Positions 1 through 64,000 of a DNA stretch of 64,000 bases are shown one piece after another. The stretch comes from Gilliamella sp. ESL0405. GTDB taxonomy: Bacteria > Pseudomonadota > Gammaproteobacteria > Enterobacterales > Orbaceae. Position 1 is the first letter of the stretch. Every line of letters starts with the position of its first letter. The translations under genes and the position numbers were made by a program. The notes under the pieces are model-generated. The model was not told the DNA's origin. It did no database searches and saw nothing but the letters and a program-made list of their open reading frames with translations. The DNA is taken from assembly GCF_019469205.1 (NCBI RefSeq), contig NZ_CP048265.1, positions 992,001 to 1,056,000 of the forward strand, written 5' to 3'.

Positions 1-1
1 T

Positions 2-586
2 ATTGCTAAAGATGTCAATATCTCTGATGCATTAACGTTTATGGCCGGCGATCGTGATCATGTTGAGCAAGCTTATGCCGGTGATATTATTGGTTTACAC
101 AATCATGGTACCATTCAAATCGGTGACACGTTTACTCAAGGGGAAGATCTTAAATTTACCGGTATTCCTAATTTTGCTCCGGAACTATTTCGCCGTATCC
201 GCTTAAAAGATCCATTAAAACAGAAACAGTTATTAAAAGGGCTAGTGCAATTATCTGAAGAAGGTGCGGTGCAGGTTTTCCGTCCAATTGCTAATAACGA
301 TTTAATTGTTGGCGCAGTTGGGGTACTGCAATTTGATGTGGTGGTTGCTCGCTTAAAATCAGAATATAACGTTGAAGCCATTTATGAGCCGGTGAATGTC
401 ACCACCGCTCGTTGGGTTGAATGCGCCGATGCGAAAAAATTAGAAGAGTTCAAGCGTAAATGCGAACAAAATCTGGCATTAGACGGTGGCGACAACTTGT
501 CATATATTGCGCCAAGTATGGTCAATTTAAATCTGACTCAAGAGCGTTATCCGGATATTGAATTTAGAAAAACTCGTGAACATTAA
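2..586 (+). CDS. prfC: Peptide chain release factor 3, C-terminal part (partial at window start)
   Basis: RF3 is the cytoplasmic translational GTPase that removes RF1/RF2 from the ribosome after peptide release. The reading frame is already open at base 2 and continues without a break through the first ATG at base 41, so the gene enters from outside the window. About 194 C-terminal residues are present out of roughly 530 in the family. The stretch [22 protein letters not shown] (here starting [15 protein letters not shown]) and [20 protein letters not shown] are typical of domains II and III of RF3. The GTPase domain lies upstream and is not visible. A rho-independent terminator follows 40 bases after the stop. 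Confidence 0.95.
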
Positions 587-626
587 TTTACGCTTAAACC
601 CGTAACTTACACACTACTTCCAAATG

Positions 627-652
627 AGAGCTGATCTGTTCAGCTCTTTTTT
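627..652 (+). terminator. Rho-independent terminator of prfC
   Basis: An 8-bp stem AGAGCTGA / TCAGCTCT with a 5-nt loop is followed directly by a T run. It lies 40 bases after the prfC stop codon. Confidence 0.85.
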
Positions 653-903
653 ATTATATTGTTTTAGTTAATTTGTATTATTGGTTATCTGTGATACACT
701 CATTACGTTTTTACCTTCCTTAAATGATGATTTGATTGACTTTAATCAGTTTGTTACCTGTCAGCATCTAAAGCAAATTAAAAAATCATCAAATAGTTAT
801 CAATACGTTCCACATAAGTTGCTATAACTTTATGTATAGGTATTTTCTTTTAGCTTTATTTTATAAGTTCGACATATAATGGTTTTTTTGGATAAAAACG
901 GGT
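653..903. other. Intergenic AT-rich region before ptrA
   Basis: About 250 bases without a credible reading frame lie between the prfC terminator and ptrA. It must hold the ptrA promoter, but I could not pick one -10/-35 pair with confidence because the stretch is very AT-rich. No RNA gene or repeat is evident. Confidence 0.5.
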
Positions 904-3783
904 ATGGATAAGATGAAATTTAACCTGATAGTTATTACGGTATTAAGCGTTATGAGTTTTAATACCGCCTTTGCTGTAGATAAAAATATGACAAAATCAA
1001 TATCATACGAAAAAGTACAACAAAGTGAACGCGATGATCGCCAATATCAAGTTATTGAACTTGATAATAAAATGCGAGTATTGCTCGTTTCCGATCCTAA
1101 AGCGGTAAAATCGCTGGGTTCTTTAGCATTGCCGGTTGGCTCATTGCAAGATCCGAAGGATCAACAAGGTCTAGCGCATTATACCGAACATATGGTCTTA
1201 ATGGGCTCAAAAAAATACCCACAGCCGGCGAGTTTTTCCGAATTCTTAAATCGCCATGCCGGTAAATACAATGCCAGCACAACAGCAAACCGCACTGCAT
1301 TTTATTTTGAGGTTGAAAATAGTGCGTTTGATAAAGCCTTAGACTATTTAGCGGATGCGATTGCTGAGCCAAACTTAGATCCTAAATTTGCCGATAAAGA
1401 GCGAAACGCCGTCAATGCGGAAATGACAATGGGGCGTTCGAACGACGGATTTAGAATAGAGCAGGTTAATGCAGAAACCATTAATCCTCTTCATCCGTCT
1501 GCGCAATTTTCTGGCGGAAATTTAGAAACATTAAGTGATAAAGGCAACAGTAAATTGCAAACTGCATTAGTTGGCTTTCATAATAATTACTATTCGGCAA
1601 ATATTATGGTCGGCATCATCTACAGTAGCCAAGATATGAGCCAATTATCTAAGATAGCCAAAGAGACCTTTGGTCGTATTCCCAATAAAAATATTATCGC
1701 CCCTCGAGTTGATGTATCGGCTATGACATCTGATAGCGTAAGTAAACAGATTGACATGGTGCCGGCACAACCGAAAAAATTGCTGCTGTTACAGTTTCCT
1801 ATGGAAAACAATTTGGCCGAATTTGCTGATAAAAGTGATGAGTATATCGCCTATTTAGTCAGTAATAGTAGCCCAAATACTCTTTCTGCCCAGTTACAAA
1901 AACAGGGCTTGATTGAAGGTATCAATACCTCTTTTGATCCTACCCGATTTGGTAATAGTGGTATTTTTAGTATCAATGTCAGTTTGACCGATGAAGGTCT
2001 TTTACAAAAAGATGAAGTCATCGGCGCGATTTTTAACTATTTGCACTTAATCCAAAAAGAGGGAATTTCGCAGGTTTATTATGATGAACTGAAAAAAGTT
2101 TTAGCATTGCAGTTTAAATATCAAACAATTGAACGTGATATGTCTTATGTGGAATGGCTATCGGATCAAATGCTGGTCTATCCGACAGCGCACGTGTTAA
2201 ATTCGGATTATATCGCTGAGCGATTTGATAAATCTGCTATTGCGCAACGATTACAGACTTTAACGCCGGATAACTTAAGACTTTGGGTGATTTCACCGAA
2301 TCAATCTACCGATAAAACGGCCTATTTTTTAGATGCGCCTTATAAGATTAAAAATATTACCGATGAGCAAAAATCGCAATGGGCAACTTTAGGTGCGCAC
2401 TATACGTTTAGTTTGCCGGCATTAAATACTTATATTCCGGACGATTTTTCAATTTCTGAAAATAATAGCGCTCAAGTACTGCCGGCTGAATTTAGCAAAC
2501 GTGGTAACTTTATCCATTTTGCCAGCAAATATTTTGCTAATGAGCCTAAAGCGGCTATTTTGCTTTCATTACGTAACAATCAGGCATTTAGCGATGCTAA
2601 ATCGGATGTCGCTTTTGATCTGTTAGACTATATTGTGGGTCGTGATTTGGATCAGTTGCAATTTCAAGCTAGTGTGGCGGGCATGTCATTATCAACCGAT
2701 TATGATAACGGTTTGTTAATTAAAGCCAGCGGTTTTAGTCAGCACTTACCCGAAATGGTAACCACCATTGTTAATCGATATCGGAATGTGGCCATTGATG
2801 ATCAGAGCTTAGCGTTAGCTAAATCATGGTATCTTGAAAAGTTAGATAAATTAGATCACGTCAGAAGTTTAAGATTAGCGGTTGAACCATTAAATGGGCT
2901 ATCGGATTTGCCACATTATATTGAGCGTAGTGAACAGCGCCAAATCACGCAAAATATCACTCGTGAGGACATTATCGCTTATCGTGATAAGTTGATGACT
3001 CATTCAGTGCTCTATATGCTCAGTTTAGGCAATTTGTCTAATCAAGACTCACTTGATCTTTATCATTCCATTCAAAAAGATTTAGCGGGAGATGTCGAAT
3101 TTACGCCGTTTAGCAATTTGGTCATTAAAAAGCCATTACTTGCGCAAATCACTCAGCAAGCGAAAAGCTCTGATAATGCTTTATTAATGAGTTATATTCC
3201 TGCGGGTTATGATCGCATTAATAGTGGCATTTTAAGTTACACACTCTCAAAAATTATTGCCCCATGGTTTTATGACCAGTTACGAACTAATGAGCAACTC
3301 GGTTATGCAGTTTTTGCCGTTCCGGTCTATGTTGGCGATTCGTTAGGATTAGGTTTTATTGTACAAAGCAATCAGTATGATACCGCTTATTTGCTTAAAC
3401 GTTATCAAGCGTTATATCCGACTATGTTAAGTAAGTTAGAGGCCTTAACAACGCAGGATATCGAGCAATACAAAAAAGCGGTGCTCGATGAACTGACTAT
3501 GCCACCGCAAACACTGGAAGAAGAGCTTAATCTTTATTCATCAGATTATCGAAACTCCCGATTTACCTTCGATTCTAGAAATAAAAGAATTGAGCTATTG
3601 AAAAAGGTGACTCAGCAAGATTTAATCGATTTTTATCGACATTCGATCATTGAACCAAATGGCTTTGTGTTAGCCTCACAAGTACTGGGTAACAGTAACG
3701 ATGCAGCTAAACCTAAAGTTGCGATTAAGGAATTTACTGAATATGAAAATGCCGCAGCACTACAAAAAGCCTTAATGGAGTAA
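904..3783 (+). CDS. ptrA: Protease III (pitrilysin), periplasmic zinc metalloprotease
   Basis: Pitrilysin is an M16-family periplasmic endopeptidase that degrades small peptides and protein fragments. The 959-aa product is close to the E. coli length (962). The inverted zinc motif HxxEH is at residues 92-96 (HYTEH) and the third metal ligand is Glu173 in NAVNAEMTM. The C-terminal half carries the inactive second M16 domain pair with the conserved PWFYDQLRTNEQLGYAVFA stretch. Residues 4-24 form a signal peptide ending near FAV. The ATG at 913 (MKFNLI) is an alternative start that fits a normal signal peptide equally well. The gene stands alone here; in E. coli it sits between recC and recB. 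Confidence 0.95.
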   Translation: MDKMKFNLIVITVLSVMSFNTAFAVDKNMTKSISYEKVQQSERDDRQYQVIELDNKMRVLLVSDPKAVKSLGSLALPVGSLQDPKDQQGLAHYTEHMVLMGSKKYPQPASFSEFLNRHAGKYNASTTANRTAFYFEVENSAFDKALDYLADAIAEPNLDPKFADKERNAVNAEMTMGRSNDGFRIEQVNAETINPLHPSAQFSGGNLETLSDKGNSKLQTALVGFHNNYYSANIMVGIIYSSQDMSQLSKIAKETFGRIPNKNIIAPRVDVSAMTSDSVSKQIDMVPAQPKKLLLLQFPMENNLAEFADKSDEYIAYLVSNSSPNTLSAQLQKQGLIEGINTSFDPTRFGNSGIFSINVSLTDEGLLQKDEVIGAIFNYLHLIQKEGISQVYYDELKKVLALQFKYQTIERDMSYVEWLSDQMLVYPTAHVLNSDYIAERFDKSAIAQRLQTLTPDNLRLWVISPNQSTDKTAYFLDAPYKIKNITDEQKSQWATLGAHYTFSLPALNTYIPDDFSISENNSAQVLPAEFSKRGNFIHFASKYFANEPKAAILLSLRNNQAFSDAKSDVAFDLLDYIVGRDLDQLQFQASVAGMSLSTDYDNGLLIKASGFSQHLPEMVTTIVNRYRNVAIDDQSLALAKSWYLEKLDKLDHVRSLRLAVEPLNGLSDLPHYIERSEQRQITQNITREDIIAYRDKLMTHSVLYMLSLGNLSNQDSLDLYHSIQKDLAGDVEFTPFSNLVIKKPLLAQITQQAKSSDNALLMSYIPAGYDRINSGILSYTLSKIIAPWFYDQLRTNEQLGYAVFAVPVYVGDSLGLGFIVQSNQYDTAYLLKRYQALYPTMLSKLEALTTQDIEQYKKAVLDELTMPPQTLEEELNLYSSDYRNSRFTFDSRNKRIELLKKVTQQDLIDFYRHSIIEPNGFVLASQVLGNSNDAAKPKVAIKEFTEYENAAALQKALME

Positions 3784-3883
3784 TCAGCCCAAACGCAGAT
3801 AAAATCTGAAACATCTTCGCTTAAAATTGGCAATGTTATCACCTTGTGATACACTGCCAAAATTCAAATAGTTTGAGTGAAAT

Positions 3884-4756
3884 ATGATTACTGGATCGAT
3901 TGATTATTGTGCTATTGGGCAGCGTCTACGAGCTTATCGTATTGCCGCCTCTCTTCGTGCTGAAGATGTGGCTGAAAGTCTCAGAATATCAAGAGCGGCG
4001 GTATATCGGCTTGAAAAAGGTGAAATTGTTAAGATCGAAACCTTAGAGCGTCTGGCCAATTTATTACAGACTTCTTTAGCAAGTTTACTGGGGATAGATA
4101 CTGAGTATTACTCCAGTGGCGAAGGTTTTTTCGAACGGATGCGCCAGTTAGAAGAGCAATCAACCCATATTTACTCCCATTTTGATCCTTTCTCATTTTT
4201 ATTGACGTCGCCAAACTATCTTTCTCATTTAACTATGATGTTAGGCGAATCAAGTCAAACCCTTGATTTGCAAAAATATGCCACCACATTATCGATACTA
4301 AAAGATCGTAAAACTCAGTTTTATCAATCTGTACCGAAGGTAATTAATTTAATTAGCTTACGCAATGTGGAACGATTTTTACATATTGGTTTGGTTGGCA
4401 ATTTAAATCTTTCGCCGGGTAGAAAGTCAGAAAGGATGTTATTAGCTCGTGAAGAAGTTTATCATCTCATTGCTTTACTAGAACAGCAATCTTATGCGCC
4501 AACTATTGCTATTACGCAGCATGCTATACCGTCGATCACCTTTCAAATCTTTTATCAAAACGATAACCCGATATCGCTGGCGATAAGCCCGTTTCGGTTA
4601 GGTGAATTGCCAAATGTGACAACTGGTATTGCTTCCATTACTTCATCTTATGATGCAATTAAACGTTATCGTTTATTATTTGATAAGTTGTGGCAAGATA
4701 GCGCTAAAGATCAACAGGCTATCGATCTATTGAAAGCGACCTTAGAAAAATTTTAA
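3884..4756 (+). CDS. XRE-family helix-turn-helix regulator, function unknown
   Basis: A 290-aa protein with an N-terminal Cro/C1-type helix-turn-helix at about residues 10-67 ([19 protein letters not shown], then [12 protein letters not shown]). It is followed by a roughly 220-residue C-terminal part that I do not recognise and which could bind a ligand or mediate oligomerisation. It starts 100 bases after ptrA and ends 31 bases before aroA, so it may be co-transcribed with aroA. In E. coli the gene before aroA is serC; this replacement is unusual and hints at local control of the shikimate or cell-wall precursor genes, but no target can be named from sequence alone. Confidence 0.8.
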
Positions 4757-4787
4757 AGAATTATCCAAGATATTTAAGAGAGTCATT

Positions 4788-6068
4788 ATGTTATCTTTAA
4801 CATTACAGCCCATAAAAAAATTCAGTGGCACGATCAATCTGCCCGGTTCTAAAAGTGTATCAAATCGTGCGTTATTACTATCTGCTTTGAGCAAAGGCAA
4901 CACCCGTTTAACCAACTTACTTGATAGTGATGATGTACGTTATATGCTTGATGCGTTATCGGCATTAAAGGTTAACTTTCAATTATCCCATGACCGAACG
5001 ATTTGTGATATTCAAGGCATTGGCGGTAAATTGCATTCCGGTGAAGCATTAGAGCTGTTTTTAGGCAATGCCGGCACAGCTATGCGCCCACTTACAGCAG
5101 CGTTATGTTTAGCGGAGAATAATATTATTCTCACTGGCGAACCACGTATGAAAGAGCGCCCAATCGGTCATCTGGTTGATGCACTACGTCAAGGTGGCGC
5201 CAAAATTGATTATCTGGAAAATGAAGGCTATCCACCACTGCATATTCATGGTGGTTTTAGCGGCGGCAGCATTGAAGTTGACGGCTCTGTTTCCAGTCAA
5301 TTTTTAACGGCGTTATTAATGGCTGCACCGTTGGCGCCAAATGATACTGAAATTACCATTAAAGGCGAGTTGGTATCCAAACCTTACATTGATATTACAA
5401 TTAAAATGATGGCGATTTTTGGGGTAACAGTAACAAATAATAACTATCAAAAATTTGTTATCAAAGGTAATCAGACATATCAATCACCCGGTCAATATTT
5501 AGTTGAAGGTGATGCATCATCCGCTTCTTACTTCCTCGCCGCCGCTGCAATAAAAGGCGGAACGGTGCGGGTCACTGGTATTGGTAAAAAGAGCCTACAA
5601 GGCGATACTCAATTCGCCCATGTATTAGAAAAAATGGGCGCTAAAGTGACGTGGGCGGATGATTATATTGAGTGTAGTTGTAATGAGCTTAATGGTATTG
5701 ATATGGATATGAACCATATTCCTGATGCAGCAATGACCATTGCTACCACAGCGCTTTTTGCCAAAGGGGCAACCACTATCCGCAATATTTATAACTGGCG
5801 AGTTAAAGAAACTGATCGCTTATCTGCTATGTCAACCGAACTACGTAAAGTTGGGGCAGAAGTTGAAGAAGGTCATGATTATATCACTATTGTGCCGCCT
5901 AAATCTTTAACGCATGCTGAAATTAAAACTTATAATGATCATCGTATGGCAATGTGCTTTTCGTTAGTGGCGTTATCCGATAGCCCTGTGACAATTTTAG
6001 ACCCAAAATGCACAATGAAAACATTCCCTGATTATTTTGAACAATTTAAACGATTGAGCGAATATTAA
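4788..6068 (+). CDS. aroA: 3-phosphoshikimate 1-carboxyvinyltransferase (EPSP synthase)
   Basis: Catalyses the sixth step of the shikimate pathway: phosphoenolpyruvate plus shikimate-3-phosphate gives EPSP, on the way to chorismate and the aromatic amino acids. The 426-aa length matches class I enzymes (E. coli 427). The substrate-binding residues Lys22, Ser23 and Arg27 sit in [27 protein letters not shown], the PEP-site loop, and the C-terminal NDHRMAM motif are all intact. Gly-Ala at the LGNAGTAMR loop suggests a glyphosate-sensitive class I form. The stop codon is one base from the cmk start, so the two are translated from one message. Confidence 0.97.
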
Positions 6069-6069
6069 T

Positions 6070-6750
6070 ATGAATAAAATCATCCCTGTTATCGCTGTTG
6101 ATGGTCCAAGTGGTGTTGGAAAGGGCACCTTATGCCAAGCGTTAGCCAATCACTTCAAATGGCATCTGTTAGATTCCGGTGCGATTTATCGGGTATTAGC
6201 GCTGTCGGCACTTAAACAAAATATTGCACTAGATGACAAACGTTCACTTGCTCAACTGGCGTTAACTTTACCGTTAACCTTTGACAGCACGGGTAATGAA
6301 GTCAAAGTGCTTTTAAATGGGCTTGATGTATCAAAAGAGATTCGCACTGAACAAACCGGTGGTGCCGCTTCGCAAGTGGCAGCTATTGAGGAAGTCAGAC
6401 AAGCTCTATTACAGCGGCAACGGGATTTTAGACAGGCGCCGGGTCTGGTTGCCGACGGTCGAGATATGGGTACAGTGGTTTTTACTGATGCCCCGGTTAA
6501 AATTTTTCTTGATGCAAGTGCCCAATCAAGAGCAGAAAGAAGGATGAAACAGTTGCAAGATAAGCAAAATCATGCTAAATTCGCCGAAATTTTGCAGGAA
6601 ATCACTGCGCGTGACCAGCGTGATCGTAATCGGGCTGTTGCGCCATTAAAACCGGCAATAGATGCACTAATAATTGATACTACATCGCTTTCTATTCAAG
6701 ATGTTTTCAATCAATCTATTACGTATATAAACGAAAAACTTGCATTGTAA
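6070..6750 (+). CDS. cmk: Cytidylate kinase
   Basis: Phosphorylates CMP and dCMP to the diphosphates in pyrimidine salvage. The 226-aa product carries the P-loop GPSGVGKGT at residues 12-20, the [11 protein letters not shown] nucleotide-binding segment and the [16 protein letters not shown] lid region typical of the Cmk family. It directly follows aroA (1-base gap) and precedes the rpsA leader, the same aroA-cmk-rpsA linkage as in enterobacteria, except that ycaL is absent. Confidence 0.97.
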
Positions 6751-6773
6751 ACGATCTTACAGTGTGAACATAG

Positions 6774-6835
6774 CTCCATTATAAGGATATAGGTGGAGTA
6801 TCATAAACAACCCCACAAAACATGAAGTGATGTGG
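6774..6835 (+). promoter_or_regulatory. rpsA mRNA leader, probable S1 autoregulatory structure
   Basis: Upstream of rpsA are two hairpins: CTCCA (6774-6778) pairs with TGGAG (6794-6798), with GGA in the loop region; CCACA (6813-6817) pairs with TGTGG (6831-6835). The start codon lacks a good Shine-Dalgarno sequence (only TTAAG nearby). In E. coli the rpsA leader is known to lack a strong SD and to fold into hairpins with GGA-containing loops that allow efficient, S1-autoregulated translation. The match is by architecture, not by alignment. Confidence 0.55.
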
Positions 6836-6863
6836 ACGTTAATTTTAACTTAAGTATATAAAT

Positions 6864-8546
6864 ATGACTGAATCTTTTGCTCAACTCTTTGAAGAGTCTT
6901 TAAATCAACTAGACACTCGTTCTGGTAATATGATCCGTGGTACTGTCGTTGCAATCGACAAAGATGTTGTTTTAGTTGATGCTGGTTTAAAATCTGAATC
7001 CGCCATTCCAGTAGAGCAGTTTAAAAATGCCCAAGGCGAATTAGAAGTTCAAGTTGGCGACGTTGTTGACGTTGTACTTGACTCAATTGAAGACGGCTTT
7101 GGTGAAACAATTCTATCTCGTGAAAAAGCTAAACGCCATGAAGCGTGGCTGACATTAGAAAAAGCAGTTGAAGATGCTGCAACAGTTTTAGGTGTTATCA
7201 ATGGTAAAGTTAAAGGTGGCTTTACGGTTGATCTTAATGGCGTGCGTGCGTTCCTTCCAGGTTCGCTTGTTGATGTTCGCCCATTACGCGATACTTCTCA
7301 TATCGAAAATAAAGAAATCGAATTAAAAGTTATTAAATTAGATCAAAAACGCAACAACGTTGTTGTATCACGTCGTGCGGTAATCGAATCTGAAAATAGC
7401 GCAGAAAGAGAACAACTTCTTGAAAATCTACAAGAAGGTTCTGAAGTTAAAGGTATTATCAAAAATCTTACTGATTACGGTGCATTCGTTGATCTTGGTG
7501 GGGTTGATGGTTTACTTCATATCACTGATATGGCGTGGAAACGTGTTAAACACCCAAGTGAAGTGGTTGAAGTGGGTCAAGAATTACTTGTTAAAGTTCT
7601 TAAATTTGATAAAGACCGTTCACGTGTATCACTTGGCTTAAAACAATTAGGCGAAGATCCATGGGTATCAATTGCTAAACGTTACCCAGAAGGCACTAAA
7701 GTAACTGGTAAAGTGACTAACTTAACTGATTACGGTTGTTTCGTTGAAATCGAAACTGGTGTTGAAGGTTTAGTACACGTTTCTGAAATGGATTGGACTA
7801 ACAAAAACATCCACCCATCTAAAGTTGTCAGCTTAGGTGATGTGGTTGAAGTTGTAGTACTTGAAATTGATGAAGAACGTCGTCGTATTTCTCTAGGTCT
7901 TAAACAATGTAAACCAAACCCATGGTTACAATTTGCTGAATCACACAACAAAGGTGATAAAGTTAGCGGTAAGATCAAATCTATCACTGATTTCGGTATC
8001 TTCATCGGTTTAGATGGTGGTATTGACGGTTTAGTTCATCTTTCAGATATCTCTTGGAATATGCCAGGTGAAGAAGCGGTTAAAGCTTATAAGAAAGGTG
8101 ATGATATTGAAGCAGTTGTACTACAAGTTGATGCTGAGCGTGAACGTATCTCTTTAGGTATCAAACAACTTGAAGATGATCCATTTAGCAGCTTCGCTTC
8201 TAACTACAAAAAAGGCACAATTGTTAAAGGTAAAGTAACGGCAGTTGATGCTAAAGGTGCAACAGTTGAAATTGCTGACGGTATCGAAGGCTACTTAAAA
8301 GCACAAGATATTGCTCGTGAACGTATCGAAGATGCAACTACAGCATTAAAAGTTGGCGATGAAGTTGAAGCTAAAATCGTTAACATCGATCGTAAAACTC
8401 GTGCAATTTCTTTATCTGTACGTGCTAAAGATGAAGCTGACGAAAAAGAAGCGCTTGCTGCGGTAAATAACACTGCAACACAAGAAGATGCTTCATTTAC
8501 TAATGCAATGGCTGAAGCATTCAAAGCTGCATCAAAAACTGAGTAA
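6864..8546 (+). CDS. rpsA: 30S ribosomal protein S1
   Basis: S1 binds mRNA on the 30S subunit and is needed to initiate on structured or SD-poor messages. The 560-aa product (E. coli 557) has six S1 RNA-binding repeats; the repeats 3-6 show the recurring pattern G-x-V-x-x-x-T/D-x-G-x-F-V-x-I/L-x-x-G-x-E/D-G-L-V-H-x-S (for example [20 protein letters not shown] and [20 protein letters not shown]). The codon choice is visibly smoother than in neighbours, as expected for a highly expressed gene. It is followed by a strong terminator and then ihfB. Confidence 0.98.
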
Positions 8547-8567
8547 AAAATATTTATGCAAAGAGTA

Positions 8568-8590
8568 AAGAGGGCTTGCCCTCTTTTTCT
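8568..8590 (+). terminator. Rho-independent terminator after rpsA
   Basis: Stem AAAGAGGG / CCCTCTTT with loop CTTG, ending in a T-rich tail, 21 bases after the rpsA stop. Confidence 0.9.
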
Positions 8591-8644
8591 TTTGTGGTAT
8601 AAAATGTAAAAGTTCTAAGCCACATAAACAAATTAGGAGTGACC

Positions 8645-8935
8645 ATGAACAGATCCGATTTAGCAGAAAAAATAGTCAACTGGCGGGCACACCTTCCTGT
8701 GCAACTAGTTGATGATGCTGTTAGAGATATCATCGAGCAGATCGCATTAGCTATGGAAAGTAACGATCGTGTTGAAATTCGAGGCTTTGGTAGTTTTAGT
8801 TTAAATTACCGTGCTCCACGTAAAGCAAGAAACCCAAGAACAGGTGGGAATGTTGATGTTAAACATAAATATATTCCTCACTTCAAACCGGGTAAAGAAT
8901 TACGTGAACGCGTAAACAATGCTGCAAAAGCATAA
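8645..8935 (+). CDS. ihfB: Integration host factor, beta subunit
   Basis: IHF-beta pairs with IhfA to bend DNA at specific sites in the nucleoid, in recombination and at sigma-54 promoters. The 96-aa product has the full HU/IHF fold: the RVEIRGFGSFSLNYR beta arm, the NPRTG tip whose proline intercalates into DNA, and the C-terminal HFKPGKELRERV. I place the start at ATG 8645 because AGGAG lies 5 bases upstream; a GTG at 8639 in frame overlaps that ribosome-binding site and is unlikely. It follows rpsA as in E. coli. Confidence 0.96.
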   Translation: MNRSDLAEKIVNWRAHLPVQLVDDAVRDIIEQIALAMESNDRVEIRGFGSFSLNYRAPRKARNPRTGGNVDVKHKYIPHFKPGKELRERVNNAAKA

Positions 8936-8955
8936 TACTTTACACTCTTGTGTTA

Positions 8956-8986
8956 AAAAAGCCTTTGATTAACATCAAAGGCTTTT
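8956..8986 (+). terminator. Rho-independent terminator after ihfB
   Basis: A 14-bp stem AAAAAGCCTTTGAT / ATCAAAGGCTTTTT around a 3-base loop, 20 bases after ihfB. The A-rich and T-rich flanks would let it work in both directions. Confidence 0.92.
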
Positions 8987-9223
8987 TATTTTCTGATTAT
9001 TTGAATGGCAATTTCCTACAAATCCCTTTTGTGTTTCTTAGTATTGATCTTTCCTTGATTAATAACCGAATAGCTAAGACTCAATCCCCTCAAATTTACC
9101 CAGCCAAACCTGCAACTTGTTAAAAAAAGTTGGAACATCGCTCCCATTTACTTCTACTGTCAGTTTTACTAAAGCGCTGACAAATTAAGATTATCGTTTT
9201 ATACGATAAGTTATTCACTGCTT

Positions 9224-11533
9224 ATGCGGCAAAGTTATTCAATTGATTTAATCGCAATCATGTTTTCAGTCGGTTGCTTACCCTTAATGTTCTTAGCATC
9301 ACTGCCTTCTGATAAACAGTGGTATTTAATCGGATCGCTACTGGTGATCTTAAGCTTGTTTAGACTTATTAAAATGGGCAATGTCCTGCTAGCTATTAAT
9401 GTTTTAGGTTTAGGCTTTTTATGGTCTACCCAATATGCCAATCAATATTTAAATAGTATTGAGCCTTATATCGATAAAACTCTAGTTGTGACCGCTCAAG
9501 TTGACACCATTGATACTCATTTGGATTCCGCAGAGCGCTCAGCGTATTACATAAAATTTTCGGTGATTGATATTGCCGATAGTGACTTATCCTCCACTTT
9601 TCCGTTATCTGTGCTGTGGAGCGATCGGTTAACACCCAAAGCCGGGCAGATCTGGCAATTGACCGTTAAAACTCGAGTTGTACATGGTTATTTAAATGAA
9701 GGTGGATTTGATAGCCAGCGTTTTGCCATGGCAAACAAAAATTTATTAACGGCTAAATTAATTAATGCCAATTTATTAGACGATAAATTGTCTCTCAGAC
9801 AAACGGTAGCAGACAGGGCATTGCCCTATATTAATCTATTTAGTTATCGGGGGATTTTACTCGCTTTGGTATTGGGTGATCGCTCACAGTTGGTTGAGCA
9901 GCAGCGATTAATGATGATGCAAACCGGTATTGCCCATTTAATGGCGATATCGGGAATGCATATTTTAATCGTGTTTTACTTTAGCTTTTTTATTATCAAA
10001 CTGATGACGTTTGTTATTCCTCAACGGGGAAATAATATCATTGTGATTTCATTAGTTGCATGGGGTGGGGCGCTATTTTATGCATGGCTTACCGGGCTTA
10101 ATCCTCCGGCATTACGAGCCATATTGGCGTTAACGATTTGGATCTACCTGCGTTACAGGTGTTACCATTTAACCTCATGGCAAAAGGTAAATCGGATTAT
10201 CGCAATATTATTAGTGTTTGATCCTTTTATGATTTTATCCGAAAGCTTTTGGCTATCTTGCTATGCAGTGATCTGCTTAATTTTCCTATCTCAATGGCTG
10301 CCGTTACCTAAATTTAGCCGACGTAAAAAGCGTTACTATCTATTTCGATTATTGCATTTGCAGTTCGGCTTAACGGTTTTGTTATTGCCAATGCAACTGT
10401 TGATTTTTCAAGGGATAAGTGTGATTTCATTGTTAACCAATTTACTGGCGATACCTTGTATAACTTTAGTCACGTTTCCTGCTATTTTAATCGCATTATT
10501 AGCCAGTATTTTTGATTTATTTCATTTGGCATTATGGTGGTGGTATGTTGCTCAAACATCGCTAAGCGGATTATTTTACGGTTTAGCGCAATTCAATCTG
10601 GGGTGGTTGATGGTGCCAGCTGATTTTTATCTGCTCAGCGTCAGTGGTTGGCTGCTGGTGATAGTTATTCGCACCGAATGTTGGCGCCGGTTTAATCTTA
10701 CCGTTGGCATTATTCTGCTAATGCTTGCCTGTCCTTTATTGCAACCGCTTAATTATCAGTGGCGTTTGGATATGCTAGATGTGGGGCATGGCTTGGCGAT
10801 AGTTATTCATGACGGGCGAGGTGCTATTTTATATGATACCGGCGCACAGTGGCAAACTGGCTCAGCAGCTGAGCGCGTTATCATCCCTTTTTTACAGCGG
10901 CATCGATTAACAGTTGAGGGCATTATTATCAGTCATCAACATAATGACCATATAGGAGGATTAGCGTTCATCACCCGCCGATACCCTAAAGCATGGTTAA
11001 TGAGCAGTTCTAACCAGTTAGCCAATCGGTACCCATGTTTAGCGGGGAATAGTTTTAGCTGGCAAAACCTAACATTTAACGTGCTATGGCCAAAAAAATT
11101 GGTAGACTATGCCCAAAATCAAGATTCTTGTGTTGTACAAGTTACCGACGGTCAATTTTCAGTTCTGTTAACTGGCGATTTAGAGCGAAAACAGGAGTAT
11201 CAACTAGTGTTGAACTATCGTCATAAGCTAGCCTCGACCTTTTTGCAAACGCCACACCATGGCAGCAATACTTCGTCAAGTTATCCTTTTTTGTATCACA
11301 TCAACCCTAAACTCTCGTTCGCATCGACGTCTCGCTATAATGGATGGAAATTGCCGTCTGATAAAGTGACAGCACGATATAAGACATTAAAATTAGATTA
11401 TCATGTAACAGCTAAAACCGGGCAAATTAGTCTATTTTTTAATAATTCGACCTGGCAAATGAAAACAATGCGGGGACAAATAAACCCAAAATGGTATCAT
11501 GATTGGTTTGGTAGTTTACCGATTTATGAGTAA
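9224..11533 (+). CDS. comEC: ComEC/Rec2-type DNA uptake channel protein
   Basis: ComEC forms the inner-membrane channel that carries one strand of transforming DNA into the cytoplasm. The 769-aa protein has the three expected parts: an N-terminal region with membrane helices and an OB-like domain, the polytopic Competence domain (about residues 200-500, with MAISGMHILIVFYFS), and a C-terminal metallo-beta-lactamase domain with HQHNDHIGG starting at His571. The gene is E. coli ycaI in the same position after ihfB. Together with the PilT-like ATPase at 19992 it suggests the parts of a competence system, but competence itself is not shown. About 235 bases before it hold no other gene. Confidence 0.93.
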   Translation: MRQSYSIDLIAIMFSVGCLPLMFLASLPSDKQWYLIGSLLVILSLFRLIKMGNVLLAINVLGLGFLWSTQYANQYLNSIEPYIDKTLVVTAQVDTIDTHLDSAERSAYYIKFSVIDIADSDLSSTFPLSVLWSDRLTPKAGQIWQLTVKTRVVHGYLNEGGFDSQRFAMANKNLLTAKLINANLLDDKLSLRQTVADRALPYINLFSYRGILLALVLGDRSQLVEQQRLMMMQTGIAHLMAISGMHILIVFYFSFFIIKLMTFVIPQRGNNIIVISLVAWGGALFYAWLTGLNPPALRAILALTIWIYLRYRCYHLTSWQKVNRIIAILLVFDPFMILSESFWLSCYAVICLIFLSQWLPLPKFSRRKKRYYLFRLLHLQFGLTVLLLPMQLLIFQGISVISLLTNLLAIPCITLVTFPAILIALLASIFDLFHLALWWWYVAQTSLSGLFYGLAQFNLGWLMVPADFYLLSVSGWLLVIVIRTECWRRFNLTVGIILLMLACPLLQPLNYQWRLDMLDVGHGLAIVIHDGRGAILYDTGAQWQTGSAAERVIIPFLQRHRLTVEGIIISHQHNDHIGGLAFITRRYPKAWLMSSSNQLANRYPCLAGNSFSWQNLTFNVLWPKKLVDYAQNQDSCVVQVTDGQFSVLLTGDLERKQEYQLVLNYRHKLASTFLQTPHHGSNTSSSYPFLYHINPKLSFASTSRYNGWKLPSDKVTARYKTLKLDYHVTAKTGQISLFFNNSTWQMKTMRGQINPKWYHDWFGSLPIYE

Positions 11534-11628
11534 AATACTTGCTATCAATAACGATGAAAGCCTTAAACAGTTAACATAGGTAAAATCGTAAAACAGGTTT
11601 CATTAACATCATTAAGTGATAATAAAAG

Positions 11629-12636
11629 ATGATTGAAAAAATATGGTATGGTAAAAATAAACTTTATTGGTTACTGATACCATTTTCTTTATTGTATGGT
11701 TTGATTGCTTTTGTGCGTCGGAAATTGTATCAAATTGGCTGGTTAAAGTCGTGGAAGTCACCTGTGCCAATTATGGTAATTGGCAACTTATCAGTAGGTG
11801 GGAACGGTAAAACCCCGCTGGTGGTTGCTTTAATTGAAGCATTAAAGGCTAAAGGTTTACAAGTTGGCGTGGTTTCAAGAGGCTATGGCGGAAAGGCTCA
11901 AAGCTATCCACTCATCTTAGATCACTACATCACAACTGACCAAGCTGGGGATGAACCGGTACTGATTTATCAACGTACTCAAGTGCCGATTGCGGTATCG
12001 CCGAAACGGGTGGAAGCGGTGCAAGCGTTATTAAATCGCTATAAATTAGATGTAATTTTAACCGATGACGGCTTACAACACTATGCCTTAGGGCGTGATA
12101 TTGAAGTTGTGGTTATCGATGCTAAACGCCTATTTGGCAATGGTTGGTGGATCCCGGCTGGCCCCATGAGAGAGCGCAAAAATCGGTTAAAGTCGGTAGA
12201 TTTAATTGTGTTAAATGGCGAAGGTGGCAATCAAATAGCGCAGCAATATCCGACTAAAACTTACACCATGCAATTAACCCCGCTGTATGCGGTGAATTTG
12301 CTGACGCAAGAGAAAAAAGCTTTATCTTCACTAACTAATATTTGCGCCATTGCCGGAATTAGTCATCCGCAACGTTTTTTTGATATGCTTAAGCAAATGA
12401 ATGCCGATTTAGTGAAAACTGAAGCTTTTGCCGATCATCAACATTTTACTTTATCTTCACTAGCTGATATCGCAAACAAGCAACAAACGTTATTAATGAC
12501 GGAAAAAGATGCGGTAAAATGTCAGCAATTTGCTTTACCAAATTGGTGGTATCTGCCGATAGATGCGGTTATCCCCGCCAAAGCGATTGAACAAATCTAT
12601 TCCCTATTAGAAGATATAAAACTTAACAGAGAGTAA
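11629..12636 (+). CDS. lpxK: Tetraacyldisaccharide 4'-kinase (lipid A biosynthesis)
   Basis: LpxK is the inner-membrane kinase that adds the 4'-phosphate to the lipid A disaccharide. The 335-aa product has an N-terminal membrane anchor (about residues 13-30), then a P-loop GGNGKT at 57-62 and the DDGLQHYALGRD segment with the catalytic Asp of the family. It starts a tight run lpxK-ycaR-kdsB (gaps of 3 and 21 bases). In most gammaproteobacteria msbA, the lipid A flippase, lies directly upstream in the same operon; here only 95 non-coding bases separate comEC and lpxK. Confidence 0.96.
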   Translation: MIEKIWYGKNKLYWLLIPFSLLYGLIAFVRRKLYQIGWLKSWKSPVPIMVIGNLSVGGNGKTPLVVALIEALKAKGLQVGVVSRGYGGKAQSYPLILDHYITTDQAGDEPVLIYQRTQVPIAVSPKRVEAVQALLNRYKLDVILTDDGLQHYALGRDIEVVVIDAKRLFGNGWWIPAGPMRERKNRLKSVDLIVLNGEGGNQIAQQYPTKTYTMQLTPLYAVNLLTQEKKALSSLTNICAIAGISHPQRFFDMLKQMNADLVKTEAFADHQHFTLSSLADIANKQQTLLMTEKDAVKCQQFALPNWWYLPIDAVIPAKAIEQIYSLLEDIKLNRE

Positions 12637-12639
12637 AAA

Positions 12640-12825
12640 ATGAAAGAACTTCTTCTTAGTGCTATTGCTTGCCCGAAATGTCATGGTAAGTTGGAACTCG
12701 ATAGTGAAAATCATCAGCTGATCTGTACAACAGATCAGCTAGCTTATCCGATAAAGGATTCAATTCCGGTACTACTTGAATCCGAAGCTAAGCCAATTGC
12801 ACAACCTAAGTCAGTTCAAGAATAG
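12640..12825 (+). CDS. ycaR: Trm112-like zinc-ribbon protein YcaR
   Basis: A 61-aa UPF0434/Trm112-family protein. The N-terminal CPKCHG motif and the later QLICTTDQLAYPI segment are typical, although the second Cys pair is reduced to a single Cys as in other YcaR proteins. Its biochemical role is not established. It lies between lpxK and kdsB, a linkage conserved across gammaproteobacteria, and starts 3 bases after lpxK. Confidence 0.93.
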   Translation: MKELLLSAIACPKCHGKLELDSENHQLICTTDQLAYPIKDSIPVLLESEAKPIAQPKSVQE

Positions 12826-12846
12826 ATAAAATATAAGGTTTCTGTT

Positions 12847-13611
12847 ATGAAATTCACTGTCATTATTCCCGCCAGGTACGCATCGAGCCGTTTACCGGCA
12901 AAACCCCTGGCTGATATTCACGGCAAACCGATGATTGTTCGTGTTATGGAGCAAGCCAAAAAATCCGGTGCAACCAATGTCATTATAGCAACCGATCATC
13001 AGCAAGTATTTGATGTCGTGAGTAGTTATGGTGGAGAAGTTATTTTAACCAGCGACAAACATAATTCTGGCACCGAACGGCTAGCGGAAGTCATTAACTA
13101 CTATCAATTAGCTGATGATGAAGTGATTGTGAATGTGCAGGGTGATGAGCCATTAATACCACCAGTGATAATCGACCAAGTAGCAGAAAATTTAGTTAAA
13201 TATAAAACCGGTATGGCAACGTTGGCGGTACCGATCGAATCTGCCTCAGAAGCATTTAATCCCGGAGCGGTAAAAGTGGTGACAGATAAAGACGGTTATG
13301 CGCTCTATTTTTCACGTGCAACCATTCCTTGGGAAAGAGACCGATTTGCCCAAATGGCAACTGATGTAAATAGGCAAAGTATTGGCGATTTTTACTTACG
13401 CCATATTGGCATTTATGCTTATCGAGCCGGTTTTATTCGCCAATATATCAATTGGGCACCGTCTAGCTTAGAACAAATAGAGATGCTAGAACAACTTCGC
13501 GTACTGTGGTATGGTGAAAAAATCCATGTTGCAGTGGCAAAACAGGCACCGGCAATTGGGGTTGATACGCAAGAAGATTTAGACAAAGTCAGAGCATTAT
13601 TTAAGGAGTAA
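12847..13611 (+). CDS. kdsB: CMP-KDO synthetase (3-deoxy-manno-octulosonate cytidylyltransferase)
   Basis: Activates KDO with CTP for transfer onto lipid A. The 254-aa product begins with the nucleotidyltransferase signature [16 protein letters not shown] and contains [12 protein letters not shown] with metal- and sugar-binding acidic residues and [12 protein letters not shown], all typical of KdsB (E. coli 248 aa). It completes the lpxK-ycaR-kdsB lipopolysaccharide operon; kdsA, making its substrate precursor, is at 52598. Confidence 0.97.
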
Positions 13612-13614
13612 TTA

Positions 13615-14307
13615 ATGGCAAAGTTTAGCGGTTTTACTCAAGCAGGACTCAATTTTTTACAAGATGCTTGGATCAACAACAGTAAACCATGGTTCGAACA
13701 ACATCGAGCTATTTATGATAACGATTTAGTTAAACCGTTTCGACTATTGGTCGAGCAGTTAACTCCCGACATGTTGAAAATCGATGAGTGGTTTGAAACA
13801 CGTCCGGCGATTGGTAAAACCATATCCCGTATACATCGTGATACCCGTTTTTCGAAAGATAAATCGCTCTATCGTAGCCGTTTATGGTTAACCTTTAAAC
13901 GTCCTAATCGGGATTGGAAAGAAGCACCAGCTTACTTTTTTGAAATTAGCCCCGATTACTATCAATACGGGCTGGGATACTATTGTGCTTCAAAGCAGAC
14001 AATGGATATATTTCGTGAAGAAATAATTAATGATACCGACAAATTTTTAAAAATGACACGTTGCGTCAAAAAGCCATTTGAGCTGGTTGGTGATTGCTAC
14101 AAACGACCACTAATCAAAGAACAAGATGAAAAGATTGCCACATGGTATAACCGAAAAAATTTGGCCGTAATGGTAACCAACAATAACATTGAAGATGTAC
14201 TTAATGGTGAGCTACCCAATAAATTAATTAAAGGATTTAAGCAACTGGTACCGCTTTACGATTACTTAATGCGGGTAGAGATGATTAAAAATATCCCTAA
14301 TTTATAG
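13615..14307 (+). CDS. DUF2461 family protein
   Basis: A 230-aa cytoplasmic protein that matches the DUF2461/TIGR02453 pattern: an N-terminal FTQAGLNFLQDAWINNSKPWF segment in which the protein opens with F-x-x-L-x-x-N-N-x-x-x-W-F, then RIHRDTRFSKDKSLYR and the PAYFFEISPDYYQYGLGYY block. The function of the family is unknown. It follows kdsB by 3 bases and is probably read through from that operon; it converges on marC with only 17 bases between the stops. Confidence 0.85.
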   Translation: MAKFSGFTQAGLNFLQDAWINNSKPWFEQHRAIYDNDLVKPFRLLVEQLTPDMLKIDEWFETRPAIGKTISRIHRDTRFSKDKSLYRSRLWLTFKRPNRDWKEAPAYFFEISPDYYQYGLGYYCASKQTMDIFREEIINDTDKFLKMTRCVKKPFELVGDCYKRPLIKEQDEKIATWYNRKNLAVMVTNNNIEDVLNGELPNKLIKGFKQLVPLYDYLMRVEMIKNIPNL

Positions 14308-14324
14308 CACCTGTGACCTGTTGA

Positions 14325-14987
14325 TTAAATATTGGGAAAGTTTATTACCAACTCTTTTACACCATTAATAATAAATTGTGTGCCAACACAAACCAGTAAA
14401 AATCCCATTATTCTAGAAGTGGCTTCAATGCCACTTTTTCCCATAAAACGCATAATACTGCCCGCACTACGCATACAAAGCCAAAGAATAAGGCACAGGA
14501 GAAGTGGTACCAGTATTGACGAGGCATAGATAACCCAGCTAGACACGTTATATCCGCCCCCTTTAACGGTTGATGCCATACTGATGATCATCGCAATAGT
14601 ACCCGGTCCGGCCGTGCTGGGAATAGCTAAAGGAACAAAAGCAATATTATTTGAAATTTCTTTCTTCTTAGCATCGGCTTCCAGTGTTTTGTGAGAAGGT
14701 TGTTGAGGGAAAAGCATTCTAAAGCCAATAATGCCAACTATCATACCGCCGGCTATGCGCAATCCGGGAATAGAAATACCAAAGGTATTCATCACCAATT
14801 GGCCGCAGTAAAACGATACAATCATAATAATAAAAACATAAATACAGGTCATTTTAGACTGATAATTACGTTCTTCATTGGTCATATCGCCAGATAGACC
14901 TAATAACAGCACTACAGTGGTCAAGGGATTGGTTAAAGGAATAAAAAGAATTAAACCAAAGCCGACAGTTTGAATAAGTTCCAGCAT
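14325..14987 (-). CDS. marC: MarC family integral membrane protein
   Basis: A six-helix inner-membrane protein of the MarC/UPF0056 (NAAT) family. The stretch [19 protein letters not shown], then [10 protein letters not shown] and [19 protein letters not shown], match E. coli MarC closely. E. coli MarC was once linked to antibiotic resistance, but that role has been withdrawn; the transported substrate is unknown. I choose ATG 14987 ([12 protein letters not shown]) since this aligns with the known N terminus; a TTG at 15035 would add 16 hydrophilic residues without family support. Confidence 0.9.
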
Positions 14988-15104
14988 AAAATCGATACAG
15001 ATCCAATCAACATACTGCGACTCAGTATAATTCAAATAAATACAAAATGATATAAGGGCGTAAATTTACGCCCAATATAAGGATAATATTTTGAAAAGAT
15101 AAGA

Positions 15105-15623
15105 TTAGAATGGAATATCGTCATCAAAATCCATTGGTGGCTCAGGTGTAGCCGGTTGTGCTGCTGGCGCTGTTGGTGCCGCTTGGCGAGGTGCTGCCGG
15201 CGCAGATGAAGTGTTATTAGCACTTTGTCCCCAACTTTGTGAACCGTCATTAAAGCTATTATCGCCACTGTTACGTGAACCTAAAATTTGTAATGTACCG
15301 CCAATTGGGTTTATTACAACTTCAGTCGTATAACGATCGGCGCCTGATTGGTCTTGCCATTTACGAGTTTGTAATTGACCTTCAAGATAAACTTGTGTGC
15401 CTTTTTTGATATATTCGCCAGCAATTTCAGCTAATTTTCCAAACACGACAACGCGATGCCATTCTGTTCGGTCTCGGGTTTCACCTGTTTGTCTATCTTT
15501 CCATGATTCTGAAGTTGCAACACTAAAATTAGCGACAGCATTACCATTTGGCATGTAACGAACTTCTGGATCTTGACCTAAGTTACCGACTAAAATGACT
15601 TTATTTATTCCTCGGTTTGCCAT
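15105..15623 (-). CDS. ssb: Single-stranded DNA-binding protein
   Basis: SSB coats single-stranded DNA in replication, recombination and repair as a tetramer. The 172-aa product has an N-terminal OB fold (residues 1-110, starting [20 protein letters not shown]), a Gly/Pro/Ala/Gln-rich linker, and the acidic tip DFDDDIPF that recruits partner proteins. It stands alone and is divergent from corA; the usual uvrA neighbour is not present. An AGGAG ribosome-binding site lies 7-8 bases before the ATG. Confidence 0.98.
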
Positions 15624-15839
15624 TATAAACTCCTAAAAATTGCATAAATATTTAAGGTGACTATTGTAACATGAGACAGAATTAACATCATCGAATTTAA
15701 TTTAATATTGGAATTTTCTCTCCAAATTGTAAAGTTACAGAAAAATTTGCTTAGTCATAGGAATTTTTGACTATAACGAGTATAATGCCAGCCATTTGTT
15801 GATGCAAAGTTATAAAACATTTCCCTTATTGGAGGCCTT

Positions 15840-16781
15840 ATGATTAATGCGTTTGGATTAAAAAACAAACAATTAGTAAAAATTAATGAAGGCGATATAC
15901 AAAATGCAACTTGGATAGATTTAATTGAGCCCGAGGAAGCGGATCGTGATTTTGTTTTGACACATTTAGGTCAAAACTTAGCGACCAGTATTGAACTGGA
16001 TGATATTGAAGCCTCGGCTCGTTTTTTTGAAGATAATGAAGGATTGCATGTCCACTCTTTCTTTTTTTATGAAGATGCCGAAGATCGTGCCGGTAACTCA
16101 ACGGTAGCTTTTACTGTACATAATGGCCGTTTATTTACATTACGTGAACGAGATTTACCGGCTTTTCGCTTGTATCGTATGCGCTCACGTTATCAAAATT
16201 TAAACGACGGTAATCCTTATGAAGTATTACTCGATCTGTTTGAAGTTAAAGTAGAGCAGTTAGCCGACCAAATCGAAAATATCTACAGTGAACTTGAAGA
16301 GTTAAGTTTGATTATCATGGATCGTTCCGCTCAAGAGCATTATGATGAAGCGATCACCTCACTGGCTGAGCTGGAAGATACGGCTTGGAAAGTCCGCCTC
16401 TGTTTAATGGATAGCCAGCGAGCGGTTAACTATTTAGTGCGTCGAGCCAAAATGCCGGTTGACCAGTTAGAGCAAGCACGTGAAGTAATCCGGGATATTG
16501 AATCACTCGTCCCACATAATGAGTCATTGTTTCAAAAAGTAAACTTTTTAATGCAAGCTGCAACGAGTTTTATCAATATTGAGCAAAGCCGAATTATCAA
16601 GATCTTCTCAGTGGTTTCGGTGGTATTTTTACCGCCTACCGTGGTCGCTTCTGCTTATGGTATGAACTTTGAATTTATGCCTGAATTAAAATGGGAGTAT
16701 GGTTACCCGTTTTCACTATTATTAATGCTATTAGCAGGTGTGGCGCCGTATATCTACTTTAAACTGAAAAAGTGGTTATAA
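15840..16781 (+). CDS. corA: Magnesium/cobalt transporter CorA
   Basis: CorA is the constitutive pentameric Mg2+ channel of the inner membrane. The 313-aa product has the long cytoplasmic domain with the [22 protein letters not shown] stretch (split over residues 56-77), two C-terminal helices, and the YGMNF signature of the selectivity filter, followed by the periplasmic MPEL loop. It is near-collinear with E. coli CorA (316 aa). A GGAGG site lies 6 bases before the start. It is divergent from ssb. Confidence 0.98.
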
Positions 16782-16808
16782 GTTCGAATTTTGCCATATT
16801 AAATATTT

Positions 16809-16832
16809 ACCGCTAACTGGTGAGTTAGCGGT
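16809..16832 (+). terminator. Stem-loop after corA, probable terminator
   Basis: A 10-bp perfect stem ACCGCTAACT / AGTTAGCGGT with a GGTG loop, 27 bases after corA. No T run follows, so it may stabilise the 3' end or be a weak terminator. Confidence 0.5.
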
Positions 16833-16978
16833 CATTGATTAATTAAATTCAATCAGAGTCAACTAGTTAAACTAAGATAATTAGTTCATAATATAAGCTA
16901 TTATGCTTTTGGCAACTGATAGATGTAAAAGCTTGCAGTTCAATTAAAAAGAATTTATTTTTTACACAAGGGAATACA

Positions 16979-17938
16979 ATGAGTCAATACGCACTAGTCA
17001 CTGATATTGGTGGAACCAATGCCCGCTTCGCATTATACAATTTAGCAACTAACGAGCTTTCCGCTATCACCAAAATTCTGATTTCAAAAAACGATGATTT
17101 ACTTAAACTGATTAAAGATTATTTAGCGTCTCAATCAACGACAATCGATAAGGCTTGTATTGCTATCGCTTGCCCGATTGGTGAAGATGATGTCATTAAT
17201 ATGACCAATAATAATTTATCCTTTTCACGTTCAGCGCTGATTAAAGAATTAAATCTAAGCAAACTTGAAGTGATTAACGATTTTATGGCGGTCTCGAGTT
17301 CGATTCCCCAACTACCGAAATCAGATTTGGTAAAAATAGGGGGCGAAGAGCCTGACCTTGATTATCCGATAGCTATTTATGGCGCAGGTACCGGATTGGG
17401 CGTTTCTCACTTAATTAAAGTCAATGGCAACTGGATTAGCTTGCCCGGTGAAGGTGGACATACTGAACTGCCGATGACCAATGACGCAGAAGACCGTATT
17501 TTAGCTCAGTTGCGCAAAAAATTTGGGCGTGTTTCAAGTGAGCGTTTTTTATCGGGCAATGGTATTGTTAATATTTATCAAGCGTTATTACAGATCCACA
17601 ATCAACCTGTTGAAGATGTGACACCTGATATTATCGTCAAAAAAGCGCTTGCTAATAGTTGTCCGATTTGTTTAGAAACATTAACCTATTTTTGTACGTT
17701 TATGGGGCGATTTGGTGGCAACTTAGCGCTAACCCTCAATACACTTGGTGGGGTTTATATTGCCGGTGGTATTGTGCCACGCTTTATTGAATTTTTTAAA
17801 ACATCGCCATTTAGAGAAGCATTTGAACACAAAGGACGAATGTCTTATCTGGTTAAAAAAGTACCGGTTTATGTGATAACGCATGAAGACCCGGGGCTAT
17901 TTGGCGCAGGTGTTTATTTACAAAATAGTCTTAAGTAG
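16979..17938 (+). CDS. glk: Glucokinase
   Basis: Phosphorylates free glucose with ATP in the cytoplasm. The 319-aa product (E. coli 321) starts with the ASKHA phosphate-binding motif DIGGTNARFAL at residues 9-19. It also has the GAGTGLGVSHL ATP-site segment and the glucose-binding PGEGGHTELP, diagnostic of bacterial Glk rather than ROK kinases. It is followed after 24 bases by ycgL-ycgN and may share their transcript. Confidence 0.97.
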   Translation: MSQYALVTDIGGTNARFALYNLATNELSAITKILISKNDDLLKLIKDYLASQSTTIDKACIAIACPIGEDDVINMTNNNLSFSRSALIKELNLSKLEVINDFMAVSSSIPQLPKSDLVKIGGEEPDLDYPIAIYGAGTGLGVSHLIKVNGNWISLPGEGGHTELPMTNDAEDRILAQLRKKFGRVSSERFLSGNGIVNIYQALLQIHNQPVEDVTPDIIVKKALANSCPICLETLTYFCTFMGRFGGNLALTLNTLGGVYIAGGIVPRFIEFFKTSPFREAFEHKGRMSYLVKKVPVYVITHEDPGLFGAGVYLQNSLK

Positions 17939-17962
17939 GTAGTCGAGTAAGGTTTTATTTTT

Positions 17963-18211
17963 ATGATGTGGTGTTATATTTATCGTAGTGATAAAAAAGA
18001 GAACTGTTATTTATATATGGAAAATGAAAATGATTTTTCCGCAATTCCTGAAAATGTAATGTCAATTTTTGGCAAGCCTGTATTTGTTATGAAAGTATTA
18101 TTGGACGGAAAACGACGGTTTGTTGTTGGCACTTCTGATGAGATAGAGGAAAAGATCAAGGTCGATGGATTTTTCTTACAAATGTTACATGAAGATGACT
18201 TTAAAGTATGA
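17963..18211 (+). CDS. ycgL: YcgL family protein
   Basis: An 82-aa protein of the UPF0745/YcgL family. The opening [19 protein letters not shown] aligns with E. coli YcgL (CVIYRSSKRDQTYLYVEKK). The fold is known from the family but the function is not. It overlaps ycgN by 4 bases (ATGA), so the two are translationally coupled, as also seen in enterobacteria where ycgL and ycgN are neighbours. Confidence 0.88.
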
Positions 18212-18630
18212 TTGAACCATTTTGGCAACACAAAACACTTGAGCAAATGACAGATGATGAATGGGAACAACTGTGTGACGGTTGTGGTCAGTGCTGCTTG
18301 AATAAATTAATGGATGAAGATACTGACGAAATCCTATACACCAACGTAGCGTGTAATTTACTTGATTCAAAAACTTGCCAATGTAAACATTATCACAATC
18401 GTTTTGACTATGAGCCTGATTGCGTCAAGTTAACCCGTGAAAATCTGCTGACTATTGAGTGGTTGCCTTTAACATGTACCTACCGTTATTTTTCTCAAAC
18501 AGGCGAACTGCCAGAGTGGCACCCGCTGATAACGGGAAGTAAAAAAATGATGCATAAACTTAAAATATCGGTCAGAAATAGGATTGTTTACGAAAAAGAT
18601 GTGATTTTTTGGGAAGATCACATTCTATAA
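18208..18630 (+). CDS. ycgN: YcgN family cysteine-cluster protein
   Basis: A 140-aa UPF0260 protein. The motif [12 protein letters not shown] and later Cys residues (VACNLLD, CQCKHY, PDCVKL, TCTYR) form the CxxCxxCC-type cluster expected to bind metal, probably zinc or iron-sulfur. The biochemical role is unknown. Start ATG at 18208 overlaps the ycgL stop. A strong bidirectional terminator follows at once. Confidence 0.9.
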
Positions 18631-18654
18631 AAAAGGGAGCATTGCTCCCTTTTT
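18631..18654. terminator. Bidirectional terminator between ycgN and yggT
   Basis: Stem AAAAGGGAGC / GCTCCCTTTT with loop ATT sits in the 32 bases between two convergent genes. A-tract and T-tract on the two sides suit termination from either direction. Confidence 0.92.
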
Positions 18655-18662
18655 TTAAATGC

Positions 18663-19220
18663 TTATAGCATTAACCAAAAATTACCAAAAATATCAATAG
18701 CGAATAAATTCAAAAAGATTAAGATAAACATCACTATCATAAATGAGATATCGATCATGCCAATCGGTGGAACGACACGACGGATTGGTGCAACCAATGG
18801 CTCGGTTAATTGAGCAAGTAACTGGTCGGCAGAAGATTGACCACGACTTATCCAACTTAAAAGCGCTCTAAAAAATAGTAACCAAAATAGTAAGTGTCCA
18901 ATTGCATGTGCCATAACCGCAACGGCATACCATAAATAGGCAGAATTCCACAGTGGTGCATTTATCACTTTAAAGCGAAATAAGAAAATAACTTTAATTA
19001 TTGCAACGATATAAAAGATAACCCATGTGGCGGTATCTATCCGCCCAATTGACGGAATCAATCTTCGTAGCGGGGCAATTACCGGTTGGGTAATGCGAAC
19101 AATAAATTGTGTGAATGGAAAATCGAAATTAACCCGCACTCGTTGCATCCACAAGCGTAAAATGATGACATATAAGCAAACGGTTAAAACAGTATTTCCC
19201 AGGAAGATAAGTGATATCAT
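18663..19220 (-). CDS. yggT: YggT family membrane protein
   Basis: A 185-aa protein with two tandem YGGT repeats, each made of two membrane helices and the conserved pattern P-x-x-P-I/L-R-R-x-x-P-x-x-G-x-x-D (VIAPLRRLIPSIGRID, then LVAPIRRVVPPIGMID). The family is linked to osmotic or cation tolerance in some bacteria, without a settled mechanism. It follows yggS on the same strand after 36 bases, a linkage conserved in many proteobacteria. Confidence 0.93.
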   Translation of the reverse strand: MISLIFLGNTVLTVCLYVIILRLWMQRVRVNFDFPFTQFIVRITQPVIAPLRRLIPSIGRIDTATWVIFYIVAIIKVIFLFRFKVINAPLWNSAYLWYAVAVMAHAIGHLLFWLLFFRALLSWISRGQSSADQLLAQLTEPLVAPIRRVVPPIGMIDISFMIVMFILIFLNLFAIDIFGNFWLML

Positions 19221-19256
19221 TTAGTACTCCTTAATATATTATCTGCCAGCAATATA

Positions 19257-19958
19257 TCATAAATATTGTCTTGCTCCAAAGATCGCAGTGCCAATGCGTA
19301 CCATGGTACTGCCTGCCATAATGGCTGCTTTCATATCGCCACTCATGCCCATGGATAACTGATCCATAAATGGGTATTTTACCTGTAATGATTGTAAAAG
19401 CTGTTGCATTTGTTGAAAAACAGCCAATTGCTTTTCAACATCATTTTCTATTTCCGGTATCGCCATTAACCCTTTTAAATTTAGCTTAGGCAAAGTGATA
19501 ACCTGCTCAACTAAATCCTCAACTTGCTGCGGTAATATTCCGGATTTACTGGCTTCTTGGCTAATATTGACTTGGATAAGAACATTAAGTTTTGCCATGT
19601 TATCGGGGCGTTGATCATTTAAACGCTGTGCGATTTTGAAACGATCTAACGTGTGCATCCAATCAAAGTTTTCCGCAACTAATTTGGTTTTATTCGATTG
19701 CAACGGACCAATAAAATGCCAAATCAATGCAGTAGCTGGCTGATGTTGTTTGAAATATTGGATCTTTTCAACACCTTCTTGCACATAATTTTCACCAAAA
19801 GAGAATTGTCCTGCTTCAATCGCTTGTGTGATTAATTCGACAGGTTTTGTTTTACTGACAGCAATAAGCTCAATGGAATTGGGATCACGATCGCATTGTT
19901 GAGCGATTTGGATTATTTCATTTTTAATTGTCTTTAAATTGTCAGTTACAGTATTCAT
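19257..19958 (-). CDS. yggS: PLP homeostasis protein YggS (PLPBP)
   Basis: A pyridoxal-phosphate-binding protein of the alanine-racemase fold that buffers PLP and affects amino acid balance. PLP is expected on Lys36 in AVSKTKP; FGENYVQEG, WHFIGPLQSNK and the C-terminal MSGDMKAAIMAGSTMVRIG phosphate-binding block are intact. I use ATG 19958, with GAGAA 5 bases upstream; a TTG at 19970 would add four residues. It is divergent from the PilT-like gene at 19992, which leaves only 33 bases for both promoters. Confidence 0.94.
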   Translation of the reverse strand: MNTVTDNLKTIKNEIIQIAQQCDRDPNSIELIAVSKTKPVELITQAIEAGQFSFGENYVQEGVEKIQYFKQHQPATALIWHFIGPLQSNKTKLVAENFDWMHTLDRFKIAQRLNDQRPDNMAKLNVLIQVNISQEASKSGILPQQVEDLVEQVITLPKLNLKGLMAIPEIENDVEKQLAVFQQMQQLLQSLQVKYPFMDQLSMGMSGDMKAAIMAGSTMVRIGTAIFGARQYL

Positions 19959-19991
19959 GTTTATTCTCAATTAAATTTTAGGTTAAAGTAA

Positions 19992-20948
19992 ATGTTAAAA
20001 TCAATTTTGTCACTTAGTGTAGCGCAAAATGCCTCGGATTTGCACCTTTCCAGCGGCGCTTTCCCGTGTATGCGTATTAACGGACAATTGCAATTTGTAT
20101 CAGATAACAAATTATCATCAACGCAACTGGAAACAGAACTGTTTGCCTTGCTCGATATGTGTCAGGTAAATAAGTTGCAGCAATATGGCCAACTTGATTT
20201 GGCATTTCACAATGAAATAGGGCGCTTTCGGGTTAATATTTTCTATCAACAACGTGGCATATCGGCAGTATTTCGAATTATCAATGACCGCATTGCTGAC
20301 ATGTCTGAAATTGGCGTCCCTGCTGTTTTAAAAACGCTTGTTAACCAACAATCGGGAATCATTCTGATTACCGGCGCAACCGGTAGTGGTAAATCAACCA
20401 CATTAGCATCCTTAATCCAATATATAAATCAAACCCAAGCAAAACATATTATTACTTTAGAAGATCCTATTGAGTATATCTATCAAAATGACAAGTCATT
20501 AATTGAACAACGTGAATTATCGCAATTTGATCAAGCAATGGAAAGTCTTTTAAGACAAGATCCCGATATTATCCTATTTGGCGAACTACGCAATAAACAA
20601 TCGATCGAAGCGGCTTTGTCGGTTGCTGAAACGGGACATTTAGTTTTAGCAACATTACATACCCGTTCGGCGATTGAAACGATAAATCGTCTGATAGATG
20701 TATTTGAAGGCAATGCGCAAAACTTTATCCGTAGTCAATTATCCGATAGTTTACAAGCGATTGTATGCCAGCAATTAATCACGGTTGATAACCAGCGTAA
20801 AGCCCTTTTTGAAGTCCTGATTAACACTCCGGCAGTTGCTAACTTAATAAAAGAGGGCAAAACCAAACAGATTTTATCGTTAATACAGACCGGACAACAA
20901 CATGGCATGCAACTGATGCCTGATACTCATCATTCAATCACTGAGTAA
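19992..20948 (+). CDS. PilT/YggR-type secretion ATPase
   Basis: A 318-aa hexameric GspE-family ATPase of the PilT (pilus retraction) branch. Walker A GATGSGKSTT starts at residue 128; the Asp box LEDPIEYIY, Walker B DPDIILFGELR and His box LATLHTRSAIETINRL follow in order. The canonical PilT has AGCGMGD-like C-terminal features that are shorter here, so it may be the YggR form. No other type IV pilus genes lie in the window. Its place beside yggS and proC matches both enterobacteria (yggR) and pseudomonads (pilT). Confidence 0.88.
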   Translation: MLKSILSLSVAQNASDLHLSSGAFPCMRINGQLQFVSDNKLSSTQLETELFALLDMCQVNKLQQYGQLDLAFHNEIGRFRVNIFYQQRGISAVFRIINDRIADMSEIGVPAVLKTLVNQQSGIILITGATGSGKSTTLASLIQYINQTQAKHIITLEDPIEYIYQNDKSLIEQRELSQFDQAMESLLRQDPDIILFGELRNKQSIEAALSVAETGHLVLATLHTRSAIETINRLIDVFEGNAQNFIRSQLSDSLQAIVCQQLITVDNQRKALFEVLINTPAVANLIKEGKTKQILSLIQTGQQHGMQLMPDTHHSITE

Positions 20949-21092
20949 AATATTGATAAAAGGCGATGCGGTATTGCAACATCGAAGCAGGGATTTACAG
21001 AGCATGATGCCTGTGCTTTTGATTTGAGTTTTAGGCATAAAGTAATCTATAATCGTTACAAATTTAGCTCAAAAAATGGGGGAGTAAAATAG

Positions 21093-21902
21093 ATGGAACA
21101 GCGTATAGGTATTATCGGTTTGGGCAATATGGGAAATGCTATATTACAAGGCATATTAACCAGTAATATTGTGCAAGGAAACCAAATTTATGTTTATGAT
21201 CCTCACCTTGAAAAAGGGCAAGCATTAAATGCATCACATGCAATCAATAATTTAGCGTCAGCCAGAGATGTCGCACGTGAATCCGATCTTGTTTTTATTG
21301 CGGTAAAGCCTAATGTCATTGTTGATGTGTTAAACGATATTCAAAAAGAATTGAAGAAAAATACTATTGTGATCTCAATTGCAGCAGGCGTGACAATTAA
21401 AACCATAGCCAAATGTGTCGGCTATGAACAAAAAATTGTCCGAGTTATGCCAAATACACCGGCATTAGTTAATGCGGCGATGTGCTCCATTACGCCAAAT
21501 ACTGAAGTGACAGATGATGAGCTGTCGATTGTACAACGATTATTAAATTGTATTGGCGAAACTGAAGTTGTCCCCGAATATTTAATTGATGCCGTTATTG
21601 GTGCGAGTGGTTCTTCACCGGCTTTTGTTTTTATGTTTATCGAAGCGCTAGCTGACGGTGCTGTCAAAGCCGGATTATCAAGAAAACAAGCCTATAAATT
21701 TGCAGCGCAAGCCGTAATGGGATCAGCCAAACTGTTACTCGCTACTGGCAAACATCCCGGCGAGTTGAAAGATATGGTCTGCTCACCGGCTGGCACCACT
21801 ATTGAAGGGGTGCAGATGCTTGAAGAAAAAGGCTTTAGAGCAGCGGTGATTGATGCAGTTGAAGCAACGATCAATAAATCAAAAGCGCTTGCTGAAAAGT
21901 AA
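21093..21902 (+). CDS. proC: Pyrroline-5-carboxylate reductase
   Basis: Reduces pyrroline-5-carboxylate with NAD(P)H in the last step of proline synthesis. The 269-aa product (E. coli 269) has the Rossmann motif GLGNMG at residues 9-14 and the VMPNTPALV segment. The C-terminal signature begins near GASGSSPAFVFMFIEAL and ends at LKDMVCSPAGTTIEGV, all typical of P5CR. It has its own 144-base upstream region. In many genomes proC lies between yggS and yggT. Confidence 0.97.
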   Translation: MEQRIGIIGLGNMGNAILQGILTSNIVQGNQIYVYDPHLEKGQALNASHAINNLASARDVARESDLVFIAVKPNVIVDVLNDIQKELKKNTIVISIAAGVTIKTIAKCVGYEQKIVRVMPNTPALVNAAMCSITPNTEVTDDELSIVQRLLNCIGETEVVPEYLIDAVIGASGSSPAFVFMFIEALADGAVKAGLSRKQAYKFAAQAVMGSAKLLLATGKHPGELKDMVCSPAGTTIEGVQMLEEKGFRAAVIDAVEATINKSKALAEK

Positions 21903-22215
21903 TCATTGAATTTTATTATCGGGGTCAAGGTATCCTCACTAATCAATTATGATAAATGATTTTTTAGCGAGGATAGCTAAATAAATTGAAAGATTGCTTG
22001 CGTTGTTTAACATTTTGTGCGTTAATAGTCACCAGCATATAACATGCAGATTTATTTTGTAACATTTGATTCGCGTAGTTTGTAGTTTACTTGATATCAA
22101 GATTTGTATTAGTTTTCTTCATCTTTTCTTCTCAGTGTTCTTAAGTAGTCTAGGTTTTATGTATTTGAATATAGCCCTTAATGGCTGAGATAAATTTATT
22201 TATAGGAAAATTATT
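21903..22215 (+). promoter_or_regulatory. Long leader region of the cold-shock gene
   Basis: About 310 bases with no reading frame separate proC from the csp gene. Long 5' leaders are a known feature of cspA-type genes, where RNA folding senses temperature. A small hairpin AGCC/GGCT lies near 22164-22178. I did not find a clear E. coli-type cold box, so the regulatory reading is an inference from position and length. Confidence 0.4.
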
Positions 22216-22425
22216 ATGTCTAAAAAAACAGGTCAAGTTAAATGGTTCAACGAAAGTAAAGGTTTTGGTTTTATATCTCCTGCTGACGGCAGCAAAGATG
22301 TATTTGTTCACTTCTCAGCGATTACTGGTGACGGATTCAAAACTTTAGGCGAAGGTCAACAAGTTGAATTTTCAATTCAAGATAGCCCACGTGGTCCTTC
22401 TGCTGCAGATGTAACAATAATCTAA
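22216..22425 (+). CDS. Cold-shock protein, CspA family
   Basis: A 69-aa single cold-shock domain that binds single-stranded RNA and DNA and acts as an RNA chaperone. The RNP1 motif GFGFIS and RNP2 motif VFVHF are intact, with the flanking aromatic residues [11 protein letters not shown]. Length and sequence fit CspC/CspE as well as CspA, so I do not give a symbol. AGGAAAATT lies just before the start. A stem-loop follows. Confidence 0.94.
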
Positions 22426-22438
22426 TTTTGATTATTTT

Positions 22439-22464
22439 CTTACCAGTAACTTGTTACTGGTAAG
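22439..22464 (+). terminator. Stem-loop after the cold-shock gene
   Basis: A 12-bp perfect inverted repeat CTTACCAGTAAC / GTTACTGGTAAG with almost no loop (outer 10 bp with a larger loop is more realistic). There is no T run after it, so it may act as a 3' stabiliser rather than a true terminator. Confidence 0.5.
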
Positions 22465-22602
22465 TTCCCACCTCAGTATTTCTTTACTTCTTTTTTCTAG
22501 ACTTTTACCATTTTGTTTTATATTATAATTCCTGCTTTTTAAGCAATGTTGTTTTATGTTGACAACAATCTAATGAAAATTAATTGATTATAAGGAAACA
22601 CA

Positions 22603-22884
22603 ATGAAAAAGTTAGCATTATCTGTTGTATTATTAAGTTTATCTTCTTTTGCCATGGCTGATTTATCTGCTACTTGTCAAACTTACTTTGATAGCATCGA
22701 TGAATATATCAAAGATATGCCAACTGCAGGATTAACAGCAGAACAATTAGAAATGATGAAATCAGGACTTGAGCAAAGCAAACAACAAGTAGCGGCAATG
22801 CCTACTGATACTCAAGAATCTGCATGTAAACAAGGTATTGAAGCACTTAAACAAGCTCAAGCAGCTACGCCTACTAAAAAATAA
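22603..22884 (+). CDS. Small secreted protein, DUF5339-like
   Basis: A 93-aa protein with a clear signal peptide (MKKLALSVVLLSLSSFAMA, cleavage before Asp20). The mature part is about 74 residues, mainly helical, with two Cys (in TCQTYF and ESACKQGIE) that could form one disulfide in the periplasm. The pattern CxxYFxxxDxxI...QxxxxPxxxQExACKQGxxAL fits the DUF5339 family as I remember it, whose function is unknown. It has its own ribosome-binding site AAGGAAA and no obvious operon partner; it converges on the nuclease gene. Confidence 0.7.
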   Translation: MKKLALSVVLLSLSSFAMADLSATCQTYFDSIDEYIKDMPTAGLTAEQLEMMKSGLEQSKQQVAAMPTDTQESACKQGIEALKQAQAATPTKK

Positions 22885-22898
22885 TATTTAGTTAAGGT

Positions 22899-23384
22899 TT
22901 ATTGTTTATTACGATAACGAAATTGCCAAGGGGCTATCGGATTTTTGTCTTTCCATAGCCCTTTGTTGTTTAATTTGGCTTGCTTTTCTCGTTTAACCAT
23001 TAATTTATTGCTTGCTTTACCTCGATATCGATATGCCCACGCATAACCATTTTCAACCATTTTGGCATTAATATTCATTTTATTATAAAAGATCGTGCCT
23101 AATGTCCTATTGTAAATATCTTTTTTGTTTGCTTTGACAAACACATATTTGCCGGCAATAAGTGAGGCTAAATATTTTCTTGATGCATTACCATATGCTT
23201 GACCTTTCTCCGGTGCATCAATATCCAGCAAACGGATTCGTACTTTTTGGTTTGTGATTGTCAGTAAATCGATCGTATCACCGTCGAGCACCTTAATGAC
23301 CGCACCATTTAAGTCGGCAAAAACTACACCAATTGACAGGCAAAATAATAAAATTGCAAGGAAAAAACGATTAACTAATTTCAT
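22899..23384 (-). CDS. Secreted thermonuclease-family nuclease (SNase fold)
   Basis: A staphylococcal-nuclease-like phosphodiesterase of about 161 aa, exported by an N-terminal signal peptide (residues 1-23). The catalytic set is visible in order: Asp in VLDGDTIDL, Arg in VRIRLLDIDAPE with the Glu ligand after it, and Arg in DIYNRTLGTI. The C-terminal YAWAYRYRGKASNKLM block is usual for chromosomal SNase-like proteins. I start at ATG 23384; a TTG at 23396 is the longer option. The role may be nucleotide scavenging outside the cell, which is inference. Confidence 0.85.
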   Translation of the reverse strand: MKLVNRFFLAILLFCLSIGVVFADLNGAVIKVLDGDTIDLLTITNQKVRIRLLDIDAPEKGQAYGNASRKYLASLIAGKYVFVKANKKDIYNRTLGTIFYNKMNINAKMVENGYAWAYRYRGKASNKLMVKREKQAKLNNKGLWKDKNPIAPWQFRYRNKQ

Positions 23385-23424
23385 AAGTGGCAACAATTAC
23401 AAAAATTTAAATTATTATACTGAT

Positions 23425-23710
23425 AATATCAAAAATACTAAATGCGCAAAGCGTGTATATAGCCCAATACTAGCTTGTTATTCATCAATTAGATTCCTTT
23501 GCTAGCTATCCGTTTTTCACTAAATTGCGGATTGATTGACTAAATCATTTATGGAAGAGAGGGTAGCAATTTCAAAAATACTAAATGAGTAAAGCTGCAT
23601 CAAGCCAATAATAGCTTGTTATTCATCAATTAGATTCGTTTGCTAGCTATCCGTTTTTCACTGAATTGCGAATTGATTGACTAAAATCACTTATGGAAGA
23701 TAGGTTAGTA
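23425..23710. repeat. Two tandem copies of a 143-bp non-coding unit
   Basis: Copy 1 covers 23425-23567 and copy 2 23568-23710. They share long identical blocks, such as AGCTTGTTATTCATCAATTA, GCTAGCTATCCGTTTTTCAC and ATTGATTGACTAAA, with scattered substitutions. A third copy begins at 23710 (AATATCAAAATA) but is lost after some 20 bases. No reading frame runs through the unit. The divergence shows that the duplication is not very recent. The rest of the 439-base gap between the nuclease gene and fabA (23711-23823) shows nothing I recognise except the fabA 3' side. Confidence 0.8.
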
Positions 23711-23823
23711 ATATCAAAATAGTCAGAAATACAGATTTGGCAGAGTGGCGAGATAGATTGGAAAATTAAACTATCGATCAGCCTTACCGATTAACTGTAA
23801 GGCTGAGTAAGCTTAACTAAAAA

Positions 23824-24345
23824 TTAAAAAGCGTTAGTATCTTGAAATAGCCCGACTTTTAGATCAGAAGCTTGATAGATAAGTTTACCGTCAACATAAA
23901 CTTCACCGTCACCGATACCCATAATTAATTTACGGTTAATGACACGTTTAAAATGTATTTTATAGGTGACTTTTTTATTGGTTGGTAATACTTGACCAGC
24001 GAATTTTACCTCGCCTACGCCCAGCGCTCGACCTTTACCTTTACCACCAATCCAGCCTAAATAAAAGCCAACTAATTGCCACATGGCATCAAGCCCAAGG
24101 CAACCGGGCATCACCGGATCATTTTTAAAATGACATTTGAAAAACCATAAGTCAGGGTTAATATCAAGTTCAGCTTCAACATAACCTTTGCCAAAGTTAC
24201 CGCCTTGCTCATCCATGTTAACAACACGATCCATCATTAACATTAAATCAGAAGGTAATGGGGGACCGTCATGACCAAAGAGTTCATTGTTTCCTGATTT
24301 AATGAGATCCGCTTTATCGTACGAAGATTTACGTTCAAATGTCAT
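23824..24345 (-). CDS. fabA: 3-hydroxydecanoyl-ACP dehydratase/isomerase
   Basis: FabA dehydrates 3-hydroxyacyl-ACP and isomerises the C10 trans-2 to cis-3 enoyl-ACP, the branch point to unsaturated fatty acids. From ATG 24345 the product is 173 aa (E. coli 172) and aligns from end to end. Catalytic His72 (in [15 protein letters not shown]) and Asp86 (in CLGLDAMWQ) are present. I reject the 23-residue N-terminal extension to 24414: it is not in the family, and AAAGG lies in front of 24345. It is downstream of ycbZ on the same strand, as in E. coli. Confidence 0.96.
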
Positions 24346-24487
24346 AAAAAAGCCTTTTATTTTGTCATTACATACACGATTATAAACATCACTATTGACT
24401 AAAATATTACGCATAATAGTAACGGTGTAATGTGAGTTACTTAGCCATTTATCAATGGCGCCTGGCGGTAAAGTTTATTGTGTATTG

Positions 24488-26260
24488 CTATTTTTTGCAA
24501 TATTTTTGCCACCTGCTAAACCAACTATCTTGCTTTTTTTCTTGCACTAGCAGTGACTGCATACGAGCATGAATCAATTTATATAGGCTGATATTCGCCT
24601 CATCTTTGTAGGGAATGCCGGTTAATAAATACAGGGCATCAGCGATATGCTCTACCGTCCAAATCGAGAATTTATCTTGCTCAACCGCAGCTATCACCTC
24701 ATCACTTAAACTTAAATGGCGTTGATTACTCGCCGGAATAATCACACCTTGTTGGCCGGTTAAGCCTTGATGCTGACAAACGGCAAAAAATCCTTCAATT
24801 TTTTCATTTACCCCGCCGATTGATTGAACATGACCGAATTGATCCACTGAGCCGGTTACTGCCAATTGCTGGTCGATAGCTTGACCGGATAGGGCGCTAA
24901 TAATCGCGCATAAACCGGCTAGCGATGCACTGTCACCGTCAATCTCGCTATAAGATTGTTCAAATACTAACGATGTAGAAAAGGGCAATTGATGATTAAT
25001 GGCAAATTCAGACATAATAAAAGCCTGCATAATCATCATACCTTTAGAGTGGATATTTCCTGCCAGTTCGGTTTTGCGCTCAATATCAATAAATTCACCG
25101 TCGCCATAATGCACAAGGCAACTTATTCGGGTTGGCTCACCAATTGCTTTTGGGTAGCCGGGGTATTCAAGAACGGATAACCCATTAATTTGCCCGACAA
25201 CTTGGTCTTTAGTATTAATCACGATTTGATCGGTAAAAAACTCATCATGAAAGCGCTCAGTGAGATAGTTCTCACGCCATCCTTTTTGTTCAAGTGCTTT
25301 ACCCACAGCAAGTTTATCAATCTGATTATTTTCGGCAAAATAACTTGCCTCAAGCAGTAGCGATTGTGCCCACTCTACCGATAACGGAAGACAGTTTTGA
25401 TCGCCGGTAAAACGGGTTGCTTGTTTAAATATTGTCATAAAAGCAGTCGGTTCAATAGCCGGTAATTGTAATTGTTGGGCAATAAATTGCAGATAATTCG
25501 TCCACAGATCGATTTGCTTGTCTGATGATATTGTTAATTCGTTTTCAAATTCAGCATAGATAGCTGAATTGAAAAACTCCGGTTCAAACTCCTGCAATTC
25601 AGTCATACTTAGCCGGTCACCAACTAAAATTAACCGTAAATCTAGCGGCATGGCTGGAATGGTTAACGGTAAAGGGTGGGCATCATCGGCTGAAAACCAT
25701 TCAAACACGCCATTATTAATCATCTGTTTTAATTTAACCCACAATGCAGGTTGCGATAATAGCGAACGCAAACCTAAAATGAGCACACCACCATTAGCGT
25801 GATGAACTAACCCTGCTTGCAATTTGATTGGACGATTGTCCGGCTGCCTGACACAGCCAAAGAGTTTTTCTAGATCAACGCTAGTTTGCGCTAAGCAATT
25901 ATCTTCAATAGCAAAGTTGTCTTGACGGGTTTTGGCCGTGGTTAAAGTGATTTTATTTTCACTAATATTGTAACTATACCCTAACGCTGGCTCAGCTAAG
26001 TTGGTTTTAACCGATTGTTTTAACAAATCAAAAAATAGCTCGCTTTCGGTGGCTTTTAATAACATAAAACGAGAGCGATATTTTGATGTCTTGTTATTGC
26101 ATAAAAGCGATACCGCTGAGGCGACACGAGGTTGCCAAGCGAGCACATTTGTTGATCCAAAATCCGGTAAATCGGTCTGTGTTTTGTTCTTTTTTTCAAG
26201 TTCTACGATTAGATTTGTATCGGGTTGGATCTGTTGTGATTTGAGTTGTTTGATTGCCAA
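24488..26260 (-). CDS. ycbZ: Lon-like protease YcbZ (LonH)
   Basis: A 590-aa ATP-independent-looking Lon-family serine protease. The C-terminal S16 domain has the catalytic dyad: Ser444 in DGDSASLAG and Lys487 in IGGVNEKIEG, at the same 43-residue spacing as in E. coli Lon. The N-terminal part resembles an AAA domain but a canonical Walker A P-loop is not visible, which is normal for YcbZ (E. coli 586 aa). It lies next to fabA with 142 bases between. Substrates are not known. Confidence 0.92.
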   Translation of the reverse strand: MAIKQLKSQQIQPDTNLIVELEKKNKTQTDLPDFGSTNVLAWQPRVASAVSLLCNNKTSKYRSRFMLLKATESELFFDLLKQSVKTNLAEPALGYSYNISENKITLTTAKTRQDNFAIEDNCLAQTSVDLEKLFGCVRQPDNRPIKLQAGLVHHANGGVLILGLRSLLSQPALWVKLKQMINNGVFEWFSADDAHPLPLTIPAMPLDLRLILVGDRLSMTELQEFEPEFFNSAIYAEFENELTISSDKQIDLWTNYLQFIAQQLQLPAIEPTAFMTIFKQATRFTGDQNCLPLSVEWAQSLLLEASYFAENNQIDKLAVGKALEQKGWRENYLTERFHDEFFTDQIVINTKDQVVGQINGLSVLEYPGYPKAIGEPTRISCLVHYGDGEFIDIERKTELAGNIHSKGMMIMQAFIMSEFAINHQLPFSTSLVFEQSYSEIDGDSASLAGLCAIISALSGQAIDQQLAVTGSVDQFGHVQSIGGVNEKIEGFFAVCQHQGLTGQQGVIIPASNQRHLSLSDEVIAAVEQDKFSIWTVEHIADALYLLTGIPYKDEANISLYKLIHARMQSLLVQEKKQDSWFSRWQKYCKK

Positions 26261-26453
26261 AATTATTATCTTATTTGATCAGCTAAATTATATTTTGAAT
26301 TATAGCAAGTATCGATTACAACGCCAACAGATAACAGGGATCTTTGTGCTAACAAATAAAAAAATTACAGAAAGATTTTTCAAAATCGGGTAAACTGTCG
26401 GGAATTTTTAATGTTTCGTTTTCTTCATTTAATATCATTATCAACAATTATAT
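26261..26453. promoter_or_regulatory. Divergent promoter region ycbZ / lapC
   Basis: These 193 bases separate two divergent starts and so must hold both promoters. The strand is AT-rich and I cannot single out one promoter pair or operator with confidence. Confidence 0.4.
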
Positions 26454-28226
26454 ATGCTCAAACTCAAAAATAATCACATCAAAGATGACCAAGCTTCGCA
26501 GATTGTCAGTTGGGGACACTGGTTCACGCTGTTTAATATTTTTGTAGTCATTATACTGGGTAGTCAATATTTGGTGATCGCTGATTGGCCACGTACATTT
26601 ATGGGGCGATTTTATGCCATTATTAGTGTAATGGGGCATTTTAGTTATTTGACATTTATTACTTATTTGGTACTTATTTTTCCGCTCAGTTTTTTTATCC
26701 ATTCCTCACGTTGGCAGCGGATTTTCGCCACTATTATTGCCACTTTAGGAATTACTTTACTGTTAATTGATTTAGAGGTCTTTTCACATTTCAGAATGCA
26801 CCTTAACTTATCAATTTGGCAGTTACTGAGTTCAAATAAAGCCTCTTTTTTAAGCACAGCATTTATTTTAATTCCGTTTATTTTACTGATTGAAATTCTA
26901 TTTTCGTTATGGAGCTGGAAAAAACTGCGTAGTTTAAGTAAACGTAAGCGCTATGCAAAACCAGTTGTTATCGGCTTTATTCTCTGTTTTGTTTCATCTC
27001 ACCTAATTCATATCTGGGCTGATGCGAACTTTTATCGTCCAATTACAATGCAACGTTCGAGTTTACCGTTATCTTACCCGTTAACGGCTCGTCATTTCCT
27101 TGAACGATATGGCTTTATTGAAGAGAACGACTACCGAAATCGCACCATTCAAGAAGGCAACCCATTTGCTATTGCTATCGAATACCCACTGGGACGAGTG
27201 GTATTTGATGAGCCACAAACAAAGCAAAATGTATTAATGGTTGTCATTGACGGTTGGAGTGAACAGCTATTAGCCAACAATATGCCTTGGCTAAAAGAAT
27301 TTGCACAAGACAATCTACAGTTCGACAACCACTTTAGTGCTAGCAATCAAGCCTATTTGAATAACTTTTCACTGTTTTATGGATTAGATCCTAATTATTA
27401 CAACAGTATTTTGGCTAGCCATAAGACTTCGGTTTTATTTGATACTGTTGCTAAGCAACACTACAATCTTGGATTGTTTTCATCCAGCGGGTTTGTTGAG
27501 CCTTTATACCGTTATGCGTTACTGTCTAACTTTACGCTGCCGGAACCGAAAAAACAGTCCAATAAACAAACTACCGACTATTGGATGGCATGGCACGATG
27601 AGCAAAATAAACTTGAAAATCACGCGCCACTGTTCTCATTGATCCACTACTCGCTTGGCGTGAAAAACAAAAAGATGACCATTGCCGAATTAGCGTCAGA
27701 TGCTAAAAAGTTAGATCAATATTTACAATCCTTGATCGCCTATCTGAAACAAAGTGGCGCTTATGATAACACGGTGATTATTATCACCGGCTCAAATGAT
27801 ATTTCGATTGATGAAAGCAAAAAATTGGTTTTCCGTGAAAGTGGTGATCGTTTTAATCGGGAAGTGCTTAAAATGCCATTGATTATCGCATGGCCAAATA
27901 AAGATAAAGCAAAAATCACTGATATTACATCTCAAACAGATATTTTACGCACATTAATGCAAGACGTATTGAATGTAACAACGCCACCACAACAATACAG
28001 TCAAGGTAAAAACTTATTTAATCAAAGCCCACGGCAATGGGTTGTGGCTGGGGGTGAAAATGCAATTGCAGCCTTGTATGACGATAAAACGATTGTTATT
28101 GATGCCTTTGGTCGTTCAAAAATCTACAATTTAACTGGCAAGTTACAAAAAAGTGAAAAGATGAGTTTACCGCTATTTTTGCAGATTGTGACTGAAAACC
28201 GTCGCTTTATGGTGGTGGATAACTAA
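26454..28226 (+). CDS. yejM: Inner-membrane LPS regulator YejM (LapC/PbgA)
   Basis: LapC/PbgA senses lipopolysaccharide at the inner membrane and protects LpxC from FtsH by binding LapB. The 590-aa protein (E. coli 586) has five N-terminal helices (DUF3413, about residues 20-190), then a periplasmic sulfatase-like domain starting around NVLMVVIDGWSEQLL. As in LapC, several metal ligands of true sulfatases are missing. It stands alone and converges on lipA with a shared terminator. Confidence 0.93.
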   Translation: MLKLKNNHIKDDQASQIVSWGHWFTLFNIFVVIILGSQYLVIADWPRTFMGRFYAIISVMGHFSYLTFITYLVLIFPLSFFIHSSRWQRIFATIIATLGITLLLIDLEVFSHFRMHLNLSIWQLLSSNKASFLSTAFILIPFILLIEILFSLWSWKKLRSLSKRKRYAKPVVIGFILCFVSSHLIHIWADANFYRPITMQRSSLPLSYPLTARHFLERYGFIEENDYRNRTIQEGNPFAIAIEYPLGRVVFDEPQTKQNVLMVVIDGWSEQLLANNMPWLKEFAQDNLQFDNHFSASNQAYLNNFSLFYGLDPNYYNSILASHKTSVLFDTVAKQHYNLGLFSSSGFVEPLYRYALLSNFTLPEPKKQSNKQTTDYWMAWHDEQNKLENHAPLFSLIHYSLGVKNKKMTIAELASDAKKLDQYLQSLIAYLKQSGAYDNTVIIITGSNDISIDESKKLVFRESGDRFNREVLKMPLIIAWPNKDKAKITDITSQTDILRTLMQDVLNVTTPPQQYSQGKNLFNQSPRQWVVAGGENAIAALYDDKTIVIDAFGRSKIYNLTGKLQKSEKMSLPLFLQIVTENRRFMVVDN

Positions 28227-28230
28227 ATAA

Positions 28231-28258
28231 AAAAAGGTGAAGATTACTTCACCTCTTT
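28231..28258. terminator. Bidirectional terminator between yejM and lipA
   Basis: Stem GGTGAAG / CTTCACC with loop ATTA, with A tracts before and a T-rich tail after. It overlaps the lipA stop codon, so the lipA 3' end lies in the hairpin. Confidence 0.8.
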
Positions 28259-29203
28259 TCCCATAGCTTGCAAATCGGCATGATACGATGAGCGAACAAA
28301 TGGACCACAGGCCGCATGAGTAAATCCCATATCTAAAGCGATCTGTTTCAATTCATCAAATTCAGCCGGCGAGACATAGCGCTCAACCGGTAAATGGTAC
28401 TGACTGGGTTGCAAATATTGACCCAAAGTTAGCATGGTCACGCCGTGCGTACGTAAATCTTTCAACACTTGAATTAACTCTTCATTGGTTTCGCCCAACC
28501 CGACCATTAGCCCGGATTTGGTTGGAATATCCGGATGCTTCTCTTTAAATGCTGCCAGTAATTTCAACGAACCTTGATAGTTTGCCCCCGGTCGAATTTT
28601 TTTGTATAAACGCGGAATGTTTTCTAAATTATGGTTAAACACATCGGGTGGTGCTTCGCTCAATACCTCGACCGCTTGCTCGATACATCCACGGAAATCG
28701 GGCGTAAGGGTCTCGACTTTGACATTCGGGCTTAAGGCGCGAATCTGTTGTGTACAAGCTGCAAAATGGCTTGCTCCGCCGTCTTTAAGGTCATCTCGGT
28801 CAACTGAGGTAATGACCACATAGCGCAATTTCATCTCTTCAATGGTTTTAGCCAATTTTAGTGGCTCTTGCTGATCGGGTGGTAAAGGTCTACCGTGGGC
28901 AACATCACAAAATGGACAGCGCCGTGTACAGATATCACCTAAGATCATAAAAGTCGCTGTACCGTGGTTAAAACACTCTGCCAAATTGGGGCACGAGGCT
29001 TCCTCGCACACTGAGTGTAATCCATGTTTACGCAGTGTGGATTTGATATGCGCAATATTATCGGAATGTGCTGAAAGTTTAATTCTCATCCAATCGGGTT
29101 TTTTTAATGGTGCTGCTTCTTCTATGGTGATTGTTGGAATTAAACGGGTTTTGTCAGCATCACGATATTTTGAGCTTCTGACTGTCATTTCTTCATTTTG
29201 CAT
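28244..29203 (-). CDS. lipA: Lipoyl synthase
   Basis: A radical-SAM enzyme that inserts two sulfur atoms into the octanoyl group on E2 and H-protein. The 319-aa product has both iron-sulfur cluster motifs: the auxiliary cluster Cys set in [12 protein letters not shown] and the radical-SAM CxxxCxxC in CTRRCPFC. The C-terminal FVRSSYHAD holds the Ser ligand of the auxiliary cluster. It follows lipB by 11 bases on the same strand. It serves the AceF lipoyl domains encoded at 32889. Confidence 0.97.
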
Positions 29204-29214
29204 AATTAGATATC

Positions 29215-29835
29215 TTATTTGTTGAGTAATTGACTGAGAAAATTATCAGCGAGTAATTTCCTTATTAAATTACGGTCAATTTGTGATTTAAATTGTTTCA
29301 ATTGAGTCATCTGCAATCCTGCATAACCACAAGGATTGATGTTATTAAAAGGCTTCAGATCCATATCAACATTCAGTGCCAACCCATGCAAGGTACAACC
29401 CTGTTTGATATGTAAGCCTAGCGAACAGATTTTTTTATCATCAATATATACACCGGGCGCGTCGGATTTGGCATAAGCTATAATATCATAGTGTGCTAAG
29501 GTTTGTATGACACTATTTTCTAAATAACTGACCATATCCCGGATACCGATTTTTGCTCTTTTTAAATCGAATAAAACATACATAATTTGCTGACCCGGCG
29601 CATGATAGGTGATCTGCCCACCCCGATCGGTTTGAATAACCGGTATCTCGGATTGAACTAGCAAATGTTCGGCTTTTCCCACTTTACCTTGCGTGAAAAC
29701 CGGAGGATGTTCAACAAACCAAATTTGATCCGGTGTGTTAGCATCACGGTTAACCGTGAACTCATGCATAGCATGGTAAGCTGTCATGTAAGGGGTGATC
29801 CCAAGATCTTTAATGATGATATTATCAACAATCAT
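29215..29835 (-). CDS. lipB: Octanoyl-ACP:protein N-octanoyltransferase
   Basis: Transfers octanoate from acyl-carrier protein to lipoyl domains, the step before LipA. The 206-aa product has [14 protein letters not shown] with the active-site-region His, the conserved Lys-containing [20 protein letters not shown] (with catalytic Lys) and [12 protein letters not shown] with the catalytic Cys. The lipB-lipA order is that of E. coli without ybeF in between. It is divergent from aceE across 374 bases. Confidence 0.96.
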
Positions 29836-29901
29836 GATTATTCTTTAATCCAACGCCGTTTAACAGTTAATTAACAAATATATAGCAGATTTTACTATAG
29901 C

Positions 29902-29931
29902 TTGACAACTACAGTGCTTTCAAGGTATAAC
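29902..29931 (+). promoter_or_regulatory. Candidate sigma-70 promoter of the aceEF-lpdA operon
   Basis: A perfect -35 TTGACA (29902-29907) and a -10 TATAAC (29926-29931) with an 18-base spacer face aceE. The transcript would start near 29938 and carry a leader of about 270 bases. The rest of the 374-base gap (29836-30209) is AT-rich with no reading frame; no PdhR-like palindrome was found. Confidence 0.6.
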
Positions 29932-30209
29932 CAAATAAGTTGGTTTCAATAATCTCCCGCAAGTTAAATTTGATTTATATCAATTAATTACAGCGATTTT
30001 CTTATTATCTATTGAAATAGTTGATTAATTTGATAGGAATTAACATGCACATCTAGGCTTAGGTTTGCTTTACTTTTCTATCGAAAATGGCAGACTTATA
30101 GTCATAAAGCTCCATAATGCAGAATTGAAGCTTATACAGTTAGTTATGGCATAGGTTGTAGCTAAGGATAGCAAAACTGCATTTTTTTAAACAAAAAAGA
30201 GGTTTTAAT

Positions 30210-32876
30210 ATGTCGGACATGCAAATGAATGATATCGATCCAGTCGAAACGCAAGATTGGCTGAAAAGTATTGAGTCAATTATACGTGAAGAAGGCGTCG
30301 AACGTGCGCAATATATTATTGAACAAATAGTCAACAAAGCAAGAGATGGCGGCGTGCCATTACTTTTCGGCTCTTCAACCAGTAACTATATCAATACCAT
30401 TCCTGTAGAAGAACAACCAGCATACCCAGGAGATTGGGAAATTGAAAGGCGCATTCGTTCAATTGTCCGTTGGAATGCCATTATGATGGTTCTTAGAGCA
30501 TCGAAAAAAGATTTAGAGCTTGGCGGACACATGGCATCATTCCAATCTGCGGCGACTTTCTATGAAGTCTGTTTTAACCATTTTTTCCGTGCTCGTAACG
30601 ACAAAGACGGTGGGGATTTAATCTATTTCCAAGGCCATATCTCACCGGGTATCTACTCACGTGCTTTCATTGAAGGGCGCCTAACGGAAGAGCAGCTTGA
30701 CAATTTCCGTCAAGAAGTACACGGTAAAGGATTATCATCTTACCCTCATCCAAAATTAATGCCTGAATTCTGGCAATTCCCGACCGTATCAATGGGATTA
30801 GGTCCAATTAGTGCAATCTATCAAGCACGTTTCTTAAAATACTTAAATCATCGTGGTTTAAAAGATACTACTGAACAAACTGTCTATGCCTTCTTAGGTG
30901 ACGGTGAAATGGACGAGCCGGAATCAAAAGGCGCAATCACCGTTGCAACACGTGAAAAATTAGACAACTTAGTATTTGTGGTTAACTGTAATTTACAACG
31001 TTTGGACGGTCCTGTTACCGGTAATGGTAAAATTATCAATGAACTCGAAGGCGTCTTTGCCGGTGCGGGTTGGAATGTGATTAAAGTGCTTTGGGGCGAT
31101 CGCTGGGATAAATTATTACAGAAAGATACTTCAGGTAAATTAATCCGCTTAATGAACGAAACCTTAGACGGTGATTATCAAACATTAAAATCAAAAGACG
31201 GTGCTTACGTCCGTGAACACTTCTTTGGCAAATATCCGGAAACAGCCGAATTAGTTAAAGACATGAGCGATGAAGAGATCTTCCGCCTCAATCGTGGTGG
31301 TCAAGACCCGGCTAAGATGTTTGCTGCATTTGCAAGAGCAAAAGAGACTAAAGATCGTCCGACTGTCATTTTAGCTCACACCATTAAAGGCTACGGTATG
31401 GGGGAAGCGGCAGAAGCGAAAAACATCGCTCACCAAGTGAAAAAAATGAATATGGACGGCGTGCGTCATGTTCGTGATTTCTTCAACATTCCGGTTACCG
31501 ATGAAGCCCTTGAAAAACTGCCTTACATTAAATTTGAAGAGCATACACCGGAATATAAATATATTCATGAACGCCGTGATGCATTACATGGCTATGTACC
31601 TTCAAGATTAACCAAATTTACCGGCAGTGTATCGATTCCGCCATTAAGCGAATTTGCTTCACTACTTGAAGCGCAATCTAAAGAGATCTCAACGACGATT
31701 GCTTTTGTGCGTGCATTAAATATCATGCTTAAAGATAAAGATCTAGCGCCTCGTTTAGTGCCAATTCTTGCCGATGAAGCACGTACCTTTGGTATGGAAG
31801 GTTTATTCCGTCAAATCGGTATTTACAACCCTCACGGTCAACAATATACCCCACAAGACAGAGAGCAAGTGGCTTACTATCGTGAAGATGAAAAAGGTCA
31901 AATTCTGCAAGAAGGGATCAATGAATGTGGTGCAACCGCTTCATGGTTGGCAGCGGCAACTTCATACAGTACTAACGACTTACCAATGATTCCATTTTAT
32001 ATCTACTACTCAATGTTTGGTTTCCAACGAGTCGGCGATTTAATGTGGGCAGCGGGTGATCAGCAAGCACGTGGCTTTATGATCGGTGGTACATCTGGTC
32101 GCACTACGTTAAATGGTGAAGGTTTACAACACCAAGACGGTCACAGCCATATCCAAGCATTAACCATTCCAAATTGTATCGCTTACGATCCGGCATATGC
32201 TTATGAAGTTGCTGTTATTATGCAAGACGGTTTACGTCGTATGTATGGTGAGCAAGAAAATGTCTACTACTACATCACCACACTAAACGAAAACTATGCA
32301 CAACCTGCTATGCCGGAAGGAGCTGAAGAAGGTATCTGCCGTGGTATCTACAAACTTGATACCGTAGAAGGGCAAAAAGGTAAACCAACTGTACAGTTAT
32401 TAGGTTCAGGTTCGATTTTACGTCATGTACGAGAAGCGGCTGATATCTTAGCGAAGAACTATGGTATTACTTCAGAAGTCTACAGCGTCACATCATTTAC
32501 TGAACTTGCACGAGACGGTCAAGATTGTGAACGTTACAATATGTTACACCCTAGCGAAACACCAAAAGTGCCTTATGTTGCACAAATTATGAATAATAAT
32601 CCAGCTGTGGTTTCTACTGATTATATGAAACTTTATGCCGAGCAAATACGTGGATTTGTCCCTGCTGAAAGCTACCGAGTACTAGGTACCGACGGCTTTG
32701 GACGCAGTGATAGTCGTGAAAACTTACGTCATCATTTTGAAGTTGATGCATCTTATGTTGTGGTTGCAGCATTGGGTGAACTTGCTAAACGTGGTGATAT
32801 TGAAACAAGTGTTGTTGAAGAAGCGATCAAAAAGTTTGAGATCAATGCCGACAAACTTAACCCACGTAACGCATAA
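30210..32876 (+). CDS. aceE: Pyruvate dehydrogenase E1 component (homodimeric)
   Basis: Thiamine-diphosphate enzyme that decarboxylates pyruvate and loads the acetyl group on AceF. The 888-aa length is that of the homodimeric E1 of gammaproteobacteria (E. coli 887). The ThDP motif is FLGDGEMDEPESKGA followed by VFVVNCNLQRLDGPV. GHISPGIYSRAF and GEGLQHQDGHSH are typical of AceE. A GAGG-type site precedes the ATG. It heads aceE-aceF-lpdA with gaps of 12 and 15 bases. The pdhR repressor gene that precedes it in E. coli is absent. Confidence 0.98.
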   Translation: MSDMQMNDIDPVETQDWLKSIESIIREEGVERAQYIIEQIVNKARDGGVPLLFGSSTSNYINTIPVEEQPAYPGDWEIERRIRSIVRWNAIMMVLRASKKDLELGGHMASFQSAATFYEVCFNHFFRARNDKDGGDLIYFQGHISPGIYSRAFIEGRLTEEQLDNFRQEVHGKGLSSYPHPKLMPEFWQFPTVSMGLGPISAIYQARFLKYLNHRGLKDTTEQTVYAFLGDGEMDEPESKGAITVATREKLDNLVFVVNCNLQRLDGPVTGNGKIINELEGVFAGAGWNVIKVLWGDRWDKLLQKDTSGKLIRLMNETLDGDYQTLKSKDGAYVREHFFGKYPETAELVKDMSDEEIFRLNRGGQDPAKMFAAFARAKETKDRPTVILAHTIKGYGMGEAAEAKNIAHQVKKMNMDGVRHVRDFFNIPVTDEALEKLPYIKFEEHTPEYKYIHERRDALHGYVPSRLTKFTGSVSIPPLSEFASLLEAQSKEISTTIAFVRALNIMLKDKDLAPRLVPILADEARTFGMEGLFRQIGIYNPHGQQYTPQDREQVAYYREDEKGQILQEGINECGATASWLAAATSYSTNDLPMIPFYIYYSMFGFQRVGDLMWAAGDQQARGFMIGGTSGRTTLNGEGLQHQDGHSHIQALTIPNCIAYDPAYAYEVAVIMQDGLRRMYGEQENVYYYITTLNENYAQPAMPEGAEEGICRGIYKLDTVEGQKGKPTVQLLGSGSILRHVREAADILAKNYGITSEVYSVTSFTELARDGQDCERYNMLHPSETPKVPYVAQIMNNNPAVVSTDYMKLYAEQIRGFVPAESYRVLGTDGFGRSDSRENLRHHFEVDASYVVVAALGELAKRGDIETSVVEEAIKKFEINADKLNPRNA

Positions 32877-32888
32877 GAGGTAACAATA

Positions 32889-34505
32889 ATGAGTATAGAA
32901 ATAAAATTACCTGATATTGGTAGTGATGAAGTTGAAGTCACGGAAATTTTAGTTAAAGTCGGCGATCGGGTTGAAGTTGATCAGTCGTTATTAACCGTTG
33001 AAGGTGATAAAGCATCAATGGAAATTCCTGCGCCACAGGCCGGGATCGTCAAATCAATCATCGTTAAAGTGGGCGACAAAGTTAAAACTGGCGTCAATAT
33101 CATGGTATTTGACGAAGAGGGCGCTAACGCAGCGTCCGCCAGCACTGAAACCAAAGCCACTGATGCGCCAGCTACAACACCGGCTGCCCCGGCAAACAGC
33201 GCAGCGACAGCCAGCAAAGTGGTTGATGTCACTGTACCTGATATCGGTGGTGATGAAGTTGAAGTAACTGAAATTTTAGTCAAAATCGGTGATAGTGTTG
33301 CGGTTGATGACTCGCTAATTACTGTTGAAGGCGATAAAGCGTCAATGGAAGTACCGGCAACAATAGCTGGTATTGTGAAAAATATTACAGTCAAAGTGGG
33401 TGACAAAGTCAAAACCGGCTCTAAAATCATGGAGTTTGAAGTCACAGCCACAGCGGCACCGGCAAGCCCAGCGACAACAACAGCGCCAGCACCTGCGGCA
33501 AAAACTGATGTGGCACCGGTTGCGGTAGCCAGCGCTCCGGCAACGACGGCACCTGCGGTTAAAACCGCTGATGACTTTGTTGAAAATGACGCTTATGCTC
33601 ACGCCACGCCGTCTGTGCGTCGCTTAGCACGTGAATTTGGCGTCAATTTAGCAAAAGTACCACCGACAGGTCCTAAACATCGTATTTTACGTGAAGATAT
33701 TCAAGCTTACGTTAAAAATGCTGTTAAACAAGTGGAAACCGGCGCAGCTTCCGGCGCATTACCGGGCTTACTGCCATGGCCAAAGGTTGATTTCAGCAAA
33801 TTTGGCGAAGTGGAAAGCTTACCGCTAACCAAAATTCAGAAAGTTTCTGGGGCAAACCTACACCGAAATTGGGTGATGATCCCGCATGTGACTGAGTTTG
33901 ATGAAACCGATATCACTGATCTTGAAGCATTCCGTAAGCAACAAAACGCCGAAGCGGACAAAAAGAAACTTGATGTTAAAATCACTCCGTTAGTGTTTAT
34001 TATGAAAGCGGTCGCTAGTGCCTTAACGGCTTATCCACGCTTTAACAGCTCACTATCGGAAGATGCGCAAACGCTCATCATTAAAAAATACATCAATATT
34101 GGTGTTGCGGTAGATACGCCAAATGGTTTAGTCGTACCGGTATTTAAAGACGTCAACAAAAAAGGCATTATCGAACTATCACGTGAACTGGCTGAAGTAT
34201 CGAAAAAAGCCCGTGAAGGTAAGTTAACCGGCGCAGATATGCAAGGGGGATGCTTCACCATTTCAAGCCTTGGCGGTATTGGTACTACCTCATTTACACC
34301 AATTGTCAATGCGCCTGAAGTCGGTATTTTAGGGGTATCACGCTCAAGTATGAAACCGGTATGGAATGGAAAAGAATTCACACCACGCTTAATGTTACCT
34401 TTATCACTATCATTCGATCATCGAGTGATTGACGGGGCAGATGGTGCACGCTTCTTAAGCCATATTGCTAACGTATTATCCGACTTACGTCGTTTAGTGA
34501 TGTAA
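32889..34505 (+). CDS. aceF: Dihydrolipoamide acetyltransferase (E2 of pyruvate dehydrogenase)
   Basis: Forms the core of the complex and passes acetyl groups to CoA. The 538-aa protein has two lipoyl domains (about residues 2-75 and 110-183), each with the lipoylated Lys in the sequence [10 protein letters not shown] or [10 protein letters not shown]. They are joined by Ala/Pro/Thr-rich linkers and followed by a subunit-binding domain ([16 protein letters not shown]) and the catalytic domain with His in [11 protein letters not shown]. coli AceF has three lipoyl domains, so this is a shorter but common two-domain form. Confidence 0.98.
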
Positions 34506-34520
34506 AGGAGGCTATCATAT

Positions 34521-35945
34521 ATGAGTCAAGAAGTTAAAACCCAACTTGTGGTATTAGGTGCAGGGCCAGCGGGATACTCCGCAGCCTTCCGAGCAGCCGA
34601 TTTAGGATTAGACGTCACTTTAGTTGAACGCTATTCAACCTTAGGTGGTGTGTGTTTGAATGTGGGCTGTATTCCGTCAAAAGCTCTACTTCATGTGGCA
34701 AAAGTGATGGATGAAGCTAAATCCTTAACCGCTCATGGCATCCATTTTGGCACGCCAAAACTCGAACTTGATAAAGTGCGTGAATGGAAAGAAAAAGTCA
34801 TCAATCAATTGACTAATGGCCTTGCCGGCATGGCAAAAATGCGCAAAGTCAATGTGATTCAAGGTGAAGCGCAATTTACCGGTAGCCATACTATGGATAT
34901 CACATCAGCAAAAGGCATTACTAAACTTACGTTTGACAATGCGATCATTGCGGCTGGATCGCGTCCTATTACACTACCGTTTATACCGCACGATGACCCA
35001 AGAATATGGGATTCAACCGATGCGCTGGCGTTAACCACCATTCCGAAAAAATTATTGTTAATGGGTGGCGGAATTATCGGTCTGGAAATGGGCACGGTAT
35101 ACCATGCGCTAGGTTCTGAAGTGGACGTGGTTGAAATGTTCGATCAAGTCATTCCGGCAGCCGACAAAGATGTGGTAAAAGTCTTCACAAAACAGATTCA
35201 GAAGAAGTTTACCTTAAGACTAGAAACCAAAGTCACATCCGTTGAAGCAAAACATGACGCAATTTACGTCACCATGGAGAAAAAAGACGGCACAAGCGAA
35301 ACACATACTTATGATGCCGTATTAGTGGCAATTGGACGCACACCAAACGGAAAATTGATTGGCGCCGAAAAAGCTGGGGTCAATGTTACCGACCGTGGCT
35401 TTATTGAAGTCGACAAACAGATGCGCACCAATGTACCGCACATTTATGCTATTGGCGATGTGGTAGGTCAACCAATGCTTGCCCATAAAGGTGTTCACGA
35501 AGGACACGTTGCAGCCGAAGTGATAGCCGGTAAAAAACACTACTTCGATCCAAAAACTATCCCGTCGATTGCTTACACCGAGCCGGAAGTGGCATGGGTT
35601 GGATTAACCGAAAAAGAAGCCATTGCTAAGGGAATCGATTATGAAGTAGCGATCTTCCCATGGGCAGCATCCGGACGAGCAATTGCCTCAGATTGTTCAG
35701 AAGGGATGACCAAACTGATCTTCAACAAATCAGACAATCGCCTATTAGGCGGAGCGGTTGTTGGCGCAAATGGCGGAGAACTACTGGGTGAAATCACCCT
35801 AGCGGTTGAAATGGGTTGTGATGCAGAAGATATAGCCCTAACCATCCATGCCCACCCAACCTTACACGAATCGATAGGCTTAGCGGCAGAAATCTACGAA
35901 GGAACAGTCACCGACCTTCCTAATGCCAAAGCAGTGAAAAAATAG
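34521..35945 (+). CDS. lpdA: Dihydrolipoamide dehydrogenase
   Basis: FAD-linked E3 enzyme shared by pyruvate and 2-oxoglutarate dehydrogenases and the glycine system; it reoxidises lipoamide with NAD+. The 474-aa product (E. coli 474) has the FAD motif GAGPAGYSAAFRAAD, the redox-active pair Cys45-Cys50 in GGVCLNVGCIPSK, the NAD motif GGGIIGLEMG and the C-terminal His-Glu pair in HAHPTLHES. AGGAGG lies 12 bases before the start. It is the last gene of the operon and has a terminator. Confidence 0.98.
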   Translation: MSQEVKTQLVVLGAGPAGYSAAFRAADLGLDVTLVERYSTLGGVCLNVGCIPSKALLHVAKVMDEAKSLTAHGIHFGTPKLELDKVREWKEKVINQLTNGLAGMAKMRKVNVIQGEAQFTGSHTMDITSAKGITKLTFDNAIIAAGSRPITLPFIPHDDPRIWDSTDALALTTIPKKLLLMGGGIIGLEMGTVYHALGSEVDVVEMFDQVIPAADKDVVKVFTKQIQKKFTLRLETKVTSVEAKHDAIYVTMEKKDGTSETHTYDAVLVAIGRTPNGKLIGAEKAGVNVTDRGFIEVDKQMRTNVPHIYAIGDVVGQPMLAHKGVHEGHVAAEVIAGKKHYFDPKTIPSIAYTEPEVAWVGLTEKEAIAKGIDYEVAIFPWAASGRAIASDCSEGMTKLIFNKSDNRLLGGAVVGANGGELLGEITLAVEMGCDAEDIALTIHAHPTLHESIGLAAEIYEGTVTDLPNAKAVKK

Positions 35946-35966
35946 TCACGATTCACCAAAAAAAAC

Positions 35967-35992
35967 AAGCCGTCAATAACCTTGACGGCTTT
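35967..35992 (+). terminator. Terminator after lpdA, followed by a C9 run instead of a T run
   Basis: A 10-bp stem AAGCCGTCAA / TTGACGGCTT lies 22 bases after lpdA. The usual T tail is only 3 T long and is followed by nine C (35993-36001), very unusual in this AT-rich DNA. Termination may be partly lost, or supported by the repeats downstream. Confidence 0.75.
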
Positions 35993-36026
35993 CCCCCCCC
36001 CACAAAACCCAACACCATAGCCAATT

Positions 36027-36345
36027 TTGACAAGAACTTTCAGAAAACACCTATGTTTTAGTATAAAAATAAATTTTTAAAATTTTTTTGAACATATCCC
36101 AAAACCCAAACCGTTATCTTTCGCAATAACTTAAAAGGAGCACAAAAGACCTTGTCAAGAACTTTCAGAGAATACCTACGTTTTAGTATAAAAATAACTG
36201 TTCATGATATTTTCAAAAATATCGAAAAATCCACATTGCTATCTTTAATAATAACTTAAAAGATACACAAAACCTTGACAAGAACTTTCAGAACCCCCTG
36301 CGTTTTAGTGTTAAAGTTACAAATATCTATTAAATCAGACAAATA
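36027..36345. repeat. Left-hand array of three direct repeat units (about 124 bp each)
   Basis: Units start at 36027, 36152 and 36275 (periods 125 and 123). Each begins TTGACAAGAACTTTCAGA (TTGTCAAG in unit 2), runs through an ACCTAYGTTTTAGTATAAAA-like core and ends near ATAACTTAAAAG. Unit 2 holds a palindrome GATATTTTCAAAAATATC. Unit 3 stops short before the next gene. The same unit appears at 43053-43200. The 470-base gap between lpdA and the next gene therefore consists almost wholly of these repeats. Confidence 0.85.
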
Positions 36346-36415
36346 ATTGTCACATAACTACCATATCATTTATAATTCAGTTACCTATCTTAAAGGTCTA
36401 AAAAGGAAGTGGATC

Positions 36416-38152
36416 ATGTCATATTTCAACGATAATAGTTTAGAGATAGCTCGCTGGCATTGTTCTTTTAATTTAGAGAAGTATTTTGAAGGTAAACCAC
36501 TTGGCGGTCGTTACAATAAAAACCATAAATATGTTGCTACTTGGTATGCAAATCGTCTTCCGCTCGAAAAATCTAAAACACTCGTTGAAGTTATTTTTAT
36601 CAATTTAACCGATCCCACCTATATAAACACGAAAACTGGCGAGGAATGTCAGAGTTTCTTTAAGATTACTTTACCTATCAACTACCTTCATAAAGTTCCA
36701 TTCGGCAGCATTTGGCAGAATGGTGAATCGAAATATAAGTTCAAACTTAAAGAGTTCAAAGTTACCTTTTCAAAGAACGAGGGATTAACTTATAAGCCTC
36801 TTTGGATGGATAAAATATCTCACCCTTTTGAAGCGGATAAATATGTTAATTCGTCTTATCTGAATACATTCAAAGGGGATGGAAATCAATTACTTGTCAT
36901 CAAACCTGAAAGCGAAAATAAGTCCTATATCGTTCACCCATTACATTTCTTTATGGCTCACTACGGCTATTCTAGCGAATTAAAACGTATATTGATTACG
37001 GATGACTGGAGCAAGGTTGAGCAGAAGTTACGTTTGAACGAATCTTTCAAAGAAAAAGGCGTATTTGTACCGAATCACCTTTCCACGAAAGATGCCGTAT
37101 TTCTTTATCATTTGAAATACGATGCTTATACAAAAAAAGTAGTGAAAGATGTAACTGAAAAAATCATTAGTTCCAAAGGTCAAGCAAATCCAAAATATCT
37201 TATTCCTTGCTGGCACGACCAACTCATAAAGCTTTCATTCTATGGGATTGAGTTAGGAAATTCCGTACTTTGCTGCCAGATTACAGGTATTAGCCAACCG
37301 CAAGGCGAGCCAATTAATCTTTATTACCATTCTCCAATAAAAGTAAGTAAAGATGGCAAAAAGCAAGTCCATGACGAACCTCAATACAGAACACGCAAGT
37401 ACGAACGAGAACATGAACTTGAAAAACTTGATATTGCATTAGATAACGTCAACAACCTTGTAACAGTAGATGTTGTTGAATACCTGAAATTGCTTGGAGA
37501 ACAACGAGAAATAAATCGAATTCAACTTACTCAAGAAGCTCAAAAAGTCGGTAATGTTAAATTATTAAATTACGATGAGCCTGAAAACTACGGTGTCGGA
37601 GAAAAAGAAGGAAAAACTGGTAATACAGGTATTGCTAACTGTTTTTACGATATTTTGAATAAAGATGAAATTGAAGGTAAGTCACGCCTAGACACAATTT
37701 GGGAGCATGCTAAACGCCTACGCAATGAACAAGATGCTAACGTTTATTGGTACACACCTAAGCGTGGTTTTAATGTACTTGATGATTTTGCACTGGTTTC
37801 TTTGGAAGATGTTTGTGAGTCATTGAATCAATATTATCCTTCTTGTGTGTTGATATTACGTATAGATATTAAACAAAGAACATTCTTTGTGTTTAGTTTT
37901 CCTGTGAGAAACGAAAAAGAGAATGCAGGTTTTAGTAGTGTCGTTTACGAACCTCAAAATATTCAACAATTCCTTGACGTTTATCGCCGAGATGAAAACC
38001 TATTCAAGCTACTTATTGAAATCATATCAAACGAGGGGGTAAGCAGCGATTACGTTGATTCTAAAAATGGAAAAATGTCTCTATTTAGACATGTAGAAGC
38101 TAAAAAGACGAACAATAACTGGGTTTGGAATGGTATTAAGAAATTACTTTAA
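36416..38152 (+). CDS. Protein of unknown function, possibly TnsE-like, in the accessory island
   Basis: A 578-aa protein I do not recognise with confidence. No signal peptide or membrane helix is seen; it is rich in Lys, Asn and Tyr. Recognisable blocks are IVHPLHFFMAHYGYSSELK (about residue 180), CWHDQLIKLSFYGIELGNS (near 285), ITGISQPQGEP, and a C-terminal alpha/beta part with CVLILRIDIKQRTFFVFSF. The order of blocks recalls Tn7 TnsE (538 aa): a middle segment on a hydrophobic helix pair, a glycine-containing beta segment and a C-terminal domain. I start at ATG 36416, with AGGAAG 7 bases upstream; a TTG at 36347 has no such site. It precedes gajAB by 229 bases. The TnsE idea is inference and could be wrong. 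Confidence 0.6.
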   Translation: MSYFNDNSLEIARWHCSFNLEKYFEGKPLGGRYNKNHKYVATWYANRLPLEKSKTLVEVIFINLTDPTYINTKTGEECQSFFKITLPINYLHKVPFGSIWQNGESKYKFKLKEFKVTFSKNEGLTYKPLWMDKISHPFEADKYVNSSYLNTFKGDGNQLLVIKPESENKSYIVHPLHFFMAHYGYSSELKRILITDDWSKVEQKLRLNESFKEKGVFVPNHLSTKDAVFLYHLKYDAYTKKVVKDVTEKIISSKGQANPKYLIPCWHDQLIKLSFYGIELGNSVLCCQITGISQPQGEPINLYYHSPIKVSKDGKKQVHDEPQYRTRKYEREHELEKLDIALDNVNNLVTVDVVEYLKLLGEQREINRIQLTQEAQKVGNVKLLNYDEPENYGVGEKEGKTGNTGIANCFYDILNKDEIEGKSRLDTIWEHAKRLRNEQDANVYWYTPKRGFNVLDDFALVSLEDVCESLNQYYPSCVLILRIDIKQRTFFVFSFPVRNEKENAGFSSVVYEPQNIQQFLDVYRRDENLFKLLIEIISNEGVSSDYVDSKNGKMSLFRHVEAKKTNNNWVWNGIKKLL

Positions 38153-38229
38153 ATACTAACTCTAAGGAATTTCTGTAACGGTATACTTTTCTTGGCGAGA
38201 AACCTAGCGATATGATGATCATAAACTAG

Positions 38230-38322
38230 CTTGATTACATAACAAGAGAGCAAGCTATTAGTGATGGTACCATTAACCAGTATTGGATAGATAATACGAC
38301 TGGGGAAATGGTTAGAAAATAA
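38230..38322 (+). pseudogene. Decayed coding fragment between the island gene and gajA
   Basis: An open stretch of 30 codons reading LDYITREQAISDGTINQYW and ending EMVRK before a stop has normal amino-acid composition but no start codon; a stop lies directly upstream. It looks like the last part of a lost gene. The whole gap 38153-38381 otherwise holds only broken frames. Confidence 0.35.
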
Positions 38323-38381
38323 AAATTGAAGCCTAAATCTAAAAGTGTGTTATCAAGCAGTAAATTGTGGGAAAAGAGTAA

Positions 38382-40511
38382 ATGTATATATCGAAAGTAA
38401 GTTTAGTCAATTATAGAAATTTTAAAAATGCTAAGGTGATTTTAAATAAAGGAATTAATACCATAATTGGTGAAAATGCATCAGGTAAAACGAATTTATT
38501 TAGAGCTATACGATTACTATTGGATGATTCGCTATTATCTTCAGCTTATAAATTAAATGAAAATGATTTCAATAGAGAATTAGGAAATGATTGGCGTGGG
38601 CATTGGATTATTATCAGTATTGAATTTAAGGATGTGAGTAATGATGAAGGTATTCAGGCTTTATTTTCTCATGGTGCTGAAAATATCGACTCTCCAGATA
38701 GAGCAACTTACAATCTATTTTTTAGGCCTAATAAAAGTATTAGATATAAATTATCAAAGTTGCAAGAAGGTGATCAAGATTCACTTAAAGAATTATTAAA
38801 TAATATATCAGTCGAAAATGACTATGAAGTATATTTTACGGGCAGAAGCACTGTCGATTTTAATGATCCAGAAACCTATCTAGAACTAGTTGGTGACTTT
38901 TATAATGTGATTTTTCCCGAACACATTGATGACTCGAAATTTGGCGCTAAGATTCCACATCAACTGTCTATCTCTAAGGATTTATCTTTTACATTTATTC
39001 AAGCATTAAGAGATGTAGTTAGTGATTTTCATAGTAATAAAAATAATCCATTATTAACTTTAATGAAGCATCAAAGTGAGAAATTAGATACGTCTGTATA
39101 TGTTCCAATCAGTGGGAAAATACAAGAGTTAAATCAAGAAATTGAAGCGTTAGAGAAGGTTAAAGAAGTTAGAGAAGATATCAAATCTACACTATTAGAT
39201 ACTACAGGAGTAACTTATACCCCCAAATCTTTATCAATTAAATCAGGTATTTCAGATGAAGCAGAGAAGATGTTACAGTCTTTAAAATTGTATATTGGTG
39301 AGACATCTGAGGATTTTGAAGGTGGAATTCACGAATTAAGCCTAGGTGGAGCTAACCTGATATTTTTGACTTTGAAGCTACTAGAATTTAAATATCAGAG
39401 AGCCAAAGAGACTTTGGCTAATTTTTTGATAATAGAAGAGCCTGAAGCACATATTCATAACCATATACAAAAAACACTTTTTGACCGTATTAATTATTCC
39501 GATACCCAAATTATTTATTCAACACATTCAACACAAATATCAGAAGTGAGCAATGTGAAGAATATGAATATATTGTCTAGAAAGGGTGTTTCAACAGAGA
39601 TATATCAACCATCACATAAATTAGAAGATAAAAATATTACTCAGATTCAAAGATATCTAGATATAGTCCGTTCCAATTTATTGTTTGCTAAAGGAGTTAT
39701 TTTAGTAGAGGGAGATGCAGAAGAGATCATTATCCCTATTTTAGTAAAACAAGTTTTTGGTATTAGTTTAGATGAGCTAGGAATTAGTTTAATCAATATT
39801 GGTAGTACAGGGTTTCAAAATGTAGCTCAGTTATTTCACAATGATCGTATTCAAAGAAAGTGTGCAATTATAACCGATTTAGATGCAGCTATTTGTGATG
39901 TCAATATTATTGAAGATGATAGCGATAAAAAGAAAAAATATAAAAATAGGGTAAAGCGCTCAGCAAAGAAAGGTATCGAGCGTAAAAAAAAATTAGATGC
40001 TTTTATTAATGGTAATCATTGGTTGAGAGCTTATTATGCGGAACATACTTTTGAGGTGGATTTTACTAAAGCAAGCGAGTTAAATAAAAAGGCAATATCT
40101 GGTTTGGTTGAGCAAATTTATACTGATGAAGATACAAAACAATTGTCTCTAACGGAAATTACCTCAGGTAAAATAGCTGTCTATGGAAAAAGAGTTCTAA
40201 CCATGGCAAATCAAGTTGGTAAAGGATGGTTTGCAATTATGGTAGGAGGAATAATAGACTATAGAACTATAATTCCAAATTATATATTAGATGCTGTAGT
40301 CTTTGCTAAAGATGAATATTCACCAAAAGTGATAGCACAAATAATTCGATATAGATTAAAGCAATTAGAGATATCCGAGAACGATATTAACAATCTGCTG
40401 ACAGCGTATCTTGAGGATAATAATTTGAAAAAGATAATTCATAAGTTAAAGATTACTATTCCAGAGGATCAGTTGATTAATTTTTTCGAGAAGATAAATA
40501 AAAATGTTTAG
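38382..40511 (+). CDS. gajA: OLD-family ATPase/TOPRIM nuclease, Gabija GajA-like
   Basis: An overcoming-lysogenisation-defect (OLD) class 2 protein: an ABC-type ATPase that controls a TOPRIM DNA nuclease. Over 709 aa one sees Walker A GENASGKTN (30-38), a coiled-coil-like insert around 230-275, the ABC signature LSLGGAN (319-325), Walker B FLIIEEPEAH (348-357), the H-loop THS (381-383), then TOPRIM acidic residues Glu443 in LVEGDAEE and Asp499/Asp501 in ITDLDA. It is directly linked to a UvrD-like helicase by an 8-base overlap, the arrangement of Gabija anti-phage systems, where GajA cleaves DNA when nucleotide levels fall. It is longer than the founding GajA (about 580 aa). Confidence 0.88.
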   Translation: MYISKVSLVNYRNFKNAKVILNKGINTIIGENASGKTNLFRAIRLLLDDSLLSSAYKLNENDFNRELGNDWRGHWIIISIEFKDVSNDEGIQALFSHGAENIDSPDRATYNLFFRPNKSIRYKLSKLQEGDQDSLKELLNNISVENDYEVYFTGRSTVDFNDPETYLELVGDFYNVIFPEHIDDSKFGAKIPHQLSISKDLSFTFIQALRDVVSDFHSNKNNPLLTLMKHQSEKLDTSVYVPISGKIQELNQEIEALEKVKEVREDIKSTLLDTTGVTYTPKSLSIKSGISDEAEKMLQSLKLYIGETSEDFEGGIHELSLGGANLIFLTLKLLEFKYQRAKETLANFLIIEEPEAHIHNHIQKTLFDRINYSDTQIIYSTHSTQISEVSNVKNMNILSRKGVSTEIYQPSHKLEDKNITQIQRYLDIVRSNLLFAKGVILVEGDAEEIIIPILVKQVFGISLDELGISLINIGSTGFQNVAQLFHNDRIQRKCAIITDLDAAICDVNIIEDDSDKKKKYKNRVKRSAKKGIERKKKLDAFINGNHWLRAYYAEHTFEVDFTKASELNKKAISGLVEQIYTDEDTKQLSLTEITSGKIAVYGKRVLTMANQVGKGWFAIMVGGIIDYRTIIPNYILDAVVFAKDEYSPKVIAQIIRYRLKQLEISENDINNLLTAYLEDNNLKKIIHKLKITIPEDQLINFFEKINKNV

Positions 40512-42318
40512 TTGGAGCCAAGATGAATTAATACAGGAGCAATCGAATGCTATTTTAAGTGATCAGAACGTTCTTTTGGTGGCCTGCCCAGGGAGTGGAA
40601 AAACAAGAACACTAACCTATAAAATTGCTCTTGAACTGAGTAAATTAGATTCAGAAAAGAAATTTATTATTGCAATTACTTATACCAATAATGCAGCAGA
40701 TGAAATTAGAGATAGAATTGAACTGCTAGGAGTTGATACTCAGCAACTTTGGATTGGAACAATACATGCATTTTGTTTGGAATGGATCTTACGACCATAT
40801 CATCAATATTTACCAGATTTAAAATATGGGTTCAGTGTTATAAATTCTTATGAATCTGAAAAAATCTTAACAGATTTATGTAGCACATATACCTCTGAAA
40901 AACTTAAGATAACTTATTGGGATTGTGGTTATATAGCAACTACATCAGGCGATAAACTTATGTGCTCAAACACACGAAAGCACGATGTATTGAATAAAAT
41001 ATACGAAGACTATTTCAATATTCTTGAAAAGAGCAAGCAGATTGATTTTGAACAAATATTGAAGTTTTCTTATAAGTTATTAGAGCAAGAACCTAAAATT
41101 CTTATGATATTAAATAAGCTTTTCTCATACATTTTAGTTGATGAGTATCAAGATACTAAAGATATTCAATATCATATTTTAGCCCTAATTATAAAATCAG
41201 ATCCAAAACAAACAAAAATATTTATTGTTGGAGATCCCAATTAGGCTATTTATGGCGGTTTAGGTGGGATATGTAAAAGTAAAAGAGAGTTAGATATATT
41301 GTTTAATATTAATTTTCAAGAACTTAGTTTAACTATGAACTTTCGTTCTTCTTCACGGATTGTGAATTATTTTGAAAATTATAAAATTTCTTCAAATACA
41401 ATTTGTGCAGCAGGAATTCATAGAGACTACCCGAGCTTAATTACTTACAATAAATCAGTCAAGCTAGATAATTTATTAGATGAAGTAGAAAGACTGATTT
41501 TATTAAATATTAATGAAAAGAAAATCTTACCTACAGAGATTTGTATTGCTGCTCCACAATGGGTATGTGTTTCAGCTCTAACCCGAAAATTAATAGCGAA
41601 AATGCCTGACTATAGTTTTAATGGACCAGGAATAGCCCCATTTTCTAGAGATATTGAAAATTTTTGGTACAAGTTAACAAAAATTTTTTTAACAGAACCA
41701 TCCCCTGATATGTATCTGAAGCGTTTAAGATGGTCTAAAGAAATACTTGAGCAGTTAAATCTACATGGGATGCATATTGTAGATTTAACCCCAAAGCAAT
41801 TACTTAAGGTTTGTAATTCACTAGACATAGTTGAGACTAGAGGAATAAGCTTTTTGGAGAGAAGTTTTAAACAATTTTGTTTAAGGTTAGGCTTGAATAT
41901 TAGTGTATTCCCAATTTTGTTGGAGCAACAAGAAGCATTTATTAAAAGTGCTTATAATAGATTGGATAAATTGCGTAATGAAGGCATTACAGATGCTGAT
42001 ACAACATATAATTTTAAAAAAATATTTAGACAAAAAGATGGGATTACAGTTTCTACGATACATGGAATAAAAGGTGAGGAGTATGATGTTGTTATTGCTA
42101 TAGCTCTTTTAAATGATTATGTACCGCATTTTGCTGATCATGATTCACTAAAAGAGGAAAATGCAAAAAAGATACTCTATGTGCTTTCATCTAGAGCAAG
42201 AAAAAATTTACATTTAATTTCAGAAAGAATGAGAAGCCCTAATTGCAAGTATGCTCCAAATGGTAAATCTCCCACGCCTCAACTAGAGAATTACGCTTTT
42301 GAATATGATGAATTTTAA
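40504..42318 (+). pseudogene. gajB: UvrD/PcrA-type helicase, Gabija GajB-like, interrupted by an in-frame amber codon
   Basis: An SF1A helicase of about 604 codons. Motif I CPGSGKT is at 28-34, Ia AITYTNNAADEI at 57-68, II LVDEYQDT at 211-218. Motif III should read GDPxQAIYG, but codon 247 is TAG (41242-41244) where Gln (CAG) is expected. The same frame then continues AIYGGLGGICKS, NFRSSSRIV (motif IV), STIHGIKGEEYDVV (motif V) and LYVLSSRARKN (motif VI) to a normal stop at 42318. Without readthrough a 246-aa fragment with only part of domain 1A results. A TTG at 41299 could restart the second half, but no good ribosome-binding site is apparent. Confidence 0.88.
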
Positions 42319-42458
42319 TGGTCTGATATTCATATATTTGTTTTATTTCTATAATCTATATTCGAAGTAAATTCTTGTATGATACTTTATTGAGTGCTAA
42401 ATTCTTTAGATCATGTAGTTACATGATCTAGAGTTGCAAACTTCATTGTCCGTCCACA
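42319..42458. other. Intergenic stretch after gajB
   Basis: About 140 AT-rich bases. An imperfect inverted repeat CATGTAGTTACATG (42414-42427) is the only structure seen; it could end the gajB message but no T run follows. Confidence 0.4.
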
Positions 42459-42630
42459 TTAAAAACTAGAGATTAAACAATGATAAATATATTGTGGTTG
42501 GAGATAATTCTTATCTTCACAACGATAGTAGGTAATACCATGAATTCGTACAACATCATCTCGTTTTGACTTTTTACCATGATGTCATGCAAATTGTACA
42601 ATACTACACAAATAAGTTCCATTTATTCAT
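42459..42630 (-). pseudogene. Decayed second gene of a coupled pair at the island's right edge
   Basis: An ATG at 42630 overlaps the end of the upstream minus-strand frame (ATGAATAA), a layout typical of translational coupling. The frame reads MNKWNLFV and then hits a stop; shifting frame, it resumes with HHGKKSKRDDVVRIHGITYY and runs to LISSF and a stop at 42459. The composition is protein-like. I take it as a gene broken by at least one stop and one frameshift. Its family is not recognisable. Confidence 0.4.
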
Positions 42631-42925
42631 CTTCGGTTAAGTTTGGCTTTTTGTAGAGTTCAATTAACCATTGAGAATAGCGTTTTTTTAGTTGCTTCGC
42701 TTTCATCTGCTGAATCATTTCTCGATCAATATCTAATTCTCGGTTGTAATCTAATTTCATATGGTTAATAAAGCCTGTAATTGCAGCCATTTTCCCTGAT
42801 TTCATTGTGAAATAGTTGGTTAACTGTTCTTGCGTTGGAAAATGTATCATGTTGTTTGAGCTAATTAAATCAATTGCAGGTTGTAAGGTCAGTCGAAGAC
42901 CGCTTTGAGTGGTGCTGCGAGGGGG
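42623..42925 (-). pseudogene. Truncated gene fragment, possibly from a site-specific recombinase
   Basis: An open frame of 100 codons without a plausible start upstream; the first ATG gives 75 aa (MIHFPTQEQLTNYFTMKSGK onward). A frame before the ATG (STTQSGLRLTLQPAIDLIS) also looks coding, so the 5' end has been lost at the hairpin boundary. The pattern PTQEQLTNYF-x4-GK-x-AAITGFINHM, followed by a basic helix, recalls the N-terminal part of some island-borne tyrosine recombinases. This is a memory-based guess. It is translationally linked to the decayed frame downstream. Confidence 0.4.
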
Positions 42926-42927
42926 TT

Positions 42928-42959
42928 ATTAGGGGGATTTCGCAAAAAATCCCCCTAAT
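42928..42959. repeat. Strong inverted repeat (13-bp stem) at the island's right edge
   Basis: ATTAGGGGGATTT (42928-42940) pairs perfectly with AAATCCCCCTAAT (42947-42959) around a 6-base loop. It coincides with the loss of the reading frame of the adjacent fragment. It could be a terminator, or the edge of a mobile element. Confidence 0.75.
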
Positions 42960-43009
42960 TCGGACGCAGACACCGGAATGAAAATATCAATCAATTAACA
43001 GCGTCCGAA
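42959..43009. repeat. Second inverted repeat, 9-bp arms with a 33-base loop
   Basis: TTCGGACGC (42959-42967) and GCGTCCGAA (43001-43009) are perfect inverted copies. It abuts the 13-bp hairpin. Together these make an 82-base structured region between the gene fragment and the right-hand repeats. Its function is unknown. Confidence 0.65.
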
Positions 43010-43052
43010 ACCTGCATACCAAAAACTCGAAACTTTCAGCGAAAGTAAAATC

Positions 43053-43200
43053 TTGTCAAGAAGTTTCAGAAAACATAGGTGTTTAAGCAAAAAACACAAA
43101 TTTTTGTCAAGATCCTTCTGAAAACACCTACATTTAAGTATAAAAAAAATTTTAAGATATTTTCAAAATATCCCCATTATTTACAAGGAACTTAAAAAAT
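43053..43200. repeat. Right-hand copies of the island-flanking repeat
   Basis: A short unit begins at 43053 (TTGTCAAGAAGTTTCAGA) and a fuller one at 43104 (TTGTCAAGATCCTTCTGAA), in the same orientation as the left-hand array. The second includes the palindrome GATATTTTCAAAATATC (43156-43172) and CTTAAAAAAT at its end, where it meets the PTS EIID stop codon. Read on the minus strand, that palindrome is followed by a T run, so this copy also serves as a likely terminator of the PTS operon. Confidence 0.8.
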
Positions 43201-44019
43201 CCCCAACACCACCCCAACAGTGGTAATCGCTGTTAAAATAAGAATAACTTTCGTTGCGCTAAGCTGTTTTGCCGACACCAACCACCAAGCAATAAGCACC
43301 ATTGACAGCGGTAATATTTTCGGGAAGATATCATCAAGCACACTTTGCAATGATCGCATCGACTCACCCATCGGGATTTCCAGCGTAGAGTTAAGTACAA
43401 TATTACCGGCGGCCAGCCCGCCTACCACCATAATGCCAAGTATATTAAAGGCATCGGTAATGCGTTTAACATTATCCCCGATAATATTATCGATCGCGTT
43501 AACGCCTAGCTTATACCCATAAAAGAAACTTAAATAAGAGATAAGCGGACCTAAAATCCCATAAGCGAGAATATAAAATAGAGGTCCAATCGGATTGCCA
43601 TTTGCTGCCATACCCATAGCAATCGATAATAGAATCGGCACAATAATGCCTTGAATAAGCGAATCACCGATACCGGCTAATGGCCCCATAAGGGTGGCTT
43701 TGATATTGATCGGTAGCTCTTCGGGGACATTTTTGCCTAAGGCTATCTCTTCTTCCATAGAAGCGACAATACCATTAATGATCTGCCCGGTTTGCGGTTC
43801 GGTGTTATAAAACATTGAATGCCGAATATATAACCGCCGTTTCGCTTCCGGATCGTCTTTGTAATATTTTTCAGCAAAGGGAATATAAGAAAATGCCCAG
43901 GCATGCGCCTGTAACTTTTCATAACTCATTGAGGATAAATGGGTAAATCCCCAGCGGTACCAAATTTGGCGTAACTCTTTTTTTGTCAATCTTGATTGAT
44001 TGTTAATGACTTTATCCAT
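43192..44019 (-). CDS. PTS system mannose-family EIID component
   Basis: Integral membrane subunit that with EIIC forms the sugar channel of a mannose-type phosphotransferase system. The 275-aa product starts with the EIID-typical LTKKELRQIWYRWGFTHLSSMSYE. It has the GIVASMEEEIALGKNVPEELP block and the GPLAGIGDSLIQGIIVPILLSI signature (split here by ordinary residues), and several C-terminal helices. It is the last gene of EIIA-EIIB-EIIC-EIID on the minus strand, 14 bases after EIIC. Substrate cannot be told from this subunit. Confidence 0.93.
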   Translation of the reverse strand: MDKVINNQSRLTKKELRQIWYRWGFTHLSSMSYEKLQAHAWAFSYIPFAEKYYKDDPEAKRRLYIRHSMFYNTEPQTGQIINGIVASMEEEIALGKNVPEELPINIKATLMGPLAGIGDSLIQGIIVPILLSIAMGMAANGNPIGPLFYILAYGILGPLISYLSFFYGYKLGVNAIDNIIGDNVKRITDAFNILGIMVVGGLAAGNIVLNSTLEIPMGESMRSLQSVLDDIFPKILPLSMVLIAWWLVSAKQLSATKVILILTAITTVGVVLGIF

Positions 44020-44033
44020 TAGTACAACTCCTA

Positions 44034-44864
44034 TTAAAACAGATCATCATCTTCAAATATGTCTGAATTTGTATCATTTGCTGGGTTATTATTGGCAACC
44101 GCTGGCTTGTTAGTTGCCATGTAATACAGGTAAGCGACCAAAGCGGAAATAAACACCAATGCGATCATGCTTAAGCCTGCAAACGCCAGTAACACAAAAC
44201 CGGCAAAGAAGAAAATTAACTGAATTTTAGATTTAATGACGATATTCATCAGCATCGCAATGCCCAGCGCCGGCAATACGCCACCTAAAACTGAGATGAT
44301 TTTGGTGATAACTTCCGGTACATGACTTAATAACCAGTCAACTAAACCCGAACCGTAAAAAATAGCTAAAAATATCGGCACGGCTCGAATCAAAAAGGTG
44401 GTAATTTGCGGATAGATAAGATGATTTAGCACAATACCTCGAGGATTATTGTTTTGTGCTGCTTGTTGCGCTTTGTTGTTCCAAAACGAATAAAGCGCCA
44501 TGCGGGTATTATAAAATATCAAACCAAAAGTCTGTCCGATAAGTACCGATAATGTGACGGCAACCGCCGGCTCTTTCGTGGTGGCTAACGCTAAACCAAT
44601 ACCGCCATAAGCGGCGTAGGTAATTTCACTGTTGGTGGCGCCGCCGGTGGATAGATTAGCAATAAACACCGCCTGCACCGCTAAGCCACACGCCACCCCA
44701 GATTGAATATCCCCAAAGGCAAAGCCAACAAGTAAGCCGGCAACCAGTGGTCTACCTACCACATAAAAGCCACCGGACATCCCAAAAAGCCATGGGGATT
44801 CAATGGCGCCTAAGTAGCAAAAAATGGCGGTTAGTAGGGCAGGAATAAAAAGTATCGTTTCCAT
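44034..44864 (-). CDS. PTS system mannose-family EIIC component
   Basis: A 276-aa membrane protein of the PTS EIIC (mannose/sorbose) family. It shows GRPLVAGLLVGFAFGDIQSG, with typical helix breaks, and GGATNSEITYAAYGGIGLA. The acidic tail (DTNSDIFEDDDLF) is cytoplasmic and unusual in length, and resembles the acidic end of the EIIA protein of the same operon (DSDDSLDF). It is followed by EIID after 14 bases. Confidence 0.92.
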   Translation of the reverse strand: METILFIPALLTAIFCYLGAIESPWLFGMSGGFYVVGRPLVAGLLVGFAFGDIQSGVACGLAVQAVFIANLSTGGATNSEITYAAYGGIGLALATTKEPAVAVTLSVLIGQTFGLIFYNTRMALYSFWNNKAQQAAQNNNPRGIVLNHLIYPQITTFLIRAVPIFLAIFYGSGLVDWLLSHVPEVITKIISVLGGVLPALGIAMLMNIVIKSKIQLIFFFAGFVLLAFAGLSMIALVFISALVAYLYYMATNKPAVANNNPANDTNSDIFEDDDLF

Positions 44865-44888
44865 GATGTTTTCCTCTTAAATGGAGCC

Positions 44889-45380
44889 TCATAAGGTGTC
44901 ATATCGTTTTTTCATCACCGACCAGCTTTTCGGTTCGTCATCCGGTAACAGTTGAAATTCGAGCGTGATACCGTGGCTTTCCAGATAGTCAAAAGCTTGG
45001 TAGTCATTTTGATCAATAGCAACCGTTCGACCGAGTACCTTAGCGCCGGCTCGAGTATTCATACAGCCGATATTGAGTGTGGGATTGAGTTTTGCACCTG
45101 CTTTAAGGAGTTTTTCAAACGTTTGCGGCGAATCGCTGATTAGAAAAAAATTTTTCGTTGATTCCATGCCTTGCTGAATCTTATCAACCCCTTGGGCGAC
45201 GGTATAAATACCAATTTTCAAATTACCGGCAGCGGCTTTTAATACCCTTTTGCGTAACTCATCGGCGGCAATATTGTCACCTACAACCAGTATGCCGTCG
45301 ACCGGTCTCACTTTAGTCCAACGTGTCATAATTTGACCATGAATAACACGATCATCGACTCGGGTTAATGTAATTGTCAT
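44889..45380 (-). CDS. PTS system mannose-family EIIB component
   Basis: Cytoplasmic phosphocarrier that passes phosphate from EIIA to the incoming sugar. The 163-aa product has the phosphorylated His14 in RVDDRVIHGQIMTRW. It also has the usual NIGCMNTRAGAKVLGRTV segment near the middle. Here it is separate from EIIA, as in sorbose, fructose or N-acetylgalactosamine-type systems, whereas E. coli ManX fuses the two. Confidence 0.94.
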   Translation of the reverse strand: MTITLTRVDDRVIHGQIMTRWTKVRPVDGILVVGDNIAADELRKRVLKAAAGNLKIGIYTVAQGVDKIQQGMESTKNFFLISDSPQTFEKLLKAGAKLNPTLNIGCMNTRAGAKVLGRTVAIDQNDYQAFDYLESHGITLEFQLLPDDEPKSWSVMKKRYDTL

Positions 45381-45407
45381 CGCTGTAAACTCCTATCTGA
45401 TTACCTA

Positions 45408-45830
45408 TTAAAAATCTAAACTGTCATCACTATCGATTGCCGTTTTAGCAAGTGTTACCGCACTTTGTGCTACCTCGACAATCGATTGAACTGCCGCTTG
45501 AATATCGCCAGCCTCTTCTAACGCTGTCCCTGCCTGAATCAACATCGGTAAATTCAAACCGGCAATAAGAAACACCCGATCCGGATGAGCTAATGCATAA
45601 CGTAACGTTTCGTTATAGGGCGTACCGCCTACGATGTCACTTAAAACGATAACCCCATTTTGCTCCGTTAATAATTGGTCTAGGGTTTGGGTTAATCTTG
45701 CCGAAAAATCACCAATGCCGGATTCATCGAGTTTGACCGCAATAAAACAGGCGCTATCGCCCGCTATCATTTGGTAGCTGGATAAAATCCCTTCGCACAA
45801 ATTTCCGTGTGACGTGACTACTATCTTCAT
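45408..45830 (-). CDS. PTS system mannose-family EIIA component
   Basis: Takes phosphate from HPr. The 140-aa product opens MKIVVTSHGNLCEGILSSYQ with the phosphoryl-accepting His8, and has LSDIVGGTPYNETLRYAL, typical of mannose-family EIIA. GGAGG lies 7 bases before the ATG. It is the first gene of the PTS operon and is divergent from deoC; two candidate regulator sites lie between them. Confidence 0.94.
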   Translation of the reverse strand: MKIVVTSHGNLCEGILSSYQMIAGDSACFIAVKLDESGIGDFSARLTQTLDQLLTEQNGVIVLSDIVGGTPYNETLRYALAHPDRVFLIAGLNLPMLIQAGTALEEAGDIQAAVQSIVEVAQSAVTLAKTAIDSDDSLDF

Positions 45831-45864
45831 TATCGTTCCTCCATTGATTGTACGATCGGTATAA

Positions 45865-45880
45865 ATATATATTTACATAT
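45865..45880. promoter_or_regulatory. Candidate GntR operator on the PTS side
   Basis: ATATATATTTACATAT is an imperfect palindrome (arms ATATATA / TACATAT) 35-50 bases before the EIIA start. It shares TATTTACATATTG with the site before deoC. GntR-family operators often follow GT-N-TA-N-AC, and this fits loosely. Confidence 0.5.
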
Positions 45881-45924
45881 TGAATTTGGCATAACAAATA
45901 GATTATGTTTTATTTGTTTGATTT

Positions 45925-45940
45925 TGGGATGTTTATCACA
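45925..45940. promoter_or_regulatory. Candidate CRP site between the divergent PTS and deoC promoters
   Basis: TGGGA-N6-TCACA differs from the CRP core TGTGA-N6-TCACA at one position. It lies midway between the two operons, where one CRP dimer could activate both. Confidence 0.45.
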
Positions 45941-45958
45941 AATTGGTGGCAATATTGA

Positions 45959-46000
45959 TTGACAAAAGAAAGATTGTTTCTAATATATGTATTTACATAT
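45959..46000 (+). promoter_or_regulatory. deoC promoter with overlapping GntR operator
   Basis: A -35 TTGACA (45959-45964) and a -10 TAATAT (45981-45986), 16 bases apart, face deoC. The palindrome ATATGTATTTACATAT (45985-46000; arms ATATGTA / TACATAT) covers the -10 edge and the start point, a repressor-type position. Confidence 0.6.
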
Positions 46001-46024
46001 TGGAATTGAAGGATCATAAAAAAC

Positions 46025-46747
46025 ATGAAAAAATATTCTTTAGCGCAGTTAAGCCGATTAATCGATCACACCAATTTAAAAGCCGATGCCACACCAACAA
46101 TGATGGAAAAACTTTGCCTTGAAGCAAAAAACTATCATTTTAAAATGGTGGCAATTAATCAAGTACAGTCAAAGCTTTGTGCCAGTTTGTTGCAGGGCAG
46201 TGATGTCGGTATCGGGGCGGCAATTGCTTTTCCTTTGGGGCAAACGACAATTGAAGCAAAATGTTTTGAAACCCAAAATGCCATTGATAATGGAGCTACC
46301 GAAATTGACTATGTGATTAATCTTACTCAATTGAAAATCGGTAATTTAGCTTATATTGAAGATGAAATGTCGCAAATTGTAGCGATTTGTCGCAAACATC
46401 AAGTTATTTCAAAAGTGATTTTTGAAAATTGCTACTTAACCGATGCCGAAAAAATTGCCCTGTGCCAGATTGCGGTTAAAGTAAAACCGGATTTTATTAA
46501 AACCTCAACCGGTTTTGCCCCAACCGGTGCAACGGTTGAAGATGTGAAACTGATGAAACAGCATGCCGGGGATACAGTCAAAGTAAAAGCTGCCGGTGGA
46601 ATTCGGGATGCCAATACGTTTATTAAAATGCTGGAGGCTGGGGCGGAGCGAATTGGGACCAGTTCCGGCATCGCCATTATTGAAGCTGTCAAACAAACAT
46701 TGCTTGACAGTCATCAACAAACGATTGATGTACAGTGCATGAAGTAA
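46025..46747 (+). CDS. deoC: Deoxyribose-phosphate aldolase family protein
   Basis: A class I aldolase of the DeoC family, which normally splits 2-deoxyribose-5-phosphate into acetaldehyde and glyceraldehyde-3-phosphate. The 240-aa product has the Schiff-base Lys159 in FIKTSTGF, the second Lys188 in [11 protein letters not shown], and Asp95 in EIDYVIN. The early loop reads VAINQVQS where DeoC proteins usually have VCVxPxxV, so substrate specificity may differ. It is shorter than E. coli DeoC (259). There are no nucleoside-phosphorylase genes around; the setting is a sugar PTS locus. Confidence 0.88.
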
Positions 46748-46756
46748 GCCATTGCA

Positions 46757-46797
46757 AAATATCCTTGATCACCAATCGGTCAAGGATATTTGGTTTT
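46757..46797 (+). terminator. Terminator after deoC
   Basis: A 12-bp stem AAATATCCTTGA / TCAAGGATATTT with an 11-base loop, followed by GGTTTTC. It lies 10 bases after the deoC stop. Confidence 0.8.
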
Positions 46798-46862
46798 CAT
46801 TGATATACTCACTCGACTAATGTGTGATAGCGAATAAAGCAGTACGGCTTTTTGGTTGTGGT

Positions 46863-47585
46863 TTAATGATTTAATTCAAAAATAAAAGAGTTAATATCGC
46901 CCCGATATTTGGAAATTGAATATTCAATTGCTAGTCGTTCTTGGCTGAAGGCGGTTGAGTGAAAATAAAAAATCGGATCGCCTTCTTCAATATCTAACAA
47001 GTCACTGGTGGTTTCATCGGCTTTAATAACCTCTAATTTACGGCGAATTTGCAATATCGGGTAGTTCATCTTTTCCAATGCGCTATAAAGCTTTTCTTGG
47101 GTGAAATCGTGATCAAGAAAATTGGGTAACCGTGCAACCGGTAAATAGGTGGTAACGAGCACAATTGGTTTATTTTCGGCATAACGCAGGCGGACGAGTT
47201 TATAAACCTCATCGTTTTCATCAATTTGCAAATTGGTTGCGATTTCGCAAGTGGCTTTATCTATTTTGAAGGTTAGCACTTGTGTTTTGGGTTGTAAGCC
47301 TTTGCGATTCATTTCAGAATCATAACTTTCAATAATATGAGTAAATTCTTGATTTATCTTCTGTTGCTTAACGATTGTGCCTCGTCGTTTTCGTCGTTCT
47401 AAATAGCCTTCATTAACTAAGTGTTGAATTGCTTGCCGGACAGTCGGGCGGCTGACTTGATAAATATCGGTTAGCTCACACTCTTTGGGAATTAATTGCC
47501 CTTGAGGATATTGACCTGACTGAATTTTTTTTAATAAATCTTGTTGAATAATCAGATGACGTGGCGTTTTATTAATAGGATTCAT
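46863..47585 (-). CDS. GntR-family regulator, HutC/UTRA subfamily
   Basis: A 240-aa repressor-type protein. The N-terminal winged helix-turn-helix (about residues 6-70) includes LIPKECELTDIYQVSRPTVR and the basic RRKRRGTIV wing. The C-terminal UTRA domain (about 85-235) binds an effector, often a sugar phosphate. I start at ATG 47585 (MNPINKTPRH); the ATG at 47618 adds 11 residues, but the candidate operator then lies almost on the start codon. It sits between deoC and manA and probably controls the PTS, deoC and itself. Confidence 0.88.
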   Translation of the reverse strand: MNPINKTPRHLIIQQDLLKKIQSGQYPQGQLIPKECELTDIYQVSRPTVRQAIQHLVNEGYLERRKRRGTIVKQQKINQEFTHIIESYDSEMNRKGLQPKTQVLTFKIDKATCEIATNLQIDENDEVYKLVRLRYAENKPIVLVTTYLPVARLPNFLDHDFTQEKLYSALEKMNYPILQIRRKLEVIKADETTSDLLDIEEGDPIFYFHSTAFSQERLAIEYSISKYRGDINSFIFELNH

Positions 47586-47631
47586 AATGATAGCGTCGGA
47601 TAAATTATATAACGACATATTAATCGAAAGC

Positions 47632-47649
47632 TTAATTTATGTAAATTAA
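47632..47649. promoter_or_regulatory. Perfect palindrome before the GntR gene, candidate auto-operator
   Basis: TTAATTTATGTAAATTAA has perfect 8-base arms around TG. Its reverse strand contains ATTTACATAA, close to the ATTTACATAT shared by the two sites at the PTS/deoC region. Confidence 0.5.
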
Positions 47650-47666
47650 ATCTACAATAGCCTTTA

Positions 47667-47717
47667 GAAAGTTAAGCTAGTTTTTTACCACAAAAAACTA
47701 CTTTGGGCTTAACTTTC
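47667..47717. terminator. Large stem-loop between gntR and manA
   Basis: Outer arms GAAAGTTAAGC / GCTTAACTTTC (11 bp) and inner arms TAGTTTTTT / AAAAAACTA (9 bp), separated on one side by CTTTGG, enclose a 5-base loop. It lies 41 bases after the manA stop on the minus strand and upstream of gntR. It may end the manA transcript or be processed. Confidence 0.6.
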
Positions 47718-47757
47718 ACATCATATAAGCAATTTAATTGGTTTATAACTAATAAGA

Positions 47758-48945
47758 TTAATTAAACGCTTTGGCTAAGATGCCTTCTCCTTGATAAGTA
47801 TATTGTTGAGCTTGATAGGCAATAAATGCACTTTCACCTTTTGCTAGCGTGATAGTGTCAGATGCCGTTGATAAGCTGACTACGCCGTGTAAACACAATA
47901 GGATTTGTGGCGAGCTGACTTGATCTTTTCGTGTTTGATTGTCACTTTGGATAATTTCAAACTTAAAATCTTTAACCGGAACGGGGTAATCAATCTTATT
48001 TTGATTGATTACCGGTTGTATCAATAATTGATCGGCTTGAGCGCTGACAAAACTGGTATTATTGATTAATTCGGTAATATCAATATGTTTATGAGTTAAT
48101 CCCGCCCTCAAAACATTATCTGAATTCGCCATTAACTCCAGCCCGGTGCCACTGAGGTAAGCATGCGGTGTTTGTGCTGCTAAAAACATCGCTTGTCCCG
48201 GTTTGAGTTCAATAATATTGAGCAATAATGGCATGATAATTCCGATATCACCCGGAAAATCTTTCGCCAGTTGTTTTATGGTGATAAAAGGCTCTTTAGT
48301 CAATAGTGTTATGCTTGACAGTAACTCGCTTATCACGGTTTGCTTGTTATCGCCAGCAAGGGTAAGCAAAAATTGGAAAAAACATTTTAACTGCTCGGGG
48401 CAGGGGCTGTTTTTCAATTGAGCCACTTGCTCACTTAAAGACGGCAGAGCGAGTTGCTCAAACAGCGCCACTATTTGCGCAATCGGTCGAAATGAACGCA
48501 TCGCTTTAAACGGGGTTAAGGCATAAATTAACTCCGGTTTATGATTGGCATCTTTGTAGTTGCGATTAGGTGAATTGAGGGCGATACCGAATTGGTTCTC
48601 TTTTTCAAACCCTAATTTGGCACTGGCTTGTGTTGGATGCACTTGAATCGATAGTGCTTTGCTTGCCGAGAGAATTTTAAATAAGAAGGGCAGACCGGCA
48701 AAGGTTTTAAACGTTGTTTCACCCAGTGTCTCAAGTGGTGAGTTTTCGATGAGTTTATCGAGCTTGATAGGCTGATGCGCTTTGTCGATAGCTATCGAGC
48801 TTCCCAACGGGTGATCTCCCATCCAGACTTCGGCCATGGGTTTATCGGTAGGATTTTTGATGCCAAATAGTTTGGTTATCGCATCCTTACTACCCCAATC
48901 GTAATATTTAATTGTATTTTCCAGTTTCCATATTGTTCTATCCAT
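47758..48945 (-). CDS. manA: Mannose-6-phosphate isomerase, class I
   Basis: Zinc enzyme that interconverts mannose-6-phosphate and fructose-6-phosphate. The 395-aa product (E. coli 391) opens with LENTIKYYDWGSKDAI. The metal-binding sites are in KALSIQVHPTQ (Gln, His), ANHKPELIYAL (Glu) and AQTPHAYLSGTGLELMANSD (His). I start at ATG 48945, where GGGATG precedes at a proper distance; the upstream frame to 48981 adds 12 residues without support. Its presence supports mannose, or a sugar that enters as mannose-6-phosphate, as one substrate of the nearby PTS. Confidence 0.95.
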   Translation of the reverse strand: MDRTIWKLENTIKYYDWGSKDAITKLFGIKNPTDKPMAEVWMGDHPLGSSIAIDKAHQPIKLDKLIENSPLETLGETTFKTFAGLPFLFKILSASKALSIQVHPTQASAKLGFEKENQFGIALNSPNRNYKDANHKPELIYALTPFKAMRSFRPIAQIVALFEQLALPSLSEQVAQLKNSPCPEQLKCFFQFLLTLAGDNKQTVISELLSSITLLTKEPFITIKQLAKDFPGDIGIIMPLLLNIIELKPGQAMFLAAQTPHAYLSGTGLELMANSDNVLRAGLTHKHIDITELINNTSFVSAQADQLLIQPVINQNKIDYPVPVKDFKFEIIQSDNQTRKDQVSSPQILLCLHGVVSLSTASDTITLAKGESAFIAYQAQQYTYQGEGILAKAFN

Positions 48946-49115
48946 ATTTTCATCCCGCTTTAAGTTGCCTAGTGATGTCAATATTGTCTAATTTAACCAG
49001 ACTGCTTTAACTATACGCTTGCCAGAAAACTATGCAACTGTTATTAAAATAAGCCAATTTATTGCATTGTGTCTGCATAAATCGGCTTATTTTATTTAAG
49101 CTTGATTTAGCTTAG

Positions 49116-50300
49116 TTAGAAGAAATATTTAAATCTGACTCGTGCCCCGTAGCGGTCATCGGTGTTGTCACCATGCGATTTACTTCTGTCTAATATTGAC
49201 CAGTAAGTCCCTAAATACAGGTTGAAGTTGTCCATGTCTAACACATTATCAATCAAATAAGAGGCATTGACGGTGTGGATCTTATATTTGCCTTTATTGT
49301 TGATATGACCGTCTTTGATATGGTTTTCCGGATTGAATTTTTTGATATCGTTATTGGCAAAATAGTAGCCAAGCCCCAGTTTTTCCCAAACGATATCGGT
49401 ACCGATTGTCATATCTTTTTCATCCTGGGCGTTCATAAAAGCAAAGCTGGTATTGATTTTAAGCCCTTTATTAGCGGCATCCCAATCACCTTCACTGTTC
49501 CATGAAATGGTTGCGCCATATCCTGTTCGTTTCGACTGATCGTGAAACTTGCCGTCACTGTCGTGATAACCATAAGCATTTTTAACGACATTGGTTTCGG
49601 CGGCTATTGCCGTTGAAAAATGGTCATTTTTCCACGATAAAACCGGCCGCAAGTAGACAACGTTTTTCTTTTTATCGATCTGATAACCATGATACGTTGA
49701 TTTGTTAAACATCTTCTCGCCATTGTTAACTAAGGTGTTTAATTGAAAATTGAAGTTATCGAGAAACGGTTTATTTAACGCAATACTGCCGCCATTTTTA
49801 CTGCGTCCTCGTCCCTCTTTCATCATGTATATGTAACCAAAGCCGTCTTCATATAAGTCATTGGCGGTATTACCCGAATACTCCAAAAAGGTATCTTGCC
49901 CAAGCGGGAACATATCATAAGCTTCAAAGCGACCGATTTTGATATTCCACTCATTTTTTTGCCCAAAATAGAAAGCCGCATCATCCAGATTCATATCGCC
50001 ACCCAGATCGGCAAGTGGCTGAACAACAAAGCCGGCAAAGTTTTTATCGTTAATTTCACGGTAACCGTCTAAGCCGATTAAGATACGTCCATTGATATCC
50101 CAGTGATCTTTATCAGACGGTTTATTCTTTTTATCGGCGGTCTCTTTTAACGAGCTTAGCTGTTGTTTACTGCTGGCGGCATCAACATTAATCTCAACAT
50201 CGCCATATAATTTTAGTTGCCCTTGTGGGGTATCCCACTCGATTGCGGCATTTGCCATTGAACTTATACCAATTAAGCTAATCATGACTATTTTTTTCAT
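49116..50300 (-). CDS. Carbohydrate-selective outer-membrane porin
   Basis: A 394-aa outer-membrane beta-barrel. A signal peptide (MKKIVMISLIGISSMANA) is cleaved before AIEWDTPQG; the chain ends with Phe (RVRFKYFF), the usual mark for BAM-assisted insertion. Alternating aromatic/polar strands fill the whole chain. It resembles RafY/LamB-type sugar porins in layout, with NIKIGRFEAYDMFPLGQDTF typical of that group. I start at ATG 50300 because AGGGAG lies just before; a GTG at 50309 is in frame but worse placed. It probably feeds the sugars handled by the neighbouring PTS and ManA. Confidence 0.78.
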   Translation of the reverse strand: MKKIVMISLIGISSMANAAIEWDTPQGQLKLYGDVEINVDAASSKQQLSSLKETADKKNKPSDKDHWDINGRILIGLDGYREINDKNFAGFVVQPLADLGGDMNLDDAAFYFGQKNEWNIKIGRFEAYDMFPLGQDTFLEYSGNTANDLYEDGFGYIYMMKEGRGRSKNGGSIALNKPFLDNFNFQLNTLVNNGEKMFNKSTYHGYQIDKKKNVVYLRPVLSWKNDHFSTAIAAETNVVKNAYGYHDSDGKFHDQSKRTGYGATISWNSEGDWDAANKGLKINTSFAFMNAQDEKDMTIGTDIVWEKLGLGYYFANNDIKKFNPENHIKDGHINNKGKYKIHTVNASYLIDNVLDMDNFNLYLGTYWSILDRSKSHGDNTDDRYGARVRFKYFF

Positions 50301-50663
50301 AAAACCCACTCCCTAATAGCGAAAATATTCAATCTGTCATAAGTGATGTATGCGATAACATTTTTACTTGATAAAATACGTATTATTAGTGGTAATGATA
50401 CAATTAAATAAGAAATGATATCGTTTACATTTTTTGATGTTATAGGTCGTAGCGGTTTTTGCAAACTGTAAAGATTCATTTCTGTGACACGTGTAACATT
50501 TTTAGTGAAATGATCTATCCTCGATATACTTTGCTGGTCTTTTAAGCCGTTAATGCGAAAGGGCGAGAATAATTTGCAAGGAAGTAGAAACTGTATTTTA
50601 TAGGCGATTAAGTATATAATGCCGGGCAAATTTAATTAATCATCACCAAAAATAGATATATTT
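50301..50663. promoter_or_regulatory. Divergent intergenic region porin / prfA with candidate CRP site
   Basis: About 360 bases without a credible gene. TGTGA-N6-TAACA at 50483-50498 matches the CRP core at 9 of 10 positions, and TGTGACACGTGTAACA is partly self-complementary. It is 180 bases before the porin, far for direct activation. The prfA promoter must also lie here. I see no RNA gene. Confidence 0.4.
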
Positions 50664-51749
50664 ATGAAATCATCCATTATCAGTAAGTTGGAGACTCTAC
50701 AAGAGCGTTATGAAGAAGTTCAAGCGTTATTGTCAGATGCCGCTGTTATTGCAGATCAAAACCGTTTTCGCACCCTTTCAAAAGAGTATGCTCAATTATC
50801 CGGCGTGGTGAAGTGCTTTGCTAGCTGGAAACAGACACAAGAAAATATTGAAACGGCTAAAATGATGCTATCTGATCCTGAAATGAGTGAAATGGCACAA
50901 GAAGAGCTGGATGAAGCATTGGGTCAAGTTGAGCAACAAGAAAAAGAGTTGCAAGTTCTGCTATTACCAAAAGATCCGAATGACGATTACAACTGTTTTG
51001 TTGAAGTCAGAGCAGGTACCGGCGGCGATGAGGCGGCCATTTTTGCCGGCGATTTAGCCCGTATGTATACCCGTTATGCAGAATCACGTAACTGGCGAGT
51101 TGAAATTATGAGCGCTAGCGAAGGCGAACATGGTGGCTATAAAGAAGTGATTATGCTTGTCAGCGGTGACGGTGTTTATGGTAATTTAAAATTTGAATCC
51201 GGCGGGCATCGTGTGCAACGTGTGCCGGAAACTGAATCACAAGGGCGTATTCACACCTCCGCTTGTACCGTTGCGGTTTTGCCGGAGATTCCGGAAGCTG
51301 AAATGCCAGAAATCAATCCGGCTGATTTAAAAATCGATACCTACCGTTCATCCGGTGCCGGTGGTCAGCATGTTAATACCACCGATTCAGCGATACGTAT
51401 TACCCATATTCCAACCGGTATTGTGGTGGAGTGTCAAGATGAGCGCTCACAGCATAAGAACAAAGCCAAAGCGATGTCAGTGTTAGCGGCGCGTATTCAA
51501 GATGCTGAAACTCGTAAACGCCAGCAAGAAGAAGCCTCAACTCGACGTAACTTATTAGGGTCGGGTGATCGCTCAGATCGCATTCGAACTTACAACTATC
51601 CGCAAGGTCGGGTGACCGATCATCGTATAAACCTAACAATTTATCGTTTAGATGAAGTCATGGAAGGTAAGTTAGAAATGTTAATCGATCCAATTGTTCA
51701 AGAGTATCAAGCTGATCAATTGGCTGCTTTATCGGAACAGGATGAATGA
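50664..51749 (+). CDS. prfA: Peptide chain release factor 1
   Basis: RF1 reads UAA and UAG stop codons. The 361-aa product (E. coli 360) has the GGQ motif at residues 233-235, which triggers peptide release and is methylated by PrmC, and the codon-recognition region with [13 protein letters not shown]. Its presence matters for the interrupted gajB: UAG is read as a stop by RF1 here. It overlaps prmC by 4 bases (ATGA). Confidence 0.97.
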
Positions 51750-52582
51750 CCTATTTACAATGGCTTAAATCTGCTTCTCAATCGTTAACCGATAGTGACA
51801 GCCCAAAGCGGGATGCCGAGATTTTATTGAGTTTTGTGACTCACAAAACCCGAACATTTTTAATGGCCTTTAGTGAAACCTTGCTGTCAGATGAGGAGCT
51901 TATCGCTTTAGACGGTTACTTAAAACGGCGTCAAGTTGGTGAGCCAATCGCTTATATTACCGGTGAAAAAGAGTTCTGGTCTTTAAAATTTAATGTGTCA
52001 AATTCGACCTTAATACCCCGACCAGATACCGAAAAATTAGTTGAGCTTAGTTTAGACTATTTGCCTAAAGTGCCTTGCGAAGTGTTAGATCTTGGCACTG
52101 GCACCGGAGCCATTGCTATTGCGATGGCAACTGAACGCCCGGACTGCCTGTTTACTGCGATTGAAAAGAATAAAGATGCACTGCTTTTAGCGCAAAAAAA
52201 TGCCAGTCAGATAGGTGTTAACAACGTCTATTTTTTACACGGTGATTGGTATAAACCGATAAAGAATCGCAAATTTTCGATGATTATCAGTAACCCGCCG
52301 TATATCGAACCGACCGATATTCATTTATCACAAGGGGACGTGCGCTATGAGCCTAGAAGTGCATTAGTTTCAGAAGATGACGGGCTGGCGGATATTAAAG
52401 TGATTGTTCATGGGGCAACTAAACATTTAAATCAATATGGCTGGTTGCTGATAGAGCATGGCTGGAAACAAGGCCTTGCAGTGCAAACAATCTTTAAACA
52501 ACACGGATTTCAATTAGTCGAAACCTTCACCGACTATAGTGGCAATGACAGAGTCACGCTCGGTCGCTGGTTTAAACCTTAA
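51746..52582 (+). CDS. prmC: Release-factor glutamine methyltransferase
   Basis: Methylates the Gln of the GGQ motif in RF1 and RF2 with S-adenosylmethionine. The 278-aa protein has an N-terminal helical domain, then the SAM motif [15 protein letters not shown] and the catalytic NPPY at residues 183-186 in [10 protein letters not shown]. It overlaps prfA and is followed by kdsA after 15 bases. The sirB1/sirB2 genes found between prmC and kdsA in E. coli are absent. Confidence 0.96.
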
Positions 52583-53455
<873 letters not shown>

Positions 53456-53532
53456 TCGTCTTTATTGCCTTTGTTGGTATCAATTAAAAAGTTTATATTT
53501 TACGTTTAACTTTCTATAATCTTCAATATTTT

Positions 53533-53563
53533 AAGAGAAACCTTATCCGTTTCTCTTTTTTTT
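53533..53563 (+). terminator. Terminator after kdsA
   Basis: Stem AAGAGAAAC / GTTTCTCTT with a 7-base loop and an 8-T tail, 78 bases after the kdsA stop. Confidence 0.88.
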
Positions 53564-54011
53564 GTGCCTTTTTGCTCAATTTCAGTCAGTACCTCTTCTA
53601 CTTTTGCTAACTGTTAGTCGATTTTATCCTCCACGCGATTTAAAACCTGAAAATATCAAAAAAAGAGCTATTCTTTAAATAAAAACACGGATTTCTTATT
53701 TTTTATTCCGAAAAAAGTTAAGATATTAATCGAGTAAATAGCAAAAAAAATGGCTATTTTGGTGATGAAGATCACGATTTAAGAACATTTAATTTGCTAA
53801 CTAAAATATGTTTATGCATTATTAAATAGCATTTTATAGGCAATTATTTAAAATTTTGATAAGAACTTGGTGATACATAATTGTTAAAAGGTGCGATGAA
53901 ATAGGACTATTTAATTAATTTTTTTAAATAAAATGATTTTTTACTAATTGAGATAAATCGTTACAATTTGCTCAATTATACATGAAATAAAGTCATCTTA
54001 AGGAAGCCGAT
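53564..54011. promoter_or_regulatory. Upstream region of chiP with candidate CRP site
   Basis: About 450 very AT-rich bases with no gene. GGTGA-N6-TCACG at 53761-53776 fits the CRP core at 8 of 10 positions, with exact GTGA-N6-TCAC. A looser inverted pair AAATAA / TTATTT near 53677-53701 could serve a NagC-type repressor, but this is a guess. The length suggests several regulators act on the chitin genes. Confidence 0.45.
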
Positions 54012-55427
54012 ATGAATTTACCTAAACCTTTGTTAACACGCCGTTCATTAAATCGTATAACCAAGCTGATTTTATCCATTTCTCTCTTAACCAGTGTTGT
54101 GCCTGCGCAAGCTGCTGACAACAGTTCATTTATTGATGATTCTTCGCTTTCGGGTAATATCTTTTTCTGGAATCGAGATCGAGAACGAAAAGATGTTATT
54201 AAACATAAATATGAAAGCAATATTCGTCAATCTACCTTTAATGCTAATTTAGATTTTCGCTCAGGATATATTGCCGATATGTTTGCCATTGAGCTGGGCG
54301 GATATGGCGCTTGGGAAGTAAGCAATGGTGGTAATGGTCATCCAAATGAAATTGGTTTTAGTGGTGCACGTACTCGCTGGGATGAGGATTGGAAAAAAGA
54401 TGTCAGTGGGGTGAGCTTTTATAAAGCGCAAGTCAATTTTAAACAAGATGAACACTTTTGGCTAAAAGCCGGTTTTATTCAGCCGTCCGGTCAAACATTA
54501 TTAGCCCCTCACTGGAGTTTATTACCCGGTACTTACCGCGGTTTTGAATTAGGTACTACTCTCGATTTTGATCAAGCCGGCGCCTTATCGATGTCTTATA
54601 TGTGGTCAGATAGATATAAAGCACCATGGTATAAACGTCTTTATGAATTTAAACAATGGGGCAAAGGCAAGAAGATTGATTATCTACATTCTGCCGGTTT
54701 GAAATACGACTTTAAAAATGATTTAGTGTTAGAAACCGCCTTTGGTCAAGCCAAAAATTATATGAATCAATATTTTGGTAAAGTGTCTTATAAAACCGAT
54801 GTGCTGGATAATCCGTTAACCATGAGCTATCAATTTTATGGAGCAAAAGACCAGTCTCATAAAGGTGATAATGTTTACGACGGCTTAGCATGGTTACAAG
54901 CGGCAACATTAGGTTATCAAGTCGGACCTGTTGGTTTACGCCTTGAAGGGGTAGCGGTTAAGGCTGAAGGTAAACAAGGCTTCTTTTTACAACGTATGAC
55001 GCCGGATTATGCTTCTTCAAACGGTCGTTTAGATGTGTGGTGGAATTCACGATCTGACTTCAATGCGAATGGGGAAAAAGCCCTATTTGCTGAAGTGACT
55101 TACGATTTAGGTGATCTGTCATCTTATTTAGCCGGTTGGAAAACCGGGGCATCTTATGCCTATGGTTGGGATGCTAAACCCAATTCGACCGAAAAAAACC
55201 AAAAACGACGCTTAATTGAGTCGGCTTATAACTTCGATTTAGGTTACACCGTACAAAATGGCTTAGCAAAAGATGTGTCAATGCAATTGCATTACACTAA
55301 GTATAATAATCACTCAAATAGTATACCTAGCTGGGGAGGTGGCTATGGCAATATCTTCCAGGATGAGCGAGATATTAAATTCATTGTTACTGTTCCATTC
55401 ACCATTTTCAATGCTAAACAAAAATAG
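54012..55427 (+). CDS. chiP: Chitoporin, OprD family
   Basis: Outer-membrane channel for chitin oligosaccharides. The 471-aa product aligns well with E. coli ChiP (YbfM): FIDDSSLSGNIFFWNRDRER, the QPSGQTLLAPHWSLLPGTY block, FFLQRMTPDYASSNGRLD and SWGGGYGNIFQDERD (each as in ChiP with small changes). The signal peptide runs to about residue 35 (ending AQAA). The end reads IFNAKQK, so the usual C-terminal Phe of porins is followed by extra residues. The next gene, a chitobiase, starts 9 bases later, so both are one transcript. Confidence 0.94.
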   Translation: MNLPKPLLTRRSLNRITKLILSISLLTSVVPAQAADNSSFIDDSSLSGNIFFWNRDRERKDVIKHKYESNIRQSTFNANLDFRSGYIADMFAIELGGYGAWEVSNGGNGHPNEIGFSGARTRWDEDWKKDVSGVSFYKAQVNFKQDEHFWLKAGFIQPSGQTLLAPHWSLLPGTYRGFELGTTLDFDQAGALSMSYMWSDRYKAPWYKRLYEFKQWGKGKKIDYLHSAGLKYDFKNDLVLETAFGQAKNYMNQYFGKVSYKTDVLDNPLTMSYQFYGAKDQSHKGDNVYDGLAWLQAATLGYQVGPVGLRLEGVAVKAEGKQGFFLQRMTPDYASSNGRLDVWWNSRSDFNANGEKALFAEVTYDLGDLSSYLAGWKTGASYAYGWDAKPNSTEKNQKRRLIESAYNFDLGYTVQNGLAKDVSMQLHYTKYNNHSNSIPSWGGGYGNIFQDERDIKFIVTVPFTIFNAKQK

Positions 55428-55436
55428 GTAAATATT

Positions 55437-58109
55437 ATGAAAAAGTTTAAAACAGCCATATTAGCAATGTCGATAACATCGTTATTAAGCTTAGGTGCTT
55501 CACAATCGGCATTGGCATCGGAACAAATTGTCGATGCAATTAGCTCACAACTTGATGTTAATTTTAAAGTTGTTGATAATTTTGTTGGGCAACATGGTGT
55601 GGATTGTGCGGCTTTAGGTGCCGATTGGGCATCGTGTTTTAAAGCCAACATCTCTTTAACCAATACCGGTTCGGAAATTAAAGATAAAGACTGGGCAATC
55701 TATTTCAGTAGCATTCGTATGATTCTTGCGGTTGATAATGAGCAGTTTAAAATTACGCATCTAACCGGCGATCTTCACAAAATCGAACCAACCGAAAAAT
55801 TTACTGGTTTTCCGGCTAAAAGTAGCATTGATATTCCTATCATTGGCGAGTATTGGCAATTAAGCCAGTCAGATGTCATCCCTCGTTGGTATGTGACATC
55901 AACCGATGCCACGCCAAAAGTTATCGGTAATACTAACACTGAAAACTTGGCGGATTTTGTGTCACCGATTGGTGAGCAGTGGAAGCGCACGCCTGATGAT
56001 CACAATATTTTAATGACGCCAGTCACTCGGTTTGAGCGTAATGCCGATATTAAACAGCTTGATGAAAAAGCATTGCGTGGGCAAATTATTCCAACGCCTT
56101 TGCATCTTACCCTTGCTGAAAAAGATATCACGCTGGATAAAAATGGCATTCATCTTCAATTAAAAGGACTTAATGACGCCAGCTTATCAGTTTTAAATCA
56201 GCAGTTTGATAACTTAGGCATCGCATTAACCGATAAAGGTTATAAGATTGTTGCAAATATTGATGCGAGCAAATTTAAAAATGGGGTATCGGGTGCTTAT
56301 CAACTCAATATTGACGATAAGCAAGCGACCATTACTGCCTTTGATGAGCGAGGAATTTTTTACGCCGTAGAATCGATCTTATCGTTGATTCCGGTCACCG
56401 AAAAGCCAACCATTGCTATGGTAAAAATCGAAGATTCTCCACGTTTTGATTATCGGGGCATTATGTTAGACACCGGACGTAACTTTAAAACAAAGCAAGC
56501 GGTGCTAAGGTTACTCGATCAAATGGCGAGTTATAAATTAAATAAATTCCATTTTCACCTTAGTGACGATGAAGGTTGGCGAATTGAGATCCCGGGACTT
56601 CCGGAATTGACCGATGTTGGTAGTAAGCGTTGTCACGATCTGAGTGAAACAAAATGTTTATTACCACAATTAGGATCGGGGCCTGATAGTGATAATTTAG
56701 GTAGTGGATACTTTAGTCGCAGTGATTATATTGAAATTGTCAAATATGCTAAAGATCGCTTTATTGATGTCATCCCCGAAATTGATATGCCGGCACATGC
56801 CAGAGCGGCAATTATGTCTATGGAAGCACGTTATCAACGCCTAATGGCAGAAGGTAAACAAGCAGAAGCTAATGAGTTTCGTTTAGTTGATCCTACCGAT
56901 GATTCAAATACGACAACAGTACAATTTTACGATCGAAAAAGTTATCTAAATCCTTGCTTAGATTCATCTAAACGTTTTGTCGATAAAGTGATTACTGAAA
57001 TTGCAAAAATGCATAACGAAGCCGGGCAACCACTCACCGTTTGGCATTTTGGTGGCGATGAGGCGAAAAACATTCGCTTAGGTAATGGCTATCAAGACCT
57101 CCATGCTGCGACCAAAGTTGAGGGTAAAGGGTTAGTTGATCAAAGCGTTGAAGATCATCCTTGGGCAAAATCGCAAGCTTGTCAAACACTGGTTAAACAA
57201 GGGGTGATTAAAGATATTGAGTATCTACCTAGCTATTTTGCAATTCAAGCCAGTAAGATTATTAAAGACCATGGCATCAATCACATGCAGGCATGGCAAG
57301 ACGGCGTAAAACATGCCGATAATGCTAAAGCGTTTGCTGTCGATAAAGTAACAGTCAACTTTTGGGATGCGCTCTATTGGGGGGGATATGATTCAGCCAG
57401 TGAATGGACAAACAAAGGCTATCAGATGATTATCTCAAATCCGGATTATGTTTATCTTGATTTCCCGTATGAAGTCAATCCGCAAGAGAGTGGCTATTAT
57501 TGGGGTACCCGTTTTAATGATGAACGCAAAATGTTTAGCTTTGCGCCAAATAATTTACCGCAAAACGCCGAAACCTCAACCGATCGTGACGGTAACGTAT
57601 TTAGCGCCAAAGGTACTTTGAATTGGACAGGCAGTTATGGCTTGTCAGCACAGTTATGGAGTGAAATTGTTCGCACGGATGCGCAAATGGAATACATGAT
57701 GTACCCTAGACTGTTAGCAGTAGCGGAACGAGCTTGGCATAAAGCCGATTGGGAAACGGATTATCAAAAAGATCGTGAATATGAACAAGGAAAAACGCAC
57801 TATGTAGACCAACAAAAGTTACTTGATGACTGGACTCGTTTTGCTAATGTAGTTGGGCAAAAAGCGTTATCTAAACTCGATCTTGCTGCAATTGATTATC
57901 GCTTACCACTACCCGGTGCAAAAATTGAAAATGGCCAGCTAACTGCTAACATTGTTTTCCCGGGTTTGCATATTCAATACTCTAACGATGACGGCAAAAC
58001 CTGGCACCGTTACACTACGCCGGTGGCAATTAATAAGGGAGAGACAATTGTTGTTCGCAGTGTTTCGCCAAATCAAAAAAGAACAAGTCGGGTAGAACAA
58101 GTGAAATAA
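55437..58109 (+). CDS. chb: Exported chitobiase / beta-N-acetylhexosaminidase (GH20)
   Basis: Splits N,N'-diacetylchitobiose and longer chitin fragments to N-acetylglucosamine, after entry by ChiP. The 890-aa protein has a signal peptide (about residues 1-28, ending ALA), an N-terminal CHB_HEX carbohydrate-binding domain (VDCAALGADWASCFKANISL), a GH20b domain, the GH20 barrel with the catalytic Asp541-Glu542 pair in HFGGDEAKNI (Serratia chitobiase 539-540), and a C-terminal CHB_HEX_C domain. There is no lipobox. It is operonic with chiP and ends in a strong terminator. Confidence 0.95.
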   Translation: MKKFKTAILAMSITSLLSLGASQSALASEQIVDAISSQLDVNFKVVDNFVGQHGVDCAALGADWASCFKANISLTNTGSEIKDKDWAIYFSSIRMILAVDNEQFKITHLTGDLHKIEPTEKFTGFPAKSSIDIPIIGEYWQLSQSDVIPRWYVTSTDATPKVIGNTNTENLADFVSPIGEQWKRTPDDHNILMTPVTRFERNADIKQLDEKALRGQIIPTPLHLTLAEKDITLDKNGIHLQLKGLNDASLSVLNQQFDNLGIALTDKGYKIVANIDASKFKNGVSGAYQLNIDDKQATITAFDERGIFYAVESILSLIPVTEKPTIAMVKIEDSPRFDYRGIMLDTGRNFKTKQAVLRLLDQMASYKLNKFHFHLSDDEGWRIEIPGLPELTDVGSKRCHDLSETKCLLPQLGSGPDSDNLGSGYFSRSDYIEIVKYAKDRFIDVIPEIDMPAHARAAIMSMEARYQRLMAEGKQAEANEFRLVDPTDDSNTTTVQFYDRKSYLNPCLDSSKRFVDKVITEIAKMHNEAGQPLTVWHFGGDEAKNIRLGNGYQDLHAATKVEGKGLVDQSVEDHPWAKSQACQTLVKQGVIKDIEYLPSYFAIQASKIIKDHGINHMQAWQDGVKHADNAKAFAVDKVTVNFWDALYWGGYDSASEWTNKGYQMIISNPDYVYLDFPYEVNPQESGYYWGTRFNDERKMFSFAPNNLPQNAETSTDRDGNVFSAKGTLNWTGSYGLSAQLWSEIVRTDAQMEYMMYPRLLAVAERAWHKADWETDYQKDREYEQGKTHYVDQQKLLDDWTRFANVVGQKALSKLDLAAIDYRLPLPGAKIENGQLTANIVFPGLHIQYSNDDGKTWHRYTTPVAINKGETIVVRSVSPNQKRTSRVEQVK

Positions 58110-58123
58110 TCCATTAAATACTC

Positions 58124-58156
58124 AATTCTTATCCGTTAATCAAACGGATAAGAATT
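58124..58156. terminator. Bidirectional terminator after the chitobiase gene
   Basis: A 14-bp perfect stem AATTCTTATCCGTT / AACGGATAAGAATT with loop AATCA. It sits between the chitobiase gene and the convergent rraB gene. Confidence 0.82.
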
Positions 58157-58226
58157 TGTTTGGATTAAATAAAATTAGTTGAGTTGTTTTGATTTAATCA
58201 AAGGGGCTGATAACTGCCGATAGGAA

Positions 58227-58622
58227 TTAGTGCAGTGTTTCTTCTTCAAATATGTCATCAAATATCTCATCACTGCCGTCTTCAAAATAAGTTCCCCACC
58301 CGTCATAATGTACGCCAAATTGATTTGCCAAAGTAACAATTTGTTCAATCTGCGCATTAATTAATTTAGCATCTAGTGGGCATTCGGCAACAATATCAAA
58401 GCCAATAATCGCATTGCCTGCATCATCAATATCTTCATCCGGGTCGGTTGCTTCATAGCCTAGTTTGTATGCTTCAACTGCAACTTTTTCAAGTTTATCA
58501 AAATGTTGTGATGAGATATGGTGTTCAATAATATAAAGCGCATGAGGATCGCTACCGTCTTGTAATAGGTTTTCAATAATTTCCAGAGTATTTTGTTGAG
58601 CAAGAAGAATTTGATCTTTCAT
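58227..58622 (-). CDS. rraB: RNase E inhibitor protein B
   Basis: RraB binds RNase E and changes which RNAs it cleaves. The 131-aa product (E. coli 138) is acidic and shows DGSDPHALYIIEHHISSQHF and the C-terminal FGVHYDGWGTYFEDG that identify RraB. A 5' overlap with the next gene's upstream frame is not coding. It is divergent from rnm. Confidence 0.93.
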   Translation of the reverse strand: MKDQILLAQQNTLEIIENLLQDGSDPHALYIIEHHISSQHFDKLEKVAVEAYKLGYEATDPDEDIDDAGNAIIGFDIVAECPLDAKLINAQIEQIVTLANQFGVHYDGWGTYFEDGSDEIFDDIFEEETLH

Positions 58623-58694
58623 AATTTACCTTTTAGTGGTCACGCAAATTGTGTGGTATATTACACGTTTAAAAATTATTTTCGAGAAAAAAGT

Positions 58695-59528
58695 GTGATC
58701 GTCGATTTACATTCTCATACTACCGCATCAGACGGTATTTTAACACCGAGTGAGCTTGTCAAAAGAGCGGCTGAAAACAAGATCGATCTTTTAGCCATTA
58801 CCGATCATGATACGGTCAAAGGCTTGCCCGAGGCAAGAGTGACGATTGAAAATGAACATTTACCGGTCAAATTAGTTTGTGGTGTTGAAATATCAACCGC
58901 ATGGAAACATAACGAAATCCATATTGTGGGTCTAAATGTTGATATCGATAATCCACAGTTATTAGCGTTACTATCATCACAAGAGCAAGGGCGGATTAGC
59001 CGAGCGCATGCAATTAGCGAGAAGTTGGCTAAAGTTAGTATTGAAAACGCTTACCAACAAGCGCAACAATTTGCTAAAGGGGATATTGTATCACGAGCAC
59101 ATTTTGCCCGCTTTTTAGTGGCAAATGGTCACGTTAAAGATATTAAACGTGCATTCAAACGCTATTTGGGTAAAGGTGGTTATGCCTATGTGCCTGCGCA
59201 GTGGTGTAGTATTGCTCATGCCGTCGAAGCGATTCATACCGCAGGTGGGCAAGCCGTGTTAGCGCACCCGACTCGTTACGATTTAACGTTAACCAAATTA
59301 AAATTATTAATTCAAGATTTTAAAGATTGTGGCGGTGATGCGCTTGAAGTTTCGCAAAGCCGACAAACGCAAGATGATTTACAACGTTTAGCTAAATTAG
59401 CCAATGAGTTTGAATTACTGGCGTCACAAGGCTCCGATTTTCATGATTTGGTTAATTATCTTGATTTGGGGAAAACAACGCCATTACCCGATAGTATTAC
59501 CCCGATATGGCATAATTGGGAAATTTAG
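58695..59528 (+). CDS. rnm: PHP-domain 5'-3' exoribonuclease (RNase AM)
   Basis: A metal-dependent PHP-family phosphoesterase; E. coli YciV/Rnm trims 5' ends of ribosomal RNAs. From GTG 58695 the 277-aa product starts VIVDLHSHTTASDGILTP, placing the metal ligands His6 and His8 at the start as in homologues; then ITDHDTVKGL, GVEIST, AHPTRYDL and SQGSDFHD follow. The upstream frame to 58593 would add 34 residues overlapping rraB and is rejected; GAGAA precedes the GTG. It is followed by yciO as in E. coli. Confidence 0.93.
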   Translation: MIVDLHSHTTASDGILTPSELVKRAAENKIDLLAITDHDTVKGLPEARVTIENEHLPVKLVCGVEISTAWKHNEIHIVGLNVDIDNPQLLALLSSQEQGRISRAHAISEKLAKVSIENAYQQAQQFAKGDIVSRAHFARFLVANGHVKDIKRAFKRYLGKGGYAYVPAQWCSIAHAVEAIHTAGGQAVLAHPTRYDLTLTKLKLLIQDFKDCGGDALEVSQSRQTQDDLQRLAKLANEFELLASQGSDFHDLVNYLDLGKTTPLPDSITPIWHNWEI

Positions 59529-59548
59529 TATCAAGTAGAAATGAAGCC

Positions 59549-59603
59549 GATTTTAGTTACGTGTTAAAGCGATAATGTCGCTTTAATCTTGAGCACTAAA
59601 ATC
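59549..59603 (+). terminator. Nested stem-loops between rnm and yciO
   Basis: An outer pair GATTTTAGT / ACTAAAATC encloses TTAAAGCGA / TCGCTTTAA with a 5-base loop. It lies 20 bases after rnm. No T run follows, so termination is uncertain. Confidence 0.5.
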
Positions 59604-59635
59604 CGATGTTAAATTTATCAACATAGAAGAACATT

Positions 59636-60256
59636 ATGAGCCAAACTTTTTATATTCACCCTGATAATCCACAAACACGTCTGTTAGATCAAGTTGTCAA
59701 AATATTAAACGACGGCGGTGTGATTGCCTTTCCTACCGATTCGGGATATTCGCTTGGTTGTTTACTCGATAATAAATATGGCGTTGATCGTATTTGTCAG
59801 ATTCGCAACCTTGATAAGCATCACAACTTTACCTTAATGTGTCGTGATCTCTCTGAGCTTTCTTCTTATGCCTTTGTCGATAATACAACATTTCGGTTAT
59901 TGAAGAATAATACACCGGGTAAATATGTGTTTATTTTACCGGCAAGTAAAGAAGTGCCACGCCGCTTAATGAACGAAAAGCGTAAAACCATTGGCTTACG
60001 CATTCCTGATAATAAAATAGATTTAGCGCTTCTCGAATTATTAGGTCAGCCCTTAATGACTACCACCTTAATTTTACCTAATGATGAAGAAGCACAATCC
60101 GATCCGGACGAGATTGAAGATAAAATTGGTCATCAACTTGATGCCATTGTTCATGGTGGTTATATTAGCGAACAACCCACCACAGTGATTGATCTTACTC
60201 ATGATTATCCTGATATAGTTCGACAAGGTAGCGGTGATACCGCACCTTTTATATAA
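59636..60256 (+). CDS. yciO: YciO, Sua5/YrdC family protein
   Basis: A 206-aa member of the threonylcarbamoyl-AMP synthase fold. The blocks FYIHPDNPQTRLLDQVVKIL, GGVIAFPTDSGYSLGC and IGLRIPDNK are typical of YciO. YciO is related to TsaC/Sua5, but it does not replace TsaC fully in E. coli, so its exact role is unsettled. It lies between rnm and rluB as in enterobacteria. A putative structured spacer precedes it. Confidence 0.94.
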   Translation: MSQTFYIHPDNPQTRLLDQVVKILNDGGVIAFPTDSGYSLGCLLDNKYGVDRICQIRNLDKHHNFTLMCRDLSELSSYAFVDNTTFRLLKNNTPGKYVFILPASKEVPRRLMNEKRKTIGLRIPDNKIDLALLELLGQPLMTTTLILPNDEEAQSDPDEIEDKIGHQLDAIVHGGYISEQPTTVIDLTHDYPDIVRQGSGDTAPFI

Positions 60257-60287
60257 ATAAAATTATAAATTAATATAGGAAAACAAA

Positions 60288-60992
60288 ATGAAAAAAGTCA
60301 TGGCATTTATTTTTATACTCAGTATTGGAATATTAATATTGGTAGCGCGTCAATCGATAAAACAGATAGATTTTATTAATTCTTCAGTCAGTGCTACAGG
60401 CACCATTGTTGACTTTGAAGAGTCGTATTCAAAAGATTCTGACGGCAACCGATCAGTTTCTTATTTTCCTATCTTTCAATTTGTTGATAATCAAGAACAA
60501 GTTAGAAAGGTGAAATCAAATGTTGGTAGTAATCCTCCCGCCTATGAGAAAGGCGATGAGATTGAAATTTTATATGATCCGTTAAATTCGAATCATGCAA
60601 AAATTAATACTTTTTTCTCAATGTGGCTTGGCGAAATGATTTTTGGAATCATTGGCATCCTACTATTTTTAATTAGTATTAGTTATTTTTATTATCAATT
60701 TAAGAAAAATAAATTAAAACGTCAGATGCTGACAAGTGGTCGACAAATTGAAGCGAAGATAAATTCGGTTGAACAAAATACCGCATTATCTGTTCGAGGT
60801 CGCTCGCCGTATATCATTTACTGTCAATGGCAAGACAGTATAACATCAAATCATGTCTATCTTTTTGAAAGCGAAAATATTTGGTTTGATCCTAGTCCTT
60901 TCATTGATAAAGAGACAATAACTGTCTATATTGATGAAGCAAATCCAAAACGTTATTATGTCGATATTAGTTTTTTACCTAAGGTAAAATAA
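60288..60992 (+). CDS. DUF3592 membrane protein
   Basis: A 234-aa protein with one membrane helix at 4-22 and one at about 110-133, with a soluble domain between and a second after. Each soluble part has the DUF3592 pattern: a beta-rich SATGTIVDFEESY...YFPIFQF block and then DEIEILYDPLNSNHAKIN, with a second copy-like VYIDEANPKRYYVD near the end. Function unknown. In E. coli this position between yciO and rluB is held by yciQ, which is unrelated in size. Ribosome-binding site AGGAAAA. Confidence 0.75.
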   Translation: MKKVMAFIFILSIGILILVARQSIKQIDFINSSVSATGTIVDFEESYSKDSDGNRSVSYFPIFQFVDNQEQVRKVKSNVGSNPPAYEKGDEIEILYDPLNSNHAKINTFFSMWLGEMIFGIIGILLFLISISYFYYQFKKNKLKRQMLTSGRQIEAKINSVEQNTALSVRGRSPYIIYCQWQDSITSNHVYLFESENIWFDPSPFIDKETITVYIDEANPKRYYVDISFLPKVK

Positions 60993-61034
60993 ATCATCAT
61001 TAAATAAAGATACCTGTGAAGGTAGCGAGGCAAA

Positions 61035-61919
61035 ATGAAAAAATTGAATTCTGAAAAATTACAAAAAGTGTTAGCCAATTTAGGCAATGGCTCTCGTCGT
61101 GAGATTGAAGCCATGATTAGTGCAGGTAAAATCAGTGTTGACGGTAAAATAGCCACTTTAGGTGACCGTGTTGATGTCAATACTAACCCTAAGATTCGAA
61201 TCAATGGTCACTTAATTCAACTGAGAAGTAAAGAAAAAGAGGTCTGTCGGGTTTTAGCCTACTATAAGCCTGAAGGGGAAATCTGTTCCCGAAATGATCC
61301 ACAAGGTCGGGCAACGGTATTTGAACATTTGCCTCGTTTAAAAAATGCACGTTGGGTTAATATTGGCAGGCTTGATATTAATACCTCTGGTTTATTACTG
61401 TTTACCACCGACGGCGAACTTGCCAACCGACTTATGCATCCAAGGCATGAGATCGAGCGTGAATATGCGGTAAGAGTTTTTGGTAATGTGACCGATCAAC
61501 AGCTCAATCAATTGCGTAAAGGTGTACAACTGGAAGACGGTCCGGCGGCATTTAAATCGATTAAAGCACAAGGTGGCGACGGTTTAAATCAGTGGTTTAA
61601 TGTTGTTATAACCGAAGGTCGTAATCGAGAAGTTCGTAGAATGTGGGAAGCCATTGAGGTACAAGTTAGCCGTTTGCTTCGTATTCGCTATGGTAATATT
61701 ACATTACCTAAAGGACTTTCACGAGGCACTTGGATAGAACTCGGTATTGATTCGGTTAACTATTTGCGTGATCTGGTCGGTTTGCCGGCCGAAGTGAAAA
61801 GTTTTACCAAAACTAACGCTTCATCAGATAAGCGAATCGTCAGACCAAAACGAGCAAGAGTTGACCGTTTAGCTAAATCACCACGTCAAGCAACCAGCAA
61901 AAAGCCTACACGTAAATAA
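61035..61919 (+). CDS. rluB: 23S rRNA pseudouridine(2605) synthase
   Basis: Makes pseudouridine 2605 in helix 90 of 23S rRNA. The 294-aa protein has an N-terminal S4 RNA-binding domain (LQKVLANLGNGSRREIEAMI, residues 9-60), and the catalytic Asp in GRLDINTSGLLLFT; EGRNREVRRMWEAIEVQVSR identifies RsuA-type synthases. A Lys/Arg-rich tail (from about residue 255) is typical of RluB. The gene order rnm-yciO-X-rluB matches E. coli. Confidence 0.93.
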   Translation: MKKLNSEKLQKVLANLGNGSRREIEAMISAGKISVDGKIATLGDRVDVNTNPKIRINGHLIQLRSKEKEVCRVLAYYKPEGEICSRNDPQGRATVFEHLPRLKNARWVNIGRLDINTSGLLLFTTDGELANRLMHPRHEIEREYAVRVFGNVTDQQLNQLRKGVQLEDGPAAFKSIKAQGGDGLNQWFNVVITEGRNREVRRMWEAIEVQVSRLLRIRYGNITLPKGLSRGTWIELGIDSVNYLRDLVGLPAEVKSFTKTNASSDKRIVRPKRARVDRLAKSPRQATSKKPTRK

Positions 61920-61933
61920 ATCTATCTTCTATT

Positions 61934-62037
61934 CCCAATAAACGCTGTGTTATTGGGGATAGCACATTTTTGTGTTAAAGCATTAAGACAATTGCCACTA
62001 TTTTTATTAAACAGTGAATAACGCCTTAATGCTTTTT
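61934..62037 (+). terminator. Structured 3' region after rluB
   Basis: First a stem CCCAATAA / TTATTGGG (61934-61957). Then AAAGCATTAAG (61977-61987) pairs with CTTAATGCTTT (62025-62035) over a 37-base loop, ending in TTTTT. The second looks like a rho-independent terminator with a long, itself foldable loop. Confidence 0.6.
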
Positions 62038-62191
62038 ACAAGCTCTACAAGCTCTACATGCTTTACAAACTCTATAAGCTTTATACAAGCTCTATATGCT
62101 CTACACGCTCTACATGCACTACACACCCTAAATCTACTACATGCTCTATAAGCTAGCTCTAAAAGTTTTGCAAGCTCGACAAGGCTCGACG
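62038..62191. repeat. Degenerate 9-bp minisatellite (unit AAGCTCTAC)
   Basis: About 14-16 imperfect copies of the 9-bp unit AAGCTCTAC or ATGCTCTAC follow each other (for example ACAAGCTCTACAAGCTCTAC at the start). Copies drift toward the end (AAGCTCGAC). It lies between the rluB terminator and the 3' end of the amidohydrolase gene. No reading frame is kept, and the 9-bp period may reflect slippage. Confidence 0.85.
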
Positions 62192-62235
62192 ATCATATCA
62201 AGCAGAGCGCTTGTTATTGAGTATTTTAAAAACGA

Positions 62236-63249
62236 TTAAAGCCCTAATACCATTCGCCCATTTTTGGTTGCCACATTCACTACGTTATCTAAATCAGTAT
62301 AACGGCAGCCAGTCACCAATAGTTTGAGTTCTTCCCACATATTTCCGGTTGAAAAAGGAAGCATATAATCACTAACGTTATCTGTGCCAATAGCAACCGG
62401 AATGCCTGCCGCTGCCAGCTCGTCAACCGGCGTTAATGAGTTGCGAGTTGGTCCTTGTTCTTCACGGCGTGGGCTATCAATCCAGGCAAACGGGCAAGCA
62501 ATAACCATCATTTTTGCTTCTTTCATTTTTTTATAGAGTTTTTGCCGATAGGCTAAGCTATGCGCAGTGATTGAGATACTGTGAATGGCAACAACTCTTC
62601 CATGCATACCGTGTTCAAGCGTTTTATCGGTCAGTTGCTCTGTTTCAATCTCATCGGATGAGTTAAATTGGTCAACATGAACATGTACCATTTTGCCCAG
62701 TGATTTACCTGTTTGCATGAGCACATCAAGATGAACAAGTCCCATACCTTCACCATGGTCACGTTCATCTCGGCGAGGTAATCCACCAATAATATCGACT
62801 AAATCAGCGCCTTTATCAAACCAATAGCGAGCTTCTTTATCAATCACGCCTTTGAGTGTTTGGTTCACTAACTTTATGGTGATGTCATTTTTATAGGTTT
62901 CACGGGCTCGTAATGCGCCTTTAATTGCTCTTTCTTGAGCGATAGGATCGATGTCAACAAACGATCCCATGGCACTTACACCTTGTTCAATCATTCGTTC
63001 AACTGCCATGCTAAAATGACGGTAGTAATCATCTTCACTCATGGCGGCTTTAACTTTATCTAAGGTATCCCATTTTTCAATTAATGATTGTTTTTGATAC
63101 ACATCAAAGCTATCAACGTTAATCGTAAAAGCTCGGTCAGCATGCATATGAGCATTAACCCAACCACCATTTTGCTTAATTTTGTTCATTAAAAATGCTT
63201 TTAAACTTTGATCTCGACTGGTTAATAACATTTTTTTATTATCTGTCAT
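62236..63249 (-). CDS. Amidohydrolase of the cytosine deaminase / AtzC-like group
   Basis: A 337-aa cytosolic metal-dependent hydrolase. Ligands: His34 and His36 in NAHMHADRAF, His191 in HVHVDQFNSSDE, His223 in AIHSISITAH and Asp290 in IGTDNVSD. CodA-type enzymes have HxxxE at the second site (HADE), whereas here Gln194 follows Asp193 (HVDQ) as in N-isopropylammelide hydrolase-like proteins. The natural substrate is probably a cyclic or deaminated nitrogen compound, not known. It is shorter than CodA (427 aa), lacking much of the outer beta domain. It has a long upstream region with a terminator-like hairpin. Confidence 0.75.
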   Translation of the reverse strand: MTDNKKMLLTSRDQSLKAFLMNKIKQNGGWVNAHMHADRAFTINVDSFDVYQKQSLIEKWDTLDKVKAAMSEDDYYRHFSMAVERMIEQGVSAMGSFVDIDPIAQERAIKGALRARETYKNDITIKLVNQTLKGVIDKEARYWFDKGADLVDIIGGLPRRDERDHGEGMGLVHLDVLMQTGKSLGKMVHVHVDQFNSSDEIETEQLTDKTLEHGMHGRVVAIHSISITAHSLAYRQKLYKKMKEAKMMVIACPFAWIDSPRREEQGPTRNSLTPVDELAAAGIPVAIGTDNVSDYMLPFSTGNMWEELKLLVTGCRYTDLDNVVNVATKNGRMVLGL

Positions 63250-63305
63250 AATGTGCCTCTACGATGAAATGACTTAAACAAGTGTTACTGATAAGATGAA
63301 AAAAA

Positions 63306-63331
63306 GACAAAAAAAATCCCCCAAAAAGGAG
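63306..63331 (-). terminator. Terminator-like hairpin in the leader of the amidohydrolase gene
   Basis: On the minus strand CCTCC pairs with GGGGG (one G-T pair) over TTTTT and is followed by an A and eight T. It lies 57 bases before the amidohydrolase start codon. It could be an attenuator, the end of a small RNA, or a distant terminator of pbpC. Confidence 0.6.
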
Positions 63332-63646
63332 GATATAAAAGGTGCTTAAAAGTTTATTGTTAAGGATAACTAAATTGTGATTTGTCATGGTTTGTTACGC
63401 TTTACCTATGCAATAAATTGCAAGAATTCTAACCAAATCACGGGTAATAGCAAGTGTTATAATTATAAAAATATTTAAATAAATGATATAGTTAAAGTAT
63501 TATTTTTTAGATTTTTACGGTGAGGAATCAAATTTTAATCAACTCTTATCGGTAATGAAACCGATAAAAATAGATAACTCATTATGATATCGAGTGATTT
63601 TGTGTCGCAAAAATGAGACAAAGCAAAGAAGCGTGGCAAAATAGGT
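63332..63646. other. Non-coding region between pbpC and the amidohydrolase leader
   Basis: About 315 bases. TTATCGGT / ACCGATAA (63546-63567) forms an 8-bp stem on the minus strand 80 bases after pbpC. A short minus-strand frame opens at 63396 (MTNHNLVILNNKL) and runs 51 codons through the hairpin to the start of the amidohydrolase gene. A rich promoter set cannot be pinned down. Confidence 0.4.
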
Positions 63647-64000
63647 TTAATTTAATAGTTCTACTTTAATTGTTCTTGAATCACTTCTTCCCAGGTCGTC
63701 AAGTACAAGTACTTTAAACGATCCACTTTGGGTTGGTATCCAGCTTAGTGATGTGTGCGGCTCAGATTGCCCAATGAAGGTATCATTAACAAACCAATAG
63801 AGTGTTTTAACATCGCCGTCACTATTGGCTGTGAAACTGATTCGCTCACTTTTTTGCTTACTTTGTCTAAACTGATAAACGACATTTTTAAGCGGTGAAG
63901 TTATTTTAGGGGGTTCGCCATTTAGACTTTGCACCGTCTGGCAATGTTGGGTTGTCGGTGGCGTTTTTTTCGGTAATCCGGCTTTTGCAAAAATAGCGGC
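63647..64000 (-). CDS. pbpC: Penicillin-binding protein 1C, C-terminal part (partial at window end)
   Basis: PBP1C is a bifunctional-type murein glycosyltransferase/transpeptidase of the inner membrane. Only the last 117 codons are present and the frame stays open to the window edge. AIFAKAGLPKKTPPTTQHC is the typical linker after the transpeptidase domain; the rest (PPKITSPLKNVVYQF, FVNDTFIGQS, LDDLGRSDSRTIKVELLN) is the C-terminal BiPBP_C immunoglobulin-like domain. The GTG at 63934 is internal, not a start. Confidence 0.85.
   Translation of the reverse strand, partial: AAIFAKAGLPKKTPPTTQHCQTVQSLNGEPPKITSPLKNVVYQFRQSKQKSERISFTANSDGDVKTLYWFVNDTFIGQSEPHTSLSWIPTQSGSFKVLVLDDLGRSDSRTIKVELLN

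Follow-up and report, generated by a model that had tools for sequence, protein, structure and literature searches.

Gabija is a widespread two-gene (gajA and gajB) defence against phages, and the closest described systems are the Gabija loci of Bacillus cereus VD045 and Pseudomonas aeruginosa PA14. According to the available parts of the published reports, defence needs both Gabija genes (PMC10781630) and is abolished by deletion of either one (PMC10822852), and in the PA14 system the ATPase and the DExx residues of GajB are required for it (PMC12407980, preprint). In the accessible text of PMC10681800, GajB of B. cereus is described as having no helicase activity, either alone or together with GajA. 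The same protein consists of domains 1A (residues 1-72 and 157-223), 1B (73-156), 2A (224-305 and 417-494) and 2B (306-416); its residues 1-223 bind GajA, and its C-terminal region does not (available part of PMC10822852), the main GajA contacts being located in 1B (available part of PMC10781630). GajA, in turn, is inhibited by nucleotides at the concentrations found in the cell, and its overexpression is not toxic to E. coli (available part of PMC8136825).

The locus described here was found in a stretch of 64,000 nucleotides of the genome of Gilliamella sp. ESL0405 (hereafter the window). It differs from the B. cereus system in the size of GajA (709 vs 578 aa; PMC10822852, available part) and in GajB, which in B. 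cereus is shorter (494 aa vs 604 codons here) and distant in sequence: a phmmer search with this GajB recovered none of the Gabija GajB chains at E 1e-10, and the family profile matched at E 3e-25. Unlike either of the two described loci, it has a gajB with a stop codon at motif III.

The interrupted gajB and its surroundings

The features on which the analysis rests are as follows (window coordinates).

38382-40511, + strand: gajA, OLD-type nuclease (AAA ATPase and TOPRIM) of 709 aa, intact; PDLC00072, E 1.6e-294, positions 1-708 of 709; Pfam AAA_15 and OLD-like_TOPRIM
40504-41244, + strand: 5' part of gajB, a stub of 246 aa comprising domain 1B and the greater part of 1A; PDLC00127 positions 1-241, Pfam UvrD-helicase, predicted fold
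40582-40605, + strand: Walker A, ACPGSGKT, intact; invariant in the alignment with 19 relatives
41140-41154, + strand: Walker B (DExQD box), DEYQD, intact; alignment with 19 relatives
41242-41244, + strand: in-frame TAG in place of the motif III glutamine (residue 247); translation, genome record, alignment to PcrA
41245-42318, + strand: 3' part of gajB (rest of 1A, 2A, 2B), 357 open codons that retain coding character; PDLC00127 positions 243-593, in-frame codon usage, no significant decay
41299-42318, + strand: earliest possible in-frame restart past the stop, a TTG that would give 339 aa, with a weak Shine-Dalgarno-like stretch
50664-51749, + strand: prfA, release factor 1 (RF1, which reads UAG), intact, outside the Gabija locus; TIGR00019, 578.8 bits at a cut-off of 423.25

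A Gabija-like helicase gene gajB of about 604 codons with one TAG at 41242-41244 had been predicted from the sequence, and this was confirmed by translation, by the genome record and by the PADLOC GajB profile PDLC00127. The frame occupies 40504-42318 on the + strand (604 codons and the terminal stop), and TAG, at residue 247 in the context VGDPN-stop-AIYGG, is its single in-frame stop, with no second lesion across the 604 codons. The genome record (one contig of 2.81 Mb, completeness 99.97) carries the identical TAG, a single one, in the segment C1:1032504-1034315. The piece before the stop matched positions 1-241 of the 594 positions of PDLC00127 (E 3.7e-105), and the piece behind it matched positions 243-593 (E 7.9e-125); both pieces thus fall on one GajB profile with one residue missing between them, showing that this is one gene, cut once.

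With respect to the composition of Gabija, GajA has the AAA ATPase and the OLD-type TOPRIM, and the UvrD-like gajB stands directly behind gajA, its start overlapping the gajA end by 8 bases. Full-length GajB with all SF1 motifs is absent, as TAG replaces residue 247 in motif III, and because of this interruption the locus was filed as a broken Gabija rather than as a working system.

Position of the stop codon

The SF1 helicase PcrA relies on its motif III glutamine to couple the hydrolysis of ATP to work on DNA. The stop aligned with Gln254 of PcrA (sequence alignment, counted by hand), and in structure comparison each of the four PcrA entries listed placed the end of the predicted stub fold at residue 253. 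Glutamine occupied this position in all 30 gajB relatives found via GajA, in 16/16 other loci recovered with the GajB profile from the order and phylum surveys, and in 79/79 viral-contig loci covering the position (80 examined of 239 matches), many of the 79 being other SF1 helicases and the three sets possibly overlapping. The placement of the amber codon on a conserved motif III glutamine, as originally predicted, is therefore borne out, and the stop is common to no homologue examined (30 relatives, 16 survey loci, 79 viral-contig loci). Both glutamine codons occur at this position among the 30 relatives. A single substitution would turn any of 249 of the 604 gajB codons into a stop, so that a hit on the conserved glutamine needs no special cause; a stop at most of those 249 places would have the same effect.

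Stops recurring in GajB were considered and rejected. The order survey, in which 10 of 394 genomes (own included) had GajB at E 1e-60, listed stops inside three other GajB matches; one of these proved to be the C-terminus itself, and the remaining two matches were free of stops as far as the alignment reaches (residue 574-575). In the phylum survey (10/398 genomes with GajB, own included, some of them the same genomes as in the order survey) only the stop of the window itself was listed.

Relatives of the locus

The search with GajA gave thirty relatives in named genomes, which by title are mostly Bacteroidota, along with Acinetobacter, Halomonas and others, and gajB adjoins gajA in every one of them. 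Nineteen of the thirty were aligned, their GajB being 34 to 58% identical to the GajB described here. The frame was open in 28/30 gajB and in 29/30 gajA genes. Broken gajB copies, each consisting of two overlapping frames, belong to Flavobacterium undicola and a Bacteroidia genome (L042 and L050), and in a Halomonas metagenome-assembled genome (L047) gajA is interrupted by a stop. Like the locus of the window, all three carry a single inactivating lesion in an otherwise conserved Gabija locus; they differ from it in that the gajB lesions are frame breaks at other positions and the gajA lesion is a TAA. A Gabija locus with a single lesion is thus no rarity.

Nearer relatives of the allele were found in none of the genus, plasmid, E. 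coli, phage and viral-contig searches. Within the genus (35 genomes, own included) the best other matches were about 30% identical to this GajB, and none of the other 34 genomes gave a GajB of this kind; the frame sizes of these matches suggest that they are housekeeping UvrD, Rep and RecB. DNA searches returned 2 plasmid records and 31 of 5426 E. coli genomes, all partial matches. At the protein level, 104 plasmid records were all below 60% identity, phage records gave no match at E 1e-40, and viral contigs gave none with this protein alone as query and 239 helicase relatives with the alignment as query.

Age of the loss

The window retained every one of the 70 columns that do not vary among the 19 aligned relatives, 40/40 before the stop and 30/30 behind it, in agreement with the initial observation that the other helicase motifs are kept. 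With the comparison narrowed to the 11 closest of these relatives, it departed from the invariant columns at 10/101 before and 19/146 behind the stop (Fisher p 0.55). Behind the stop the window departed at 13.0% of the columns vs 0 to 8.7% for the 11 relatives, each left out in turn; before the stop, one relative (L044) departed more than the window (12.9% vs 9.9%). The differences from L044, the highest of the 11, were not significant on either side (p 0.27 behind the stop, 0.53 before). Codon usage in frame scored -3.817 per codon behind the stop vs -3.838 before it, the out-of-frame values being -4.52 to -4.90. Because there is no significant decay and codon usage behind the stop is gene-like, the loss of gajB looks recent by these conservation and codon-usage measures, as had been proposed, with slight decay possible.

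Genomic context

The G+C content is 27 to 39% in windows covering the locus (36000-43500), and 43 to 49% and 38 to 48% in the flanks at 33000-36000 and 43500-46000, respectively. A locus was given for 29 of the other genomes in the genus; in three of these (L131, L134, L144), lpdA lies at most 0.6 kb from the PTS gene, which in the window stands at 43192, and the island is absent, whereas the others have different sequence behind lpdA, or their contigs end. The low G+C content, the lpdA-PTS junction without the island in three genomes and the lack of such a GajB in the other 34 genomes fit with a horizontal gain, by which the Gabija locus was probably acquired behind lpdA.

Several other elements were observed in and around the island. 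Imperfect repeats, 28-121 nt long and 65-89% alike, flank it at 36017-36292 and 43043-43163, possibly as a dispersed repeat or an insertion trace. Upstream of gajA, a gene of 601 codons (36347-38152, + strand) was matched by nothing in Pfam, PADLOC and PHROGs and by only one chance-level hit in NCBIfam. Within the order, relatives of it were found in 8 of the 393 other genomes, which belong to one family (f9); five are about 80% identical, no GajA or GajB was seen in flanks of about 1.5 kb, and the frames of some contain stops. Between gajB and the PTS gene lies an orphan open stretch of 100 codons (42623-42925, - strand), perhaps a gene remnant.

Reading of TAG in the genome

The possibility that the codon is read through by a suppressor, raised in the original prediction, was not supported. 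An Rfam tRNA search of the whole genome, with 150 of the 227 candidates scored, gave 52 matches, and none of the 50 that ARAGORN named had the anticodon CTA. A tRNA-Sec search of the genome produced no match above the cut-off. A scan for the loop-to-T-arm pattern found 14 places vs 30 in the reversed control, and none of the 14 is a CTA tRNA: 11 were checked, and those at 2022609, 2443169 and 2586453 are located within named tRNA-Leu or tRNA-Glu genes. One of the 14 places lies in RtT RNA. Apart from these, two adjacent degraded tRNA-like elements were noted at C1:865405-865567 (C1:865405 and 865496; L112 101-263), above the Rfam cut-off and unnamed by ARAGORN, which by eye resemble degraded tRNA-Pro(TGG) and tRNA-Lys(TTT).

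Among the 45 open frames of at least 180 aa in the window (overlaps removed), TAG terminates eight, namely the frame ending at 41242, gajA and six others. Since no CTA tRNA was found within the stated scope of the search, RF1 is intact and TAG ends other frames, TAG is an ordinary stop in this genome. The marks of a TAG reassignment (code 15) were thus lacking, both as regards a CTA tRNA (50/52 matches named, 150/227 candidates scored) and as regards a missing RF1 or an avoidance of TAG as terminator. A TAG-to-glutamine code is described for phages in the available part of PMC11210395. The recoded phages (code 15, Crassvirales) resemble the present case in having TAG at a glutamine position, whereas here a single site is concerned, in a host with intact RF1 and with no CTA tRNA found. 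A gajB that senses the code, being completed only when a phage brings a glutamine-inserting amber suppressor tRNA, so that recoding switches Gabija on, appears exceedingly improbable; nothing supports it, because the stop is common to no homologue examined. In the available part of PMC12586679 Gabija is not mentioned.

Predicted consequences and alternative explanations

By far the best-ranking explanation is a recent nonsense mutation that struck the glutamine codon of motif III in gajB of an acquired Gabija locus, with the defence off; we put its probability at about 0.8. Its mechanism is carried over by analogy from the Gabija systems of B. cereus and P. aeruginosa. Ribosomes would halt at UAG with RF1, leaving a GajB stub of 246 residues. 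The predicted stub fold has a pLDDT of 90. Of the eight Gabija GajB chains listed, four place its end at residue 193, two at 198 and two at 208, in the numbering of the entries themselves. According to this model, the stub would include 1B and all but the final 15-30 residues of 1A, and nothing of 2A or 2B. An SF1 ATPase requires both core domains. The stub would thus retain Walker A, Walker B and the domain that faces GajA, 1B; with 1A cut short and 2A/2B gone, and motifs IV-VI with them, it would not make a working SF1 ATPase. GajA would still be produced, presumably as a nucleotide-inhibited, harmless tetramer, perhaps with the stub bound, as docking of the stub on GajA is possible by analogy. 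Since GajA and active GajB are both required, the anti-phage defence provided by this locus should be off. The idea that GajA alone may act is contradicted, as far as defence in the systems tested is concerned, by the need for both genes reported in the available parts of PMC10781630, PMC10822852 and PMC12407980.

The main rival is an error of base calling or assembly in the record, with gajB intact in the cell, which we consider unlikely. Such an error would account for a lone lesion in well-kept surroundings with no significant decay behind it, and the stop is known from one genome record; that genome, however, is a single contig with a completeness of 99.97. Furthermore, six same-frame pairs of open stretches of at least 100 codons are split by a single stop in the 64-kb window; gajB is one of the six, and the other five are gene neighbours, so that no second gene is divided in this way by an in-frame stop. 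In long-read assemblies substitution errors are less usual than indels, which also counts against an error.

Low-level natural read-through of UAG by a near-cognate tRNA, yielding a little full-length GajB and some defence, seems improbable. Near-cognate reading of UAG, including by tRNA-Gln, does occur at a low level in other bacteria, and two tRNA-Gln(ttg) genes are present in the genome; against this stand the intact RF1, the termination of ordinary genes by TAG and the lack of a CTA tRNA among the named matches, and, as no homologue examined has the stop, nothing suggests a selected recoding site. It is very improbable that the stub, or the stub together with a restarted C-terminal piece, is functional as a GajA-docked regulator or as a split GajB. 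The GajA-GajB contacts do lie in 1A/1B of GajB (PMC10781630, PMC10822852, available parts), and 1B would be present in a confidently predicted fold, which is no proof of stability; the stub, however, ends at the equivalent of residue 193, 198 or 208 of GajB, short of residue 223 of the B. cereus binding construct (PMC10822852, available part). As for the C-terminal piece, the TTG at 41299 with the weak Shine-Dalgarno-like stretch stands 55 bases past the stop, but another, later TTG scores better in this respect, so that the putative restart is not marked. None of the 30 relatives has such a split, the two broken gajB copies being frame breaks elsewhere.

Taken together, the data favour the nonsense mutation in gajB, which is an ordinary kind of gene loss. 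Among the literature matches listed, no title or abstract opening concerned an amber-interrupted gajB. The original prediction had supposed that GajA without GajB could be a burden, and this is contradicted by the non-toxic overexpression of GajA (PMC8136825, available part); a harmless GajA also fits with gajA remaining intact. The locus thus presents a natural case of gajA retained beside a cut gajB, in agreement with the harmlessness published for GajA alone. It also calls for caution in annotation: since each gajB piece by itself matches the GajB profile, a scan could count this genome as Gabija-positive despite the cut gajB.
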